Source of the DNA: Bdellovibrio bacteriovorus
GTDB lineage: Bacteria > Bdellovibrionota > Bdellovibrionia > Bdellovibrionales > Bdellovibrionaceae
DNA length: 64,000 bases
Direction of reading: 5' to 3'
NCBI RefSeq assembly: GCF_002208115.1
Contig: NZ_CP020946.1
Coordinates: forward strand, 2,790,001 to 2,854,000
Shown: piece by piece, positions 1-64,000 of the stretch
How the letters are laid out: each line of letters begins with the position of its first letter
Position numbering within the stretch: position 1 is the stretch's first letter
The notes under the pieces: model-generated
Databases searched by the model: none
Told to the model about the DNA's origin: nothing
The model's input: the letters and a program-made list of their open reading frames with translations, nothing else
Made by a program: the position numbers and the translations under genes

Positions 1-320
1 AGGACATCAAGGCTTTCTATATGAAGCTGAACGAAGACGGCAAAACTGTTCGCGCCATGGACTTGCTGGCTCCGGGCATTGGCGAAATCATTGGCGGATC
101 CCAGCGTGAAGACAATCTGGAAAAACTGGAATCCCGCATGAAGCAAGTGGGCCTGCATCCGGAAGAGTATTCCTTCTATACGGATCTGCGCCGCTATGGC
201 AGCTTCCCGCACGCGGGCTACGGCCTGGGCTTCGAGCGCATGCTGATGTACGTGACTGGAATGGGAAATATCCGCGACGTGATTCCGTTCCCGCGCACAC
301 CGAAGAACGCTTTGTTCTAG
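1..320 (+). CDS. asnS: Asparaginyl-tRNA synthetase, C-terminal end (partial)
   Basis: This is the last ~106 residues of a class II aminoacyl-tRNA synthetase that charges tRNA-Asn with asparagine in the cytoplasm. The open frame enters from the left edge (codons in phase from base 3) and stops at 320. The visible part has the segment ending [11 protein letters not shown] and the class II motif 3 region [12 protein letters not shown], whose arginine binds ATP, followed by the ending [11 protein letters not shown] that is typical of AsnRS. The related AspRS and LysRS differ in this tail, so AsnRS is the better call. A strong hairpin terminator follows directly, so this is the last gene of its transcript. 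The N-terminal anticodon-binding domain lies outside the window. Confidence 0.93.
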
Positions 321-329
321 TAACTTTCA

Positions 330-356
330 AAGGGGATCACCGGATCCCCTTTTTTA
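330..356 (+). terminator. Rho-independent terminator after asnS
   Basis: An 8-bp perfect stem (AGGGGATC / GATCCCCT) with a four-base loop is followed by a run of T. It begins ten bases after the asnS stop codon. Confidence 0.9.
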
Positions 357-658
357 TTTCTGTTTCGGATCGGGAAACCGCCCCTGAAAATCTTCTTTAC
401 GATTTCATCCACCCTGACAGTGGAAGCCCCCTCAGCCTCACCACAATCAACTTATACGCGGTACAAATATTGAAGCCTTCCTCAAGAGCCACACATTCAA
501 CTTCAGGAAAGGTATCTCAGAGTAAGACAGCATGACCGCAACACTTCGCACGTACTTTCATTAACAATGAGTGATTTAGGCAGGACCTTCGCCCGGTTTG
601 CGATGCAAACGCTTCACCTTTTGGACAGAAGACCGAAGAGCCCCTAAGGAGTATCAAT
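357..658. other. Intergenic region without a recognisable gene
   Basis: About 300 bases separate the asnS terminator from the next start. I see no convincing ORF, tRNA or repeat. The one notable item is a perfect inverted repeat, GTTTGC-GAT-GCAAAC at 596-610, about 50 bases upstream of the next start, which could be an operator. No clear sigma-70 promoter stands out. Confidence 0.5.
596..610. promoter_or_regulatory. 15-bp palindrome, possible operator
   Basis: GTTTGC and GCAAAC are perfect inverted arms around GAT. The site lies ~50 bases upstream of the exported protein starting at 659. There is no T run, so a terminator is unlikely. Function is unknown. Confidence 0.3.
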
Positions 659-1801
659 TTGAATTTATTGAGTCGAGCACTGCGCATCACTGTAGCCCTG
701 ATTCTGAGCGGAAGCTCAGCGCTGGCCGATATTCCTCAAGAGCTGCAGGATGTGGTCTTCTCTGGAGACCTGAATGCCCGCTCCTCGGTTGATTTCCGCG
801 GCAAAGCCAAAAACCTGGTGTCCGTGGTTCCCAAAGATTCTGAAGGCACCGTTTTGGAAACCCGCAAACTGAAGCGCACCGGTTCGTATGGTGTCAAGGT
901 CCGCATCACAAAAGTGGGCGGCGGTAAAACTAAAACCAAAGAAGGCGATGAGGTCTGGGTTTATTTCTCTCAGAAAGATCCATGGCTGGCCTTTAAAGAC
1001 AAAGACGGTTCCGAGGTGCAGGATCCTGAAGTTGCACTGACTTCCCGTGCGATTCGCGATGGGGAAGGCATGCCGGTGGAAGGAACTGAAGCCCGCCCGA
1101 CTCTGCCGACCAAAGAAAGTGTCAAAGCCAATCAGATGCCGGAAGTGGATCCGAACCTGGCCAAGAACAAAGATCCTCGTCAAACCGAGGGTGGCTTTAT
1201 CACGACTTGTAAAGACTGCTCCACGACCAAACCCAGTGAAACTGCACAACGCAATCTGCAGAACCTGGATGACGTCCGCAAAGAAGTCAGCCGGTCTTCA
1301 AGCACGTCGATTCCCAAGAACCCTGCGGCCGGCAAGTGGTCCGATGATCCAATGATCATGGGTTATTCTGAAGGCAAAGAAGTCAAAAACACCATTCGTT
1401 ACGGGATGAGAAACAAACGCTCCCGTTCTACAAGTTACTGTTACCGCTATGTCAAACGTGCCCTTATGGGTGGTGACATGATTGATCGTTATCCACCTGG
1501 AGGCCATGCCCGCGATGCGGTCCGTGACCTTAAAGCCCAGGGCATGATCAATCTGATGGACAATCCCAAGTACCGCAACATGATCAAAAGTCCTGCGGAT
1601 GTTCCAAAAGGCGCAGTGATCGTCTATCATAATGGTACCAAAGAATCCGGTGACGTTCAGATCAAGACGGACTGGGGTGATAACGGTGGATTTGTCAGTG
1701 ATTTCTATTCCAACAATTCATTCCTAAGCTCTCCTAAAGCGCGTCGTTACGCGAAACAGGGTAAGCCGTACCGAATGATCGGCGTGATGATCAAACCGTA
1801 A
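659..1801 (+). CDS. Exported protein with SH3-like and CHAP/NlpC-like regions
   Basis: 380 residues, starting at TTG with a good AAGGAG site. Residues 1-23 form a signal peptide, so the protein is exported. Residues ~40-115 look like a bacterial SH3-type domain (beta-rich, ending VWVYFSQKDPWLAF). The middle is a low-complexity linker with a CKDC motif. Residues ~245-380 resemble a CHAP/NlpC-P60 cysteine amidase: Cys261 in SYCYRYV sits where the nucleophile would be, and PKGAVIVY resembles the conserved GDIVVF strand. The histidine expected in the following GHV-type strand appears to be Asp332 (SGDVQI), so catalysis is doubtful or uses another residue. Such folds usually act on peptidoglycan. 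The fold assignment is inference. It is followed closely by another small exported protein, probably in one transcript. Confidence 0.6.
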   Translation: MNLLSRALRITVALILSGSSALADIPQELQDVVFSGDLNARSSVDFRGKAKNLVSVVPKDSEGTVLETRKLKRTGSYGVKVRITKVGGGKTKTKEGDEVWVYFSQKDPWLAFKDKDGSEVQDPEVALTSRAIRDGEGMPVEGTEARPTLPTKESVKANQMPEVDPNLAKNKDPRQTEGGFITTCKDCSTTKPSETAQRNLQNLDDVRKEVSRSSSTSIPKNPAAGKWSDDPMIMGYSEGKEVKNTIRYGMRNKRSRSTSYCYRYVKRALMGGDMIDRYPPGGHARDAVRDLKAQGMINLMDNPKYRNMIKSPADVPKGAVIVYHNGTKESGDVQIKTDWGDNGGFVSDFYSNNSFLSSPKARRYAKQGKPYRMIGVMIKP

Positions 1802-1815
1802 GAAGGGAAAGTACA

Positions 1816-2250
1816 ATGAGAAAATTCGCACTTATTGCCATCCTTTGTTCCTTCTGCGCAGCCCCTGCAATGGCGGCTGATGCGGTGACTGCTGAAGTGT
1901 CAAAACTGCAGGCTTTGAAGCTTGAAACCGTCAAAACAGCGGACGAAAACACCAAACTGACTGAAGCCGACATGAAGGCGCAGGATGAAGTGTTTGAGGC
2001 TCTGGAAGGCGCGGTGCAAGCGGCCGTCAAAAAAACCACACCCGAACTGGATGCCGAGATCCTGCGTGTGACTGTGGAAATGCTGAAAAAAGATCCGACT
2101 CAGTTCGCCGGCGAACTTGTGCTGCCACTGTATGAGAAAAATAAAAAAAGCTTCCTCGAATCACTGAAGAAGCTTTCCCCGTCTGACGCCAAACTGGTTG
2201 AAGACGCCGTCAAAGCAGCCGCGCGCCAAAAGCGCTACGGCAACGGATAA
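1816..2250 (+). CDS. Small exported protein, function unknown
   Basis: 144 residues, starting at ATG after GAAGGGAAAG. A signal peptide of ~20 residues (MRKFALIAILCSFCAAPAMA) directs export. The rest is charged and appears mostly helical, rich in Lys, Glu and Ala, with no cysteine and no motif that I recognise. It begins 14 bases after the preceding exported SH3/CHAP-like protein, so the two are probably co-transcribed. It could be a periplasmic partner of that protein. It ends three bases from the convergent tpiA stop. Confidence 0.75.
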   Translation: MRKFALIAILCSFCAAPAMAADAVTAEVSKLQALKLETVKTADENTKLTEADMKAQDEVFEALEGAVQAAVKKTTPELDAEILRVTVEMLKKDPTQFAGELVLPLYEKNKKSFLESLKKLSPSDAKLVEDAVKAAARQKRYGNG

Positions 2251-2253
2251 GTC

Positions 2254-2979
2254 CTAAACGGAAGCAATCTCGCTGAAAGACTTTGCTTCCAAAGATGCTC
2301 CCCCGACCAGGAAACCATTCACGTGCGGTTGTTTGATCAAACCCGCCGCATTGTCCGGCTTTACGCTGCCACCATAAAGAATCGGTGCCGTTTCAAAACC
2401 CAGTGCTTTTAGAATATTGAAAACGTCGGTGTGAGTTTCCGCCACCTGTTCCGGCGTCGCCACCTTCCCCGTGCCGATTGCCCAAACCGGCTCGTAGGCA
2501 ATGACCACAGGTTTGGATTTGTCGGCCTTCGCCAGACCCAGATTCAGTTGAGTTTCCAGAACACGGAAAGTTTTTGCAGACTCGCGCTCTTGCAGGGTTT
2601 CACCAATGCACAACATCGGTGTCAGGCCCAGGCTTTGAACGAAAGCGACTTTGTCTGCCACCAGGGCATCGCCTTCACCAAAGATCGCACGGCGTTCGCT
2701 GTGACCGATCAATACGTAGCTGCCGCCCAGATCCTTTACCACTTGCGCAGAGTTTTCGCCGGTGAAAGCACCTTGTGCCTGAAAATAACAGTTCTGCGCA
2801 CCAAACTTGATGCTGGAACCTTTCAAAGATTCACTGGCGGCTTCCAAAGAAATCGCCGAAGGGAAAAAGACCACTTCCCCCGTTGCTTTCCCCGCCAGTT
2901 CCTTGAACTGAGCAAAAAACTCACGCGTTTCTTTTGGAGATTTAAAAAGCTTCCAGTTAGCAGCAAAAATCTTTTTCAT
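2254..2979 (-). CDS. tpiA: Triosephosphate isomerase
   Basis: 241 residues. It interconverts dihydroxyacetone phosphate and glyceraldehyde 3-phosphate in glycolysis and gluconeogenesis, as a cytoplasmic homodimer. The active-site residues are visible: the NWK motif with Lys10, His93 in IGHSERR, Glu163 in AYEPVWAIGTG (catalytic base plus the flexible loop), and the phosphate-binding LYGGSV near the C-terminus. Length is slightly short for the family but no core motif is missing. It is the last gene of the gap-pgk-tpiA block. A terminator-like hairpin lies between pgk and tpiA, so its level may be set separately. Confidence 0.97.
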   Translation of the reverse strand: MKKIFAANWKLFKSPKETREFFAQFKELAGKATGEVVFFPSAISLEAASESLKGSSIKFGAQNCYFQAQGAFTGENSAQVVKDLGGSYVLIGHSERRAIFGEGDALVADKVAFVQSLGLTPMLCIGETLQERESAKTFRVLETQLNLGLAKADKSKPVVIAYEPVWAIGTGKVATPEQVAETHTDVFNILKALGFETAPILYGGSVKPDNAAGLIKQPHVNGFLVGGASLEAKSFSEIASV

Positions 2980-2997
2980 CGTTTCGGTCCTTAAAAG

Positions 2998-3028
2998 AAA
3001 AAAGGCCCTTCATAACGAAGGACCTTTC
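2998..3028 (-). terminator. Terminator or attenuator between pgk and tpiA
   Basis: On the minus strand an 11-bp stem (AAAGGTCCTTC / GAAGGGCCTTT, one G-T pair) with a five-base loop is followed by a T run. It lies 45 bases after the pgk stop and just upstream of the tpiA start, so tpiA expression should depend on read-through or its own promoter. Confidence 0.75.
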
Positions 3029-3072
3029 AAATTTAGCAAAAATTCTGAGGTCAGCGCACTACGCGCCGGGCC

Positions 3073-4278
3073 TTAGCGAATTCTGGTGCGTAGGATTTCA
3101 AGACCCGGCAACTTATCGCCCTGAAGATATTCAAGGGATGCGCCGCCACCTGTTGAGATGTGAGTCATCTTCCCAGCAAAGCCGGAAGCATCCGCCGCCG
3201 CTGCAGAGTCACCACCACCCACGATTTTAACTGCGTTGCTTTCAGCAATGGCTGCTGCCACACCGAAAGTGCCTTTTGCGAAGGCCGGATTTTCAAAGAT
3301 GCCCATAGGGCCGTTCCAGAAAATAGTGCCCGCTTCACGCAAAGCCGCAGAGAAGTTCTTGATGGATTTAGGACCGATATCCACACCCAGCTCGTCTTCT
3401 GCGATCGCCACATCATTGGTCACATGCGCGTGCGCTGTGTCCGTGATGCCTTTGGTCGCCACATGATCCACCGGCAACAAAATGGTTTTGTTGCGGGCTT
3501 CAATACGCTCGATCATTTCTTTGGCGTATTTCAACTTGTCATTTTCAACCAAAGACTTACCGACTGGCAGTCCCTGAGCTTTCAGGAAAGTGTACGCCAT
3601 CGCGCCACCCACGATGAAACCGTCAACAACGTCCATCAGGCGTTCGATAACTGCGATCTTGTCTGAAACCTTCGCACCACCCATCACCGCGATGTACGGG
3701 CGTTTTGGGTTTTGCAGCAGGGAATCCAGCATCGTGATTTCCTTTTCAATCAGGAAGCCGATACCTTTGTCCTTCATCACTGAAGGCAAAGCATGAATGG
3801 TCGCGTGGGCGCGGTGAGAAGCACCAAAAGCGTCGTTGATGTAAACGTCGCAGTAGTTGGCGATCTTTTGCGCGAACTCGATGGAATCTTTTGTCTCCCC
3901 TTCTTCGAAACGCACGTTTTCAAGAAGGATCAACTGATTTGGTTTCAGAGAAGGCAAAAGGTGTTTTGGAGCGTCAGAGTCCGGTTCTTCCACCAGAATC
4001 ACTTCCGCATTCAAAAGATCCTGCAGGCGCTTTGCCACAGGCTCCAAAGAAAACTCTGTGTCGTCTTTGGATTTGGGACGACCCAGGTGGGAAGCCATAA
4101 CCAGCTTCGCTCCTTGTTCCATGCAATACTTGATTGTCGGCAAAGATGCCGTGATGCGGTTTTCGTCCGTGATCTTGCCGTTCTCCATTGGAACGTTCAA
4201 ATCCAAGCGCAGGAAAACAACTTTCCCTGCCAACTCGAAATCACGAACTGTCTTGATGCCTTTAAGACCGTTAGCCAT
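3073..4278 (-). CDS. pgk: Phosphoglycerate kinase
   Basis: 401 residues, normal for a bacterial PGK. It transfers the acyl phosphate of 1,3-bisphosphoglycerate to ADP, giving ATP and 3-phosphoglycerate. The N-terminal substrate motif LRLDLNVPMENGKI, the basic SHLGRPK, the hinge region GGAKVSDK and the nucleotide-binding C-terminal GGGDSAAAA are all present. Only three bases separate its start from the gap stop codon, so the two are co-transcribed in the order gap-pgk. The hairpin after its stop separates it from tpiA. Confidence 0.98.
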   Translation of the reverse strand: MANGLKGIKTVRDFELAGKVVFLRLDLNVPMENGKITDENRITASLPTIKYCMEQGAKLVMASHLGRPKSKDDTEFSLEPVAKRLQDLLNAEVILVEEPDSDAPKHLLPSLKPNQLILLENVRFEEGETKDSIEFAQKIANYCDVYINDAFGASHRAHATIHALPSVMKDKGIGFLIEKEITMLDSLLQNPKRPYIAVMGGAKVSDKIAVIERLMDVVDGFIVGGAMAYTFLKAQGLPVGKSLVENDKLKYAKEMIERIEARNKTILLPVDHVATKGITDTAHAHVTNDVAIAEDELGVDIGPKSIKNFSAALREAGTIFWNGPMGIFENPAFAKGTFGVAAAIAESNAVKIVGGGDSAAAADASGFAGKMTHISTGGGASLEYLQGDKLPGLEILRTRIR

Positions 4279-4281
4279 GAA

Positions 4282-5289
4282 TTAAAGACCTTTCTTCTGC
4301 ATGTGCAAGGCAACGTCCACCATGCGGTTGGAGAAGCCAGTTTCATTGTCGTACCAGGAAAGAACTTTCACCATGCGCGGGCCCACAACCATGGTTGTTG
4401 CCAGATCGACGATGGAAGAATGTTTGTTGCCGTTGAAGTCCACGCTGACAAGCTCGTTGTGTTCTACTGCCAGAACACCTTTCATCGCGCCTTCAGAAGC
4501 TTTGATCAAAGCTTCGTTCACGGATTCACGGGTTACGTCTTTCTTTGCAGTGAATGTGAAATCCACCAAAGAAACGTTCGGAGTCGGAACACGCACGGAG
4601 ATACCGTCGATCAGACCTTTCAGCTCTGGCAACACCAGGCCCACGTTTTTCGCAGCCCCGGTTGTTGTCGGGATCATGCTGACCGCCGCAGCACGGGCAC
4701 GGCGCAAATCACTGTGAGGAGCATCCAGGATCTTCTGGTCATTCGTGTAAGAGTGAACAGTCATCATCGTACCGTGTTCGATACCGAAGGTGTCGTTCAG
4801 AACTTTCGCCAAAGGCGCCAGGCAGTTTGTCGTGCAGGACGCGTTAGAAACCACAACGTGCTTGGATGGATCGTAAGATTCGTGGTTGATACCGTACACC
4901 ATTGTGATGTCCGCACCTTTTTCAGCAGGGCCGGAAACCAAAACGCGTTTTGCACCAGCAGAAATGTGCTGCATGAAATCTTCGCGTTTTTTGAATGCGC
5001 CAGTGCACTCAAGAACAAGGTCCACGCCCAGATCCTTCCAAGGAACTTCGGCGGGATTGCGGGTTTTGGAAACAGCGATTTTTTTACCGTTTACGATCAG
5101 GTTGTGACCTTCGGTCGAAACGTCAGCGTTGAACACGCCGTGGGCAGAGTCGTATTTCAGCAAGTGAGCATCACCTTCGATGCTGTCCAGAGAATTGATT
5201 CCGACGATATCGAATTTTTCAAAACCCGCGCGGAAAAGAACACGACCAATACGACCAAAACCGTTGATACCAACACGCAACTTAGACAT
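4282..5289 (-). CDS. gap: Glyceraldehyde-3-phosphate dehydrogenase
   Basis: 335 residues from the ATG at 5289, chosen because AAGGAGC lies just upstream and the protein then begins with the usual MSKLRVGINGFGRIGR. The enzyme oxidises glyceraldehyde 3-phosphate to 1,3-bisphosphoglycerate with a nicotinamide cofactor. Catalytic Cys152 (SNASCTTNC) and His179 (TVHSYTND) are present. After the second Rossmann strand the sequence reads INSLDS, where NAD-specific enzymes usually have INDL. Loss of that Asp also occurs in NADP-using, gluconeogenic GapB enzymes, so the cofactor is uncertain. It is the first gene of the gap-pgk-tpiA block. Confidence 0.97.
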   Translation of the reverse strand: MSKLRVGINGFGRIGRVLFRAGFEKFDIVGINSLDSIEGDAHLLKYDSAHGVFNADVSTEGHNLIVNGKKIAVSKTRNPAEVPWKDLGVDLVLECTGAFKKREDFMQHISAGAKRVLVSGPAEKGADITMVYGINHESYDPSKHVVVSNASCTTNCLAPLAKVLNDTFGIEHGTMMTVHSYTNDQKILDAPHSDLRRARAAAVSMIPTTTGAAKNVGLVLPELKGLIDGISVRVPTPNVSLVDFTFTAKKDVTRESVNEALIKASEGAMKGVLAVEHNELVSVDFNGNKHSSIVDLATTMVVGPRMVKVLSWYDNETGFSNRMVDVALHMQKKGL

Positions 5290-5336
5290 GAGTGAGCTCC
5301 TTGTTTTAAACCCACTCAATATCGGCTTTTGGAGAC

Positions 5337-5378
5337 TAAAAAGCCAGTCTAGACACTGTTAGTCATAGACTGGCTTTT
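5337..5378 (-). terminator. Terminator after the 5437-6408 gene
   Basis: A long perfect stem (AAAAGCCAGTCTA / TAGACTGGCTTTT) encloses a 14-base loop and has T-rich ends on both strands. It lies between the end of the glycine-zipper gene and the gap start and probably terminates the paralogue cluster transcript. Confidence 0.85.
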
Positions 5379-5436
5379 AGTGAAAATTACTTAAAATTTC
5401 CGCTCTCAGGGCCGCCTTGGGCGGCACTGATGTTTT

Positions 5437-6408
5437 TTAGTAACGGCTGACTGTCAGGGAAGGACGGTCTTCGCTGGAAATCGCCTTCACAAGTACGTCG
5501 GCAACGCCACCCATGGACTCAGCACGGATGTCGATGACCTGAACGCGCTCACGCAGGTTCAAGTTCTCGGAAATCGCCGTATCACCCGCATAAACTGTGC
5601 CCGTGTTGGTCAGCTCACGAACCTGGATGCGACGGTTGGATTCTGTATACACAGTCGTGTCGTGGATTTTAACACCCGCAGCCAAGCCACGGATCTCGAT
5701 ACGATCCAAAGCAATTGGGTAGCGCAGGGTCACACGGAACCACTCACCACCCGTGCGGCGGGTGATTTGGCTGATCTGAGCCGTGCCTTCATAACCGTAG
5801 CCATACTGACCACCCGGAGCTGGAGGAGGAGTTGGGCGAGTCGGAGCCGGAGTCGGGCGGATTGGTTCGTTGTTATGACGACCACCACCACCGTTGCCAC
5901 GGCCGTTGAAGCGAACTTCCGTTTCTTTTACTTCATACCAGGAACCATCACGGCGGGAGCACGCATAGCCGCGGGTTTCTTCGGTACGGTCACGCAGATA
6001 GATGATGGACGTGTATTCACGGCAGTATTCGCCCGTGCGGTTGTTGTAACCTTCACGAGTGGAAGTGAAGCTTCCGCGAGCACCCGTGCGGGAACCATAA
6101 TGACGACCATCCCAATCACGACGGCTGCCCAGGTTGTCCTGCAAAGAGCGTCTTTGTGCTTCTGCCAGAGCCTGACGATCAGCTTCATCCAAGTCCTTGC
6201 CGACTTTGGAGCCAATCAATGTTCCAGCTACAGCTCCGATAATGATAGCTGCTTTGTTGCCGTTCCCTTTACCGATTTGCGTACCGATACCGCCACCGAT
6301 GATACCACCAATGATACCGCCGATAACTTCCTTATTCGCAAACGCAGGGCTTGTATATTGTACAAGGGAAGCGACAATTACTGATCCTAGAACGAGGTTC
6401 TTTTTCAT
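5437..6408 (-). CDS. Exported glycine-zipper protein with shared C-terminal beta domain (paralogue A)
   Basis: 323 residues with a clean signal peptide (cleavage near Ala24) and AAGGAG upstream. Residues ~28-70 form a glycine zipper (GGIIGGIIGGGIG and a second GxxxG-rich run), as in 17-kDa-antigen/2TM outer-membrane proteins. Residues ~110-175 carry two cysteines and charged strands. A proline-rich linker at ~180-200 leads to a ~115-residue beta-rich domain (~208-323) with the landmarks RRTGGEWFRVTL, VKIHDTTV, ENLNLRERV and IRAESMGG. The same domain occurs in the next three upstream genes. The function of that domain is unknown to me. The glycine zipper suggests anchoring in a membrane, probably the outer one. 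It is the most distal gene of the cluster. Confidence 0.85.
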   Translation of the reverse strand: MKKNLVLGSVIVASLVQYTSPAFANKEVIGGIIGGIIGGGIGTQIGKGNGNKAAIIIGAVAGTLIGSKVGKDLDEADRQALAEAQRRSLQDNLGSRRDWDGRHYGSRTGARGSFTSTREGYNNRTGEYCREYTSIIYLRDRTEETRGYACSRRDGSWYEVKETEVRFNGRGNGGGGRHNNEPIRPTPAPTRPTPPPAPGGQYGYGYEGTAQISQITRRTGGEWFRVTLRYPIALDRIEIRGLAAGVKIHDTTVYTESNRRIQVRELTNTGTVYAGDTAISENLNLRERVQVIDIRAESMGGVADVLVKAISSEDRPSLTVSRY

Positions 6409-6513
6409 AAAGTCTCCTTAAAAGACTGATTAGTGAATCCGTTGACCCTATATCCAAACTTTGTGCCAAGAAAACCAGTGTCAAAAGGGAACCGAAATTC
6501 CCTTAAAACCATT

Positions 6514-7878
6514 TTAACGAGCCGCGATCTCTTTCATCGCAGCAAAGTGATTGTAAAGAAGCGAATTGTACGAATACGCGTTCTTGCGACCGTCAAAGTG
6601 CTTCACCAGATCAAAGCGCTGCAAGCTGCTCATATGAGGCACCAGACGGCGCAGACTTCCTTGAGACAACTCGACACCTTTGCGGATGATGGCAGCGTAA
6701 GAATTATACCCTACAGAATTGTATGAATAGGAATTCATCTTTCTGTGGTTTTCATCCAGTTCCTCATCGATCTTAACAAAGGTCTTGTCCAAGCGACGAA
6801 CTTCCTGCTCATAGAAGTTCGGGGCCGCAGCATAAACCTGCTGAGCCATCTTGCTGTAGGCGTTGTATGGAACCGAATTGTAGGAGTAGGTGTTCATTTT
6901 CCCGACATACTCATCCCCGCGAGCCAGCAACTGAGCTGTGGTTCTGATGTCACAATCCAACGCCAGTTTAAGACCGTTTTCCATCGCGCCGAAGATCGCT
7001 CTTCCCACCTCAGAGTACGCATTGTACTGAGTGGAGTTGTACGACTGCTGATTCATTTTCTGGAAGTAAAGGGCGCCCAAAACCTCCAGTTTTTCCATCT
7101 TGGTTTCTTTGGCTTCATTGCTTTTTGCGATCTGAACCATTCTGGCCGCTGTTGCTTTCAGCTCACGGTCGGCCATGTTGTATTCCACGGAATTGTAGCT
7201 GGCTGCATTCTTTCGGCGCGACCAAGCATCCATTTCCACATCCTGTTGCTCCAGACTGCGAGTCACATCGGCACGGCGAGCGCACGCATAGTTGCCACCA
7301 CCATGACCACCATTATTGCCACCGCCATTGTGCCCGCCGTTGTGACCGCCATTGCCGTTGCCACCCGGTTGTTGCGGCACATTCCCCAGAACCAGTTGCG
7401 GACGGCTGTCCGTGGAAAGAGCCGTGACACGAATATCGGCATATCCACCATAGGATTCAGCCAGGATGTCGATAGCCACGATGCGGGAACGCAGGTTCAG
7501 ATTTTCAGAAACCGCGCGGGAACCCACACCGAACACCGCTGTGTTGCGGAATTCACGGATGGAAACACGCTGGCCGTCTTCAGTGATCACACTGGCATCG
7601 TGAATTTTCAAACGCATTGCCAACGCCGCCACTTCAATGCGCTCCAAAGAAACCGCACGACGCAGACTGATGCGATACCACTCCCCGCCTGAACGACGGG
7701 TCACACCCTGAATCTCAAGAGTGCCTTCCTGAAGATACTGACCCGGAGGAGGTGGTGGCATCGGCGGAGCCTCGGGATAACGACCCGGGCGGTTGTCATT
7801 GTGTTGTGCCATCGCAGGGTGTGCCGCCTGCAGTACTGCTGCAGCAGCCAACATCCCAAGGATCAGTTTCTTTTTCAT
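6514..7878 (-). CDS. Exported protein with shared beta domain and five SYNSxxYN repeats (paralogue B)
   Basis: 454 residues with a signal peptide cleaved near Ala24. A proline-rich stretch (36-46) precedes the shared beta-rich domain (~50-165: RRSGGEWYRISL, LKIHDASV, ENLNLRSRI, LAESYGGYADI). A flexible Gly/His/Asn linker (~171-197) follows. The C-terminal ~230 residues are predicted helical and contain SYNSxxYN at residues 227, 279, 332, 385 and 436, a period of 51-53 residues. Each repeat probably forms a helical hairpin, with the motif capping a turn. I do not recognise this repeat family. No catalytic motif is seen, so a structural or binding role at the cell surface or in the periplasm is likelier than an enzyme. 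Confidence 0.85.
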   Translation of the reverse strand: MKKKLILGMLAAAAVLQAAHPAMAQHNDNRPGRYPEAPPMPPPPPGQYLQEGTLEIQGVTRRSGGEWYRISLRRAVSLERIEVAALAMRLKIHDASVITEDGQRVSIREFRNTAVFGVGSRAVSENLNLRSRIVAIDILAESYGGYADIRVTALSTDSRPQLVLGNVPQQPGGNGNGGHNGGHNGGGNNGGHGGGNYACARRADVTRSLEQQDVEMDAWSRRKNAASYNSVEYNMADRELKATAARMVQIAKSNEAKETKMEKLEVLGALYFQKMNQQSYNSTQYNAYSEVGRAIFGAMENGLKLALDCDIRTTAQLLARGDEYVGKMNTYSYNSVPYNAYSKMAQQVYAAAPNFYEQEVRRLDKTFVKIDEELDENHRKMNSYSYNSVGYNSYAAIIRKGVELSQGSLRRLVPHMSSLQRFDLVKHFDGRKNAYSYNSLLYNHFAAMKEIAAR

Positions 7879-7932
7879 AACAATCTCCGAAATTGCAAAT
7901 ATTGATATTACTGGTTTTAACTTAAAATCTTC

Positions 7933-9525
7933 TTATTTGGACAGACGAGAAACATCTGTGTAGCTCGCATCACTGTAACCATCGTATTTCACCAGGGCAT
8001 AACCGTTGGTGTAAACCGAACGAACCGTGCCGGCGTACTGGCCGTTCAGGATCACCCGATTGCCAGTGCAGATGTTTTTATGACAATCCGCCTGACGTCC
8101 CAAACGATCCACTTTGATGAAGCTCAGGTCACTGTAACCATCAAACTTGATAGAGGCCGTGCCATCAGCAAACACCTCGCGCACGGTTCCGACATAATAG
8201 CCCGAACCGTTATTGAACAGCACGCGAGTGCCGCCGCTGTAACCCTTCACAGAAGACACCACTTTCACCAGACGCGAAGTCTTGATGAAGCTGTATTCAC
8301 TGTAACCTTCAAATTTGATTTTCGCGGTGCCATCAGCATAAATTTCAGTGACACGGCCCAGATAATTTCCGCTGCCATTATCGAACATGACTCGCGTGTC
8401 CACACAAATATCGCTGGCGCAACTCTGTCCTTTCATCAATCTTTTATGGTCAAGGAAGCTCAGGTCGCTATATCCGTCAAACTTGATGGAAACCATTCCG
8501 TTTACAAACGTCTCGCGCACAGTACCCGCATAGTAACCGCTGCCATTATTGAAGATGATTCTTTCACCCACACAAACAGATCCCGCACACTGCGCGGACT
8601 TGGTCAGTTTTGTCGATTTGATGAAAGATGGATCGCTGTAGCCTGGGAACTTCACCTGACGAACGCCGTTGGCGAAAACCATGCTGATCATACCCACATA
8701 CTGATTTCCATTATCGAACAGAACGCGGTCACCGACACACTGGCTGGCCTGGCAGTTCATTGAGCGTGCAAGGTCTTTCAGGTCCAGAATAGAATCCTGG
8801 CTGTAACCCGGGAAGCTCACGCGGGCTTTACCGGACACGAAGATCTCTTTCACTGTGCCGACATAGCTCGTGCCGTTGTCAAACAGAACCCTATCACCCA
8901 CAGCAATAGCCGTGGATTCTTGAGTGCGACCCGGAGCCGGAGGAGCTGTCGGCGTCACTGGTTGCGCAACTGCCGGCCCCTGCGCCGTCATACGTGGTAC
9001 ACCCAGATCAGAAACCGCTTTCACGCTCAATTCACTGATACCACCATAGGACTCAGCGCGGATTTCGATTGCAGTCACTTTCTGGTTCAAATTCAGATTG
9101 CCGGAAGACGCCGTGGCGTTGATATCCAAAACAGCGGCGTTACGGTACTCGCGAACATCCGAGCGCTGGCCATTTGCCAGAATCAAAGTCACCTCGTGAA
9201 TTTTCACGCGGGCATTACGCCCTTTGATTTCCATATTTTGCAAAGTCAAAGCCTCTGCCAGAGTGATCTTGCGGATCTCACCGTCTTTCTTACGGGAAAT
9301 CTCGCGCACCTGAACCTCGCCCGTGTACTGGCGCTGCACGGTGGACGTGGCAGTTGAAGACGTCGTCGTGGTCGTTGTATCTGTCCCTTGCTCTTTCGGT
9401 GGCTGCGGGAATTCCATGCCGCCACCGACATCATCAAAGCCCGGCAGGTCCGAAATAATGTCTGCATGAGCATTTTGCATCATGGAGAGTGTCGCAAGCA
9501 CAGTGGCAATCAACCGACGTTTCAT
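7933..9525 (-). CDS. Exported protein with shared beta domain and six Tudor/SH3-like repeats (paralogue C)
   Basis: About 530 residues from the ATG at 9525, chosen because GGAGTCTTT precedes it and a signal peptide follows; a longer frame exists upstream. The mature end carries DIISDLPGF, a Thr-rich linker, then the shared beta domain (~66-178: VKIHEVTL, GNLNLNQKV, IRAESYGG). After a Pro-rich linker come six ~55-residue repeats starting near residues 208, 263, 318, 374, 430 and 486. Each reads roughly GDRVLFDNG-YVGTV-E-F-NG-V-FDGYSD-SF, which suggests a small SH3/Tudor-like barrel. Most junctions carry C-x(3-4)-C, probably a disulfide clasp. The junction before repeat five lacks these cysteines, and the last repeat is shortened. 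This looks like a rigid rod or a multivalent binder. Function is unknown. Confidence 0.85.
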   Translation of the reverse strand: MKRRLIATVLATLSMMQNAHADIISDLPGFDDVGGGMEFPQPPKEQGTDTTTTTTSSTATSTVQRQYTGEVQVREISRKKDGEIRKITLAEALTLQNMEIKGRNARVKIHEVTLILANGQRSDVREYRNAAVLDINATASSGNLNLNQKVTAIEIRAESYGGISELSVKAVSDLGVPRMTAQGPAVAQPVTPTAPPAPGRTQESTAIAVGDRVLFDNGTSYVGTVKEIFVSGKARVSFPGYSQDSILDLKDLARSMNCQASQCVGDRVLFDNGNQYVGMISMVFANGVRQVKFPGYSDPSFIKSTKLTKSAQCAGSVCVGERIIFNNGSGYYAGTVRETFVNGMVSIKFDGYSDLSFLDHKRLMKGQSCASDICVDTRVMFDNGSGNYLGRVTEIYADGTAKIKFEGYSEYSFIKTSRLVKVVSSVKGYSGGTRVLFNNGSGYYVGTVREVFADGTASIKFDGYSDLSFIKVDRLGRQADCHKNICTGNRVILNGQYAGTVRSVYTNGYALVKYDGYSDASYTDVSRLSK

Positions 9526-9667
9526 AAAGACTCCATACTGTTTTGGTTCCGCAGGCAGTAATCCAAGGTTCGTGCCGCCTGCGGGCGGCCTCAAACACCG
9601 ATAAATTTGTTTTAAAGCTGGTCACCTGTCTCATTGTTGGACAGGGGGCGCCCAGGGGCACTTCCGA

Positions 9668-11122
9668 TTATCTTGCGCGGGACAAGACCGTATGAGGACG
9701 CAGATACACCTTACCGTCGTCGTCATCTCGAACCGAGATCAAGCCACCGGCATAAGCTCCTTCTACACGGCCCGCATAGTAGCGGCCATTGCTCAGAGTG
9801 GACAGAACACGATCACCGCGGCAGAACCCGTTGGCACATTTCATCTCTTTAAATACGACATTGTGCTGACGTGCATAGGATTTACCATCATCGTCATCGC
9901 GCACATAGATCAGACCATTGGAATAAACACCCGTCACGGACCCGAAGTAGTACTTGTCACCGGACTTCGACATCACACGGTCTTTAATGCAAAGACCTGA
10001 ACTGTGGCACTGCACGGACTTAAAGACGATCTCTTTTGTACGGGAGTAAACCTTACCATCGTCATCGTCACGCACAAGGATCACACCATTGGAGTAGATG
10101 ACATCGATAACGCCACTATAGTATTTCGTGCCATCACCCGACCGGGAAAGAACGCGGTCTTTCACGCACAGGGACTCCAGGCAGCTCAAGCGGCGATGAA
10201 TGACCTTGATATCACGGAAATAGTCCTTGGAATCATCAGCATCACGCATCTTCACCATGTTGTTGGAATAGATCGCAATGATCTTACCCACATAGGCCTT
10301 GGCTTGAGAACCCACTGGATAGGCCATGACCTCCTCACCTTCACACAGGCCGTTAGAAGCGCAGGAAATGCGTTTACCCACAGAGGAAATATCACGAACG
10401 TAGGTTTTGCCATCGTCCTCGTCACGAACCAGGACTTTGCCATTGCCATAAACTTCGACAACACGGCCGTCATAGTATTTGCCTTGAGAACTTACAGACA
10501 CCACCACGTCACCGGATCTCAAACGAGTGTCCACCGGACGGCTTGGCTGAGTTGGCTGAGTCGGACGATTCGGCTGCGACGGCGGGGCCACAATCACCGG
10601 GCGCTGCACAGACATGCGAGGAACAGCTCTGTCCCCCACGGCTTTCAAAGAAATCGTCGCGGCATGGGAATAAGACTCCATACGCAGCTCAATAGTGCGA
10701 ATGTCGTCATTGATATTCAGGTTTTCAGACGTCAACTGGGTGCCCGTCTCCAGAACATTGCTGTTATGGAACTCACGGATCATGTAGCGCTGACCACCCA
10801 CGGTCATCACGGTCGCTTCATGGATTTTCAGACGGCTGGATTGCACGGTCAGTTCCAGATACTTCAGGTTTGTCGGCTGCACCAGATTAAAGCGATAGGC
10901 TTCACCGCCGGACTTGCGGCTGATCTGATCCAGGTTCGCCACGTCGGTATACTGACGGGTCACACCTTCATTGGGCATCGGCGGAGGAGGCGGACGGAAC
11001 GTCTGTCCTTGAGAACCACCGTCCTCAAAGCCCGGCAGGTCCGAAATAATCTCAGCGTGAGCTGAGGCCTGAATCAAAGTCACAGCGGCAAGCAAACCCG
11101 CCACCCATTGTGTGTTCTTCAT
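9668..11122 (-). CDS. Exported protein with shared beta domain and five DxDDGK repeats (paralogue D)
   Basis: 484 residues with a signal peptide ending at AHA (~23) and AGGAG upstream. The mature protein begins EIISDLPGFEDGG, nearly identical to paralogue C. The shared beta domain spans ~57-172 (RKSGGEAYRF, LKIHEATV, ENLNINDD, RMESYSHA). A Pro/Gln/Thr linker leads to five ~58-residue repeats starting near 201, 260, 319, 378 and 435. They resemble those of paralogue C but carry an acidic loop, VRDDDDGKVY, in each copy (ADDSKD in the second). The acidic loops could bind calcium or basic partners. C-x(3-5)-C pairs separate the repeats. It is the first gene of the minus-strand cluster. No enzymatic motif is visible. 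Confidence 0.85.
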   Translation of the reverse strand: MKNTQWVAGLLAAVTLIQASAHAEIISDLPGFEDGGSQGQTFRPPPPPMPNEGVTRQYTDVANLDQISRKSGGEAYRFNLVQPTNLKYLELTVQSSRLKIHEATVMTVGGQRYMIREFHNSNVLETGTQLTSENLNINDDIRTIELRMESYSHAATISLKAVGDRAVPRMSVQRPVIVAPPSQPNRPTQPTQPSRPVDTRLRSGDVVVSVSSQGKYYDGRVVEVYGNGKVLVRDEDDGKTYVRDISSVGKRISCASNGLCEGEEVMAYPVGSQAKAYVGKIIAIYSNNMVKMRDADDSKDYFRDIKVIHRRLSCLESLCVKDRVLSRSGDGTKYYSGVIDVIYSNGVILVRDDDDGKVYSRTKEIVFKSVQCHSSGLCIKDRVMSKSGDKYYFGSVTGVYSNGLIYVRDDDDGKSYARQHNVVFKEMKCANGFCRGDRVLSTLSNGRYYAGRVEGAYAGGLISVRDDDDGKVYLRPHTVLSRAR

Positions 11123-11367
11123 GGAAACGCTCCTGTTTTAATAGACAGAGCGAATTATTCCAAAGTTCGTGCCTCCACAATGGTTCCTAAATAAGCTCTA
11201 ATTTTGAGCTCGGCATTTTTTACTGACTCAGAATTAGACAGCAGGTCCTTTTTCGGCGGCGCTCCCAAGTCCTCATGGGAACTGTGTTTTTGCAGCTTTC
11301 AGAAAGAAAACGGGTGACCCCGCAAAGGGTGCGATAGCAATTGAGGATCACATCAAGGAGTCACCCC

Positions 11368-12300
11368 ATGAATTCATTTAAAAGCCCCTCCCCGGCCCTA
11401 ACAACCCTGGTTGCCGCCTTGGCCGCGACCCTCGCCCTGACGGCCTGCAGCCCACGTTCTTTCGGGCCCGCAGCGGAAGAGCCTGCAGACACGTCCCAAA
11501 CCGGAATTATTAACGGAGACCCGATTCGGGAACGCGGCACTCAAGCCGCCCGAAGTGTGGTGCTGATTGAGATGGTCAACAGACATAATCAGGTTCTGGC
11601 ATTTTGCACCGGCACCCTGATCGCCCCGCAGACGGTGCTTTCCGCCGGACATTGCTTTGATGACAGCATCAAAGGCATGACGGGATTCAATATCGTTTTC
11701 ACGAACAACTATGAAATCTTCGGCCGCAAGATGCTGGTGCGAGAAACCACCCGCCGGGGACTGGCGTACAAACACCATCCAAAATTTAACTCCACCAAAC
11801 TTTATGATCATGACATCGCCATTGCGACCTTTGATGGTGGGATTCCGGAAGGCTATTCCACCGTCAGTATCGACACCGACACCAAAGGGAATTATTCCGG
11901 GCGAAGTGTTTACGTCTATGGCTTTGGGCGCTCTAAGGACTATACCGGTAAGCCCAATGAAGACCTCTTTGCATATCTGGGGCAGCTTCACCGCGGCGTC
12001 ATGCAGATTGATTCCCAGTTCAATCGCTACGGCGACCGTTACTGGTTGAATTCAAAGGTTCCGGTGTTCATCTGTCAGGGGGATTCTGGCGGGCCGCAGT
12101 TTTCACATGAAAACGGCGTGCTAAAAGTGATCGGGGTCAATTCCGCAGTCTATGGCAAACGCCTGCCGAACGGACAGGTCAGTTGTGCTGGCATCGCCCA
12201 GGCCACCAAGGTGGCACCCTTTGCACCGTGGATCAAAACCACGCGAGCTCAGTTGCTGCAAGCTACCACTGAATTTTCGGGAACATTTTCAGAGCATTGA
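11368..12300 (+). CDS. Trypsin-like serine protease lipoprotein
   Basis: 310 residues from the ATG at 11368, with AAGGAG eight bases upstream. The N-terminus has a lipobox ending LTAC (Cys27), so the protein is probably a lipoprotein. The S1 peptidase domain starts at IINGD, resembling the activated N-terminus of trypsins. The triad is complete: His95 (LSAGHC), Asp149 (DHDIA) and Ser240 (GDSGGP). Cysteines near His95 and Ser240 suggest the usual disulfides. The substrate is not known. In a predatory bacterium, degradation of prey or envelope protein is plausible. The end overlaps the convergent tatD gene by 38 bases. Confidence 0.9.
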   Translation: MNSFKSPSPALTTLVAALAATLALTACSPRSFGPAAEEPADTSQTGIINGDPIRERGTQAARSVVLIEMVNRHNQVLAFCTGTLIAPQTVLSAGHCFDDSIKGMTGFNIVFTNNYEIFGRKMLVRETTRRGLAYKHHPKFNSTKLYDHDIAIATFDGGIPEGYSTVSIDTDTKGNYSGRSVYVYGFGRSKDYTGKPNEDLFAYLGQLHRGVMQIDSQFNRYGDRYWLNSKVPVFICQGDSGGPQFSHENGVLKVIGVNSAVYGKRLPNGQVSCAGIAQATKVAPFAPWIKTTRAQLLQATTEFSGTFSEH

Positions 12301-13033
12301 TACGCGTCTGTTCACACAATTGTTCAAGGCTGATCCCTTTAAGGTCAGCCACGAACTTCGCCGTGTGAATAACATAAGCCGGCGTGTTCTTTTTCCCGCG
12401 CATTGGGATCGGCGCCAGGAACGGTGAATCGGTTTCCACATGGATACGGTCCAGCGGCAGCATCTTCACTGTCTCGCGCAAAGAATCGGCACTTTTGAAA
12501 GTCACCACGCCGCTGATGGAGATATTAAATCCCACATCCAGAGCCTGACGAGCCAGCCATTCCGTGCCGGTAAAGCAATGGATCAGGCCATTCACTTCAC
12601 CTTTGAATTCTTTTAAAATCTCGATGGTGTCCTCTTCCGCATCGCGGGTGTGAATTTCCACCGGCATTTTGGTTCGGCGGGCGATTTCCAGCTGTGCGCG
12701 GAAGGCTTCCTTTTGAAGTTCACGCGGGGAATTGTCGTAATAATAATCCAGACCGATTTCACCGACAGCCACCACACAAGGCTCAGTGACATGTTCTTCG
12801 ATGAATTTGCCGGCGGCTTCTGTATAGGTGCCACCGTCATGAGGGTGAACGCCCAGTGTGCAATACACTTCCGGGTAATATTTGCGGGCGATGTCCAGAA
12901 CGATCGGATGGTCTTCCGGCTGGGTGCCGATGGTGATGATCTTCTTCACGCCCACGGCTTTCGCATTGTTGATAGCGGCTTCAACACCCTCTTCGAGCAT
13001 ATTCAAATGTGCGTGAATATCGATCCATTCCAT
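12263..13033 (-). CDS. tatD: TatD family metal-dependent hydrolase
   Basis: 256 residues, the usual family length. TatD enzymes are cytoplasmic TIM-barrel hydrolases with deoxyribonuclease or exonuclease activity, probably in DNA repair or turnover. The metal ligands are visible: DIHAH (His7, His9), Glu in VGEIGLDYYY, His in EIHTRDA, His in IHCFTG and Asp in VETDSPFLAP. It is the third gene of tmk-holB-tatD, a common bacterial arrangement, 41 bases after holB. Its 3' end overlaps the protease gene on the other strand. Confidence 0.93.
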   Translation of the reverse strand: MEWIDIHAHLNMLEEGVEAAINNAKAVGVKKIITIGTQPEDHPIVLDIARKYYPEVYCTLGVHPHDGGTYTEAAGKFIEEHVTEPCVVAVGEIGLDYYYDNSPRELQKEAFRAQLEIARRTKMPVEIHTRDAEEDTIEILKEFKGEVNGLIHCFTGTEWLARQALDVGFNISISGVVTFKSADSLRETVKMLPLDRIHVETDSPFLAPIPMRGKKNTPAYVIHTAKFVADLKGISLEQLCEQTRINALKMFPKIQW

Positions 13034-13074
13034 ACGGGAAGTATAACAGTCCCCACGGATTGTGACAATGCGCT

Positions 13075-14019
13075 TTACACTCTGGACGTGACGTAGAACT
13101 CTTCGATGATCAGCTGTGGATCACGATTGGCAGCAAAGGCCTGCTCCACCTGCAGCGCTTTCTGAATCAAATTCAGAATTCGTGGGCGCTCCAGCTCTGC
13201 CAGGACCTTGATCAGCGGCGCCTGATCCAGATTCACAATCTGAGTTTTGGCACCCTCTTGCAGGCAAATAGCATCCTTCAGGAAGCCCACCCAGTAAGAA
13301 ATTATGCGCTGCCCTTGTGCGCGGTCTTTGAACTCGGTTCTCCATAGTTCATTCAGCAGGAAATCGTTATCCTGAATAAACAAGGTCAAAAGCTCGACTG
13401 CTTTTTCGCGAACCTCTTGTTCAGGACCTTCCTGCAACTGAGCCAGCTTTTCAAAGCTGCCCCCCGCCGCTTTCAAAGCCCAGGCTGGTGCTTTCACGCG
13501 CTTCCCCAAATCTTCCTGAGTCAACGGACGGAATTGAACAATGCGGGACCGGGAACGAATCGTCGGCAAAATCCCCGCCACACTCGGAGCGATCAAAAAG
13601 AAGAACGTGCCTTCAGGGGGTTCTTCCAAAGTTTTTAGCAGTGAATTGGCCGCTTGCGGATTCAGGGTTTGCGCCTGATCAATGATGATCACGCGATTGC
13701 CCGTCAGACTTTTTAAGCTGAGGAACTCCAGAATTTCTTTGGCCTGTTCCATTTTGATGTTGGCACCCGACGGCGCAATCACCTTCAGACCTTCGTGCGA
13801 ACCTTGAGGAATCCGGAAGCAGGAGGGACACTTGCCACAACCACGCGGACTGGAAGGACACAACAGCGCCTGGGCCATGCCCATCGCTGTCAGTTTTTTG
13901 CCGATGCCGCCGGGACCGACAAACAAAAAAGTCTGGCCGGGCTTTCCGTTTTCGAAAGACTCGACCATCTTTTTGATTGTTTCCTGATGTCCTAAGACGA
14001 AATCCAGCATGCGGGCCAT
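13075..14019 (-). CDS. holB: DNA polymerase III delta-prime subunit
   Basis: 314 residues. The delta-prime subunit is part of the clamp loader that places the sliding clamp on primed DNA. Seen here are the P-loop GPGGIGKK, the zinc-binding cysteine cluster RGCGKCPSC, the DQAQTL Walker B-like strand and the SRSRIVQF segment in the sensor region (the canonical SRC cysteine is Arg here, as is common for the non-catalytic delta-prime). It sits between tmk and tatD, as in many bacteria, ten bases after tmk. The C-terminal collar region is divergent. A DnaX-like paralogue is unlikely given the length. Confidence 0.9.
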   Translation of the reverse strand: MARMLDFVLGHQETIKKMVESFENGKPGQTFLFVGPGGIGKKLTAMGMAQALLCPSSPRGCGKCPSCFRIPQGSHEGLKVIAPSGANIKMEQAKEILEFLSLKSLTGNRVIIIDQAQTLNPQAANSLLKTLEEPPEGTFFFLIAPSVAGILPTIRSRSRIVQFRPLTQEDLGKRVKAPAWALKAAGGSFEKLAQLQEGPEQEVREKAVELLTLFIQDNDFLLNELWRTEFKDRAQGQRIISYWVGFLKDAICLQEGAKTQIVNLDQAPLIKVLAELERPRILNLIQKALQVEQAFAANRDPQLIIEEFYVTSRV

Positions 14020-14029
14020 AGCGACGTCC

Positions 14030-14662
14030 TTACAGAACTTTTCGTTCAGTCAAAGACTGCAACAACTGTTTAAACAAAACTTCCGGGGTTTCACGCGCAT
14101 CCAGCACGATCCACGAAGCGGCGTCCTCGCGGGACTGCTTCAGGAAGGACTGGCGAACGTTTTCATGGAAAGTATCGGCTTCAGATTCAATGCGGTCTTC
14201 CGTTTCACCCGTGACTGCCCCACGCCCTTGACGACGACGGCGGCTTTCTTCCACGGACAGATCCAACAGCACCGTGACATCAGCTTTCAAGCCACCCGTG
14301 GCAAAGCTATTCAACATCACCACATCAGCTTCCGAGATCGCACGCCCGCCGCTTTGAAACGCAACAGAGCTTGCAGAAAAACGATCACACAAAACCCAGG
14401 TGCCGGCAGCCAAAGCAGGACGGATCACCTGATCCACGTGCTGGGAACGGCTGGCTTCATAAAGCAGCAATTCCGTGCGCGGGGTTGGTGCCGGACCTTC
14501 TTTTCTCAGAATCATATTGCGGATTTCATCACCCAGCGGGGTTCCGCCGGGCTCACGGGTGCGCAAAAAGTTGATGGCTCTTTTTTGCAGCTCACGCTCC
14601 AACGCCGCCATCAAAGAACTTTTGCCGGAGCCGTCCAGCCCCTCAAATACGATAAATTTCAT
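14030..14662 (-). CDS. tmk: Thymidylate kinase
   Basis: 210 residues from the ATG at 14662; a TTG four codons upstream is also possible, and neither has a strong ribosome site. The enzyme phosphorylates dTMP to dTDP for DNA synthesis. The P-loop FEGLDGSGKSS, the DR motif CDRFSASSVAFQ, the TREPGGTPLG nucleotide-binding segment and the lid region RRRQGRG are clear. It leads the tmk-holB-tatD operon. Its start lies 18 bases from the stop of the upstream exported protein, so that gene may be in the same transcript. Confidence 0.95.
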   Translation of the reverse strand: MKFIVFEGLDGSGKSSLMAALERELQKRAINFLRTREPGGTPLGDEIRNMILRKEGPAPTPRTELLLYEASRSQHVDQVIRPALAAGTWVLCDRFSASSVAFQSGGRAISEADVVMLNSFATGGLKADVTVLLDLSVEESRRRRQGRGAVTGETEDRIESEADTFHENVRQSFLKQSREDAASWIVLDARETPEVLFKQLLQSLTERKVL

Positions 14663-14680
14663 TTTGCACCGCAAGAAAGA

Positions 14681-15844
14681 TTAGTTGAATACAGGACCGC
14701 ACGCACGGCGTCCACCTACGTGGACTTTGTCAGATATTGCGCGGTAGACGTCAACAAATCGCATCGCGACAAGGCGCACAGAGCCCTTCACATCGCCTAT
14801 TTGGACTCTGACGAATCCTTTGACCAGCGGTGACACGGTAATGCGGATCAAGGCCTGGCGCTCAAAGCGGTTGGTGAACGTCAATAGGTCCGCCAACGGT
14901 GGCGGAGGGAAGCCAAGACTGGAGCTCAACCCCGACGAGAAGAACTCAGGGGACGAGGTGCTGTACCCAGGAATTGCCGGAGGATAGAACGAAGTCCCCT
15001 TCAGAGTCTCAGCGCCATCCCGACGGCCCATGGTAATACCGGCTTTACCAACCACGCCCATCACGGTGATCGCGGCCTTGGTATTGTCGAACTTTTCAGA
15101 GTTGTGGAAGATCTCAAACACAAAAGCTTTTTTGGTTTTGTTAAAGGCAATGCTGAAGCCCACTTCGTCAGCTCCACCGCCCCCTTTGCGCAGAACCCCG
15201 GCTTCGGCCAGAATACCCGCAGAAACACTCAAACCAAATTCATTGGAATCAATCACCAGTGGCGCCTGAGACCACAACTTGTAATCCAACCCGCGCAGAA
15301 TGCTTTGCACAGCCTGCTGGCTGCGCACTTGGAAGGTTCTTTGCGCCTGGGATTCAACAACAGTCTCTTTCCCGAAGGCTTTTTTCACTTTGATTTTCAC
15401 AAAACTCAGACCGTCGCCCACCAGGCTTCCGGCACCGTACACAAATTTGGTGGAATTCAGAATGCGCGCAGCATTCGTCAAAAACATCAGACGCATTTCA
15501 TGGAATTTTTTGCGGCGGTCTTCAGGAAGACTTTCAAATGGTTCCAAAGGGTCGGTTTCAGCCACAGAACCACCACGGGCGATGATTTGTTCACGGACTT
15601 TCTCAGGGATCTTCAGACCCAAAGATTCTTTCATCAGCTCGCGATCCGGGGTCGTTTCAAATTCGTAGATCTGCTCGCCCTTGCCGACCTTGATCAGCAA
15701 CTTGTCCTGTTGGGCGATCTGCGCTTTTTCAAGCGTGCTCTCTACGACTTCCGTTTCAATAGACGAAAGATCTTCGGCCCAGGCAGGGACCCAAGTTGAG
15801 ACAAGCAATGCCGCAAAGGTAAGGGAGCGAACTACGTTTTTCAT
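14681..15844 (-). CDS. Exported protein, function unknown
   Basis: 387 residues from the ATG at 15844, where the signal peptide MKNVVRSLTFAALLVSTWVPAWA begins; an in-frame TTG at 15865 is the alternative. After cleavage comes a helical charged region (~25-130), then a glycine- and strand-rich part with regular alternation of polar and hydrophobic residues (~140-380). This could be a periplasmic beta domain or an atypical outer-membrane protein. I recognise no family motif. One cysteine lies near the C-terminus. It is immediately upstream of tmk in the same direction. Confidence 0.7.
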   Translation of the reverse strand: MKNVVRSLTFAALLVSTWVPAWAEDLSSIETEVVESTLEKAQIAQQDKLLIKVGKGEQIYEFETTPDRELMKESLGLKIPEKVREQIIARGGSVAETDPLEPFESLPEDRRKKFHEMRLMFLTNAARILNSTKFVYGAGSLVGDGLSFVKIKVKKAFGKETVVESQAQRTFQVRSQQAVQSILRGLDYKLWSQAPLVIDSNEFGLSVSAGILAEAGVLRKGGGGADEVGFSIAFNKTKKAFVFEIFHNSEKFDNTKAAITVMGVVGKAGITMGRRDGAETLKGTSFYPPAIPGYSTSSPEFFSSGLSSSLGFPPPPLADLLTFTNRFERQALIRITVSPLVKGFVRVQIGDVKGSVRLVAMRFVDVYRAISDKVHVGGRRACGPVFN

Positions 15845-15980
15845 ATTGAGCTGTGAAAAATGCAATCCCAGGACCGGGCTTTTAGCAATGCTAACTATAT
15901 GATTTCTCGATTTTTTGCTGTCTAAGGCTTAGACGGCGAGCCCTAGCCCGCCACCAGTTCGAGCTGAGGCGTGGGACCCC

Positions 15981-16451
15981 TTAAAACTCAACAACCCAAG
16001 TTCCGGCCGAGGTTTTATTGAACTTGTACATGATCAGGGGATGCTCAAGGGTTTCCGGGGTCTTCCCGATCTGCTTGCCAATCCCGTTAACGGCTTCAGC
16101 AAAGTTGAAACTGCGACTGCGGCCCGGATCCATTCCACCCGCGATGCGGGCGAGGGTCATTCGCAAGGACGGCGGATAGGTGTTCACCACCACGACGGCG
16201 GTGGCTTTGGTTTCGGTCAGAAATTTGACCTCCACCACTTCCACTTCGGATTTTTTCAGCATGAATTCCTGATAGGACTTGTTCAGCCATTCGGATTGTT
16301 TGATGGAATCATCCGCTTCGATTTTCAACTGCTCCTGGAACTTCTTTTCCCCCAGCTCCAACGCGAGCTTTTTGATGGTTCCCTCCTGAGTTGTACAGGA
16401 GGACAGCAGCACAAAAAATAAGCAGGTGGCCAGACGGATGGAGTTTTTCAT
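15981..16451 (-). CDS. Small lipoprotein, function unknown
   Basis: 156 residues. The N-terminus carries a signal peptide with lipobox LLSSC (Cys19), so the protein should be acylated and membrane-anchored. The next ~60 residues are charged and helical. The rest (EVVEVKFLTETKATAVVVVNTYPP and a C-terminal GTWVVEF) resembles the small alpha/beta cone of NTF2-like or DUF4878-type lipoproteins, which usually end in a similar strand. That fold is inference. It stands alone between two divergent or unrelated genes. Confidence 0.7.
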   Translation of the reverse strand: MKNSIRLATCLFFVLLSSCTTQEGTIKKLALELGEKKFQEQLKIEADDSIKQSEWLNKSYQEFMLKKSEVEVVEVKFLTETKATAVVVVNTYPPSLRMTLARIAGGMDPGRSRSFNFAEAVNGIGKQIGKTPETLEHPLIMYKFNKTSAGTWVVEF

Positions 16452-16591
16452 GTCTCTATGGTGATCAATAAGCGCTCCAGACTCAACAGAGTCGTGACTT
16501 AACGCGTTAGGTCGCCAGAATCAGGTCACTTTGGGGTGGACGAAAACCGCCATTATCCATATATTTGGGGGTCTTTGGGAGATTACATAAA

Positions 16592-16996
16592 ATGACTACA
16601 TTTATCGGCGTATTGCATATCATCGTAGCCCTTGTTTTGATCATCTTGGTTTTGATCCAAGATTCCAAATCTGATGGCGCTCTGGGCATGGGTGGATCTT
16701 CCGGTTCCAACTCTTTGTTGGGTGCAACTGGCGCTCAGTCTTTGGCTGGTAAAATGACAGTATGGGCAGCCATCATCTTCGCAGTGACTTGCCTGGCTTT
16801 GGCGACTTTGACTTCTTCCAAAACCAAGTCCGTTGTTGACAGCCTTCCGTTGCCAACAGCTCCGGCGCAGGAACATTTCCCAACAGAAGCTACTGACGCT
16901 GCAGCAGGTGCTGCGGCTGTTCCAGCTGCAGAGACTGCTCCGGCAGCAACTCCAGCGGCTTCCCCTGCTGCAACAGCAGCTCCTGCACAGAAGTAA
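16592..16996 (+). CDS. secG: Preprotein translocase subunit SecG, with Ala/Pro-rich tail
   Basis: 134 residues from the ATG at 16592, with GGGAG upstream. SecG is the small inner-membrane subunit of the SecYEG channel. Two transmembrane helices are visible (residues ~3-20 and ~50-68), joined by the conserved loop LVLIQDSKSDGALG...GSSGSNSLLGA. The core ends near residue 75. It is followed by ~55 residues composed almost only of Ala, Pro and Thr, which E. coli SecG lacks; the tail's low-complexity codons suggest repeat expansion. It may act as a flexible linker. The next gene is 41 bases downstream. Confidence 0.93.
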   Translation: MTTFIGVLHIIVALVLIILVLIQDSKSDGALGMGGSSGSNSLLGATGAQSLAGKMTVWAAIIFAVTCLALATLTSSKTKSVVDSLPLPTAPAQEHFPTEATDAAAGAAAVPAAETAPAATPAASPAATAAPAQK

Positions 16997-17037
16997 TTTT
17001 AGTGCCTTCCTGACAGGTTCTTCGCTATAGTTTTCCT

Positions 17038-17838
17038 ATGGCGAAGAACAACTGGCTGATTCCATCTCTGATTATCGTAGGCGTATTAAGCGTCGCCCTT
17101 TCTCTCTTCATCTCAACTCAGACTGAAAAAACCAAACCCGGTGCCCGTCCTTTGGCGCGACTGGAATTGAATCTGGGTAAAGTCTTCGTTCTTCGCAACA
17201 ACATGACCAACAAAGAAGTCCTGACCCGCAAGGCGACTTTGTTTGCGCTGGATTCCGTTGAAACCAGTGTCGATGGTGATGCGACGATGGAGTTTGATTC
17301 ATCTTACCGTATTCGTGTGCTGGAAAATTCTTTGATCACGCTGGATGAGGAAAACGAACGCATTGTTCTGATCATCAAGCGCGGTGATCTGCAGGTTGAA
17401 AACTATGGCCGCGAAGGCAGCGTTTACATCTCGAAGGACGGCGTGCGCTGGACGGCCACTGATTACGAAATGAATTACAAAAAACAGGCCCCGACCGAAA
17501 CTCTGCCGGAACTGGCTCCGGCGGAAACACCGATGGCAAATCAAAAACCGGTGGAGGGCCTGACGTCCGAGTTCATTCAAGACACTCTGAAAACCCATCG
17601 CAGTTCGTTCTTTAAGTGCTACACACAACTGCTGCAAAGAACTCCGGGTGTTGTCGGCCAGGCTTCGATCAGCTTCACCATCGAACGCACAGGTAAAGTC
17701 AGCCAGGCCGACATTGCCAGCAGCAGCCTGAATGACCCTCAATTCAAAAAATGTCTTCTGGAATCCGTACGCCGTGTGGAATTCAAAGTCTTCGGCGGTG
17801 ATCCGATCACCACTGTCTTCCCTCTAAGATTTGAATAA
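17038..17838 (+). CDS. Membrane-anchored protein with FecR-like region and AgmX/PglI C-terminal domain
   Basis: 266 residues. One N-terminal transmembrane helix (~6-24) leaves the rest in the periplasm. Residues ~40-145 form strands with the pattern of FecR-type domains (ALDSVETSVDGDATMEFDSSYRIRVLENSLITL). A Pro/Glu linker at ~148-175 leads to a ~90-residue C-terminal domain with FKCYTQLLQRTPGVVGQASISFTIERTGKVSQADI and a second Cys in FKKCLLESVRRVEF. That is the AgmX/PglI C-terminal family, TonB-like in shape and common in Myxococcus and Bdellovibrio. AgmX is linked to adventurous gliding in Myxococcus. It follows secG by 41 bases. Its precise role is unknown. Confidence 0.8.
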   Translation: MAKNNWLIPSLIIVGVLSVALSLFISTQTEKTKPGARPLARLELNLGKVFVLRNNMTNKEVLTRKATLFALDSVETSVDGDATMEFDSSYRIRVLENSLITLDEENERIVLIIKRGDLQVENYGREGSVYISKDGVRWTATDYEMNYKKQAPTETLPELAPAETPMANQKPVEGLTSEFIQDTLKTHRSSFFKCYTQLLQRTPGVVGQASISFTIERTGKVSQADIASSSLNDPQFKKCLLESVRRVEFKVFGGDPITTVFPLRFE

Positions 17839-17866
17839 AAAAAGGGCCTTCGAATGAAGGCCTAGC
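17839..17866 (-). terminator. Terminator shared by convergent genes
   Basis: The stem AGGCCTTC / GAAGGCC(C) with a four-base loop has seven T after it on the minus strand. It overlaps the stop of the APP1-like gene and also lies directly after the plus-strand gene. Confidence 0.75.
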
Positions 17867-18938
17867 GATAGTCGTGCAGATAATCAATGCGGTCCGGAAT
17901 CCAGGGTTCATGCACCCCTTCCATCTCGTACACCCGTCCGTCATCCACCAGCTTCTCTTTGAGTGGCGCAACACTGGGCTGATAAGATGAATGCAGCAGA
18001 CCTTTTTCGATAAAGAACGGACGGACTTCGTTGTAAGCGCGTTCACCCAAAACCCCGCGGCGGATGAATTCATCAAAACTCTTCATCAGCTCTTCCGGAG
18101 TGTAGCCATAATTATAAACCATATCCTGGATCACGGCGTAGATTCCGTCCAGATTCAGACGGCCGTCCTGATACATATCCAGCGCCACTTGGAACGTGTT
18201 ATAAGTCGCCAGCGTACGGCGACCGAACTTCAGATAGTAGTCCGGGTCCGTGTCGGTGGCCAGGTTGATATAGATTTTTTCCACCGGATCGTTTTCTGGA
18301 ATCTGCGCCTGCAGCTCCAGAATGGTGTTCACCTGCTCGCCCGTGACGTTCAGCTTTTCCAACGTCGTGCGAATGTCGTTGGTGCCCAGACGGCGGGAAC
18401 AAATATCCGAATAAAGATTATAGATGATCGCATCGGTTTCACTGTCATCGCCCCAGCAGATCTGGCGCACGTTTTCACCCAGACGCGTGCGCAACTGCAT
18501 CAGCGCCTGCAGCTTGTAACCCACCTGCTTGGTCAGACGCCAGAAGCGGCCCGGGCGCAGGTTGGCCAGATTGTCTTTATAAAAACAGCCAAAGGGACGG
18601 ATGTTGTCCAAAGAAAACTTTTCCGAGATACGTTCTTCCATCTGTGGCGGTGAAGCTGTGATGAAATAGATCGGAAAGTACATGTAACCTTTTTGTTGCT
18701 TGCGGTATTCAGACAGGGACTGCAAAAGCGTGTTGGTGCCGGGAATGTTTTTCTTGTTCAGGGCACGTTCCAAAATGGTGGTCATCAGACCCGACAGGGA
18801 ATCAATCGTGGTGTCCAGATAGGTCTTATCCAGGTCCCACAAAAAGACTTCCTCGTGACTTTTCTCCATGCCCTCGGACACGTAACGGAAAAAAACCACA
18901 TCCCCATTCATCTCACTACGATCACGCCAATCAGCCAT
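17862..18938 (-). CDS. APP1-like HAD-fold protein (DUF2183-like)
   Basis: 358 residues from the ATG at 18938; a longer frame upstream would overlap the preceding gene and lacks a better ribosome site. The N-terminal part has FLWDLDKTYLDT, a HAD-type DxDxT nucleophile motif, then FPIYFITASPP (second HAD motif) and CWGDDSETDAIIY (a metal-binding acidic motif). This order matches the catalytic domain of APP1-type phosphatidate phosphatases and DUF2183 proteins. The C-terminal ~180 residues are helical with no known motif. Substrate is not shown by sequence. It lies 41 bases after the MepA-like lipoprotein and may be co-transcribed with it. Confidence 0.72.
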   Translation of the reverse strand: MADWRDRSEMNGDVVFFRYVSEGMEKSHEEVFLWDLDKTYLDTTIDSLSGLMTTILERALNKKNIPGTNTLLQSLSEYRKQQKGYMYFPIYFITASPPQMEERISEKFSLDNIRPFGCFYKDNLANLRPGRFWRLTKQVGYKLQALMQLRTRLGENVRQICWGDDSETDAIIYNLYSDICSRRLGTNDIRTTLEKLNVTGEQVNTILELQAQIPENDPVEKIYINLATDTDPDYYLKFGRRTLATYNTFQVALDMYQDGRLNLDGIYAVIQDMVYNYGYTPEELMKSFDEFIRRGVLGERAYNEVRPFFIEKGLLHSSYQPSVAPLKEKLVDDGRVYEMEGVHEPWIPDRIDYLHDYR

Positions 18939-18979
18939 GACTTTATTCTGACACAGGCCCACGGCTGCCGCAATTGAGA

Positions 18980-20563
18980 TTAGAAACAGCCCGTGGTATT
19001 GACCGGTTCTGCCATCTGACGGCAACGAACCTGAGCTTTGGAACACTTCACACGCAGGTGGAAGTGATTGTGGTGGTCCTTTTCGGGAATCAGGCGGCGC
19101 AGCGTCTGAGCCGCAAGGCTTGAGTTGTCACCCTTGGTCAACTCGCCCTTGGCAATGGCATGACTGCACAGGGCCTGCTTCAAAGCACCGTGAATAAAGA
19201 TACGGTCAATAAGCTGAGTGCCCACCACCTCTTTAAACAGTTTCCATTGAGGCTCCAGCATCCAGTTGGCGTGAGGTTTGTTCACTGCCACAGCGGACGC
19301 GAAGTACCCTTGGAAGGACTTGTTGTTAAAGAAGAAAGCCACGTCCGCGTCCAGACCATTTTGATGGGATTTGTGGGAACCCAGCTTACCCCCCGCCTCA
19401 CGGGACAGATCGCCCACAGACAGCTCGTAACCCGGGATTTCTTTTTTCGTCAAAAGACCCATTTTCACAATAATGTACGCCAGCTCATTGGTCGCGAAGT
19501 GAGTTTTTCTTTTCGGACGAATGATCTCATAGCCTGTCGGAGCATGGGCCTGCTGGTAGGTCAGCATGTTCGCAGCATTCTGCAAACGGCCCGCATTCAC
19601 CGGTCCGATAGCCTGACTGACTTTGTTCACAGGCGGAGCTGTCTCAGGCACACGAGGCTGACCGGTTTTTGGAGGATCCTTTTTAGGCTCCTCACGCTTT
19701 GGAGGTTCTTCTTTTTTTGGTTCCTCTTTTTTTGGTTCCTCTTTTTTCGGTTCTTCTTTTTTAGGCTCGTCCTTTTTAGGAGGATCTTTTTTGGGATCTT
19801 CCTTCTTAGGTGGATCGGCCTTGGGAGAATCCTTCTTAGGTTCGTCCTTTTTCGGAGTGTCCTGCTTTGGCTCCTCTTTTTTAGGCTCTTCTTTCTTAGG
19901 TTCTTCCGTTTTTGGAGCTTCCGGCTTTTTTACTTCCAGAATCTTTTCGATGTCATCGGCAACGTCACCGACGTAACGGCCTGGCTCGCCCTCGACTTCA
20001 TCGTGCCCGCCCTCGATCTCAGATTCTTCGTCTGCCGGCAGTTCTTCTTCACCCGGAATTGGTTCTTCCGTCGCCGGACTGACGTCATCCTGCAGAGACT
20101 CCACCTGATGGTGATAAACGATGCCCTGATAATAAACGTAGATATCAATGAAAGATGAGCGGCATCCGCCGTCAACACTCAGACACGTGGCCTTCGCCGC
20201 CACTTTCAAATCCTGATTGTCCTGGGTTTTGGCTTTATAGGTTTTCAGGGCGATGAATCCGTAAGGATCCAAGATACCCGCAAGGTCCAGCTCCACGGTC
20301 TGAACTGATTTTGCACGCACCGGAAGGAATTCGATTTTTCCCTTCAGGGTCATGCCTTTGGTCGTCTGATCAAAATTGACACTCAAATCCTGCACCCGAG
20401 TGGAACCGCGCACGACTTTGTATCCATCCTCGTCTATCACATTGGGTTGTGCCGGCTCATAAGTCGTCACGACCTCAGACCCCTGTTCACGGGTGTCCGG
20501 AGCACAGGCTGCCAGCATTGATAAGGAGCTTAAAATGATGAGGGCACGCAACAAAGTCTTCAT
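18980..20563 (-). CDS. MepA-like murein endopeptidase lipoprotein with Lys/Glu/Pro linker
   Basis: 527 residues. A lipobox MLAAC (Cys20) suggests membrane anchoring. Residues ~40-165 form a beta-rich N-terminal domain with a cysteine pair. A ~90-residue linker (~215-305) is made of PKKEEPKK/PKKDEPKK repeats. The C-terminal ~200 residues match the M74 (MepA) metallopeptidase: SREAGGKLGSHKSHQNGLDADVAF, with the His-x6-Asp zinc ligands, and the later HNHFHLRVKC with the HxH motif. MepA cleaves D,D peptide cross-links in peptidoglycan. The linker could let an anchored enzyme reach the wall. Cysteines near the end may stabilise the fold. The exact substrate is inference. Confidence 0.85.
   Translation of the reverse strand: MKTLLRALIILSSLSMLAACAPDTREQGSEVVTTYEPAQPNVIDEDGYKVVRGSTRVQDLSVNFDQTTKGMTLKGKIEFLPVRAKSVQTVELDLAGILDPYGFIALKTYKAKTQDNQDLKVAAKATCLSVDGGCRSSFIDIYVYYQGIVYHHQVESLQDDVSPATEEPIPGEEELPADEESEIEGGHDEVEGEPGRYVGDVADDIEKILEVKKPEAPKTEEPKKEEPKKEEPKQDTPKKDEPKKDSPKADPPKKEDPKKDPPKKDEPKKEEPKKEEPKKEEPKKEEPPKREEPKKDPPKTGQPRVPETAPPVNKVSQAIGPVNAGRLQNAANMLTYQQAHAPTGYEIIRPKRKTHFATNELAYIIVKMGLLTKKEIPGYELSVGDLSREAGGKLGSHKSHQNGLDADVAFFFNNKSFQGYFASAVAVNKPHANWMLEPQWKLFKEVVGTQLIDRIFIHGALKQALCSHAIAKGELTKGDNSSLAAQTLRRLIPEKDHHNHFHLRVKCSKAQVRCRQMAEPVNTTGCF
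19680..19930. repeat. Low-complexity repeat encoding the Lys/Glu/Pro linker
   Basis: Imperfect 12- to 15-base units encode alternating PKKEE and PKKDE blocks inside the MepA-like gene. Such a region can expand or contract by slippage in whole codons. Confidence 0.7.
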
Positions 20564-20620
20564 CCTGCCGGGAACATTGCAGGATTCATGCTTTCGGGAG
20601 CTGCAATATAAGCGGACTTC

Positions 20621-21475
20621 CTACTGACGGACTGTCAAAGTTTTAGATAGATATGACAAGAAGCGGTCCCGCAGCTCGCCATTGCGGATTTCGTACAGAT
20701 TTCCGTGACGTCCGTCCGGGATCAGCCAAAGTTCTTTCGGCTCGGCGGCGGCTTTATACATATTTTCAGTAAATCGCGGCTCTACCGCTTTATCAGCCGT
20801 GCCGGTGATGAATAGCAACGGGATGGGTGACAACGACGCCAGCGACTGCGGGGCGTATTCATCACTGACCACCACCGACGACAAGGGCTGCAGGATCCAT
20901 GTGAACCAGTGCCGGTTCATCACGCCTTTGGCCATCCCCTGATAGGAATCAAAACTGGCTTCGACGACCACATTCCGCAAAGGAATGCGGCCTTTGATTT
21001 CTTCTGCGGTTTTCAGTGCGATAATTCCGCCCAAGCTGTGCCCGTAAATTATCAGGGGGCGCGAGTCCTTTTTCTGATGCAGCCATTCCGCCGCTGCGAC
21101 CCCCGCCGCCACGGTGTTTTCCGGGGTCGGGTAACCGCTGGACTGCCCATAACCAGGATAATCAAAGATAAAATAGTTATATCCTTGCGACGGCAGCCAT
21201 TGAAACATCAGAAAATGCGACGTCAGGTTTTCGGCGTTGCCATGGAAAAACAGCATCGTGCCTTTGTTGTCAGCATGTGCAGAGGCAAAGTACCAGCCGT
21301 GCACTTTTTCACCTGTGGAGGTGGTCAAATACACATCTTCAGGACTTAATTTAATCCGGGCCGGATCAAAGAGCTTTTCTTTCATCGGGTAATAGAAAAA
21401 TGACTGACACCCGGTCAGCAGCATCGTCGCGATGCATCCGAAAAAGAAACGGCGAAGGCCCGAAAACTTTGTCAT
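20621..21475 (-). CDS. Alpha/beta hydrolase lipoprotein
   Basis: 284 residues from the ATG at 21475; a longer upstream frame would run through corA on the other strand and is unlikely. A lipobox LLTGC (Cys23) predicts a lipoprotein. The domain is a typical BEM46/YfhR-like alpha/beta hydrolase: FFHGNAENLT (oxyanion region), FDYPGYGQSSG, nucleophile Ser147 in GHSLGG, an acidic residue in TGTADKAVE, and His in PDGRHGNL. The substrate is unknown; small esters or lipids are possible. Its start lies only nine bases from the divergent corA start. Confidence 0.85.
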   Translation of the reverse strand: MTKFSGLRRFFFGCIATMLLTGCQSFFYYPMKEKLFDPARIKLSPEDVYLTTSTGEKVHGWYFASAHADNKGTMLFFHGNAENLTSHFLMFQWLPSQGYNYFIFDYPGYGQSSGYPTPENTVAAGVAAAEWLHQKKDSRPLIIYGHSLGGIIALKTAEEIKGRIPLRNVVVEASFDSYQGMAKGVMNRHWFTWILQPLSSVVVSDEYAPQSLASLSPIPLLFITGTADKAVEPRFTENMYKAAAEPKELWLIPDGRHGNLYEIRNGELRDRFLSYLSKTLTVRQ

Positions 21476-21484
21476 ACTGGAATC

Positions 21485-22411
21485 ATGAAACGATTCGAAC
21501 ATCAATGGCAAGACTATAAGTGGGTCGATTGTGAAGCTCCTTCGCAGGAGGATCTGCGTCAGTTGGCCGAGGAATTTCCCATTCCCCTGCAGGCCCTGAC
21601 GACATGTCTTGATCCCGAACATTTGCCGATGTGCACGTTCTATGAAAAAGTATGCTTCTTCATTCTGCGCCATCATGATGTCCAGGCAAAACCCAAAGCC
21701 GGCACCATGCAGGAACTTACCACCAAAATCATTTTCTTTGTGGGTCAGGATTTTTTGCTGACGATTCACCGTGTGCCTCTGGAATGCATTTCAATTAAAA
21801 AAGACAAAGTCGCTTTTGAACAGCTTCCCCTTTACACCCTGGTGAAATCGCTGTGTGTGCAAACTGTGAAAAGTTTTGATGCGCCCTTGGATGTGCTGGA
21901 TTCAAAAACCGATGTGATCGAAGAGCGTGTGTTTGCCCTTAAACGCCGCACGATCCTGCGCGAAGGTTATCACATCAAACGAAAAGCCGCGTCTTATCGC
22001 AAGATTTTCAAATTCACCGCCGATGTCTTCAGCAAGATTCATCACCACGAAAACATTCCTCTAAAAGACATACAGCAGGTGCGTGAGCCTCTGGAAAAAG
22101 TGGCCTTTTACGCCGATGACATTTACGAGGAAATCACCGGACTATTGAATCTGCACCTGTCCTTGATGTCACAAAAAACCAATGAAGCATCTTTCCGCAC
22201 CAACGAAGTGATGCGGGTGTTGACTGTGCTTTCCCTGTTCTTCTTGCCTTTGAATTTCATTGCCGGGGTTTACGGAATGAACTTTGAAAACATGCCGGAA
22301 CTCAAAGAGCCCAATGGCTATTACGCAACCTTGGCCTTTATGCTGATGGTGGTCGTCGGCATCACATGGTGGATCTATAAAAAAGGCTGGCTGAAAAAAG
22401 AAGAACTGTAA
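21485..22411 (+). CDS. corA: CorA-family magnesium transporter
   Basis: 308 residues. CorA proteins form pentameric inner-membrane channels that take up Mg2+, Co2+ or Ni2+. The long N-terminal cytoplasmic alpha/beta domain and stalk helix precede two C-terminal transmembrane helices (~245-265 and ~283-301). The signature YGMNFENMPEL lies between them. The loop is slightly different from the E. coli CorA YGMNFEFMPEL, which fits the wider family. A hairpin terminator follows. The start is nine bases from the divergent hydrolase start, so control signals must lie in neighbouring coding sequence. Confidence 0.92.
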   Translation: MKRFEHQWQDYKWVDCEAPSQEDLRQLAEEFPIPLQALTTCLDPEHLPMCTFYEKVCFFILRHHDVQAKPKAGTMQELTTKIIFFVGQDFLLTIHRVPLECISIKKDKVAFEQLPLYTLVKSLCVQTVKSFDAPLDVLDSKTDVIEERVFALKRRTILREGYHIKRKAASYRKIFKFTADVFSKIHHHENIPLKDIQQVREPLEKVAFYADDIYEEITGLLNLHLSLMSQKTNEASFRTNEVMRVLTVLSLFFLPLNFIAGVYGMNFENMPELKEPNGYYATLAFMLMVVVGITWWIYKKGWLKKEEL

Positions 22412-22438
22412 AAAGCAGGCCCCCAGGGCCTGCTTTGA
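22412..22438 (+). terminator. Terminator after corA
   Basis: A 10-bp stem (AAAGCAGGCC / GGCCTGCTTT) with a five-base loop starts just after the corA stop. The T run is short, so the terminator may be moderate. Confidence 0.65.
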
Positions 22439-22806
22439 CTGCCAGCTAAGTCCGAGCCCGGGCCTGCACGAAGGAATAAAAGAACACGGCGTTCGGATCA
22501 CTTGCGACCCGCGCCATTTCTTCCTTCACACCTTCAACCACTTCCTGAGAAATGCATTTGGCTTCCACCAGTTGATCGCTGGCGCTTAACAGAAGCTCAG
22601 TCCAGTATTCAATACAGTCTTTACGTGCTTGCGGATAACGATTGTCCAGGAACCAGGTTTTGATCTCGGTGTGGATGTCATGATATCCGAGCTGCATAAA
22701 GAAGTTCCCCAGCTTGGCTCCGACAAATGGATCCCCTTTTTGCTTCAGTTGATATTCATTGAAGGCCATCCAGTACTTCCACACGTTCGGCGAATACGGA
22801 TCCAGG

Positions 22807-22898
22807 AAAAAGGAAGCATTCATCACTTCAGTGGCATAGACCCTGTCTCTTTATACACATCTAAAAAGGAAGCATTCATCACTTCAGTGGCATAGACC
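22807..22898. repeat. 36-bp direct repeat flanking a 20-bp insert
   Basis: The segment AAAAAGGAAGCATTC... is identical at 22807-22842 and 22863-22898. The 20 bases between the copies belong to neither. Confidence 0.97.
22843..22862 (+). other. Tn5 mosaic-end-like sequence (probable library-adapter remnant)
   Basis: The bases read ctgtctctttatacacatct. The 19-bp Tn5 mosaic end used in tagmentation is CTGTCTCTTATACACATCT, so the window has it with a single extra T. The orientation is what adapter read-through at a 3' read end would give. No transposase gene or second end is nearby. Confidence 0.85.
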
Positions 22899-23343
22899 AC
22901 GGACCCAGGGCGCAACACCCGGCGCACTTCCGACAAAACCCGAATCGGATCCGGCACGTGCTCCAGAATCCAGCACAGGAAAGCCCCGTCGAAAGAGTTC
23001 GCAGAAAAGTCCATCGCCGTGGCATCCATTTCCTTGAGCTCAAAACGCTGTTCGGCAAAAGGCAAATGACTTAACCGGTGTTTCGCCGCAGAAAGTTGTT
23101 TCGTGCTGCGATCAATGCCGGTCAGCTTCAGATCAGGAAAACGCCGCAGAATGATTTCACTTTGCGCCCCAACACCACAGCCGACTTCCAGCAAATCTTT
23201 GACGTTGGATAAATTGATATTTTGATAAACCGTGTGTTCACCGAAGCGCGCCTGTTTGCGCAAACGATCTTGTTCTTCTTTGGTGAACCCATGCAGATAA
23301 GGAAAATCAGCCATCGAAAGCCCCCTTCGGAGGTGAAGCTTCT

Positions 23344-23372
23344 ATTTAATAGCTGAGCCCCCGATTGCTCAA
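23344..23372 (-). promoter_or_regulatory. Candidate sigma-70 promoter for the methyltransferase
   Basis: On the minus strand TTGAGC and TTAAAT are separated by 17 bases, ~30 bases upstream of the start codon at 23314. The match is moderate. Confidence 0.35.
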
Positions 23373-23462
23373 GCCCTCTCACTCTGCGCCAGCACAAAGC
23401 AAAAGTTGCCATGCAACAAACTTAAGAAGCCTTAGCTCTATTCACCAGCGCAAATTGAGGCC

Positions 23463-23613
23463 CTCTTCTGCGGGCTGCCTATTCACAGGCAGCAACGCAG
23501 CGACCTCCGTGGGCGCCACGACGGCGCGCACCCGCGCGAAAGCGCGGGCCACGGCCGAGCCCGGACGGCGTGTCGCGGAGTTGTTGACTGGGAATAGACA
23601 GACCGCAGAAGAG
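23463..23613 (+). ncRNA. Rod-shaped inverted-repeat structure, candidate structured RNA
   Basis: This 304-base gap (23315-23618) has no credible ORF but folds on itself along ~150 bases. The base is a perfect 11-bp stem (CTCTTCTGCGG at 23463-23473 with CCGCAGAAGAG at 23603-23613). It continues with CTATTC/GAATAG, CAAC/GTTG, GCGAC/GTCGC, CCG/CGG and GGGC/GCCC, separated by small internal loops, and ends in CCCGCGC-GAAA-GCGCGGG, a GNRA tetraloop on the plus strand. An internal hairpin, GCTGCC/GGCAGC at 23475-23494, could compete. The long rod with a central loop recalls 6S RNA, but I cannot confirm that. No terminator T run follows on the plus strand. Strand is chosen from the GNRA loop. It could also be a DNA-level repeat. 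Confidence 0.42.
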
Positions 23614-23618
23614 AGCCG

Positions 23619-24557
23619 CTAGAATCCTTCCCAGCGTACATTGACGCGGGGGAATTCGATCCAGTCTTCATTGGAGGGGAAACCGTCAGGGCGAGGCTCG
23701 GTGCCGCCCTTGAAACTTAGGAAGGCCGTCAAAGCACATATAAAGGCTTCGAAGGCGTGATTGTTTTCGATCATCAGCTTCACGTCCTGATCGTACACGA
23801 ACGCGACGTTGTGCGTGCTCAATGCGTGTAGAATTTCGCGACGACTTTCATCGCCGCCGATGGCGTGTTTATGAAAGCGCAGATGACTTTTCATCACATT
23901 CAAAGAACGTCCCAAACGCCATACCGAAAGTTTGGGGAAGACCTCGATGCACTTGGCCTTCATGCTGCGTTTCAGATACATGGCCCGCGCCAGTAAAGGA
24001 GCCGTATTCGCCCCCATGGCGTGCTGAAGGATGAAGGGCTCTTCCAACTCGGAAGACACATACATCTCCACACAGCGCTGGGTGTACGGAGTGAACAGCT
24101 TGCGTGGTTTTTTCTTCTTGTGCAGTTTGCGGGTGTAATCCCACATCCATTTGACGTGGGGCTTTTTGCAATCCTCGATACTGGTACAGCAGTCATCCGA
24201 CTGCAGGCACACCGGCAGATTGAAAGGCACATCAAACGCGATCAGATCAATTTCATTGTGATACTGACGAATCACTTCCTGAATTTTGAAGTCGGCGGAA
24301 TGAACTTCGTCGCTCTTGATTTTTTCCACCAAGCGCGACAGGAAGATTTTTTTGTGTTTGGGATAGTATTCCAGAACGGCCAGGCAGGCCTTGTCGGTTT
24401 TACCGCCCCCCAGGGACAGACCGATGAAACGATGAACATCTCCGGCATGCGTCGCCGAAGCCGCAGTTTTTTTAACTGCGGTCTTCTTCGTCGTCTTTTT
24501 CTTTACAGGGGATCGACGGGTTTTGCGTCCATCACCTGGAAGCCGGCTTTTTGGCAT
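23619..24557 (-). CDS. DUF429 protein with Lys-rich N-terminal extension
   Basis: 312 residues from the ATG at 24557, which has GAGGGAG upstream. The start overlaps the end of the GHMP kinase gene by 55 bases. Residues 1-35 are highly basic (KKKTTKKTAVKKTAA) and may bind nucleic acid. The remainder matches DUF429, predicted to have an RNase H-like fold: GLSLGGGKTDKACLAV as first strand, LIAFDVPFNLP with an acidic residue, and the C-terminal NNHAFEAFICALTAFL helix. A CCTSIEDCKK segment could bind metal. Nuclease activity is a family prediction, not shown. It is the last gene of the ABC-GldG operon. No link to gliding is evident. Confidence 0.75.
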   Translation of the reverse strand: MPKSRLPGDGRKTRRSPVKKKTTKKTAVKKTAASATHAGDVHRFIGLSLGGGKTDKACLAVLEYYPKHKKIFLSRLVEKIKSDEVHSADFKIQEVIRQYHNEIDLIAFDVPFNLPVCLQSDDCCTSIEDCKKPHVKWMWDYTRKLHKKKKPRKLFTPYTQRCVEMYVSSELEEPFILQHAMGANTAPLLARAMYLKRSMKAKCIEVFPKLSVWRLGRSLNVMKSHLRFHKHAIGGDESRREILHALSTHNVAFVYDQDVKLMIENNHAFEAFICALTAFLSFKGGTEPRPDGFPSNEDWIEFPRVNVRWEGF

Positions 24558-25495
24558 GCGTTGGCTACTCCCTCACGTTTATCCGGAGGACACCAGACCA
24601 GAACACAGCCGCCGCCCCCAGCTCCACAAATTTTAACAGCCTCGGCCCCATTCTGCAAAGAGACTTCCGCAAGCTTGTAGATCTCAGGACTTGAAAATTC
24701 CGGGGCCAAGCGGACACGGGCTTCAAATTCGCGTTTAAACAACCCGCCCAGGTCCTTCCAGTTCCCGGCACGAATGGCATGCTCGGTTTCAATGGCAATA
24801 CCTTTGAGATCCCGCAGGGCCTGTAATGTTCTAGGATCCTTAACAACGGAATCCTTCATCACTTCAAAGTTGTTAAGACCCGAATGATGGGCCTTGCCGG
24901 TATAGACCAGCATGAATTTTTCAGCCAGCGGCGTGTGGGACACCGGAAGCACCTTTTGTTCGATGCCGTCATAGCTGTAGTGAAGAACATTGATGCCACC
25001 GGAAGCCGCCGGATAATAATCCTGAGTCCCGGTTGGAGTGTTCAGAATTTCGGCCTCGATATTGTGAGCCACATGAACCATATTGTGCACGTCTTTGAAT
25101 GGCTTTCCACAGAACTGGGCAAAGGCTTTCATCAAGCTGATTGTCAGACTGGAGCTTCCGCCCAATCCCCCGCCCACCGGACTTTGCGAAGAGGTCTTCA
25201 AAGTGAAGCCCTGCTTGGGCATCCAGTAACGAAGCTGCGTCTGCAGCAGAATCATCTGGGGATCGGTGTCGGCCAAAGCCTCTTGCAGGTTGCTATAGGC
25301 CTTGCGCAATTTCAAGTCAGCGGATTCCAAAACGATGGTGGAATCATCATGCGGAGTCAGTTCCGCCACCGTGTAGATATCAATGGCCACGTTCACAGTG
25401 GAAGCCCCATTGATAAACAAATAAAGGGGCCACAAATCCAATGTGCCCCCAGCCAAATCCACACGCGTCGGAGATTTAACTACAATCTTCTGCAT
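24503..25495 (-). CDS. GHMP kinase (sugar or heptose kinase-like)
   Basis: 330 residues. GHMP kinases phosphorylate small sugars or alcohols using ATP. The glycine-rich ATP loop PVGGGLGGSSSLTISL (~107-122), the N-terminal SPTRVDLAGGTLDLWP and the C-terminal KICGAGGGGCVLVW are all present. The N-terminal RVDLAGGTLD pattern is closest to D-glycero-D-manno-heptose 7-phosphate kinase and fucokinase-type members, so a role in LPS heptose or nucleotide-sugar supply is possible. Its start shares a base with the stop of the DUF4340 gene, so translation is likely coupled. Substrate is uncertain. Confidence 0.88.
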   Translation of the reverse strand: MQKIVVKSPTRVDLAGGTLDLWPLYLFINGASTVNVAIDIYTVAELTPHDDSTIVLESADLKLRKAYSNLQEALADTDPQMILLQTQLRYWMPKQGFTLKTSSQSPVGGGLGGSSSLTISLMKAFAQFCGKPFKDVHNMVHVAHNIEAEILNTPTGTQDYYPAASGGINVLHYSYDGIEQKVLPVSHTPLAEKFMLVYTGKAHHSGLNNFEVMKDSVVKDPRTLQALRDLKGIAIETEHAIRAGNWKDLGGLFKREFEARVRLAPEFSSPEIYKLAEVSLQNGAEAVKICGAGGGGCVLVWCPPDKREGVANACQKAGFQVMDAKPVDPL

Positions 25496-26478
25496 TACTT
25501 TTCTTTCTGCTCGGCCATCATGGCCTGCGATTCTTCTGCTTCACTTTTTTTAGGTTGTTTCGGTTCGGACACTTCACGCAAGTCAGCCAGACTGACTTTG
25601 ATAAAACGATCCAGCGCGCCCGCTTCCATTTTCATTGCCTGAGCGGGTTCAGAAACCTTGGCAAAGATGCCAAGGTCTTGAGCCTGCCCCACTTCGGCCT
25701 TCCATTTTTTGTCGGCCATCGTCAGATCCATCACAAACAGATTCTTCAGGGCCGGAAGTTTGCCCTCGACGATTTCAGAGGCCTTGGCATCTGAAATTGC
25801 TGTCAGGAATTCACGCACCTTGTTTTGATCGAGCTTCAGGTCCTTCTGCGCGGGCGCCACCCACTGGCCTTCCACACGGCGGATCTCCAAAGACTCCACC
25901 TGGTTTTTCAAACGGACTTCGTCCACGCTGGCAATCTTATGGCGCAGGAAGCGGCGTTCACGGAAATCCATGACACCTTTGTTCACGCGGTTTTGCCATA
26001 CCGAATTCACCACCAGGACTTTGTTTTCACCATCACGGCGGGCAAACACGTTGTCTTCAAAGTTGCGTTTTTCAGAGATCTCAAAGACATTCTGGGTGCC
26101 CGCGGTGGTCTTGAAAGTCACTTTACCTGCAGGCTTATCCAGCCCATACAACGACCAGTTGATGCTGTCGCCTTCGGCGGCGGTTTCAATGATACGTTCT
26201 GGGAATGCGCCTTTGACAAAATCGTCCACGGCGGTGTTGTCAGCCTGATCTTTCAAAGGCTCTTCCATATTCCAGCCGTCCACCGTGCGCTTCAGAGTGA
26301 TTTTCTGATCCCCTTTTTCGACCTGAACCCAGTCCACTTGTTCAAAATTGACGGTCATCAGGCGCGCGTCCATCGAACGCTTTTCTTCCATCTTTTTTTC
26401 GTGGAAGAAGTCATAAACCGCATAACCACCAAAAACCAGCAGACAGATGACAAGAATTGAACGTCCTTTGAGTTTCAT
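25495..26478 (-). CDS. DUF4340 membrane-anchored periplasmic protein
   Basis: 327 residues. A single N-terminal transmembrane helix (~8-26) leaves a soluble periplasmic domain. Repeated beta modules (WVQVEKGDQKITLKRTVDGWNMEEP; GQWVAPAQKDLKLDQNKVREFLTAI) are typical of DUF4340, which commonly accompanies GldG-like proteins. The C-terminal ~25 residues are charged and probably disordered. It overlaps the GldG-like gene upstream by one base and the GHMP kinase downstream by one base, so it belongs to the same transcript. It probably works with the ABC complex as an external subunit. Its molecular action is not known. Confidence 0.85.
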   Translation of the reverse strand: MKLKGRSILVICLLVFGGYAVYDFFHEKKMEEKRSMDARLMTVNFEQVDWVQVEKGDQKITLKRTVDGWNMEEPLKDQADNTAVDDFVKGAFPERIIETAAEGDSINWSLYGLDKPAGKVTFKTTAGTQNVFEISEKRNFEDNVFARRDGENKVLVVNSVWQNRVNKGVMDFRERRFLRHKIASVDEVRLKNQVESLEIRRVEGQWVAPAQKDLKLDQNKVREFLTAISDAKASEIVEGKLPALKNLFVMDLTMADKKWKAEVGQAQDLGIFAKVSEPAQAMKMEAGALDRFIKVSLADLREVSEPKQPKKSEAEESQAMMAEQKEK

Positions 26479-28013
26479 TACGCATTTCTCCTTCTAAGCC
26501 ACAGACCGATGCTGGTGCCCAACAAAAGAATAGGAAGTGGGATGATGAAAGCAAACAAGAAAAGACCAAACTTGGTTTCTGTCATGATCATTTGTGTCGC
26601 CAGAGGCTCTTTCGGCGTGATGCTGATCAGGCTTTCCTCTTTGGCCAGAGCCGCAATGGAATTCAGCACTAGATCCCGGTTTAGGTTCTGATAAAGCATC
26701 TGATTGGTCAGGAAATCCACGTCCCCTGCCACGATCGCCGTAAAGTCCTTGGCGTTATCATCTCCGGCCCACTTGCCGCTGACTTCATCCACCAGAGCAT
26801 AACTGCCCTCTGGGCCTTCGCCGCGAATCTGCATGGACGGGAACGCCATGGCATTGGGAGCGGTGGAAACCAGTTCATCCACAACCACGCCTTTAACAAT
26901 ATCCACTTTTTTCAAAGACTGCGGATAACGGAACAAAGTCACTTCCGAGCGGCCGAAAGGTTTTGTGATCTTGTTGTTCATCGAGAAGATCACCCCCATG
27001 GTTGGGCCCTGATTAATGCCTTTACCCATGACAGTTTCAACCTGATTCAGGATGTAGTTGTTTTCAAACTGCACACCCATCTTGGCAACCAGCTTTTCAA
27101 GACCTGCCGTGTTCTGGGATTCAATCGCCAGGAACAGACTGCCTCCATTTTTCAGGTATGCTTCCAACGCGTCGATTTCAAATGCCTGGAAACCCTGAAC
27201 CGGTCCCGCGATCACGATAACATCGGCATCATCAGGAATTTTGGCATTCTGGATCAGGGAAAGTTCTTTGACCGTGTAGCGGTTGTTTTCCAGCAACGAC
27301 TTCAAAGAACCCAGCCCCAGAGCCTCCTTGTTTTCGCTCAAAGCCTTTTCCCCGTGACCGACGGTGAAATAAACAGTCTTGTTCTTTTCGCGCGTCACCT
27401 TCACCAAAGCACTGGTGAAATCCTGCTCGTCGATTTTTTCGATGCGATTGCGGCGGCCCTTGTAATCCAGGAACACCACGCCGCTGCCCTTGTCGACACC
27501 AAATTCCTGTGCCAGGTCCGGGCGCTCATTCACTTCCACGAAATCCAGCTGCACTTTGCTGCTGTGATCCTGATATTTTTTGATCAGCTCGCGGAACAGA
27601 CGACGGTTTTCTTCGTTGCCCTCGACACCTTTTTTATAGAAGAAATAAACTTTCAGATCTGAATCAAGCCCCTTTACAAGCTTGATCGATTGCTCAGACA
27701 AAGTGTTCACTTTGGCGGAAGAAAAGTCCCAGGTCTTGGTGTGGCGAGCACCGATATAATTCACGGCCCCCAACACTGCCAGCAAAAGGATGATCAGCAT
27801 CCCCATGCTCATGCCTTCTTTCGTTGTCTTCATGGTGAAGAACTCCTTAAAGAAGGCACGGTCCTTGATAAGCCCGACCAGAACAAATACCACCGCCAAG
27901 CCCAACGCCACCCAGCAGAACGGAACCCAGTCACCCAAAAGGTAACGAGTGATGGACATGGCGACCAAAGAAAACCCAGCGAACAGGAAAGAAATTTTGC
28001 TCAATTTACTCAT
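26478..28013 (-). CDS. GldG-like ABC transporter auxiliary protein
   Basis: 511 residues. Three N-terminal transmembrane helices (~5-25, 30-50, 70-90) and one C-terminal (~480-503) enclose a large periplasmic domain. The segment DFSSAKVNTLSEQSIKLVKGL and later YFTVGHGEKALS are typical of GldG/ABC_transp_aux proteins. In Bacteroidetes, GldG works with GldF and GldA in gliding. It starts four bases after the permease gene stop and overlaps DUF4340 by one base. A gliding role here is inference. Bdellovibrio is reported to glide on surfaces. Confidence 0.88.
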   Translation of the reverse strand: MSKLSKISFLFAGFSLVAMSITRYLLGDWVPFCWVALGLAVVFVLVGLIKDRAFFKEFFTMKTTKEGMSMGMLIILLLAVLGAVNYIGARHTKTWDFSSAKVNTLSEQSIKLVKGLDSDLKVYFFYKKGVEGNEENRRLFRELIKKYQDHSSKVQLDFVEVNERPDLAQEFGVDKGSGVVFLDYKGRRNRIEKIDEQDFTSALVKVTREKNKTVYFTVGHGEKALSENKEALGLGSLKSLLENNRYTVKELSLIQNAKIPDDADVIVIAGPVQGFQAFEIDALEAYLKNGGSLFLAIESQNTAGLEKLVAKMGVQFENNYILNQVETVMGKGINQGPTMGVIFSMNNKITKPFGRSEVTLFRYPQSLKKVDIVKGVVVDELVSTAPNAMAFPSMQIRGEGPEGSYALVDEVSGKWAGDDNAKDFTAIVAGDVDFLTNQMLYQNLNRDLVLNSIAALAKEESLISITPKEPLATQMIMTETKFGLFLFAFIIPLPILLLGTSIGLWLRRRNA

Positions 28014-28016
28014 GAC

Positions 28017-28790
28017 TTATCTCCAACGTGAGGATTCAACAACACGCTCTGCCAGGAAACAGAACAGGACAATAATACTGAAGAAGAAGACCAGCGCATT
28101 CGAGCGCACGGTGCCTTCCACCAGACTGGAAAGATGACTGCTCAGGGAAACATGCTCGAAAATTTTACGAGCCGCTTCGCTGTCCATGACCTCGGTGCCG
28201 ATACCGACAAACCAGATGGACACGTTAAAGATCACCGACGCCACATAAGCCACGATGCTGTTTTCTGTCAAAGAAGACGCAAACAAATCCATCGCCGCAT
28301 AAACCGCGCCGACCAGGAAAATCCCCAGAAAGGCCACGACCAGCGGGCCCCAGTTCACGGTTGCCAAAGTGGAGGTCGCCAGCGGATACAGCAGCGCCAG
28401 CATCACCAGCCCCCCTACCGCGCCAAGAGCGGCCAGGTACTTGCCCATCACGATCTGCAGGGACGTCACCGGAGAAGTCAGAAGCAGGTCAAAAGTGCGA
28501 AGCTTCTTTTCCTCTGCAAACAATTTCATGGTCAAAGCCGGGACCACAAAGATCAAAAGAAGATTCAAGTACGACAACTGACGCAGGAACACCCCATAAT
28601 GAATGTTCAACTGGTTCTGAGGAACCCCCTGTTGCATCACGTAGTTCATCAAAAGCTGTGAAAACAGATTCAACTGAATCGGGTAAACCCAACTGAACAC
28701 CAGACTCATCAGGAAGCAGATCACCCAGAACGTCGAATTGAAGTAAAAACCTTTCAGCTCTTTTTTAAAGATTGTCATTGTTGGATTCAT
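28017..28790 (-). CDS. ABC-2 type permease, GldF-like
   Basis: 257 residues with six predicted transmembrane helices, the size of GldF or NosY-type permeases. It carries the ABC-2 pattern EEKKLRTFDLLLTSPVTSLQIVMGKYLAALG, the short cytoplasmic helix after the second membrane span. It overlaps the ATPase gene upstream by four bases (ATGA), so the two are translationally coupled and must form the transporter core. The transported substrate is unknown. Confidence 0.9.
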   Translation of the reverse strand: MNPTMTIFKKELKGFYFNSTFWVICFLMSLVFSWVYPIQLNLFSQLLMNYVMQQGVPQNQLNIHYGVFLRQLSYLNLLLIFVVPALTMKLFAEEKKLRTFDLLLTSPVTSLQIVMGKYLAALGAVGGLVMLALLYPLATSTLATVNWGPLVVAFLGIFLVGAVYAAMDLFASSLTENSIVAYVASVIFNVSIWFVGIGTEVMDSEAARKIFEHVSLSSHLSSLVEGTVRSNALVFFFSIIVLFCFLAERVVESSRWR

Positions 28791-29731
28791 GCTTCACCTC
28801 CACGATCCTGCTGACCATATGTGAGTTTCAGGAAGACATCTTCCAGATCGCGCTTGGCCTGACTGAGCTCAAGCAGTCCGTACCCGGCCGTCACAAGCTG
28901 GGACGAGACGTTTTCAACGGCCTCTTCGCCGCCCTTCAGGTCAATATTCCATTCCTTGCGGGAAGCCCCCAACTGAACACCCGTCACCGCCCCGACGCCG
29001 GAAAGAACCTTTTTCATGTCTTCCACGTCCTTGCGCAAGCGCACGTGCAGGCGCACCTGGCCTTTATCCAAAGCAGCCAAGTTCTGGATGCTGTCTTCCG
29101 CGACGATCTTGCCTTTGTTGATGATGATCACTTTTTCGCAAGTCGCTTCCACTTCCGGCAGGATGTGGGTGGAAAGGATGATGGTGTGCTGGCCTTTTAA
29201 AGCTTTGATCAACTCACGGATCTCGGCCACTTGTTTTGGATCCAGGCCCACGGTCGGCTCATCCAGAATCAGAACCTCAGGATCAGACACAATCGCCTGA
29301 GCAATGCCCACACGCTGCTTGAAACCTTTGGATAAATGATGAATCAAACGTTTTTGCACATCGCCCAGATTGGTTTTTTCAATGGCGTTGTTCACACACG
29401 TTTCGATTTTTTCTTTTGGCACTTGCTTCAGGGCCGCTACATAGCGCAGATAATCGCGCACGAACATGTCCGCATAGACCGGTGGAATTTCCGGCAGGTA
29501 GCCAATGCGCTTTTTGACTTCCAAAGGATTTTCAAAAACATCAAATCCTGCGACGGAGGCATTGCCATGACTTGGAGCCATGAAGCCTGTGATGATTTTC
29601 ATTGTCGTGGATTTGCCGGCACCGTTGGGACCCAAAAAGCCCACAACATCACCCTTGGAAATTGAGAAGTTCAGTTTGTCGATGGCCCGTCGGGGACCAT
29701 AATCTTTGGTGAGATCTTTGACTTCAATCAC
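28787..29731 (-). CDS. ABC transporter ATP-binding protein, GldA-like
   Basis: 314 residues from a GTG start with AGAGGAG upstream. It has Walker A (GPNGAGKST), the signature LSKGFKQRVGIAQ, Walker B with LILDEPTVGLDP, and the H-loop STHILPE. The C-terminal ~80 residues form the regulatory extension seen in ABC-2 (GldA/CcmA-like) ATPases. It powers the permease in the next gene. It is the first gene of a six-gene minus-strand operon. A short inverted repeat covers its ribosome site, which may limit translation. Confidence 0.93.
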   Translation of the reverse strand: MIEVKDLTKDYGPRRAIDKLNFSISKGDVVGFLGPNGAGKSTTMKIITGFMAPSHGNASVAGFDVFENPLEVKKRIGYLPEIPPVYADMFVRDYLRYVAALKQVPKEKIETCVNNAIEKTNLGDVQKRLIHHLSKGFKQRVGIAQAIVSDPEVLILDEPTVGLDPKQVAEIRELIKALKGQHTIILSTHILPEVEATCEKVIIINKGKIVAEDSIQNLAALDKGQVRLHVRLRKDVEDMKKVLSGVGAVTGVQLGASRKEWNIDLKGGEEAVENVSSQLVTAGYGLLELSQAKRDLEDVFLKLTYGQQDRGGEA

Positions 29732-29740
29732 GATGCAATC

Positions 29741-29759
29741 TCCTCTGTAATCTAGAGGA
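29741..29759 (-). promoter_or_regulatory. Leader hairpin that pairs with the Shine-Dalgarno of the GldA-like gene
   Basis: TCCTCT and AGAGGA form a perfect 6-bp inverted repeat with a seven-base loop. On the minus strand the 3' arm, AGAGGA, is the ribosome site of the ATPase gene. The effect on translation is inference. Confidence 0.35.
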
Positions 29760-29827
29760 AAATGTTAGACCGAAAAAACCCCAAAAGGTACCTGCTTACT
29801 TTTTCCGAAGCGTCGCGGCGTAAGAGC

Positions 29828-31090
29828 TTAATTCAGGGTCAGATTGAACGATTTTTCCGAATGATAGGTGACGCGCCCCAATTTGTCGCCCTTGATCGGA
29901 CGGACAAAGCGGCACTCGACGATCACCACCGCCACTTTTTGCCCGACCATCAGGGATTTGGACGACAGAGATTCACGGGCCACCCAGGCTGCGACCTCTT
30001 GCACCTCGGCCGCAGTGATTTCCTGCTCGCGCTGGCGATGGATGATGGCGTGTGCTCCCGGATAATCTTTCAGATGCAGCCAGTAATCCCACGCTTTGGC
30101 CTGGCGAAGCAGCGCCAGATTGTCAGCACCCGACTTTCCGCAATACGCCAAAGCGCCGGAATCCAGGTGCAGTTTGCGGCCCCGCGCATCGGCCTTTTTC
30201 ATCAGGTCCACCAAGACAGGTTTGCTTTGCTTCGCCGAATAACGAGTGGCTTCGAGCTTCTGGATTTCGATCAAAAGCTCATCCAGGCGTTCGCGGGCAC
30301 CCTCTTTTTTTCCGACCATCTGTTTGGCTTTGGAAAAACAGTGTTCGATGTTCCAGCTTAAAGACTGCTTGCGATCCACACAGGACTGCAGATCCTCAGG
30401 CACATCCAGGGTTCCGTGAGTTTTCAGATACTGGCCGGCCTCGTACCACAAAAGCTCACGATCGCTTTCGATCTGCTTTTGGATTTCACTTAAGGCCTTG
30501 CGCTTTTTTTCCAAATCCTTTTGCTTCTGCTTTTCCCATTGGGCGACCGGATCCAGGTTCGTTGGCTTTTTGCCACCGGATTGCTCTGCCAGCCACTCTT
30601 CATGGATGGCGGTCAGATCGCGCGGCTCGGGGGGATTTTCCACCACCGGAGCTGGCGACAGATCCAGAGGCCGATCCCACGCCACCTGTTTGCCATGAGC
30701 TTTGACGATCAAATTGCATTGTTTCGGAATCAGGCGAATTTCAAGTTCGCAGTCCATCGTGGCATTCTTTAGCTGCAGACAGACCACGCGGCCAAAGGCC
30801 TCTTGAACGGTCATGGAAGTAACATACAAATTGCGAGCATGAGAATTCAGGAAAAGACTGACCGGCTTGGTTTTCGGGCCTTTTTTAAACGGGCACTGAT
30901 CCTCGAAAAGCAGCAGCATCGGGGTGTTTGGCACAAGGTCCAGTATCATCCAATACATGGTCCCGCGCAGGTGGAAGCCCAAAGCCAGACCTCGGTCATT
31001 GACAAGCACGTCCTGCAACTGGGCGCCGTCCAAAATTGGAGCAAAGTAAGAGACGAAATGCTGGAGTTCTTGCTGGGTCAGGGCTTTCAT
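29828..31090 (-). CDS. NFACT protein, Rqc2/RqcH-like
   Basis: 420 residues, shorter than typical RqcH (~570). It has an NFACT-N-like beginning, a long coiled coil (~185-300, with WEKQKQKDLEKKRKALSEIQKQIE) and a clear NFACT-R domain (~310-405: LHLDSGALAYCGKSGADNLALLRQAKAWDYWLHLKDYPGAHAII). RqcH binds stalled 60S/50S-peptidyl-tRNA complexes and directs alanine tailing. The aspartate-arginine pair needed for tailing in B. subtilis RqcH (Asp97-Arg98) aligns by eye with GR in EAFGRVVCL, so the Asp seems absent. The reduced size also suggests a lost middle helical region. It may have a related role in ribosome rescue without tailing, or bind RNA otherwise. Confidence 0.8.
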   Translation of the reverse strand: MKALTQQELQHFVSYFAPILDGAQLQDVLVNDRGLALGFHLRGTMYWMILDLVPNTPMLLLFEDQCPFKKGPKTKPVSLFLNSHARNLYVTSMTVQEAFGRVVCLQLKNATMDCELEIRLIPKQCNLIVKAHGKQVAWDRPLDLSPAPVVENPPEPRDLTAIHEEWLAEQSGGKKPTNLDPVAQWEKQKQKDLEKKRKALSEIQKQIESDRELLWYEAGQYLKTHGTLDVPEDLQSCVDRKQSLSWNIEHCFSKAKQMVGKKEGARERLDELLIEIQKLEATRYSAKQSKPVLVDLMKKADARGRKLHLDSGALAYCGKSGADNLALLRQAKAWDYWLHLKDYPGAHAIIHRQREQEITAAEVQEVAAWVARESLSSKSLMVGQKVAVVIVECRFVRPIKGDKLGRVTYHSEKSFNLTLN

Positions 31091-31172
31091 TGGTCCAAGT
31101 CTCTCATCCTTTGGGCCAAATTTCTATGGGTGATGCTCAGGTTCGAAGAAGGAAAACCGATATTTGAAGGGT

Positions 31173-31442
31173 ATGAACACAGATATGCTGCTAAAAATCG
31201 TAGAAACACAGCTTCAAGAGACTCAGAACATGCGCGAAAAGACCCCGGACTTTATCCGCAAGGTTGTACATCTGTACACGCTGCAACTGATGAAAACAGG
31301 CACCATTCCACTGGAATTCATGGAAGATGTGCTGGAAGACATTGAAGCAGAGACCATTGAAATCTATCGCAAGAAAACCTACGGTTTTTTGACCTTGGAA
31401 GAATATCGCAGGCATAAATTCCGTCAAAAAGACGACAACTAG
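31173..31442 (+). CDS. Small helical protein, function unknown
   Basis: 89 residues from the ATG at 31173; a TTG at 31164 and an ATG at 31185 are also possible. It has no signal peptide. It is charged and probably all-helical, with many Glu and Lys. No motif is recognised. A strong terminator follows at once, so it is a separate transcript, divergent from the NFACT gene and convergent with the methyltransferase. The compact gene with a good terminator argues it is real. Confidence 0.65.
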   Translation: MNTDMLLKIVETQLQETQNMREKTPDFIRKVVHLYTLQLMKTGTIPLEFMEDVLEDIEAETIEIYRKKTYGFLTLEEYRRHKFRQKDDN

Positions 31443-31449
31443 TCACCTA

Positions 31450-31478
31450 AAAGCGAACTGCAAAGTTCGCTTTTTTTA
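31450..31478 (+). terminator. Rho-independent terminator after the small protein
   Basis: A perfect 10-bp stem (AAAGCGAACT / AGTTCGCTTT) with a GCAA loop is followed by seven T. It overlaps the end of the convergent methyltransferase gene. Confidence 0.92.
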
Positions 31479-32366
31479 TTCTTCAACCTTCTCGATCACC
31501 GCAAAGTACAACGGACCAAAACCACACTGATCCGGCATGTACGCCACGCCCAGCTCCGTGCGCTCCCCACCCAGACCCAAAGGTGCTTCCAGCAGTTTCA
31601 CCGCTGATTTTTTCTTTTTCAAAAGCTTGCGAACCACATCATCGTTTTCCGCCGGACTGATAGAGCAGGTGGAATATACAATGCGACCCCCGGCTTTTAC
31701 CGCCAGAAAGGCTGCCGCCAACAAAGAGTACTGCCTTGCCGCCAGATGTTCGGTGCGACGCGGACTCCATTCGTCCTGAGCCGCCTGATTTTCCAGAATA
31801 TGGCGCTCACCGGAACAAGGAGCATCCAACAACACGCGGTCAAAGCTGCCGGGTTCTTTCAAACCAAACTGCACACCGTCTTTCCCGGTGACCCACACGC
31901 GGTTTCGCACCTCGCGCGGCACATACTGCTGAATCACCTTCTTCAGGCGTTCACGACGTTCCGGCGACAGGTCATTGCAGAAGATCTCACCCTCGTCCCC
32001 GAAAGATTCAATCATCACCAGACTTTTCCCGCCCGGGGCCGCACACATATCCAACAACCGGTCCCCCGGCTGCACGTCCAAAGCTCGCGCCACCATGACG
32101 CTGGCCGGATCCATGATGTAAATATCCAGCAGCTCATCAGAATTGCGCTCGGGCTGACAGCCGTGAGCCGGCGTCAACCAATGACAGCCAGGAAGCTCGG
32201 CCTTTTCCGGAAACTGAGACCAGGATTTGGTGCTTTTATCGGAAGGGCTCCAGGCGTTCACCCGGGCGACTTGTTGTTCGCGGGTTTGCAAAGCGGCGAA
32301 AAGGCCCGCCCAACGGGAGCCATAGACTTTTTCAAAATGACGATAAAAGGGATGATCGGTGTTCAT
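31476..32366 (-). CDS. RsmB/NOP2-type RNA cytosine methyltransferase
   Basis: 296 residues from the ATG at 32366; upstream codons are in frame but overlap phoR and lack support. Such enzymes methylate C5 of cytosine in rRNA or tRNA. The SAM motif LLDMCAAPGGKSL, FCNDLSPERRERL, the catalytic cysteine in LLDAPCSGE and the second cysteine in VYSTCSISPAEND are intact. It lacks the N-terminal NusB-like domain of RsmB. RsmF-like or NSUN-type short forms are the nearest match. Its start is ten bases from the phoR stop, so it may be co-transcribed. The exact target base is not evident. Confidence 0.88.
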   Translation of the reverse strand: MNTDHPFYRHFEKVYGSRWAGLFAALQTREQQVARVNAWSPSDKSTKSWSQFPEKAELPGCHWLTPAHGCQPERNSDELLDIYIMDPASVMVARALDVQPGDRLLDMCAAPGGKSLVMIESFGDEGEIFCNDLSPERRERLKKVIQQYVPREVRNRVWVTGKDGVQFGLKEPGSFDRVLLDAPCSGERHILENQAAQDEWSPRRTEHLAARQYSLLAAAFLAVKAGGRIVYSTCSISPAENDDVVRKLLKKKKSAVKLLEAPLGLGGERTELGVAYMPDQCGFGPLYFAVIEKVEE

Positions 32367-32376
32367 CCCCCGGATT

Positions 32377-33826
32377 TTACTTTCGGATCGGGAAAGAGCA
32401 AATAAATTCAGATCCCTGGTCGACAATACTTTTCACCGCAACCGTACCACCGTGACTTTGCATAATATGCTTCACAATGGCCAGCCCCAGCCCCGTGCCC
32501 CCGGCATCGCGGGTGCGCCCCTTGTCGATGCGATAAAAGCGCTCAAACAGGCGATCCAAGTGTTGCTCAGGAATCCCCTGCCCGTCATCGATCACACGCA
32601 GGATGATGTATTCTTTGATATCGCGTTCCCAGCGGATCTGGATGGTCTTGCCAGAGGGAATGTATTTCACGGCATTGGACACCAGATTGCGCAGGACTTG
32701 TTCCACTTTGCGGGCATCGGCCAAAAACGGGGGAACATCGCCGTTCACACGGATGGTGATGTTTTTTTCCGCCGCCATCACGGCCAGCTCTGAAACCACG
32801 TGCTCAGAAATCGCCAGCGGATGAATCATTTCAAGCTTCAGCTCAGAATTTGAGGCTTCCAGCGTGTTGATGCTAAGCATGTCATTCACTAGATCCATCA
32901 GGCGGTCAATATTTCGAGACACGATATCCAGGAACTTTCCGGCCTGCTGAATCTGGCCAGTTTTTACGTCCTCTTTCAGTGTGTCCACATAGCCCTTGAT
33001 GGACGTAAGCGGCGTTCGCAGTTCATGAGACGCGTTTCCAACAAAATCCATGCGGATCTGTTCAGCCCGTTTCATCTCGGTGATGTCGTGGAAGATCCCC
33101 ACGACGCCGTAGATTTCCTGGGTCTTTTCATTGCGGATCGGATTCACTGACACCGCAAAGAAACGCGGTTGATTGTCGATCAAGGTCGGAAGCTTCACCG
33201 TAAAGCGCTGAACTTTGCCGATCTTGATGGTTTTGCCAAAGCCTTCCAACACGTCGGAAGAGCGAATAGCATCCTTCAATCGCAGAATCTGACCGTTCAG
33301 AAGGTCGGACGACAGGAATTGCGGACGACAGGAATTGCGCGGCAAATTGAGAATTAAAATAAAGAATCTTTTCATCAAGGCTGACAGACACCAGCCCCTC
33401 GGCCACGGCGCTCATGAAGGCCTGGGATTCTTCCTGAGACTGCAGATAACGGGCTTTGCGGTTTTTCATCTTGCGATGAATGCGATCCAAAGCCAATTCC
33501 AGTTCAGAAATATCAGCGGTTTCGTCGTCCGCCAGATCGTCTTCTTGTTCTTTCACCAGACTGCCGAAGGTGCGTTTGCTGGAAATGCGCAATGCTTTCA
33601 GAATCACGCGATGAATGGGTTTTGCAAAACGATAAGACGTGATGGCCGAAACCAGAATGCTGAAAACCAAGAAATTCAACAGGGCTTCGTTATAGACAAA
33701 CGGACGAACCCCGTGACGAACATCGATAACAGAAATGACGGCCAGATACAGACCATTGAAGGCCACTACCTGCCAGGAGAAGTAGCGCCAATAAACTCGC
33801 CATGGAAATCGGATAAATCGCTTCAT
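32377..33826 (-). pseudogene. phoR: Phosphate sensor histidine kinase PhoR, frameshifted by a 16-bp tandem duplication
   Basis: The 5' frame (33826-33128) carries two transmembrane helices (~15-35, 50-70), a linker and the start of a PAS domain. The 3' frame (33378-32377) has the rest of the PAS domain, the H-box NASHELRTPLTSIKGY and the ATPase motifs DDGQGIP and GGTGLGLAIV. The break is a perfect tandem copy of GGACGACAGGAATTGC (33307-33322 and 33323-33338). Removing one copy restores ...NSQFAAQFLSSDLLNGQIL... in frame, giving 477 residues. PhoR activates PhoB at low phosphate. As read, the sensor is cut from the kinase. An internal ATG could still start the kinase piece. It overlaps phoB by four bases. 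Confidence 0.88.
33307..33338. repeat. Perfect 16-bp tandem duplication in phoR
   Basis: GGACGACAGGAATTGC occurs twice without a gap. Sixteen is not a multiple of three, so the reading frame shifts. Slippage could remove or restore it. Confidence 0.97.
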
Positions 33827-34530
33827 GCGATATCTACTTTAACCCGATATCCAACGCCACGGATAGTCTCAATACGGTCTCCCCACTCCCCTAACTTCTT
33901 GCGTAATCCGAAGACATGAGTGTCGATAGTGCGGCCAACCACGTTAATACCCTCGCCCTGAATGTTTTCAATCAGTTGTTCGCGGGTCAAAACGCAGCCG
34001 TGATTCTGAACCAACGCCCCCAGCAGCTTGAATTCCGAAGGAGTCAGGTGCAGAGGCTCGTTGTTGTAAGAGATCTCGTAAGACTTGAAGTTGATTTTCA
34101 AACCCATCAGGGAAACTTCACCGTCGTCAGCCGCTGTGGGAGCAGCGGTCTGAACCTGAGACCTGCGCAAAAGAGCCTTGATGCGAGCAATGAAGACGGA
34201 AGGATTGAAAGGCTTGGTCATATAGTCGTCAGCCCCTTTTTCAAGGCCGGCAACGATGTCCTGAGGTTCGGTTTTAGCGGTGACCATCAGAACTGAGGCC
34301 CCGGTGTTTTTGGCTTTGATTTTGTCGACGATGTCGACGCCGCTCAAGCCCGGCAGCATCCAGTCAAGGACGAACAAGGAATAGTTCTGGCGATTCATTT
34401 CGTTCAGAGCTTCTTCGGCGGAAGCACATTCGGTCACTCGGTACCCTTGACGGAGCAGGTGCAGAGCCATCAGCTCCCGGATTTCCTGCTCATCTTCCAC
34501 CACTAGCACATGAACTGAATTATCAGCCAA
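33823..34530 (-). CDS. phoB: PhoB-like response regulator
   Basis: 235 residues from the TTG at 34530, chosen because GGAGGA lies seven bases upstream; a longer frame extends into phoU. The receiver domain (1-125) has the acidic pair in VVEDEQE, the phosphorylated Asp in LFVLDWMLPG, the Thr in MVTAKT and the Lys in YMTKPF. The C-terminal winged helix is OmpR/PhoB-type (LTPSEFKLLGAL...VVGRTIDTHVFGLRKKLGEWGDRIETIRGVGYR). It is expected to control phosphate-starvation genes. It overlaps phoU by 8 bases and phoR by 4. Confidence 0.93.
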   Translation of the reverse strand: MADNSVHVLVVEDEQEIRELMALHLLRQGYRVTECASAEEALNEMNRQNYSLFVLDWMLPGLSGVDIVDKIKAKNTGASVLMVTAKTEPQDIVAGLEKGADDYMTKPFNPSVFIARIKALLRRSQVQTAAPTAADDGEVSLMGLKINFKSYEISYNNEPLHLTPSEFKLLGALVQNHGCVLTREQLIENIQGEGINVVGRTIDTHVFGLRKKLGEWGDRIETIRGVGYRVKVDIA

Positions 34531-35188
34531 ACTTTCCTCCGTGTCGGACGTCCTTGCCAGTAAAGGCAAAGATCACGTCTTCTGCGATATTCGTCGCGTG
34601 ATCTCCAAGACGTTCCAGATTTCTCGCAATCAAAATCAAATCCATGCCCGCTTCCACATCATCAGAGTGGGCTTTCATGTGCGCCATCGCGTCCTGGAAA
34701 ACCTTGTTTTTCAGAGCGTCGATTTCGTCATCCATCAACAGGATCTTTTTGGCCTGCTCAACGTCACCACGGACGAAGCTGTCCAAAGAGCCCTTCACCA
34801 TACGTCCGGCGATTTCAGACATTTTCTGAATGTCGCCCAACTGCTGCTGGATGGGTTTGCGCCCCAGATAATCCTTCCCGGAGTAGGAGATATTCACGGT
34901 CTGATCACCCATGCGTTCCAGATCGTTGTTGATCTTAAGAACGGAAATGATCAAACGCAGGTCTTTGGCCACCGGGCCCTGCTTTGCCAGGACGTGCATG
35001 CAGGCGTTGTCCACGCGGATGTGGTCTTCATTGATCAGTTTCTCGATGTCATGAACACCGCTGAACATATCCACATCACGGGACAACAAAGCCGCGGTCA
35101 CCTGAGCCAGAGATTTTTCAACATGGCCACCCATCAGAAGAATCATTTTTTTCAGGTCTTCCAGTTGAATATCTATCGCTCTTTCCAT
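34523..35188 (-). CDS. phoU: PhoU phosphate signalling regulator
   Basis: 221 residues from the ATG at 35188, with AGGTGG at good spacing; a GTG three codons upstream is the alternative. PhoU forms a helical bundle and represses the Pho response when phosphate is plentiful, acting between the Pst transporter and PhoR. Two repeats with the metal-binding signatures NNDLERMGDQTVNIS and ARNLERLGDHATNIAE are intact. No pst genes are in the window. It leads phoU-phoB-phoR in overlapping order. Confidence 0.95.
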   Translation of the reverse strand: MERAIDIQLEDLKKMILLMGGHVEKSLAQVTAALLSRDVDMFSGVHDIEKLINEDHIRVDNACMHVLAKQGPVAKDLRLIISVLKINNDLERMGDQTVNISYSGKDYLGRKPIQQQLGDIQKMSEIAGRMVKGSLDSFVRGDVEQAKKILLMDDEIDALKNKVFQDAMAHMKAHSDDVEAGMDLILIARNLERLGDHATNIAEDVIFAFTGKDVRHGGKFG

Positions 35189-35228
35189 GGTATCCACCTT
35201 TAGCGCTTGGCTTGATTTATAATGATTT

Positions 35229-35260
35229 GAAAAATAAAGACACCGCTTAACACGGCATCT
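35229..35260 (-). terminator. Terminator after the porin-like gene
   Basis: On the minus strand an 8-bp stem (AGATGCCG / CGGTGTCT, two G-T pairs) with a seven-base loop is followed by TTATTTTT. It separates the porin-like gene from phoU. Confidence 0.65.
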
Positions 35261-35290
35261 CTATTGATTCTAACAGAAACTTAACACACT

Positions 35291-36346
35291 CTAGAACAGA
35301 ACCTGAGCGGCCAGCTCCAGCTTGGATCGCTCGCGGGCTCCCGGGGCGAAGTCCTCACCGTATTTGGTGTGATCAACCGCCAAGGCCGCCTTAATATCAT
35401 CCGTCACTTGATAGCCCAAAGCAAGAATCGCGGTCTGCAAATCCTTGCCGTCCTCACCAACGACAGGGTTCAGATAATCATAACGCACCAAAATCTCCGC
35501 CTTAGGCCCTGTATGCACCACGGCGTAAAGACTGGCACCCTCGCCCCGGACGGACTGACCACTGAGCGCCGTCACATCCACCCCTTCCGCCATGTCATAA
35601 TCGCGGATGGCATCGGCCGGGTCCTTGGTGGCAAGGTATTCCAAAGCCACCATCCACTCGTCCTCTTTTTCATAGGACAGCAGCCCCTGGATGCGCTCCT
35701 TCAGGCCCACGTCGGCGCCGTAAAGATCGTAACTGCCCCGGACATAGCTGAGACTCAGGGACCACGGATTCCATTTAAAGATTCGCGCAAAAAGAGTGAC
35801 TTCTTTGTGCGGCCCCTCTTCCTTTTCCTGCGCTCCCTCCCCGTTGGTCAGATTAAGTGCCCATTCGCCATAATCATGGGGAAGCTGGGACATGAAAGAC
35901 ACACCCAGGTCGGAGTACGAAAGGTATTTCCACTTTTCAGTCATGGACCAGGCGGTCTGTCCCAGGAAGCGGTATTGGTAATTCTCGTATTGAGCCTCTT
36001 GCCAGGTTTGCGGGATCAAGCCAGCGCGCAAAGCATGCATGCCTTCAAAGACACTGACCAGATCCAAGTAGGCCTCGCGAACACCGACATCAAAACGGTT
36101 CGGGCTGATGTTTTTTTGCTCAGAGCCTTCCATTGTCACGACCAGCAGGTTGTCCTCTTGCAAGGGGATGTGAACACCCAGAAACAGGGACGGAACTTCA
36201 AAGGCCGAGTTCCCGCGCTCGCCAGTTGGCAGATTCCAGACAGAGGCTGTGGCATCCAACTCACCGGTCAGCTCAATCTCAGAAAGAGCCAAAGCCTGCG
36301 TGGACGCAAAAAGTGAAAATAAAGAGCCAAGAACGATTTTTTTCAT
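35291..36346 (-). CDS. Outer-membrane porin-like protein
   Basis: 351 residues from the ATG at 36346, where the signal peptide begins (cleavage after ALALS or nearby); two upstream in-frame ATG codons are possible. The mature protein has alternating beta-strand pattern, with aromatic girdles (WKYLSYSDLGVSF, WSLSLSYVRGSYDLYG, ILVRYDYLNPVV) and ends in Phe, the usual sorting signal for the BAM machinery. This fits a beta-barrel porin, possibly OprP/OprO-like. It stands next to phoU/phoB/phoR and ppx, so phosphate or polyphosphate uptake is plausible. That link is positional only. Its start is divergent from ppx by 52 bases. Confidence 0.8.
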   Translation of the reverse strand: MKKIVLGSLFSLFASTQALALSEIELTGELDATASVWNLPTGERGNSAFEVPSLFLGVHIPLQEDNLLVVTMEGSEQKNISPNRFDVGVREAYLDLVSVFEGMHALRAGLIPQTWQEAQYENYQYRFLGQTAWSMTEKWKYLSYSDLGVSFMSQLPHDYGEWALNLTNGEGAQEKEEGPHKEVTLFARIFKWNPWSLSLSYVRGSYDLYGADVGLKERIQGLLSYEKEDEWMVALEYLATKDPADAIRDYDMAEGVDVTALSGQSVRGEGASLYAVVHTGPKAEILVRYDYLNPVVGEDGKDLQTAILALGYQVTDDIKAALAVDHTKYGEDFAPGARERSKLELAAQVLF

Positions 36347-36398
36347 GTCTCTCATGCTGCCATCTTTATATACTGTTGCCAAGGAAAGGGAGCTTTAC

Positions 36399-37310
36399 GT
36401 GTCACGTCGTATATCCGCCATTGATATCGGGTCCAACGCCATTCGCATGATGATTGCCGACGTTCATGAGCAAGCTCCGCACCTGCATATCGTGAAGAAG
36501 TACCGCGCCGCTGTCCGCCTGGGGCATGACGTTTTCACTCAAGGGGTGATCACGCCGGCCTCTTTGGACATCGCCAAGGCCACCTTTCAGCGCTATGCCC
36601 TGACCAACCGTGAACTGGGTGTGACCAAGTGCCGGGCGGTGGCCACTTCTGCCAGTCGGGAAGCGAAAAATCAGAAGGAGTTCGTGGATCTGATTTATAA
36701 AACATCGGGCATCAAGATCGAGGTTATTGATGGCACCGAGGAAGGTCGCCTGATTCATCTGGCTGTTCGTAAAGAGCTGGATCTGGACAACAAAAAGTCG
36801 ATGCTGATTGATATTGGCGGCGGCAGTGTTGAGGTGACCTTTTCGCAAGGGCCGAAGATGCTGGCGACCAAGTCATTCCCAATGGGCACCGTGCGCGTGC
36901 TGGAAAATCTGGCCAAACGAAATCTGAATGAAAATCATCTGAATATCATCATGGGCGAATTCATCGGCGCTTTGGGCGAGCATATCTACAAGAACTGCGA
37001 TCACGACCCGGTGGATTTCGCCATCGGCACCGGTGGCAATCTTGAATGCCTGGGTCAACTGAAGGGCGAGTTGCTAAAGAAATCCCCCCAATCATTCCTG
37101 ACCCTGGCCGAGCTGACTGAAATCATCGACCGCCTGCGCACCTTCAAGGTCAAAGACCGCATCGAAAAATTGCACCTTCGCCCCGACCGCGCCGATGTCA
37201 TCGTCCCGGCCGCCATGCTGGTCCAAACCATCATGCGCCAGGCAGAGACCGAAAAGATCCTGATCCCCAACGTCGGCCTGCGCGACGGCCTGATCTGGTC
37301 CATGCTCTGA
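36399..37310 (+). CDS. ppx: Exopolyphosphatase (Ppx/GppA family)
   Basis: 303 residues from the GTG at 36399, with AAGGAAAGGGAG upstream; the longer frame is rejected because its extension covers the porin gene. The sugar-kinase/Hsp70-type folds are visible: SAIDIGSNAIRMMIADV (phosphate 1), AVATSASREAKNQ, DGTEEGRLI, MLIDIGGGSVEVTF (phosphate 2) and IGTGGNLECLGQL. The protein has only the catalytic domain, without the HD-like C-terminal part found in E. coli Ppx. It releases phosphate from polyphosphate, or hydrolyses pppGpp. It lies beside the phoU region, and ppk is 5 kb downstream. Confidence 0.92.
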   Translation: MSRRISAIDIGSNAIRMMIADVHEQAPHLHIVKKYRAAVRLGHDVFTQGVITPASLDIAKATFQRYALTNRELGVTKCRAVATSASREAKNQKEFVDLIYKTSGIKIEVIDGTEEGRLIHLAVRKELDLDNKKSMLIDIGGGSVEVTFSQGPKMLATKSFPMGTVRVLENLAKRNLNENHLNIIMGEFIGALGEHIYKNCDHDPVDFAIGTGGNLECLGQLKGELLKKSPQSFLTLAELTEIIDRLRTFKVKDRIEKLHLRPDRADVIVPAAMLVQTIMRQAETEKILIPNVGLRDGLIWSML

Positions 37311-37321
37311 TCCTGATTTCC

Positions 37322-37379
37322 GACCCTCGCCCCATCCGTTCCGCCACCACCACCCTCATTGCTTTTGGGACCCTCGCCC
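37322..37379. repeat. Two REP-like cores upstream of the transposase
   Basis: GACCCTCGCCCC lies at 37322-37333 and GGGACCCTCGCCC at 37367-37379. The same core occurs inverted after the transposase gene. Confidence 0.6.
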
Positions 37380-37415
37380 GCTTTGCAGCTATGGCTCTTC
37401 ATCAAGGAGTTGCAC

Positions 37416-37958
37416 ATGGCAAAACACTTTTCTTTTGGCGGCGATCTTAAACATGACTTCAATGGAACCTCTTATGGAGGAGAACTTTCTAAAGGCAAAC
37501 GACGAAGCCAGCGACCACTTTCCAACTATGAACCGATTCACCTGGTACTTAAGAGCAACAAAGCCTTCGGGCGAAGGTCCCTTTTGCATCCGGCGAACAG
37601 GAAAATGCTTCTGAAATACACACGAAGATTTGTATTTCGTTTCAAGGTGAGACTTTACAGCTTTGCCAATGTCGGAAACCACATCCATATATTGATCCGC
37701 GTCCCTAATCGCAAAGCCTATGTCAGTTTTATCAGCGCACTGACAGGCACCATCTCTAAAATGATCTTCAAATCCGCCGGCATGTGGGACCTTCGCCCCT
37801 TCACTCGTGTCACCTCTATGGGGCGAGGGTTCGGAATTGTGCGGAAGTATATAGAAAGGAACGTCGAACAAGGCTTGATGGTGGTGGAATCCATTATGAA
37901 GAAAGATCCACTTTGGCGGCGGGCGGGATTTGACTCGGTGATTTGGTCCTGGGGATAG
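37416..37958 (+). mobile_element. REP-associated tyrosine transposase (RAYT, Y1 family)
   Basis: 180 residues from the ATG at 37416, with AAGGAG upstream. The Y1 transposase domain carries the HUH motif NHIHIL, with the conserved tyrosine in GIVRKYIERN. These single-stranded DNA enzymes move or maintain REP sequences. The flanks carry GGGACCCTCGCCC-type cores in opposite orientation (before at 37322 and 37367, after at 37962). Further core copies lie inside the gene itself at 37569, 37786 and 37820. It separates the ppx gene from the large hydrolase. It has no intact IS ends that I can see. RAYTs are usually single-copy and domesticated. Confidence 0.85.
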
Positions 37959-37961
37959 ACT

Positions 37962-37975
37962 GGGGCGAGGGTCCC
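37962..37975. repeat. Inverted REP-like core after the transposase
   Basis: GGGGCGAGGGTCCC is the reverse complement of the upstream cores. It is followed by a second GTCCCGG-x-GACAG-like copy at ~38032. Confidence 0.6.
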
Positions 37976-38155
37976 GGAAGACAGGGGGAGGAGGTATAAA
38001 ACTGACAGTGTGGTGAGTGAAATGTCACTGGTCCCGGAGTGAGACAGTGGTTTTATCAGATTCGGTTTTAAGTCTGTCTTAATTCAGATGGCGAAGCTTC
38101 TTTGGCACCGCTCTTGCCTTTATTCATAGTGAGACAACTTTTTAAAGGGGTTCCT

Positions 38156-41100
38156 ATGAAGTCCGCAAAGTCTTATAAGAATGTTCTGGCAATGAGCTTT
38201 ATCTCCACGATCATTGCTTTTGGCTCCACCACAGCCCATGCCTTCGACATTCCATTAAAAGCCAGCGACATCAAGACCGTGGCCCGACCTGCTGCTCAGA
38301 AAAAATCCAAAACGATTTTCCTCGCAGTCGACGGTCTAAGCTACAACGCTTTTGCAACAGCCCAAAAGCAGGGACTCTTCAAAGAATTCTCAAGCTTCGG
38401 AGCACACGTCGCCCCTTTTCCATCTATGACTGACTTGTCCTGGGCCACCGTCACACACACCTCCGACATATTTGGAGCCGCCGGACGTATTAAATCTGTT
38501 GAAGCTACCTATTTCGATGAGTCCTCCCAGTCAATTCAGGGCGATCCCCGCGACTACTACCGTCGTTTGGCTTCCCCAAAGTACTATATGGGGGCCTTCG
38601 AATCCTTCTTTAATCCATATGTCGAAGCTCTTATGTACTTCCCCACAGAAGAGGTTCCAAAACTTGAAATCAAAACTGTTGTGGATGAGCTTTCCGCAGC
38701 GAAATCAAAGCCGGTCCTGACAGGATATATCGGCGCAATTGACTCTACCGCCCACACTCAAAAAGACCGCCTGTTCCCGGTCATGAAAATCCTGGATTCA
38801 GAAATCAAACGTCTGATCAAAAACTTCAAGGACAAAGGTGAAGACTTTGAAGTTGTTCTGGTGTCCGACCACGGCAACATCGGCCGTTTTCAGGAAGGCA
38901 CCGCTGAAATGGAACTCATGGGTGTGGATATCGGCGAAGTTATCTCCCGTGCCGGCCTCAACAACGTTCAACAATTAAAAGACCCCAAAGACGTGGCCGT
39001 GCCTTTGATGGCATTGGGCACCTGGGGTCCTGTCTACCTGAAAGACCGCAAACAAATGCCTCGCCTGATCGAAGAGTTTAAGAAAGCAAACTGGTTCGAC
39101 ATGGCGGTCTACATCAACCGCAACAACGCCTCGGACACTCTAATGACCGTAGAAACCTCCACAGGCGGGGCGAAGGTCCAATTTGATAAGAAGAATGGCT
39201 TGTATTACTACTATCCAGAGATGGGAAATCCGTTGGGCCTTCCCAAGGAGTATCACTCCACTAAGGCCGCTCCCAAAAGTATGAAAGCCGATCAGCTTTT
39301 AAAAATCACAGCCCTTACTAAATATCCTGACTCTATCTTCCGTCTGATTGAGTCGGCTTCTGAGCGCAATTTTGACTTCCCGGATTTCATCCTGACCCTG
39401 AAAGACGGTCACTACATCAAATCCGCTCTGGGTGGCTTCACTAAAATGTACCGCACTCACGGCTCTTTGACCGCAGCTTCCAGCTTCGGCCTGGTTGCTT
39501 CCACCAAACGCATCATCCCTGGCCAGATACGCTCCAAAGACATCCTTCCATTCTTCGGTATCGAAGCCAAAGAACTGTTCGGCAACACCGCTGCCCGCCA
39601 CGAAAAGTCCGGCCGCGAAGCCCTGCAAGAGGTCAACATCAACTCCCGCCGCGGTGTTGAGACTCAAGCCAAAGATCTTTCCCAAAAACGCATCTTCCAG
39701 CACCTGACAAGATTCGTGTCTGACACGCGTCCTTACTTCCTGGTGTCTGAAATCAAGAGCTTCATGGATGCCTTCAAGTTCGATCCGTTCCAAAAACCAG
39801 GCTCCAGCTCTATGAGCCCAATGAACTTTGATATCTCCAAGTTCGACGTCAACACCATGATCAGCCCAGAAGACATCGGTGCGGTGACGGATGCGGTTCT
39901 GACTGCAGGTTCAGTTGAAAACCTCATGAACGATCCACGCATTGAAAAGGTAAAAGCCAAAGTCGGCATCCTTCAGGATACCAAAACCGCAAACCTGGAT
40001 CTGAAAACCACCGACCTGACTTCCGGCGGTATCATGGGTGACATCGCGAAATTCGTGCTGCCAGCCAAACGCGCCGTCATGAAAATGTACCAGCTTCCAT
40101 ACCTGCTGGAAAAATCCATCGTGGTTCAGGAAAAACCATTCCTGCCAGAAACACGCGACATGGTCTTTGCGAAAAACTGGGTTTCCACCAAAGAATCCCT
40201 GGCAGCTTCTTTCGCGAAACTGACTGACGTGAAGCAAGCAACCAAAACGAGTGCGGCGGAACAACTGCTGAAAGAAACCATCAAGGAAGCAGACCTTGAA
40301 GACCGCATCTATCCAACACCACTGACGAAGATCTACAACTCCAAGCTGGAAGACGTGACCTTGGTGTACGTTCCAGGCATCTATAACAGCATCTTCGACA
40401 AAGAGATCTTCTCTTTGGGTCTGAATGCCCTGCAGGACGATCTGGGCCTGCGTGTGATCCAGCCGCCAGTGGAATCCACTTGCGCGAGCGACCTGAACGC
40501 CGACATCATCATGAACTACATCCGTGACGACTATAAAATGCGCTTGCAGCGTGGCCACAAGGCTCCTCGCTATGTGTTCCTGGGCTATTCTAAAGGTGCG
40601 GTGGATACACTTCATGCTTTTGTTAAAAATCCTAGCTTCGTGTCCACATACGTAAAAGGCTTTGTGTCTGTCGCGGCTCCATTGCATGGTTCCAGCATCC
40701 TGAACACGACCGACGTTCCGTTTGCCCTGGTTTCAGCCCTTTCTGAAAACCAAGGTCCGGAGATCTGCCAGACTGAAAAAACCGCGTCCAAGTCCATTTC
40801 CCCGACGGCGATGGATTCTTTCTGGAGAAAGAACGAAAGATCTTTGATCGGTCTGACTCGTTACTTCTCTGTGACCTTTGAAAGTGACCCTGAAGATTCT
40901 CACATCTTCATGAAAGCCACCAAAATCATCGGTCAATTCGAAGAAAACAACGACGGTGTCGTGACGGTGTCTTCTTCCAAGTTCCCGGCTCGTTTGAAGG
41001 CCGTGGACATGGGCACCATCAAAGCCGATCACCTGGCTGGTATCTTGTCTTCCCGCTTTAACCAGAAGGCCTTCATGAAAGGTCTGGTGACGGCGCTGGC

Positions 41101-42166
41101 GGAAGCCAACATCACCGATGACAACGCCAATTTGGAATGGAACTCCCGCGTGATCCTTTCTGCGGCGAATGCCTCCCCGATCAAGAACCGCGCTTACTAT
41201 TCTTTGGGTAAACCGGGCGTTGCCAAGGTTATGCACCTGGGCCACGAAAATCTGGTGGACTTCCTGCCATACGGAAACTCTTACGAGCTAAACCGTCAGG
41301 CATTGCCAGCAATCGTGGATCCGGCTGACAGCTATGAAGTGAAAACGAAACTGCCACAATCCCAGTTGCGTTACGATCCGTATGCGGTTCTGGACGTGGC
41401 AAAACTTCCGGATGTGATGGCTGGCGTGAAGGTGTCCCCTGCGACCAAGTCCAACATGCCTGAAGGTATCAACATCGAATACCACCACCAGAACATGGTT
41501 CACTTCCGCATGGATCACCAGTTCAACTATGAATCCCGCACTCCGGGTGGCATGGATGACAACAAGGATTCCGGTTACATCACTGCTGAATTCAACGGTG
41601 AAAAAGACTGGGCTGCGATGAGAAGTAAAAACAACTCCATCCGTCTGACGACGATGGCGTACAGATTCTCTCCGGCGGAATTCTCAACGATGGATCTGAA
41701 ACTGGCAGTTACCAAAGGTGTTAAAGGCGCTGACCCGGTAAAAGGCAAAACCGGCAAAGACGACTCTGCCTTCCAGGTTTGGTTCACCATCCGTGACGGC
41801 AAAGCCAACGGCGACCGCACTTTGGTTGACCCAAAGAACGACAAGGTGATCTTGTTCGGTTACTACTGGGGTGACGAAGTGAACGGTGAAGTTCGTCAGG
41901 CTGGTTCCATTTACGAAAACTGGTACTCGAACAAAAATATCGTGGTGGCAACACTGCCTGAGGCGAAACAGCTTCTGCTGAACAACCAGGACATGCTGGG
42001 TAAAGCCCAGAACTATAAGCGCAACCTGATGGAAGACCTGAAGAAAGCCTTCCCGGATAGAAATGTGAATGACTTTGAAATCGTGGCAATCACGATTCAG
42101 CACGACTCCAACGACGCGGAAGACTCTTCCGAGGCGTTCTTCAAGTCCCTGAAATTCACACCTTAA
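38156..42166 (+). CDS. Giant secreted hydrolase: alkaline-phosphatase fold, lipase fold and DUF3047-like domain
   Basis: 1336 residues from the ATG at 38156, with AAAGGGG upstream. A signal peptide (to ~Ala28) exports it. Domain one (~50-450) is an alkaline phosphatase-superfamily phosphodiesterase: FLAVDG (Asp59), the nucleophile region PSMTDLSWATVTH (Thr92), IDSTAH (Asp196, His200), VSDHGN (Asp238, His239) and a final THG (His435). A helical middle (~480-720) follows. Domain two (~730-985) is an alpha/beta hydrolase with LGYSKG (Ser812), NNDGVV (Asp933) and KADHLAG (His959), a full lipase-type triad. Domain three (~1095-1336) resembles DUF3047: FQVWF, FGYYWG, and the end IQHDSNDAEDSSEAFF. 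The fusion is unlike any enzyme I know. Both active sites look intact. A role in degrading prey phospholipid or nucleotide is inference. Confidence 0.82.
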   Translation: MKSAKSYKNVLAMSFISTIIAFGSTTAHAFDIPLKASDIKTVARPAAQKKSKTIFLAVDGLSYNAFATAQKQGLFKEFSSFGAHVAPFPSMTDLSWATVTHTSDIFGAAGRIKSVEATYFDESSQSIQGDPRDYYRRLASPKYYMGAFESFFNPYVEALMYFPTEEVPKLEIKTVVDELSAAKSKPVLTGYIGAIDSTAHTQKDRLFPVMKILDSEIKRLIKNFKDKGEDFEVVLVSDHGNIGRFQEGTAEMELMGVDIGEVISRAGLNNVQQLKDPKDVAVPLMALGTWGPVYLKDRKQMPRLIEEFKKANWFDMAVYINRNNASDTLMTVETSTGGAKVQFDKKNGLYYYYPEMGNPLGLPKEYHSTKAAPKSMKADQLLKITALTKYPDSIFRLIESASERNFDFPDFILTLKDGHYIKSALGGFTKMYRTHGSLTAASSFGLVASTKRIIPGQIRSKDILPFFGIEAKELFGNTAARHEKSGREALQEVNINSRRGVETQAKDLSQKRIFQHLTRFVSDTRPYFLVSEIKSFMDAFKFDPFQKPGSSSMSPMNFDISKFDVNTMISPEDIGAVTDAVLTAGSVENLMNDPRIEKVKAKVGILQDTKTANLDLKTTDLTSGGIMGDIAKFVLPAKRAVMKMYQLPYLLEKSIVVQEKPFLPETRDMVFAKNWVSTKESLAASFAKLTDVKQATKTSAAEQLLKETIKEADLEDRIYPTPLTKIYNSKLEDVTLVYVPGIYNSIFDKEIFSLGLNALQDDLGLRVIQPPVESTCASDLNADIIMNYIRDDYKMRLQRGHKAPRYVFLGYSKGAVDTLHAFVKNPSFVSTYVKGFVSVAAPLHGSSILNTTDVPFALVSALSENQGPEICQTEKTASKSISPTAMDSFWRKNERSLIGLTRYFSVTFESDPEDSHIFMKATKIIGQFEENNDGVVTVSSSKFPARLKAVDMGTIKADHLAGILSSRFNQKAFMKGLVTALAEANITDDNANLEWNSRVILSAANASPIKNRAYYSLGKPGVAKVMHLGHENLVDFLPYGNSYELNRQALPAIVDPADSYEVKTKLPQSQLRYDPYAVLDVAKLPDVMAGVKVSPATKSNMPEGINIEYHHQNMVHFRMDHQFNYESRTPGGMDDNKDSGYITAEFNGEKDWAAMRSKNNSIRLTTMAYRFSPAEFSTMDLKLAVTKGVKGADPVKGKTGKDDSAFQVWFTIRDGKANGDRTLVDPKNDKVILFGYYWGDEVNGEVRQAGSIYENWYSNKNIVVATLPEAKQLLLNNQDMLGKAQNYKRNLMEDLKKAFPDRNVNDFEIVAITIQHDSNDAEDSSEAFFKSLKFTP

Positions 42167-42669
42167 TCAGCAAGGAATTTGGGCGGGATCGAGTACAAAA
42201 GCTGTGCTCGGCCCGCTTCGGCTGACGAAAAAGACTCCAGCTCAAGTCCGATAATGCCGCTTTTCTTAAGATCAATAAAACTCTCGGCCTTCAAAGACAG
42301 CATATAACTGGCAAAAACGCTCAAGTGCGGCTCATGGCCGACAACGGCGATGCGTTTGTAATTGCGCCCCTGCACACGCAGCCATTTCAAGAACGCCTGC
42401 GGAGGACTGTGCGGCACCAGTTCGGGTGCTTCGACCACTTTGGTTTCATAGTAAATCTGGGAAATGATTTCGGCCGTCTGCCGCGCACGGGTCAGCGGAC
42501 TTGAAACAATCAGGTCGATTTCCTTCACATAATCACGCAGGTTTACGCAGACCTTCTGCATGCGCTTGCGACCCTTCAGGGTCAGCGGGCGCAGGTAGTC
42601 CTCCTGGCCCTTCTTGGCGAACTCTTCTTTGTCTTCAGCCACTGCGTGACGGATAATGATCAATTCCAC
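42163..42669 (-). CDS. sixA: SixA-like phosphohistidine phosphatase
   Basis: 168 residues. SixA removes phosphate from histidine on phosphotransfer proteins. The RHG-type motif is RHAVAED with the nucleophile His8, followed by SSPLTRARQTAEII and GHEPHLSVF carrying the second catalytic His. This is the SixA form rather than phosphoglycerate mutase. It ends four bases inside the stop region of the convergent giant hydrolase. It follows ppk by seven bases, so it is in that operon. SixA next to Ppk is common in proteobacteria. Its client protein is not evident. Confidence 0.92.
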   Translation of the reverse strand: MELIIIRHAVAEDKEEFAKKGQEDYLRPLTLKGRKRMQKVCVNLRDYVKEIDLIVSSPLTRARQTAEIISQIYYETKVVEAPELVPHSPPQAFLKWLRVQGRNYKRIAVVGHEPHLSVFASYMLSLKAESFIDLKKSGIIGLELESFSSAEAGRAQLLYSIPPKFLAD

Positions 42670-42676
42670 TTAGGCA

Positions 42677-44857
42677 CTACTCCGAAATTGAACTGGTGGA
42701 TGAACTGGTATTTTCGTCCACAAATGTAACCCGGGCTTTCGCAATTTGCATCAGGGTTTGATGCAAGCCGACATCCTGCGAGTTGTGACGTACATAAGTG
42801 CCATCAGACTTCATTTCCCAGGACTGGCGCTGTTCTTTCACACAAAGATTCAGAATCTCCCAGCACTTTTCTTTCAAGCTGCGATCCAAAACCGGCACGA
42901 TGGCCTCGACCCGGGCGTGCAGATTGCGATACATCCAGTCGGCAGAGCCCAGATAGAACTCCCCATCCACCGGGTCTTTTTCACCGTTTCGGAAATAAAA
43001 CAGTCGAGAATGCTCCAGGAAGCGGCCGATGATCGAAGTCACACGAATGCGTTCACTCATGCCCGGCACCCCCGGACGAAGACAGCAGAAACCACGAACG
43101 ATCATCTCGATATCCACGCCTTTTTGCGAAGCCGCGTACAGGGCCACGGCGATGTCGTTTTCTTCAAAGTTATTAAACTTGGCAATGATCTGCGCCGGAC
43201 GCCCCGCCTTTGCATGCTCGGCCTCACGCTCGATCATGGCCTTAAAGCGCGAGAACATATTCACCGGAGCAATCAGCAGGTTCTGATAGTTGCTCTTTAA
43301 AGACCGTCCCGTCAGATAGTGGAAGAACTCAACCACATCGTTGGTGATTTCTTCGCGCGCCGTCAACAACCCCAGATCCGTATAGAACCGGGAGGTCGCC
43401 ACGTTAAAGTTCCCTGTTCCGATATGGCAGTAACAACGCAAGCCCTCTTGCTCCTGACGAACCACCAACGCGGTCTTGGCGTGAGTCTTCAAACCCACAA
43501 CCCCATACACCACGTGAACGCCGGCATTTTCAAGCTCAGTCGCCCAATAGATGTTGCGCTCTTCATCAAAGCGCGCCTTCAGTTCCACCAGGCACACCAC
43601 TTGCTTTCCTTGTTCGGCCGCGCGGATCAAAGCACGGATGAACGGACTGTTGTCGCCCGTGCGGTACAAGGTCATCTTGATCGCCAGAACCTTGGGGTCT
43701 TCGCTGGCCACACGGATGAACTTTTCCACGGACGCGGCGAAACTTTCATAAGGATGATGCACCAACTGATCCGCCATCTTAATGGCGTTAAACATGCCGT
43801 GACCGTCTTCGGCAAAAGCCGGCCCCACCACCGGAGTGTAAGGCTCAAACTTCAGCTTTGGCAGATTCACATCCGAGATCACACCCAAATCAGTGAAGTC
43901 CAAAAGACCGGCGGTTTCATAGATGTCCTCTTCAACCAGCTCCAGCTCTTCCATCAGAAATTTAAGCATCCACGGGTCTGGATTCGGCCCGTGTTCAAGG
44001 CGAACCACTTCGGCAAAACGACGCTGGCGCAATTCTTCTTCGATCGCCTCCAGCAAATCTTCGGCATCTTCCTGATCCTGATCGGAATCAGCGTTGCGGG
44101 TCAGGCGAAACGGCATCACTCCCAGCACCTGCATGGCCGGGAACAGATCCGCCAGATTTTCTTTGATCACGTCCAACAGACTGATAAAGCGATGGTCTTT
44201 GTTTTCAGCGTCAGTGCGAATCCACTGCGGCAGGACTTTGGGAATCTTCACGCGGGCAAAAAGCTTTTCTTCGTTGCCCGGATGTTTCAGAGTCACGCCC
44301 AATGAAATCGAAAGATTCGAGATAAACGGGAATGGATGCCCCGGATCCACCGACAGCGGAGTCAGCACCGGGAAGACATTGCGGTTATAGTACTTTTTGA
44401 CGTTTTCTTTTTCTTTGTCCGAAAGATCTTTCCAGGAAAGCAGACAGATGCCTTCTTTTTCCAAGGCGGGCTTTAGCACCTTGTTGTAGGCATGCGCCTG
44501 ATCCTGAATCATCGGGATCACGAACTGACGGATTTCCTGAAGCTGGGCCATCGGGGTTTTCCCGTCAGATGATTTGGCAGAAACTCCATAAGCCATATGG
44601 CGCTTCAGACCGCCGACCCGCTTCATAAAGAATTCATCCAGATTGGATCCGGAGATACTTAAGAACTTCACCCGTTCCAGCAAGGGATTGCGTGCGTCCT
44701 CAGCTTCAGCCAACACTCGTCTGTTGAAATTCAGCCAGCCAATCTCGCGACTGGTAAAAAGACTTTCAGATGACAGAGGATGTTCGACAACCTTCGGCTT
44801 GCGTGTAGATTTCTTTTTCGATGTGCGTTTCGGCGAAGCCGCTTTGGGCGTGTTCAA
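42677..44857 (-). CDS. ppk: Polyphosphate kinase 1
   Basis: 726 residues from a TTG at 44857 with a strong AAGGAGG. Ppk1 makes long-chain polyphosphate from ATP. It has a four-domain layout: N (FTSREIGWLNFNRRVLAEA), H (FPFISNLSISL), and two PLD-like catalytic domains, with RTGDNSPFIRALIRAAEQGKQV and the phosphorylated His in GLKTHAKTALV, and the second His region in VEAIVP. The first ~25 residues are rich in Lys and Ser (KRTSKKKSTRKPK) and extend the usual N-terminus. It forms an operon with sixA. Ppx is nearby, so synthesis and breakdown are encoded together. Confidence 0.97.
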   Translation of the reverse strand: MNTPKAASPKRTSKKKSTRKPKVVEHPLSSESLFTSREIGWLNFNRRVLAEAEDARNPLLERVKFLSISGSNLDEFFMKRVGGLKRHMAYGVSAKSSDGKTPMAQLQEIRQFVIPMIQDQAHAYNKVLKPALEKEGICLLSWKDLSDKEKENVKKYYNRNVFPVLTPLSVDPGHPFPFISNLSISLGVTLKHPGNEEKLFARVKIPKVLPQWIRTDAENKDHRFISLLDVIKENLADLFPAMQVLGVMPFRLTRNADSDQDQEDAEDLLEAIEEELRQRRFAEVVRLEHGPNPDPWMLKFLMEELELVEEDIYETAGLLDFTDLGVISDVNLPKLKFEPYTPVVGPAFAEDGHGMFNAIKMADQLVHHPYESFAASVEKFIRVASEDPKVLAIKMTLYRTGDNSPFIRALIRAAEQGKQVVCLVELKARFDEERNIYWATELENAGVHVVYGVVGLKTHAKTALVVRQEQEGLRCYCHIGTGNFNVATSRFYTDLGLLTAREEITNDVVEFFHYLTGRSLKSNYQNLLIAPVNMFSRFKAMIEREAEHAKAGRPAQIIAKFNNFEENDIAVALYAASQKGVDIEMIVRGFCCLRPGVPGMSERIRVTSIIGRFLEHSRLFYFRNGEKDPVDGEFYLGSADWMYRNLHARVEAIVPVLDRSLKEKCWEILNLCVKEQRQSWEMKSDGTYVRHNSQDVGLHQTLMQIAKARVTFVDENTSSSTSSISE

Positions 44858-44936
44858 AAGAATCCTCCTTGACTCCTAACCTCCTTATTTCACAATAAAG
44901 CGACTTCTTTAGCAATGTCTTACCAGGAACAACGAC

Positions 44937-45893
44937 ATGCAAAATACTCCAAAAGAATGGTCGCTTATTGATCGCATCCGGTATCGGGTCCAGCGTCAAA
45001 ATGATCACACCAAAGTGCCGCTGGGTGACGACGCCTTCGTTTTCAGGAACTATCCGGGCTATTCGGTGATCTGCCAGGATATGATGGTCGAGGGAGTTCA
45101 CTTCGACCTCGACTATTTCAGCGCTTTTGATCTGGGCTATAAGTCGCTCGCGGTGAATTTAAGTGACATCGCCGCCATGGGCGCACTTCCTCATTTTGCG
45201 CAGGTGTCCCTGGCCCTGCCGAAAAAACTGAATGAATCTTGGCTTGACGATTTCTATAAAGGCATGACCAGTTTGGCTGATGACTATCACATGCAAGTCG
45301 CCGGTGGAGATCTGGCAGCGTCCCCCGACCGCCTGGTGGCGGATGTCAGCGTGCACGGGTCCTGCGAAAACCCACTGACCCGCAAAGGTGCAAAACCCGG
45401 AGACCTGTTGTTGTGCAGTGGCCCTCTGGGGCTTTCTTTCACCGGCATGACTGCTTTACAGAAAAATTTGGCCGGCTTTGAAGCCGCCAAAGAACGGCAT
45501 TTACGTCCGAAACCCCGCTTGGATCTGGTCGCGAAGCTGCAAAAACATCACGACCGCATTCATGCCCTGATGGATTGCAGTGACGGCCTGGTCAATGATG
45601 CCCTGTTGTTGCGTCCTGAAAACTGCGGTTTTCATTTGTTTGCTGAAAATCTTCCGTTACATACCGAAAGCCAGAGCCTTGCAGTGGACCTGCATCTGAA
45701 TCCACAGGACATTGTGCTTTGGGGCGGCGAGGATTACGAACTTCTCATGGCGATCCACCCTGAGGACTATGAACATTTCCCGGAATGGAAGATGATTGGG
45801 CAATTCACTGAAGATCCTCGCGTCTTTGTGACCCATCCCGATCACCATGAAGAGATTAAAGAGTTCAAGGGCTGGAAACACTTCCCCGGCTGA
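44937..45893 (+). CDS. thiL: Thiamine-monophosphate kinase
   Basis: 318 residues, starting with AGGAAC upstream. ThiL phosphorylates thiamine monophosphate to thiamine diphosphate, the active cofactor. The AIRS-like fold has GDDAFVF, YKSLAVNLSDIAAMGA (metal binding), AGGDLAASP, MDCSDGLVNDA and the late WGGEDYELL. It stands alone with no other thiamine genes nearby. It is divergent from ppk by 79 bases. Confidence 0.94.
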   Translation: MQNTPKEWSLIDRIRYRVQRQNDHTKVPLGDDAFVFRNYPGYSVICQDMMVEGVHFDLDYFSAFDLGYKSLAVNLSDIAAMGALPHFAQVSLALPKKLNESWLDDFYKGMTSLADDYHMQVAGGDLAASPDRLVADVSVHGSCENPLTRKGAKPGDLLLCSGPLGLSFTGMTALQKNLAGFEAAKERHLRPKPRLDLVAKLQKHHDRIHALMDCSDGLVNDALLLRPENCGFHLFAENLPLHTESQSLAVDLHLNPQDIVLWGGEDYELLMAIHPEDYEHFPEWKMIGQFTEDPRVFVTHPDHHEEIKEFKGWKHFPG

Positions 45894-45957
45894 AATTTCT
45901 CAATTCGAGACAGCCCTTTTGCTTCAGAAAGACCGGCAACGGGCCGAAAAGTAGACT

Positions 45958-46500
45958 ATGACAAGTCTTGCTCGCTATCACGGCCGATCACCACGCTACA
46001 TTCTCAATACTGAGGACGACAGCCTGGTTCGTGTCGCGGGCCCGAAGCAAGTCCCGTGGGAAGAAGGCACCGAAATCAAAAACGTCTCTTTGACGGGTCT
46101 GGCCTTCACTGCTCCGGATGATCTGTGCCCGCTTCTGGGCGAAGTCGTGAAAATTCAGTTCACTCCACCCGGTTCGCGCCAGATGGCATGTTATGGAATC
46201 GTCACGCGACTTGAAAACATTTCTGATTCCCGCATGCTCGTGGGGGTCCACTTCTATAAACTTGAAATGCAGCAAAGAATCGTGCTGGCACAGGGCCTGG
46301 CCCGCAAGTTCAAAGAAAGCCAGGAACGCGGTCAGATTGATGATATGCTAAACCGCCCGCGCAACTCAGTCAGTTTTGCCAATCTGCCGCAACTGGTTTT
46401 GATGGGCTTACTGGCGACCTTGTGGTGCGCGACGATCTGGGCTCTTCTGCGCTTTGAATACTCAGGCCTTTACAAGATGCTTTTAAGCGTCCTGTCTTAA
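45958..46500 (+). CDS. PilZ-domain membrane protein
   Basis: 180 residues. The PilZ domain (~4-105) has the RxxxR motif in ARYHGR and the second motif NVSLTGLAF (NxSxxG), both needed for c-di-GMP binding. A C-terminal transmembrane helix (~147-168) anchors it in the inner membrane. c-di-GMP controls switching between lifestyles in Bdellovibrio. There is no obvious ribosome site right before the ATG. Its end overlaps the stop of the convergent LysR gene. The downstream partner is unknown. Confidence 0.85.
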   Translation: MTSLARYHGRSPRYILNTEDDSLVRVAGPKQVPWEEGTEIKNVSLTGLAFTAPDDLCPLLGEVVKIQFTPPGSRQMACYGIVTRLENISDSRMLVGVHFYKLEMQQRIVLAQGLARKFKESQERGQIDDMLNRPRNSVSFANLPQLVLMGLLATLWCATIWALLRFEYSGLYKMLLSVLS

Positions 46501-47396
46501 GCGAAATACACTTCCTTCAAACGTTTATACGCAAAGTCCATGAAGCGCTTCACCTTCTGGGAAGTCTCTTTGGTGTCGGGTGAAACCAGGCTGACCGACA
46601 CTTCATCCCCGCGCAGATGTTTATGAATCTGAACCAGACGACCGTCACGCAGTTCATCCTTGCACAAAAACTCTGGCACAAACGCATAGCCTTTTCCCAG
46701 ACGGGCCAGATTCAACAACATCTCGGGATTGTTCGCCGTCACGATGGGATTGGTCTTCAACGTCAAACGTTTGCCGTCAGACCCGCGCACCACTTCAAGC
46801 TTCGGTTGCTGAGTCAAACCCAGAAAAGGCGCCGCTGCAAGCTTGGCCAGATCCTCCCCCACACGATAGCGCTCTAAAAACCCCGGCGAAGCCACCAGCA
46901 GGTTTCTGACCGTTCCGATCTTACGCGCCCGCAGGGAGCTGTCTTTCAGGTTTCCGATACGAATCCCCACATCGACAGACTCTTTCACCAGATCCACATA
47001 GGCTTGAGTTAAATACAGATCAAAGCGCACCCGTGGATACTGTCTGGTGAATTCATCCACAATCAGCGGAAGCTGCTTCACACCCATATCGTCCGAGGCT
47101 GTGACCCGAATCACGCCCGAAATTTCCGCTGTGGATTCACTGACCTCGCCGGTCAGGGTTTCAAGGCCTTCAATCAGACCGCGAGCGCGTTCGTAATAGA
47201 TGCGTCCCATTTCGGTCAGTTGGAACTGCCGAGTGGTGCGGTAAATCAACTGCACGCCCAGGTCTTTTTCCAGCGCTGACAGCCTGCGGCTGACGCGGGA
47301 CTTGGGTTGCTTCAAAACTTCTGCCGCTTTGGTGAAGCTGCCGCTTTGAACAAGTTTGACGAAGGTGCGTATCTGATTGAGATCTAATTGTTCCAT
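46497..47396 (-). CDS. LysR-family transcription regulator
   Basis: 299 residues from the ATG at 47396; a longer frame runs into the divergent promoter. The N-terminal helix-turn-helix is standard (LNQIRTFVKLVQSGSFTKAAEVLKQPKSRVSRRLSALEKDLGVQLIYRTTR). The rest is a periplasmic-binding-like effector domain. It is divergent from a YceI gene by 95 bases, and a 13-bp palindrome lies 12 bases from its start, so it may control itself and YceI. The effector is unknown. Confidence 0.92.
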   Translation of the reverse strand: MEQLDLNQIRTFVKLVQSGSFTKAAEVLKQPKSRVSRRLSALEKDLGVQLIYRTTRQFQLTEMGRIYYERARGLIEGLETLTGEVSESTAEISGVIRVTASDDMGVKQLPLIVDEFTRQYPRVRFDLYLTQAYVDLVKESVDVGIRIGNLKDSSLRARKIGTVRNLLVASPGFLERYRVGEDLAKLAAAPFLGLTQQPKLEVVRGSDGKRLTLKTNPIVTANNPEMLLNLARLGKGYAFVPEFLCKDELRDGRLVQIHKHLRGDEVSVSLVSPDTKETSQKVKRFMDFAYKRLKEVYFA

Positions 47397-47408
47397 ATAT
47401 GCAACAGT

Positions 47409-47421
47409 ATATTCCGAATAT
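47409..47421. promoter_or_regulatory. Candidate LysR operator between the regulator and YceI
   Basis: ATATTCCGAATAT is an odd-centred perfect palindrome. It fits the T-N11-A pattern of LysR sites and lies in the divergent promoter region. Confidence 0.5.
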
Positions 47422-47491
47422 GTCACCTTTCGCAATAATCAAAAACGCACGATACTAAGTCCGTTGAAACAACATAAAAGGAGAAATTCAC

Positions 47492-48091
47492 ATGAAAGCA
47501 CTTATTCTTGGTTCCCTGGTTACCTTGGCTGGTATGTCCGCATTCGCTAAATCCATCCCGGCGGGTTCTTACAACATCGACCCTGCCCACTCTAAAATTG
47601 GCTTTGAGATTCCTCACTTGGTCATTTCCACGGTGGAAGGTCGCTTTGCTCAATTTGATGGAACTTTGGACGTGGACGCAAAACTTGAGAAATCCAAAGC
47701 CAAATTGAACATCGAAGTGGCCAGCATCAGCACCGAAAACAAAGATCGTGACGATCACTTGAAAAGCCCGGACTTCTTTGATGTGGCCAAAAATCCTAAA
47801 ATGACCTTTGTCACAAAAAAGATCACTGGCACGCCGGACAATCTGAAAATTGTTGGCGATTTGACCTTGAAGGGTAAAACTAAAGAAGTGACTTTGGATG
47901 CCAAGTACCTGGGTGACGTGAACGACGCCTACGGTAACAACAAAGTGGCATTCACTGCGACCGGCAAGATCAACCGCAAGGATTTCGGTCTGAACTGGAG
48001 CAGTGTTGTGGAAGCCGGTCCGGTTGTGGGTGATGAGGTGACTTTGATCCTTAAAATCCAGGCGGGCAAACCAGCTCCTAAGAAAGGTTAA
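47492..48091 (+). CDS. YceI-family periplasmic protein
   Basis: 199 residues with AAAGGAG upstream and a short signal peptide (MKALILGSLVTLAGMSAFA). YceI proteins form a lipocalin-like barrel that binds isoprenoid or quinone-like lipids. The family signature YNIDPAHSKIGFEIPHLVISTVEGRFAQFDGTLDVD and the later KSPDFFDVAKNPKMTF are both present. It is followed after one base by the dioxygenase-like gene, so the two are in one transcript. A LysR gene is divergent, and it may regulate this gene. A role under envelope or oxidative stress is plausible. Confidence 0.94.
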   Translation: MKALILGSLVTLAGMSAFAKSIPAGSYNIDPAHSKIGFEIPHLVISTVEGRFAQFDGTLDVDAKLEKSKAKLNIEVASISTENKDRDDHLKSPDFFDVAKNPKMTFVTKKITGTPDNLKIVGDLTLKGKTKEVTLDAKYLGDVNDAYGNNKVAFTATGKINRKDFGLNWSSVVEAGPVVGDEVTLILKIQAGKPAPKKG

Positions 48092-48092
48092 T

Positions 48093-48863
48093 ATGTCGAC
48101 GATGCCTGTGCTTTTTATTGGTCACGGTTCTCCGATGAATGCTCTGGACAAGAATGCCTTCACGGAAAGCCTTCATAGACTAGGCAAAGCCTTGCCAAAA
48201 CCACAGGCCGTTCTTTCTGTCTCTGCTCACTGGGAGACAGAAGGAACGAAAGTTCTTTATCATCCCGACCCTCCCACCATTCACGATTTCTACGGATTCC
48301 CGAAAGCACTTTTCGACATGCAGTACCCGGCGCGAGGCCCGTTAAGCATCGCTCATGAAACCCAACGACTGCTGCCAAAGTCTGAGCTCTATGACAAATG
48401 GGGTTTGGATCACGGCACGTGGTCAGTTCTGGCACACATGTACCCACACGCCGATATTCCCACTTATCAAGTCAGCCTGGATGTGACGAAAACAAACCAA
48501 CAACATCTGGAGCTGGGAAAACTGCTGCGCCCGTTGCGCGACAAAGGTGTTCTGATCGTTGCCAGCGGCAACATCGTTCACAACTTAAGACTGATTCAAT
48601 GGAAAAACAAAGACGGCAGCTATCCTTGGGCCGAAGAGTTTGACGGCCAAATCAAAGCCGCCTTGGAAACACGCGACACCAAAACCCTGACCGACTATGA
48701 AGCCCTGGGTGAAAGTGCCACGCTGAGCGTGCCCACCCCAGAACACTATCTGCCATTGCTGTATGCGTTTGGTGCCAGCACCGAGGAAGACCGCATTTCC
48801 TACCCTTATGAAGGGTTTGAAATGGGCTCCCTGTCGATGCGTGCGGTAATGTGGAGCCGCTAG
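48093..48863 (+). CDS. DODA-type extradiol dioxygenase
   Basis: 256 residues. It matches the class III ring-opening dioxygenase family, including 4,5-DOPA dioxygenase and E. coli YgiD. The metal-binding histidines are HGSPMNAL (His11), SAHWETEG, LDHGTWSVL and SGNIVHNL. It begins one base after YceI, so translation is coupled. The real substrate is unknown; catechol-type aromatics are possible. It ends with VMWSR, and its stop overlaps the convergent membrane protein gene. Confidence 0.9.
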   Translation: MSTMPVLFIGHGSPMNALDKNAFTESLHRLGKALPKPQAVLSVSAHWETEGTKVLYHPDPPTIHDFYGFPKALFDMQYPARGPLSIAHETQRLLPKSELYDKWGLDHGTWSVLAHMYPHADIPTYQVSLDVTKTNQQHLELGKLLRPLRDKGVLIVASGNIVHNLRLIQWKNKDGSYPWAEEFDGQIKAALETRDTKTLTDYEALGESATLSVPTPEHYLPLLYAFGASTEEDRISYPYEGFEMGSLSMRAVMWSR

Positions 48864-49225
48864 AACATAGGCTTGGCAACCGCCAGCCAGATTGCGGCAC
48901 TTCCCAACACTGAAAGCACGGCCATATTGGTGAAAGTCCATTGTGGTTTCTTGCGCACAATAAATGCCCAGATCCCCAGCATCACCCAGATCGCGGTTTT
49001 AGCCCGGCCCCAGTTGGGAAAATTCGCACCCATCCCCAAAGTTTCCACCAGGCCATAGGCGCTGGCGAAAAGCGCCAGCCACGAAACCCCGTGAAGCGCA
49101 TAACTGAATTTTCTGAACTTCTTTGCCGGCTCCCCGATCGCCACCGCCACCAGCATGAAACCAAAACTTACAAACATCAGGGTCAGACTGATCAGATGGA
49201 TCATCTTATAGGTAAAATAGTTCAC
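48860..49225 (-). CDS. Small four-helix membrane protein, likely SoxR target
   Basis: 121 residues with four predicted transmembrane helices (~10-30, 43-62, 76-90, 98-116). The first helix ends near AIGEPAKKFRK. I recognise no family with confidence; it resembles small DUF membrane proteins in redox regulons. On the minus strand a SoxR-type promoter lies ~55 bases upstream: TTGACC, a 19-base spacer with the SoxR box, then TAGCAT. That arrangement is what SoxR needs to activate. A redox-stress role is therefore likely, although its activity is unknown. Confidence 0.75.
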   Translation of the reverse strand: MNYFTYKMIHLISLTLMFVSFGFMLVAVAIGEPAKKFRKFSYALHGVSWLALFASAYGLVETLGMGANFPNWGRAKTAIWVMLGIWAFIVRKKPQWTFTNMAVLSVLGSAAIWLAVAKPMF

Positions 49226-49281
49226 GAAATCTCCTTTGGGCTTAAGCCGCCCGATTAAATTGCTTGCGTGATTTTGGGCTG

Positions 49282-49312
49282 ATGCTACAACCTCAAGTTA
49301 ACTTGAGGTCAA
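49282..49312 (-). promoter_or_regulatory. SoxR-type promoter with 19-bp spacer
   Basis: On the minus strand TTGACC (49312-49307) and TAGCAT (49287-49282) are separated by 19 bases, longer than the normal 17. SoxR/MerR activators need this spacing. The SoxR box lies in the spacer. It points at the four-helix membrane protein gene. Confidence 0.75.
49291..49308. promoter_or_regulatory. SoxR operator
   Basis: CCTCAAGTTAACTTGAGG is a perfect 18-bp palindrome identical to the established SoxR box. It lies 11 bases upstream of the soxR start. Confidence 0.92.
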
Positions 49313-49319
49313 AAGAAAT

Positions 49320-49793
49320 ATGACTGTAAAAAACAAGACCCCTGTCCTTGCAAGCTCCCTGTCCGTTGGAGAAATCGCCACCCGCAGTGGCATCTCGGTC
49401 CCGACCTTGCATTTCTATGAATCCAAAGGGCTGATCAAAAGTCATCGCAACAACGGCAATCAACGCCGTTATGACCGCTCGGTTTTGCGTCTGATTTCAA
49501 TAATTAAGATCTCCCAGCACCTGGGAATGAGTCTGGAGCAAATCAAAGATCACCTTTCATCGCTGCCCCAGGATCACGCACCGACGGCGGCGGAATGGAA
49601 GCGACTGACAAAGAAATGGAATGACGACCTTGAAGAGCGCATCAAATTGCTGCAGCTTCTGCAATCACAACTTGCAAGCTGCATTGGGTGTGGCTGCATG
49701 TCATTAAAAGACTGCCCGTTACGAAACCCGGATGACCGTTACGGCAAAAAAGGCACCGGCGCCCAACGCCTGAAAGAACAATGCCGGAAATAA
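49320..49793 (+). CDS. soxR: SoxR redox-sensing regulator
   Basis: 157 residues. SoxR is a MerR-family activator with a [2Fe-2S] cluster that responds to redox-cycling compounds. The N-terminal winged helix (SVGEIATRSGISVPTLHFYESKGLI), the dimer helix and the cluster motif CIGCGCMSLKDCPL are intact. The four cysteines (C-x2-C-x-C-x5-C) match the family. A perfect SoxR box lies 11 bases upstream, so it may repress itself and activate the divergent gene. The transcript is short-leadered, with no strong ribosome site. A shared terminator follows. Confidence 0.96.
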   Translation: MTVKNKTPVLASSLSVGEIATRSGISVPTLHFYESKGLIKSHRNNGNQRRYDRSVLRLISIIKISQHLGMSLEQIKDHLSSLPQDHAPTAAEWKRLTKKWNDDLEERIKLLQLLQSQLASCIGCGCMSLKDCPLRNPDDRYGKKGTGAQRLKEQCRK

Positions 49794-49826
49794 AAAAAGC
49801 CCAGCGGCCATGCCACTGGGCTTTTT
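49793..49826. terminator. Bidirectional terminator
   Basis: An outer stem AAAAAGCCCAG / CTGGGCTTTTT and inner GGC/GCC make a long hairpin, with A and T runs on both sides. It serves soxR and the convergent RND gene. Confidence 0.88.
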
Positions 49827-49837
49827 GCTTTTGGCTT

Positions 49838-52800
49838 TTAGGCCTCCAGGCCCTCTTCACCAACAGCGGCGAAGGCTTGTTTGGTTTTTTCGCGAACCTC
49901 GTCGCGCTTCTTGAATTTATCCATCAGCAGATACACCGCTGGAACAACGAACAAGGTCAGTGCGGTGGAAACCACAACCCCACCGATAAGACAGATCGCC
50001 ATCGGACGCATGGTCTCAGACCCCGCCCCGCGCGCTGTGGCTGACGGAACGGCGGCAGCGACCGTCGCCACCGACGTCATCAGAATCGGACGAAGACGCG
50101 TCGGGCACGCTTCAATCAGCGCATCCAGTGCTTTGCTGGTACCACGGTCACGAACCGTGTTGGTAAATTCAATCAACAAGATGGAATTCTTTTTCACGAT
50201 CCCCATCAACAACAACAAACCGATCATCGAGAACATATTCAAAGACTGCCCCGTGATCAAAAGTGCAAAGAATGCCCCGCTGAAACTAAATGGCAATGCC
50301 ATCAGGATCGTCACCGGATCGATAAAGGAATTGAACTGGCTGGCCAGAACCATGTAGGCGATCACCAGACCCATCACCAAAGCAAAGATCAGGCTTTGGA
50401 AGGACTCTTTAAAGGTCTTCGAGCTTCCGCCCTGATCAATCATATAACCCGGCTCCAGCATCTTCTTCGCCACGTCTTCGATGTAAGCCATCGCCGCCTG
50501 CTGGGAAACGCCCGGCTTCATATTCGCTGTCACCGTGATCGCACGCTGACGGTTGGAACGAGAGATCGACTGCAGGCTCGACGTCTGAACTTCTTTCGTC
50601 ACTCTTGGCAGCGGAATCAGATTTCCGCGGCTGTTACCGACGAACAAAGTTTTGATCTCACCCATCGGATCACCCTGATCCACCAGTTTCAGCTTGATGT
50701 CGTAACGGTGCCCGCCTTGAGGATATTCGCCGGCCTTCACCCCACCAATCAACGCACTGACCGTGGAACCGATGGAGGCAATGCTGACCCCGTGCTGAGC
50801 CGCCGCCAGACGGTCCGGCTGCACCTGAATTTCAGGCATACCCAACAGATAGTTGGAATCCACGTCCACCATCAGTCCGCTGTCGTTCATGGCTTTCATC
50901 ATGTCTTCAGTGTACTTCGCAAGCTTATCCCAGTCTGAACCCAGGATCGTGAACTCGATCGGATAACCACGGCCCCCCGAGAAGCCCTGCTGCGACAAAT
51001 CCATCAGGACCGGACGCATGTCTTCGATCTTGGAAAGATTCTTACGCGCCACCTGCATGAATTCCTGCTGGGACAGAACCTTCCCGGTTTCAGGATCCTT
51101 GCCGCGTTCGTTTTTTTCTTTCATGGTGATAAACATCATCGTCACGTTGGAATCAGAAACACCGCCACCAAAGCCCCCCAGGGCGGCATACACCTGTTTG
51201 ATTTCCGGACGGGACAAGAGCCACGCTTCCGCTTTTTTCGTCTGCTGGTCCGTGTACTGCAGGGACGTTCCCACCGGCATGATCAAACGGGCCATAAAGA
51301 TGCTCTGATCCTGCGCCGGGCTCATTTCCTTGTTCAGGAACTTGATGGAAATAAAGGACACCGCCACAAACACCAGCGAGCCAATCAACACCTTCCACGG
51401 GTGCTGCAAGCTCACTCGCAGCCAGCGGTCGTAACCAATTCGCGTGTTTTCCATCAGAGCTTCAAAGCCCTTGCCCAGTTTGGTTTTTCTTTCACCGTGA
51501 TGAACAAAGCCCGCACAACGCATTGGCGTGATCGTCAAAGACTCCACCAACGACAGGAACACGGCGATAGAGATCGTCACCCCGAACTGCATGAAGAACT
51601 TCCCGATGATACCCTTCATGAAGGCCACCGGCAGGAAGATCGCAATCACGGCCGCAGTGGCGGCCATCGCAGCAAACGAGATCTCGCGCGCGCCCAGGAT
51701 CGCGGACTCAATACGCCCCCGCCCGTTTTCATTGTACCGGAAGATATTTTCCAGAACCATGATGGCATCATCCACGACGATACCGATTGCCAGAGTCAGC
51801 CCCAGCAGCGTGAACGTGTTCAGAGTATAACCCAGGAAGTAAAGACCGATGAAGGCACCCAGCAACGACGTCGGAATCGACAGCAAAACGTTAAACGTCG
51901 CCGACCAGCTTCCCAGGAACATCCAGCACACCAAAGAAGTAAAGATAACCGCCAGAATCAAGTGATGGTTCAGCTCGCCCACGGATTGTTCGATGAACTT
52001 GGTACTGTCAAAGTTCACCTGCAGGTTCATCCCCGGAGGCAGGGTTTTCTGAATGACCGTGATTTGCTCTTTCACCGCACGCGCGACTGACACGGCATTG
52101 GTGCCACGCTGCTTGCGGATCCCCAGCCCCAAAGCGGTTTTCCCGTTGAAGCGGGACATGCGCTCAATCTTGTCCAGGCCCATACTGGCGTCGGCGACCT
52201 GGCGGATCTTAACCATGTTGGTCGGATCAGCAACCGTGACACCCGCACGACGGCTGATCACGATATTGCGGAACTCCTCTTCCGTTTTTGCTTCGCCCAT
52301 GGTGCGAACGTTGAAGGTTTTTTTGTCGGTCTGAATGTAACCACCCGGAAGCTCGGAGTGCTCATTACGGATGGCATCGACCACGTCATTCACAGAGATG
52401 TTATAACGGAGCAGATCTTTCGGACGCACATGCACACGCATCACCGGATCGGTATAACCACCCAGGAAGATGTCCCCGACACCTTCCACCGTGGTGAAGC
52501 GGTCTTTCAGATAGTCACGCGCATAGCGCATCAGGAATTCAGGGTCTTCCTTATCGTAAGTCAGAGCCAGCCAAAGAATCGGCTGATCATCAGGATTGGT
52601 TTTGGAGATGGAGGGAGGGTCCACATCATCCGGAAGCATTCTTTGAATGCCCGAGATTTTCGCCTGCACGTCCTGAACCGCCAGATCGATGTTGCGATCC
52701 AGATCAAATTCCACCGTGATGCTGGCACTGCCGGTTTTACTGCTGGACTTGATGGATTCAATCCCCTCCACAGTCATGAGCGAGGATTCAATCGGATCCA

Positions 52801-52990
52801 CGACCTGGGTTTCCATGACCTCCGGAGCTGCGCCATCAAGGTTGACGCTCACCGTCACGGTTGGGAAATCGACATCCGGCATCTGGCTGACGCCCATGCG
52901 GGAAAACGAAATCAGTCCGAAAATCATCAGACCGAACATCAGCATCCACGCAAATACAGGATTCTTAATAGAAATATCCGACAGTCTCAT
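49838..52990 (-). CDS. RND efflux transporter (AcrB/MdtB family)
   Basis: 1050 residues, full length. RND pumps export drugs or lipids from the periplasm using the proton gradient. The two-fold layout (12 helices, two large periplasmic loops) is present, with TFTLLGLTLAIGIVVDDAIMVLENIFR carrying the two aspartates of the proton relay in helix 4. Later GLLLLMGIVKKNSILLIEF and RPILMTSVATVAAAVPSA are typical of HAE-1. No membrane-fusion protein gene lies beside it. A TolC-like gene lies divergently at 53911. The substrate is unknown. Confidence 0.95.
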   Translation of the reverse strand: MRLSDISIKNPVFAWMLMFGLMIFGLISFSRMGVSQMPDVDFPTVTVSVNLDGAAPEVMETQVVDPIESSLMTVEGIESIKSSSKTGSASITVEFDLDRNIDLAVQDVQAKISGIQRMLPDDVDPPSISKTNPDDQPILWLALTYDKEDPEFLMRYARDYLKDRFTTVEGVGDIFLGGYTDPVMRVHVRPKDLLRYNISVNDVVDAIRNEHSELPGGYIQTDKKTFNVRTMGEAKTEEEFRNIVISRRAGVTVADPTNMVKIRQVADASMGLDKIERMSRFNGKTALGLGIRKQRGTNAVSVARAVKEQITVIQKTLPPGMNLQVNFDSTKFIEQSVGELNHHLILAVIFTSLVCWMFLGSWSATFNVLLSIPTSLLGAFIGLYFLGYTLNTFTLLGLTLAIGIVVDDAIMVLENIFRYNENGRGRIESAILGAREISFAAMAATAAVIAIFLPVAFMKGIIGKFFMQFGVTISIAVFLSLVESLTITPMRCAGFVHHGERKTKLGKGFEALMENTRIGYDRWLRVSLQHPWKVLIGSLVFVAVSFISIKFLNKEMSPAQDQSIFMARLIMPVGTSLQYTDQQTKKAEAWLLSRPEIKQVYAALGGFGGGVSDSNVTMMFITMKEKNERGKDPETGKVLSQQEFMQVARKNLSKIEDMRPVLMDLSQQGFSGGRGYPIEFTILGSDWDKLAKYTEDMMKAMNDSGLMVDVDSNYLLGMPEIQVQPDRLAAAQHGVSIASIGSTVSALIGGVKAGEYPQGGHRYDIKLKLVDQGDPMGEIKTLFVGNSRGNLIPLPRVTKEVQTSSLQSISRSNRQRAITVTANMKPGVSQQAAMAYIEDVAKKMLEPGYMIDQGGSSKTFKESFQSLIFALVMGLVIAYMVLASQFNSFIDPVTILMALPFSFSGAFFALLITGQSLNMFSMIGLLLLMGIVKKNSILLIEFTNTVRDRGTSKALDALIEACPTRLRPILMTSVATVAAAVPSATARGAGSETMRPMAICLIGGVVVSTALTLFVVPAVYLLMDKFKKRDEVREKTKQAFAAVGEEGLEA

Positions 52991-53182
52991 ACATACCCCT
53001 CTAAAGACCGGGACACTGTAGGCAATCCACCCCCATTAGTCATTAGGATTCCTATCAACACAGCGGCTCATAAGGCCTTGATATTAAAGGATTTATAAAG
53101 GCCCCCAAAGGACCACGGGCAGAGGTTGACAGCCCCCAACCCTCGGACTATTCCTGACGCACATTTATTCGGGGAGTGCACT

Positions 53183-53917
53183 ATGAAATGGGGATTTCTG
53201 TTAGCCGTTATTTTCTCTTCTGCGATCTGCAACGCTCAAAGCTTGCGAGACATGGCAGTTGCTGAAGCCAAATACGACGGCCTTGCAAAACAAAGTGCCA
53301 CCGACGCTCAGGTGTCCGGCATGCTGACGCTGAAAGATCCCCGTCCGGAAATCATCACGCGCAACTGGAAGTATTTCGCCGGCTTCTCTGTGCAAAGCTT
53401 CCAGCCCGAAGGCATCGCCACTAAAGATGGCTCCGGTTCCTTTGACATGAGCAAAAACGGCACCACCGTGATGCCGGGTCTTGAACTGGGTGTGATGAGC
53501 CCTGCTCTGCAAACGAAAGCCGTGTTGTGGAAACTGGGCCTGCGCGCCAAAGGTGGCTTCGCGTCTCAAAGCGCCCAGGTGAAACTGGATTCCGGTTATG
53601 AAATCGACGACGCCCGTTTGAACACCATCATGTTCAGCGCAGGTCCCGTGATCAGCATGGGCTGGGAACGCCTGCCTTGGCTTTCTTTGAACGTGTCCCC
53701 GCAGTTCGGAAACATCAGCTACACGCAAAGCAGCTCCAACGATTTTGCCACTTTCAGCAAGTCCGGCGCTTACGAATCCATGAACTATGGAGTCGACGTG
53801 ATGCTGGGTAAGAAATGGTCTGTATTCACTGAATGGTCCCAAAGAACTCTTAAAGACAACAATGAGATCGCACTTCAAAAAGACAACTTTGAGCTAGGAA
53901 CAAAAGTAACATGGTAA
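53183..53917 (+). CDS. Exported outer-membrane barrel-like protein
   Basis: 244 residues from the ATG at 53183, with GGGGAG upstream. A signal peptide (MKWGFLLAVIFSSAICNA) is present. The mature protein is strand-rich with amphipathic repeats (YFAGFSVQSFQ, MPGLELGVMS, WLSLNVSPQFGNISYT, YGVDVMLGKKWSVFTEWSQ) and ends in Trp, a known C-terminal signal for outer-membrane barrels. It overlaps the TolC-like gene by seven bases, so the two are made together. A porin-like or OprF-like role is possible. No specific family is recognised. Confidence 0.75.
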   Translation: MKWGFLLAVIFSSAICNAQSLRDMAVAEAKYDGLAKQSATDAQVSGMLTLKDPRPEIITRNWKYFAGFSVQSFQPEGIATKDGSGSFDMSKNGTTVMPGLELGVMSPALQTKAVLWKLGLRAKGGFASQSAQVKLDSGYEIDDARLNTIMFSAGPVISMGWERLPWLSLNVSPQFGNISYTQSSSNDFATFSKSGAYESMNYGVDVMLGKKWSVFTEWSQRTLKDNNEIALQKDNFELGTKVTW

Positions 53918-55395
53918 AAATCCTTCTTGCACTACTTAGCACGACAACAATCCAGGCAGCGTATGCCCAGCAGGCTCCTGCAAAGAAAGAGATCACGCTG
54001 ACTCAAAAAGATGTGGCGGAGCTGGTTTTAAAACAGGGTCTTAAAACCAAGGAAGTCAATTTGAAGTACCAGCAGTTCCGCCTGACTCCGGCGTTGGCGC
54101 TTTCTGCCTATGACTGGGTTCTGAACGCAGAAACCGGTTTTGAGTACGACAAATCCGCAGGTCTTCTTTCCAACTCCACTCCGGTCGAAGCCAAATACGA
54201 ACGTTATCGCACCACCGTGGGCTTGAAAAAACCTTTCACCACCGGGACCACGCTGGGGATTGAGCTGAGCCGTCTTTCCCAACAAGTTGAGTTTGACAGT
54301 GTCGTGACGAATCCTCCGCCGGGCGAGCAGACCTTGGACAGCGCAGGATTGCTTTTGGAACAAGCCCTTTTGGGGAACTTCTTCGGGGTTGCGGACCGTG
54401 GCACCGTGAATGCGGCCGAACTGACCTATCAGGCAGAAAGCATCAACCGCGCCAACGAACTGGAAGACGTCGTGCTTGAGGCGATCCGTCAGTTCTGGAA
54501 CACTTATGTTGCACAGGAAAATTTCAAAGAATCCGTGGCTTCCCGTGACCGTTATAAAAAACTGGTCGATGCGGTGAAACGCAAAACCTCTTTGGGTTAT
54601 TCCAACCCAGGGGACCTGCCACAGGTTCAGGCGGAGTTTGAAACACGCGAACAAAAAGTTAAAACGTCCTCGACCGAGTATCTGGACAATCTGGAAAATC
54701 TGGTGACGTTGCTTTCTTTGGAACCGGGCACAGAAATCCGCTTCCAGATCCCGGGCAATATCCCGACGGTGCCAAAACTGCCAATGAAAAAAGTGGAAGA
54801 GCTTCGCACCATCCGTTCCCAAAAGCTGAAGGTCGAAGCGGCTCAGGAATCCCTGACGGCGGCGGAATCCTTAAGCTATCCGACGCTGAACTTCGTCGGC
54901 AAGGTTTACACCACCGGTGTGGATGAAAACGCGAACGATGCTTATTCTGACGTCGTGTCTGGCACCCGTCCGAAGTACTACATGGGTCTGAGATTCCAGT
55001 ACAACTTCGGCTCTGACATCCAGAACGAGCAGATCATCAACAAAAAGCTTTCCAAGGATCTTGAATCCACCCGTCTGAGCCGCCAGTTGCTAGAGGCCGA
55101 GGACCTGGAGATCCAAGCTCAGCGTAAAGTACAGTCCACCTATGCCGTGGTGCTGAGCGCAGAAAAACAGAAAGGCTATCGCGAGAAGGCCTCTCAGGAA
55201 CTGAACCGTTCCTACAATCAGGGGCGTACGGACATCTCGATCCTGATCACGGCAATGAACAACTATTTCGACTCGGAAGTTCAATACATGCGCGCCATGG
55301 GTGATTACGCCATTGCGCTGAATGAATGGGCGGCTTCCCGTGACGAATTGATTCCTGACGACGCTTCGTCAGCTGATTACACTGAAAATAAATAA
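53911..55395 (+). CDS. TolC-family outer-membrane efflux protein
   Basis: 494 residues. The signal peptide (MVKILLALLSTTTIQAAYAQ) is followed by long amphipathic helices alternating with strands, as in TolC. The pattern has two tandem halves, with helices such as LEDVVLEAIRQFWNTYVAQENFKESVASRDRYKKLVDAVKRKTSLGYSNPGDLPQVQAEFETREQKVK shortened here to its character: charged coiled-coil. It overlaps the upstream barrel-like gene by seven bases, and a lipoprotein gene follows by 14. It likely forms the outer duct for the divergent RND pump, but a membrane-fusion protein is not nearby. Confidence 0.87.
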   Translation: MVKILLALLSTTTIQAAYAQQAPAKKEITLTQKDVAELVLKQGLKTKEVNLKYQQFRLTPALALSAYDWVLNAETGFEYDKSAGLLSNSTPVEAKYERYRTTVGLKKPFTTGTTLGIELSRLSQQVEFDSVVTNPPPGEQTLDSAGLLLEQALLGNFFGVADRGTVNAAELTYQAESINRANELEDVVLEAIRQFWNTYVAQENFKESVASRDRYKKLVDAVKRKTSLGYSNPGDLPQVQAEFETREQKVKTSSTEYLDNLENLVTLLSLEPGTEIRFQIPGNIPTVPKLPMKKVEELRTIRSQKLKVEAAQESLTAAESLSYPTLNFVGKVYTTGVDENANDAYSDVVSGTRPKYYMGLRFQYNFGSDIQNEQIINKKLSKDLESTRLSRQLLEAEDLEIQAQRKVQSTYAVVLSAEKQKGYREKASQELNRSYNQGRTDISILITAMNNYFDSEVQYMRAMGDYAIALNEWAASRDELIPDDASSADYTENK

Positions 55396-55409
55396 TAAGA
55401 GGGGTTACC

Positions 55410-56336
55410 ATGTTGAAAAAACTAATTCTTGCAGCGACGGTTCTAAGCCTTGCCGCGTGCGCCTTTGATCAGGACAAAAACGCCGGCAAACAGCGCGAGA
55501 TCGAGCAAAACGGAAAGTTGCAACAGACTTACAAACCAGTGATCGGCACTTACGTGGGCCAAATCACGACCGCTGACGGCACTCAGGATCTGGAAGTGAA
55601 ATTCTTCGAACTGAAAGTCGATAACGGCGCGAAAAACTCTGACGGTTCCACCCGCTTGCACTCCACTCTTTATGCAACTTACAAGCGCATCAATCCGGCA
55701 GGCGAAAGTTACGATTTTGTTGTTGGTTTCGCTCCGGAAACCGGCGACCTGACTTTGGTGAACGTAAAAGACATCAAATCTTTGGGCCGTGACGAAATCC
55801 AGACTGTGGACGCTAAAATCAGCGGCAACAACATCCTGGGTGAAGCCAAGGCGATCTCGGGCCCGAAAGGTATCGTCAAACTTTCCTTGAAAGCGCGTGA
55901 AAATGAATCCACGGGTGGCGGCAAGGAAGAGTTTGCTTACTATGAAAGACTGCGCGCGCAACTGACCGCGATTTCCGGAACTTACGTGGGCCAGATGGAT
56001 CAGGGCAACTCCGGTCCGGTAAAGGGTGTTGTGGGCATCACATTGCGCCTTTACGTTCAGGAAACTGTGAAGGAAGGATCTACCGTGACCATTCCTCGTC
56101 TGATGGGTGAATTGAACCGCGCGGACGATCCAGGCCACACGGCGGACCTGACCTTGACGGGTGTTTACGAAGCGGACCTGGCTGAGCCACGCCTGACTTT
56201 GACCGGCAAACCGGCTCGCGATCTGAATTCAAAATTTGAAGCGGCTATTTATGGCAAACTTGTAAATGGTGTTTTGGAAGGCGCTCTGACATCTAATTAC
56301 TCCATGTCAGGCAAGCTGATCCTGAAAAAACAATAA
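55410..56336 (+). CDS. Lipoprotein with two GTYVGQ modules, function unknown
   Basis: 308 residues. The lipobox SLAAC (Cys17) marks it as a lipoprotein. Two modules each begin with GTYVGQ (residues ~47 and ~190), which suggests an internal duplication of a beta-barrel or lipocalin-like domain of ~140 residues. No catalytic motif is visible. It lies 14 bases after the TolC-like gene and before a small exported protein, so it may assist the outer-membrane complex. Function is unknown. Confidence 0.78.
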   Translation: MLKKLILAATVLSLAACAFDQDKNAGKQREIEQNGKLQQTYKPVIGTYVGQITTADGTQDLEVKFFELKVDNGAKNSDGSTRLHSTLYATYKRINPAGESYDFVVGFAPETGDLTLVNVKDIKSLGRDEIQTVDAKISGNNILGEAKAISGPKGIVKLSLKARENESTGGGKEEFAYYERLRAQLTAISGTYVGQMDQGNSGPVKGVVGITLRLYVQETVKEGSTVTIPRLMGELNRADDPGHTADLTLTGVYEADLAEPRLTLTGKPARDLNSKFEAAIYGKLVNGVLEGALTSNYSMSGKLILKKQ

Positions 56337-56367
56337 TCCTGCAAAGGATTAACCAAGGAGATTTGAG

Positions 56368-56670
56368 ATGAAGAAACTACTGGTGATTGCAATTGGATTC
56401 GTGATTGCCGGATTCACGACTCAGCCTGCTCTGGCACTGAGTGTGCCTTCGGTGGTTGATTCTGTGGAATACACCTACAACGTTCAGTGTTCCTTTTCTC
56501 ATTTCTCGAAAAACGAATTCTGCTTCAACTACATCTGCAAGTACAAAAAGTACTATGTGTGTGAAGGTGACCAAGGGGTTCTGGATCTGATCCTGAACAT
56601 CAAAACCGTTCGATATCCAAATGAAACGGCGAAAGAAGACGTCACCAACTACAGCGTACAACCAAGATAA
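56368..56670 (+). CDS. Small exported protein with Cys pairs
   Basis: 100 residues with AAGGAG upstream and a signal peptide (MKKLLVIAIGFVIAGFTTQPALA). The mature part has four cysteines (CSFSHF, CFNYICKYKKYYVC) that could form two disulfides, so it is periplasmic or secreted. No family is recognised. It is the last gene of the barrel-TolC-lipoprotein group and is followed by a strong terminator. Confidence 0.72.
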   Translation: MKKLLVIAIGFVIAGFTTQPALALSVPSVVDSVEYTYNVQCSFSHFSKNEFCFNYICKYKKYYVCEGDQGVLDLILNIKTVRYPNETAKEDVTNYSVQPR

Positions 56671-56699
56671 AAAAGGGGCTTTGCAAGCCCCTTTTTTCT
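56668..56699 (+). terminator. Rho-independent terminator
   Basis: A perfect stem (AAAAGGGGCTT with AAGCCCCTTTT, small TGC loop) is followed by six T. It lies right after the small cysteine protein and near the end of the convergent DUF1254 gene. Confidence 0.9.
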
Positions 56700-56705
56700 T
56701 TCTGC

Positions 56706-58172
56706 CTATCGCAGACTCAGACCCGTCGCGGGCTGCACCTGCTGCACTCCAGGCATTCGCCACTGATGACTGAGAACTTCGTCCTTCGGCCAGTACAAAC
56801 GCATCAGCAAATTGAAATCATCCCCCGCCGGCGCCGGCAGCCAGTTGGCCACCTTGCTGGCCTCAGGACGTTCGCTTTGGATGTAAATCTCCAGTGACCC
56901 GTCCTTGCCGTATTTCAACTTGTCACGATCCCCAAGAGCGTATCGGTTCAGGGGATTTTTCACGAAGTTCTGTTTTGAATTGTACATTGTCAGCGACCAG
57001 AACGCCCGGACCGGAGGCAACTGCCCCTTGGCAAAGCGCAGGGTGTATTTGTTATCCCCTTTCAAAGGCATGCCGTTGGCATCCACTGAAGCGCGCGGAT
57101 AGACCGCATCCTGGGGAAGATTCGCACCTAAAAAATATTTGGCGACATAGGCTCTGTTTTCGTAATCGGCACCATAGGCCCCCATGTGATAGGAATACAC
57201 CCAGCCCGCACTGACCTCCACGCCCGGAGGCGCCTGATTCAGGGCCACGATTTTTTCCAACGCCATCTTCGCCCCGCGATTGAATGCGACTCTCTGAGCA
57301 TCGCTTAAGGCCCGGCCATCAAACTGCCCGGTTTCAGAAATACCCAGTCGTGCCATTTTCTCAACCATGGCAGAATCCTCCGGCTTCGGAGGATTCTGTT
57401 TCAGCAGACTTGCGAATTTTTCCATGAACTCAACCCCGTCCATGGCCTCCACCTGGGCCACCGGCGGTGTTTTCATGTCCACCGTGGAGCTGACCTGACG
57501 AGTGGGGGTGGCGATGACCTCGTTGTCCGACTGCTGCCACGAACTGAGCGTGGTCAGACGGTATTTTTTCTGAATTTCCCGAACTGCGGCAAAATCTTTC
57601 GGCCCGTTGGTTTGGGTGCGCCCGATGATCCATACAGTGTTGGTCGGTGATTTGATCTCAGTAAGACCCGTTGGCAGCTCTCCCCTCCAATCCGGTCCCG
57701 TGATGGCGAAGTCCCCTTTGTGAGACCCTGTGGTGCGCGTGCCCGGCGATGCAAACACATCCGTCCAGGCACTCATCAATTGCATCAGATAGTAGCGCTT
57801 CCCCATTTCCGGCACACTTAAGATGACCGGCTCGCGCGAAAGATCCAGAAATGCAGAGCTGTAAAGTGTGTCGGCGTTGGGACTGACCACTTGGGTGAAG
57901 CTCGCATCAGGGAAGCGGTCCTTGTGCAGGAACTGATTCACCGGTGCCGCATCCGCGGTCACACGGGAAACATTGGTCATCACCTCACGACTGGTTTCAA
58001 CCAAAACCATCGGATAGCCATAGATATAAACCTCTTCCGCCAGCTTCTGGATCTCCGCGGGGCTGGCCGTGGTCTTAACTGATGCGGTTGTTTTTTTCTC
58101 GGAAGAACTACAGGATGCCATCAGCATCCCGGCCGTCAGGACAACGGCCAGATTGACGAATTGGATCTTCAT
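56706..58172 (-). CDS. DUF1254/DUF1214 lipoprotein
   Basis: 488 residues from the ATG at 58172, with AGGAGG upstream; the longer frame is not needed. A lipobox LMASC (near residue 20) marks it as a lipoprotein. The N-terminal DUF1254 part has EEVYIYGYPMVLVETSR and NADTLYSSAFLDLSREPVILSVP; the C-terminal DUF1214 part has PPVRAFWSLTMYNSKQNFVKNPLNRYALGDRDKL. The family is widespread and exported, but its activity is unknown. It stands as its own transcript before uup. Confidence 0.9.
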   Translation of the reverse strand: MKIQFVNLAVVLTAGMLMASCSSSEKKTTASVKTTASPAEIQKLAEEVYIYGYPMVLVETSREVMTNVSRVTADAAPVNQFLHKDRFPDASFTQVVSPNADTLYSSAFLDLSREPVILSVPEMGKRYYLMQLMSAWTDVFASPGTRTTGSHKGDFAITGPDWRGELPTGLTEIKSPTNTVWIIGRTQTNGPKDFAAVREIQKKYRLTTLSSWQQSDNEVIATPTRQVSSTVDMKTPPVAQVEAMDGVEFMEKFASLLKQNPPKPEDSAMVEKMARLGISETGQFDGRALSDAQRVAFNRGAKMALEKIVALNQAPPGVEVSAGWVYSYHMGAYGADYENRAYVAKYFLGANLPQDAVYPRASVDANGMPLKGDNKYTLRFAKGQLPPVRAFWSLTMYNSKQNFVKNPLNRYALGDRDKLKYGKDGSLEIYIQSERPEASKVANWLPAPAGDDFNLLMRLYWPKDEVLSHQWRMPGVQQVQPATGLSLR

Positions 58173-58253
58173 GAGAGCCTCCTTGCTCAACAGCCTATGA
58201 TTGAAGGCGCCCTGAAGATCAGCAATATGTAAGAATGCACCAGCCTCGACCGG

Positions 58254-60065
58254 CTAAGACTGCCCGTGGGATTTCTTTTCCAGCTCTGCCCAACGGGCAT
58301 AAGCGGTTTCGATTTTGCTTTGCAAAGCGGAAATCTCGGAGAAAAGCTCCTGAACTTTAGAGGCCTGGCTGACGACCTCGGGCTTCCCCGCTTCGGTCTG
58401 CAGATTTGACAATTTTTCTTCCATTTCAAAGATATTGGCTTCCATGTTTTCCAGTTCAAACTTTTCCTTGAACGAGAGCTTCACTGGTTTGGCCGCCACT
58501 TTTTCGGCTTTCTTCTCTTTCTTCAGTTCCTGAGCTTGCAGCTCTTTTTGTTCTTCGAACCATTCTTCCCATTGCAGATAACCCGCAAAACGCTCCATGG
58601 AAGTGGAGCCATCCAGGTTCTTGTGCAATGCCAGAATGTCAGAAGCCACCTGATCCATGAAGAAACGGTCGTGTGTGACCAAAATCACGGCCCCCGTAAA
58701 TTCCTTCAGAGATTCTTCAAGCACTGTCAATGTTGCCACATCCAGGTCATTGGTCGGTTCATCGAGAATCAGCACCTGGGCTTCATTCAGCATCAGTTGC
58801 GCCAAACGCAAGCGGCTTTGCTCGCCACCTGACAGCTTTTCCACTGGCAGATCCATTTGCTGACGGTTGAACAGGAATCTTTCCAGATAACTGCGCGCAA
58901 ACACATACTGTCCCTGATAATGGACATAATCGCCATCAGGGCAGATGTTCTTCAAAACGGACTCTTTCGGCTTTAAGGTTTCACGGTTTTGTTCGAAATA
59001 GGCAATTTTCAATTTGTCCGCTTGAACCACACGGCCGGAAGTCGGCGCTTCCTGCTGCAGCAGCATGCGAATCAGCGTGGATTTTCCCGAACCGTTATCA
59101 CCCAACAACGCCAGACGTGTTTTAGGAGTCACCAGATAGCTGAAGTCACTGAACAGCACACGACCGTCATAAGCCTTTGTAACGTGATCGACTTCGATCA
59201 GCTTTTGCGGATTACGGTCGGTTTCCTTAAATTCAATTTTTACTTTGCGAGCGGCGTTCTTCGCGGAAAGCTCCTCGACATCCTCTTTCAGGGTGCCGGC
59301 GCGATCAATACGGGCCTTTTGTTTTGTCAGACGGGCCTTGGCCCCGCGGCGCAGCCACTCGGTTTCACGACGAAGAGTGTTCTTCATCGCCAGCTCCTTC
59401 TGTTCCTGCCCGGCCAAAAGAATCGCTTTTTCCTCGAGATATTCGAGATAACCACCGGTGGTGGAAATCAGATAGTTCGGATTCTTCGGATCAAGATCAA
59501 AGATCTTGTTGACGGTTCGTTGCAGGAACAAACGGTCGTGCGTGATCGTCAAAGTGGCAAAGGGCGCACGGCTCAGGAAATCCTCCAGCCACATGATACT
59601 TGAAACGTCCAGGTGATTCGTCGGTTCATCCAACAGCAACAGCTCTGGATCGCGCACCAGTTCGCGCGCCAAAGCCACACGCTTTTTCCATCCCCCGGAA
59701 AGATCGCTGACCAGGAAGTTTTCTCCGAACTGGGTCAGCTCCAGACGGGCAATCCATTCATAGGCCGATCCAATCGCCTCATGCGGGTCCTGGGCTTTAC
59801 TCAGGACCGCATCCAGGATGGTTTCATCTTTTTTGAATGTCGGAGTTTGTTCCAGATACCCCAGACGCAAACCCTTTTTAGCGGTCACGTCCCCGGCATC
59901 CGGAGTCATGGTGCCGGCCAGAATTTTCAGCAAAGTGGATTTACCGGCACCGTTGGGCCCAACCAGGCCCACACGTTCGCCCTCTTCAATGCCCAAAGAG
60001 ACGTTTTTAAACAGGGTTTTCCCCGCAAAGGATTTTTCGAGCTTATGTGTATTGATGAGAAGCAT
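58254..60065 (-). CDS. uup: ABC-F ATPase, Uup-like
   Basis: 603 residues. It has two complete ABC domains, with GPNGAGKST and [14 protein letters not shown], then GDNGSGKST and [13 protein letters not shown], joined by a charged linker ([15 protein letters not shown]). The C-terminal ~80 residues form a coiled coil, as in Uup. ABC-F proteins are cytoplasmic and act on ribosomes or DNA structures, not in transport. Uup is linked to ribosome rescue and to stability of repeat DNA. It follows the protease gene by 8 bases, so it is in that operon. Confidence 0.93.
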
Positions 60066-60073
60066 GGCCCAAC

Positions 60074-60952
60074 TTACTTCTGTTTCTCGATATCGGCCAG
60101 AATTTTCTGAATAGGAATGACGAATTCGCCCTTACAGGCATCCTCTGCGCACTTCATGATCTCAACAGAACCGCCTTCCGCGCTCTGTTCCTGGAAATCA
60201 TCCTCACCACCGTGCAAAACACCAATCAATTCGTGAGTTTTGCTGTCAAACACCGGCGAACCTGAGTTTCCGACGAAAACATCCAGATTGGTCTCCAAGG
60301 ATCCCGTTTCATTCACACGGCGCACTTTACCCTGAGCGGTCTTCTTCAGACTGCCCAGCGGATAACCGATGGAATAGACCGAATCCCCGACCACCGGCGA
60401 AGTCTCGGATATGACCACGGGCTCGACTTCATCCCGAGGGATGGAAATTTCCACAAGGGCATAGTCCAGCCCGCCCTGGAAATCATTTTTCTGAGCCACG
60501 ATCAATTTGCACTGCCAGCCCTTGCGGGTGGTGGCCCCTTCCATCTTTTGCTCGTCATTAAAGACAAACACGGTGTTTTCACAAGTATGATCTTCGGTGA
60601 AACAATGCCCGGCCGTCAGAACCAGATTCGGCCCAATCAAAGTGCCGGAACAAAAGGCCTTGGATTCCTGGTCACTCCAGGCCAACTGCGGACCGGTCCC
60701 GTAGACTTCATCCACGGTCCATACAGCTTCGCCCTTCATGATATCATTCCATTTGTCAGCATGAACCAGAGCAACGTTTGCCCGGGTGTTGCGAGTGTGA
60801 GTGGAAACCTCCTGAATGGAGTCCTCGCCATAAATCACACCCTGGGTCAGTGTCCCGTCGGTGTTTACAAATGCCGAAGGTGCAGAGTCTCCTCCGCACC
60901 CGACAAGATTCATGATAAGGGTCCCGCTAAGGATGGCCTTCCACAGATTCAT
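60074..60952 (-). CDS. Trypsin/V8-like serine protease lipoprotein
   Basis: 292 residues. A lipobox LVGC (Cys19) marks it as a lipoprotein. The catalytic triad is His116 (LTAGHC), Asp163 (GGLDYAL) and Ser230 (FVGNSGSP). The GNSGSP form is like V8/glutamyl endopeptidases. A disulfide is possible near Cys101/Cys117. It begins on the stop codon of the deacetylase gene (one-base overlap), so the two are coupled. Combined with wall-modifying enzymes, it may act on prey or on the envelope. Its substrate is unknown. Confidence 0.9.
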
Positions 60953-62541
60953 TAGTGTCCTTTAGTGAAGTCTACGTCATCACGGTGAGCTTCAGCCATG
61001 TGGCCTTGTTCCCAGCGACCTTCCACGTTTTCAGAGTCTACAACCTCGTTCTGCGTGCCTACCGCCTTCACTGTATAAGTCGCCGTGGCGATTTCTTTGT
61101 TCATGCGGTTTTCAACCGAGATACGAACCAAAGCGTCTTTACCCGCCTCGCTCACTTCACGGATGTCTTTCAGGTCGATCGTGCCGTCAATTTCTTTGGT
61201 CACATCACCCACAGTCACGAACTTCTTAAGACCCGCCATCTGAGCATCACGACCCGCAAGGGAGATGTTCATGAAGTCACGGTCGGAAGTCATGTCGATC
61301 TTCAGATCCAGGTGGCGAGCAACGCTTGCCGACTTAGGACGCGGAAGTTTTGCGAAAGTGCCTTTTCTGTAAGCTTCGATTTCAGATGCAGAGGACTTGT
61401 CCATGAACGCCTGAAGTTCATTGTAAGTACCGCATTTGACTTCCGGCTTGGAGCACACTTCATTGGCAAACTCAAAGAATGCTTCCATGTAAGCACCGCT
61501 CATCCATTTAGAGAAGTGGTGACCGATATGAACCGGAGCACGGTTGCCATAGTAGTTCGTGTTGAAGTAGCTGCGATAGATTGAAAGCATGTTAGCCTTA
61601 ACCTGTGCTTTTTGCGCAGTGGAAACTTCGTTCAAGCAGTCACGGGCCTTGTTGGCTTTAACGGTGTTGCCGCTTTTGTCACGCTTCATGATCTGCATTG
61701 TCTGAGGCTCTTCCTTCAATACACGGGCAGAGTCACGAACGCAGAAGTTGTAATCCATAGAGATCCACTTGCGCGCGCCACCTGGTTCCGGCACTTCCGC
61801 CAAAGGGAAGTTCCATGTGCCGAATTCATTTCTTTGCGGCCAGTAGTTTACGAAATTCAATTTGGAAGTGTCGTACTGAATACCGAACTTCGGCAGATTC
61901 GGCCACAGGCCCGGGCTGACCCCCAGAACCGGTGCACGGAAGCCCGTGATTTCGTTTCTGAACAACAAACCTTTGGATTCTTTTTTAGAGATGCCATTCA
62001 GGTCGAACACGCGATCCAGGATTGCATAGAATTGAGTGAACTCAGATTTCCAGTCCGCCTCGCTCCAGCGCAGGTCCCATTTTTTATTGCGGAAGCCACC
62101 ATCAAAGTGACCCACGGCGTGGGAACCGATTTCATGGCCTTCACGATAAGCTGCATTCATCTGATCAATACGATCGGAGATATCACGTCTGTCATCGCCC
62201 CAACCGATCGCGGAACCACGGTTTTTCGTAGCCACTTCGTTGCCGGCGCCATCCAGAATCAAACGCTGACCCGGTGGTTGATAGAAGGTTTTGTTTTCAG
62301 GGCTCAGGAAATAAACCGGATTGATAAAGAATGTGAAACGTGTGTCCACGCCCGCATCTTTTCTAAGTTTGGTGTAATCGCGGGAGTACTGCCATACCTC
62401 GTTGTTGTAAGATCCATCAAAGGCAAACATCACAAATTGTGGTGGTCTTTTAACTGTGGTGGTTGTTTGCGCCCATGCAAAATGCTGGGTGAACAAAGAC
62501 AAAGTCACAAGGCCCTTTGCGATCAGTTTTCTTTTGGACAT
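60952..62541 (-). CDS. Exported polysaccharide deacetylase-like protein
   Basis: 529 residues with a signal peptide (to ~Ala24). The NodB-like domain (~33-380) has FAFDGSYNN (Asp42), the metal-binding HxxxH in SHAVGHFDG (His141, His145), and GFRAPVLG. In standard NodB enzymes the first motif is TFDD, and its second Asp binds metal; here it is Gly43. Insertions make the domain long. The C-terminal ~120 residues are a beta domain of unknown role. It could deacetylate peptidoglycan or chitin-like polymers, and Bdellovibrio is known to deacetylate prey peptidoglycan. Activity with the changed motif needs proof. It leads the deacetylase-protease-uup operon. Confidence 0.83.
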   Translation of the reverse strand: MSKRKLIAKGLVTLSLFTQHFAWAQTTTTVKRPPQFVMFAFDGSYNNEVWQYSRDYTKLRKDAGVDTRFTFFINPVYFLSPENKTFYQPPGQRLILDGAGNEVATKNRGSAIGWGDDRRDISDRIDQMNAAYREGHEIGSHAVGHFDGGFRNKKWDLRWSEADWKSEFTQFYAILDRVFDLNGISKKESKGLLFRNEITGFRAPVLGVSPGLWPNLPKFGIQYDTSKLNFVNYWPQRNEFGTWNFPLAEVPEPGGARKWISMDYNFCVRDSARVLKEEPQTMQIMKRDKSGNTVKANKARDCLNEVSTAQKAQVKANMLSIYRSYFNTNYYGNRAPVHIGHHFSKWMSGAYMEAFFEFANEVCSKPEVKCGTYNELQAFMDKSSASEIEAYRKGTFAKLPRPKSASVARHLDLKIDMTSDRDFMNISLAGRDAQMAGLKKFVTVGDVTKEIDGTIDLKDIREVSEAGKDALVRISVENRMNKEIATATYTVKAVGTQNEVVDSENVEGRWEQGHMAEAHRDDVDFTKGH

Positions 62542-62781
62542 GGAATCCTCCGTATTGTTTTTATATTCAATAGGGGTGATTGCAACGGCTATGCCCGTGA
62601 AATCACGGGGTTTGACCCTAAAAAGGTGTCCAAAGATTGAACGAGGAACAATTAACGGCGTTCAGTGTCTCACTATAAGACACACCCTTTTCAGGACCTT
62701 GGACCAAGATTCGGAACACATATTCACTGAAGGTCGAGGGGGAAAATAAAGAATTCTTCAAATTCAAAACTTCCCATATAA

Positions 62782-63342
62782 ATGAAAATACAGATCGTTG
62801 CCCTTTTCATAATTGCCTGTGTGTCACTTATAAACTCGTCTGCATTTGCGGCGTCCATGACCTGCAACAAAAGACAATCCGCCACCAACTGCATGATTTG
62901 CAACTGCTATCATGAAACCCGCGGAGAATCCTTCGAAGGCATGGTGGCCGTGAATAAGGTGGTGTTGTCCCGTTCGGAAGACGATGCCTATCCGAGCTCC
63001 ATCTGCGGAGTCGTTTATGACGATGCCCAGTTCAGCTGGACTCAGGACAATATCGGCAACAACATCAATGCCACCAAAGATGAAGACAAAGAAGCTTTGG
63101 AGATGTGCAAGAAAGCCGTCAACCTTTCTGTCAAAGAAGGTCCCAATGACGTCATCTATTACTACAATCCAAGCATCGCCCGTCCCTACTGGGCCCGCCG
63201 CATGACCAACTGTGGAAAGGTCGGCAATCACACCTTCCTGGTTCCGCGCGGTGAATCCTGCCCTCGGAAGCTGGGCGTGATTGGCAAGTATTCCTCTTCC
63301 GGCGCAAGCAGCCAAAGCAAGAAAAGCACAGGTGCAAAATGA
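62782..63342 (+). CDS. SleB-like cell-wall hydrolase
   Basis: 186 residues with a signal peptide (to ~Ala23). The Hydrolase_2/SleB domain has CYHETRGESFEGMVAVNKVVLSR, the probable catalytic Glu in HETRGE, and YPSSICGVVYDDAQFSW. SleB enzymes are peptidoglycan lytic transglycosylases, found in spores and in many Gram-negative bacteria. Cysteines at 28, 37 and 40 and later may stabilise the fold. The last ~20 residues are Ser/Lys-rich. It overlaps the next gene by four bases, so the two are coupled. A prey-wall or own-wall role is likely. Confidence 0.9.
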   Translation: MKIQIVALFIIACVSLINSSAFAASMTCNKRQSATNCMICNCYHETRGESFEGMVAVNKVVLSRSEDDAYPSSICGVVYDDAQFSWTQDNIGNNINATKDEDKEALEMCKKAVNLSVKEGPNDVIYYYNPSIARPYWARRMTNCGKVGNHTFLVPRGESCPRKLGVIGKYSSSGASSQSKKSTGAK

Positions 63343-63920
63343 TGAACGCTTTGATCGCAACTCTTCTCTACAGCATTTGCAGCTCGGCTGCTCCGGTGAC
63401 AACCTCGGCAACCAACGCCGCTGAAATCACGGTGCAGGATGGAAATGTAAAGGTCACCCTGCCTGCCGAGGCAAAAAAAGCCCTGATTGACTGGAACCCG
63501 GAGTTTCTGACTTTCGATCTGAAAGATTATCCGGAATCGGTCTTGAGCCTGGTCAAGGAAGTCGAACCCGGTGGTGTTCCGATGGCCTTTATTGCCGACC
63601 TTGATAACAACGGCGACAAAGACATCGTGCTGCTGGGAAGTGATTTGCACCGCCAGTACGCGGTGGCCTTGACCAAAAAAGAAGGCACTTGGCAGGCCAT
63701 TGAAATCCAGTCCTGGAACATTCCGAACATCAAAAAAACAGTTCTGAAAAAAGAGGATAAAACCAAAGAAACCGGCATCCCGCTGTATGTCCTTCCCGCT
63801 GAGGAAGAACACGCCAAGAAGCTCGGTAAAAAAGTCGGCATTCAGGTGGAAAGATATCTGGGCCCGGCAACTGTTTACGAAATCAAAGACGGCAAGGCTT
63901 CCAAAGTCGTTCTGGAATAA
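63339..63920 (+). CDS. Exported protein with FG-GAP-like calcium motif
   Basis: 193 residues. It has a short signal-like start (MMNALIATLLYSICSSAAP). A single motif DLDNNGDKDIVLLG matches the DxDxNGDxD calcium-binding loop of FG-GAP/integrin-type repeats, with no second copy. The rest is beta-rich and Lys/Glu-rich, with no family that I recognise. It overlaps the SleB-like gene by four bases and is followed by a hairpin, so the pair is one operon. It may assist or target the hydrolase. Confidence 0.75.
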   Translation: MMNALIATLLYSICSSAAPVTTSATNAAEITVQDGNVKVTLPAEAKKALIDWNPEFLTFDLKDYPESVLSLVKEVEPGGVPMAFIADLDNNGDKDIVLLGSDLHRQYAVALTKKEGTWQAIEIQSWNIPNIKKTVLKKEDKTKETGIPLYVLPAEEEHAKKLGKKVGIQVERYLGPATVYEIKDGKASKVVLE

Positions 63921-63924
63921 ATCA

Positions 63925-63953
63925 AAAGGTTCTCGTTCTTCGGGAACCTTTTA
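63925..63953 (+). terminator. Hairpin after the SleB operon
   Basis: AAAAGGTTCTCG and CGGGAACCTTTT pair with one G-T and a short loop. The T run is short, so termination may be partial. Confidence 0.6.
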
Positions 63954-64000
63954 GGTTGTTTCATATTGAAAATGTCGTTGTTCTAACATTTCCAGATACT

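Follow-up and report, generated by a model that had tools for sequence, protein, structure and literature searches.

A putatively exported phosphodiesterase-lipase fusion of Bdellovibrio bacteriovorus as a candidate enzyme of prey-lipid breakdown

Bdellovibrio bacteriovorus encodes a 1336-residue protein, predicted to be exported, in which an alkaline phosphatase-superfamily phosphodiesterase, a lipase-type alpha/beta hydrolase and a DUF3047-like C-terminal domain are joined in one chain. The fusion is a new architecture made from known enzyme kinds. On balance we favour, with reserve, a role as a bifunctional hydrolase that would be delivered to the prey and would degrade lipid-type substrates in its envelope. 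To our knowledge, far less has been explained of how Bdellovibrio breaks down prey membrane lipids than of its cell-wall attack; a two-site hydrolase that is predicted to be exported, and has probably already been seen in prey ghosts, is a concrete candidate for this breakdown, and a linked headgroup-transferase-like gene hints at its likely substrates.

Domain architecture and active sites

The features of the gene are given below in coordinates of the window, that is, the whole stretch of 64,000 nucleotides that was analysed.

38156..42166, + strand: fusion gene, 1336 aa plus stop codon; open frame from the ATG at 38156 to the stop ending at 42166
38156..38242, + strand: predicted Sec signal peptide, residues 1-29, with AHA before the predicted cut; from sequence features and orthologue N-termini
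38303..39580, + strand: alkaline phosphatase-superfamily phosphodiesterase domain, residues 50-475; from PF01663, ENPP6 as the top but weak PDB sequence match, and NPP structural matches
38330..38332, + strand: Asp59, predicted metal ligand; invariant in all aligned phosphodiesterase-bearing sequences
38429..38431, + strand: Thr92, predicted nucleophile, Ser in some relatives; from alignments
38741..38743, + strand: Asp196, predicted metal ligand; from alignments
38753..38755, + strand: His200, predicted metal ligand; from alignments
38867..38872, + strand: Asp238-His239, predicted metal ligands; from alignments
39458..39460, + strand: His435, predicted metal ligand; from alignments
39581..40318, + strand: linker, residues 476-721, which a low-confidence model shows as mainly helical; protein identity below that of the lipase and C-terminal domains
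40319..41125, + strand: lipase-type alpha/beta hydrolase domain, residues 722-990; from MGS0156 and BlEst2 profile matches and a structural match
40481..40483, + strand: Cys776, predicted disulfide partner, one of only two cysteines; invariant in 23 sequences
40589..40591, + strand: Ser812, predicted lipase nucleophile; matches the triad Ser of MGS0156 in the alignment, invariant
40766..40768, + strand: Cys871, predicted disulfide partner of Cys776; invariant in 23 sequences
40952..40954, + strand: Asp933, lipase triad; aligned with the MGS0156 triad, invariant
41030..41032, + strand: His959, lipase triad; aligned with the MGS0156 triad, invariant
41126..41431, + strand: variable connector, residues 991-1092; least conserved stretch
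41432..42163, + strand: DUF3047-like C-terminal beta-sandwich, residues 1093-1336; from PF11249, below its cut-off in the query, and structural matches

A Shine-Dalgarno-like stretch, AAAGGGG, lies directly 5' of the ATG. Compared with the genomes taken as HD100 and Tiberius, the gene has a dN/dS of 0.04-0.07; it is therefore a real, constrained gene, under strong purifying selection. Against the same two genomes, dS reaches 1.0-1.2 in the phosphodiesterase-coding 5' part (window 38156-39580) versus 0.15-0.32 in the lipase part, and the raised value suggests that the 5' part may have undergone allelic recombination. Read for sequence features, residues 1-29 combine a positive n-region, a hydrophobic core and AHA; most orthologues begin alike, and the sequence features give no evident transmembrane segment after this stretch. 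Residues 1-29 thus look like a Sec signal, and we infer that the protein is exported by Sec, in agreement with the export predicted by the initial annotation. That annotation had also named ten catalytic residues (Asp59, Thr92, Asp196, His200, Asp238, His239 and His435 in the phosphodiesterase, Ser812, Asp933 and His959 in the lipase), and in the translated 1336-aa frame all ten sit at the positions it gave. In 23 orthologues, full-length or nearly so and down to ~35% identity, they are invariant apart from a Ser that sometimes replaces Thr92; the claim of that annotation that both active sites are complete is supported. Pfam and profile matches together with the orthologue alignments bear out the three-part architecture as well.

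Residues 50-475 are an NPP/type I phosphodiesterase-like domain of the alkaline phosphatase superfamily. The match of the isolated domain to PF01663 (Phosphodiest) is marginal by 0.9 bits (23.9 bits against a cut-off of 23) and, with the whole fusion protein, falls below the cut-off at 19.9 bits; PF01663 matches 13 of 15 relatives of the domain. Invariant positions are few among these 15, some at ~20% identity, and are mainly predicted metal-site residues; the two-metal ligand set (three Asp, three His) and Thr/Ser92 are kept in all phosphodiesterase members aligned. AlphaFold models were built on two halves of the protein with 7-8 sequences each and have mean pLDDT values of 47 and 58, so that the folds are leads and the fold evidence is supportive only. 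Structure prediction, which the initial annotation had proposed as a check, did return NPP enzymes as best matches of the phosphodiesterase half and a match of the lipase to MGS0156, but from models of low confidence. The VIA list for the phosphodiesterase model (pLDDT 47) is filled by NPP and superfamily members with Z scores of 7-8.4, and a structural second look at this low-confidence half gave snake venom PDE (Z 8.4), ENPP6 (8.1), and ENPP3 and autotaxin (8.0); Foldseek, run on the same model, gave no match below E 0.04. The NPP enzymes (Xac NPP, ENPP6, autotaxin; PF01663) resemble the fusion in the two-metal constellation and the Thr/Ser nucleophile and are its best structural matches, but share very little sequence with it (about 10-17% identity in structural alignments). 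We know of no NPP joined to a lipase.

The lipase domain has no Pfam match in the query protein. Its profile matches MGS0156 (PDB 5d8m) with E=4.6e-10 and BlEst2 with E=3.7e-5, and its low-confidence model matches MGS0156 with Z 9.6 over 150 residues (rmsd 2.6). The Ser812-Asp933-His959 spacing was scored as identical, in register and with intervals of 118 and 23 residues, to that of the MGS0156 triad Ser232-Asp350-His373 (PMC11236915). The only two cysteines of the whole protein, both invariant, lie in this domain, and one of them aligns near a cysteine of MGS0156; this pattern would fit extracytoplasmic folding, and a Cys776-Cys871 disulfide probably holds the lid region. MGS0156 and BlEst2 are like the fusion lipase in the SKGxxD motif and the lid-region cysteine, and MGS0156 in triad order and spacing too, but both are separate enzymes lacking a phosphodiesterase, whereas the fusion lipase is an internal domain.

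For the C-terminal domain, the assignment of the initial annotation stands in the family rather than in the query itself: PF11249 (DUF3047) matches 6 of 8 family members at E<=0.1 (best 1.8e-6) but scores 18.1-19.9 bits in the query, where the cut-off of 27 is not reached. We therefore call the domain DUF3047-like only. Its model is a beta-sandwich that resembles carbohydrate-binding modules, MAM domains and GH12/GH16 folds, a likeness of shape and not of function. An NCBIfam scan of the fusion protein gave noise only.

Orthologues and origin of the fusion

The full fusion or large pieces of it were found in 19 Bdellovibrionaceae genomes when 60 relatives were searched. Short peptide patterns, which find close relatives only, gave 7 loci in 84,980 species genomes, all in Bdellovibrionaceae or a deltaproteobacterial MAG. 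Profile searching across 241 genomes of the phylum added one further member of the Bdellovibrionaceae (G180) and revealed full-length fusions in two distant families, of 1465 aa (G167) and 1355 aa (G170), each ~35% identical; no relatives of the fusion were found in the plasmids or phages searched. The view that no homologue with such an architecture had been described holds in that the orthologues are uncharacterised, but about 20 of them exist in Bdellovibrionaceae and two in distant families. We also considered an assembly artefact or a chance fusion; because the architecture recurs in about 20 genomes and reaches distant families, we rejected both.

Elsewhere in the phylum, each catalytic domain also occurs by itself, the phosphodiesterase in several families of the order and the lipase in many sampled genomes of family f17, which makes the protein a real fusion, joined at least once. 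These standalone relatives (phosphodiesterases of 434-506 aa, lipases of ~405 aa) have the same catalytic residues as the fusion; they differ in being single-domain, and the two lipases examined have no obvious signal peptide. One f17 genome retains only a degraded, stop-containing copy of the fusion whose N- and C-terminal pieces adjoin (L115, G087:C14:80455-81211).

The HD100 orthologue and prey ghosts

By gene order, Bd1012 is very probably the HD100 orthologue of the fusion. In the genome taken as HD100, the cell-wall hydrolase Bd0992 (PMC2797640) fits a Hydrolase_2 gene at 936.6 kb, and deacetylase-like, protease-like, ABC-ATPase and lipoprotein ORFs, assigned by reading the sequences, follow in the order Bd0993, Bd0994, Bd0995, Bd0998. 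A PilZ gene (PF07238) falls at Bd1007, a YcgR homologue (PMC11323537). Counting on from Bd1007 puts the orthologue, which is 97% identical and lies at about 957.6-961.6 kb, at Bd1011 or Bd1012, and the fusion is the only alpha/beta-hydrolase gene recognised at this position. In a secretome study of empty bdelloplasts (uninvaded, killed prey left by a non-invading mutant, with proteins identified by mass spectrometry), Bd1012 has a secretion signal and is listed among the wider AB-hydrolases detected; the study had low peptide numbers, and some of its proteins came from lysed predators (PMC11003981). In the main text of that study, Bd1012 is named only as an AB-hydrolase and the phosphodiesterase half goes unmentioned.

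The suggestion that the protein may be a predation enzyme is thus indirectly supported by the reported detection in prey ghosts of Bd1012, its orthologue by gene order, but qualified by the finding that 7 of 23 sampled same-genus genomes gave no fusion. The fusion is therefore not needed for predation as such, which suggests that its role is accessory rather than core. Its predatory use, as judged through the locus-tag assignment, is likely.

Proposed function, linked genes and alternatives

After export by Sec, the N-terminal domain, with its two-metal site and Thr92 nucleophile, would cleave a phosphodiester, most likely that of a headgroup in a phospholipid or in LPS. Acyl chains would be removed by the lipase domain, and attachment to the target surface is probably the task of the C-terminal beta-sandwich. 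In this scheme we infer the substrates, the order of action, the function of the C-terminal domain and the passage of the protein across the outer membrane. A lipid as common substrate of both sites is plausible. We are more doubtful, while regarding it as possible, that one secreted protein fully dismantles a prey lipid, with one site releasing the phospho-headgroup and the other the acyl chains, and that in some species a linked membrane headgroup transferase puts the freed headgroup back to use or shields the predator's own lipids.

The strongest hint at an involvement of lipid headgroups is a sphingomyelin-synthase/PDCT-like gene linked to the fusion. It encodes a membrane protein that scores over the cut-offs for AtPDCT1_2 and PAP2_C and has conserved SGHT and AHWTMD motifs. 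The gene is present in 11 of the 60 relatives, each time at a distance of 158-1138 bases from the fusion, and in no genome that lacks the fusion; it takes three arrangements (upstream on the same strand, upstream divergent, downstream convergent); Fisher tests of this co-occurrence, in which kinship is ignored, give p values of 2e-7 over the 60 genomes and 0.007 within the genus. In five loci an alpha/beta hydrolase gene adjoins it. The PDCT-like gene is absent from the source genome of the window, which we count against an attack on lipids, as we do the place of the fusion among phosphate genes, which fits phosphorus scavenging too.

The two activities may instead be separate, the phosphodiesterase acting on soluble phosphodiesters such as nucleotides or nucleic-acid fragments and the lipase on lipids, with the fusion ensuring their joint delivery. 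Such a division of labour is compatible with the structural matches, among which the nucleotide enzymes snake venom PDE and ENPP1/3 score no lower than the lipid enzymes ENPP6 and autotaxin, with the long helical linker that separates the domains in the low-confidence model, and with the existence of each catalytic domain on its own in other families. We nevertheless hold it to be the less probable explanation: the headgroup-transferase-like gene points to lipid headgroups, and the fusion has stayed intact in distant families. The tight linkage, in a subset of relatives, to a membrane enzyme of the lipid-remodelling type could also mean that the fusion protein, together with the headgroup-transferase-like and alpha/beta hydrolase proteins, remodels the predator's own envelope lipids instead of acting on prey. 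Against this stand the report, in PMC11003981, of the likely HD100 orthologue in prey ghosts and the lack of the membrane-enzyme partner in this strain, and we give this explanation the least credence.

Hardly more credible is a Pho-response scavenging of phosphorus, in which esters outside the cell, phospholipids among them, would yield phosphate or glycerol. It would account for the position of the gene, in this genome and in the genome taken as HD100, between ppx and sixA-ppk and near phoU/phoB/phoR-like genes. However, the fusion is distant from ppk or on another contig in four same-genus genomes (G005, G007, G016, G020), and its linkage to the PAP2_C/AtPDCT-type gene is stronger than that to ppk. 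Moreover, sixA-ppk is on the strand opposite to the fusion, a search for an E. coli-type Pho box, whose consensus may not be that of this phylum, found none, and the fusion is still conserved in this strain while the PhoR-like kinase is frameshifted.

The PhoR-like histidine kinase gene (window 32377-33826, - strand) is split into two overlapping ORFs; the frameshift corresponds to a 16-base tandem duplication relative to an intact 477-aa copy in the genome taken as HD100 (L123:15965). Directly upstream of the fusion, between ppx and the fusion, lies a Y1_Tnp (IS200-like/REP-type) transposase gene (window 37359-37958, + strand); some orthologues have related ORFs nearby. At a fusion locus of family f17 (L111:472-6163), genes for an S8-type protease and GY-repeat lipoproteins come before the fusion, and in f16 a related protease/lipoprotein pair precedes a lone 610-aa phosphodiesterase (L126:3406-7702); the pattern is known from these two loci only and was given no weight in our reading. 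Similar-looking lipoproteins are encoded in the window at 55410-56333, in a TolC/RND-like gene row, and at L120:5755-6642, where the gene adjoins the fusion in G035.
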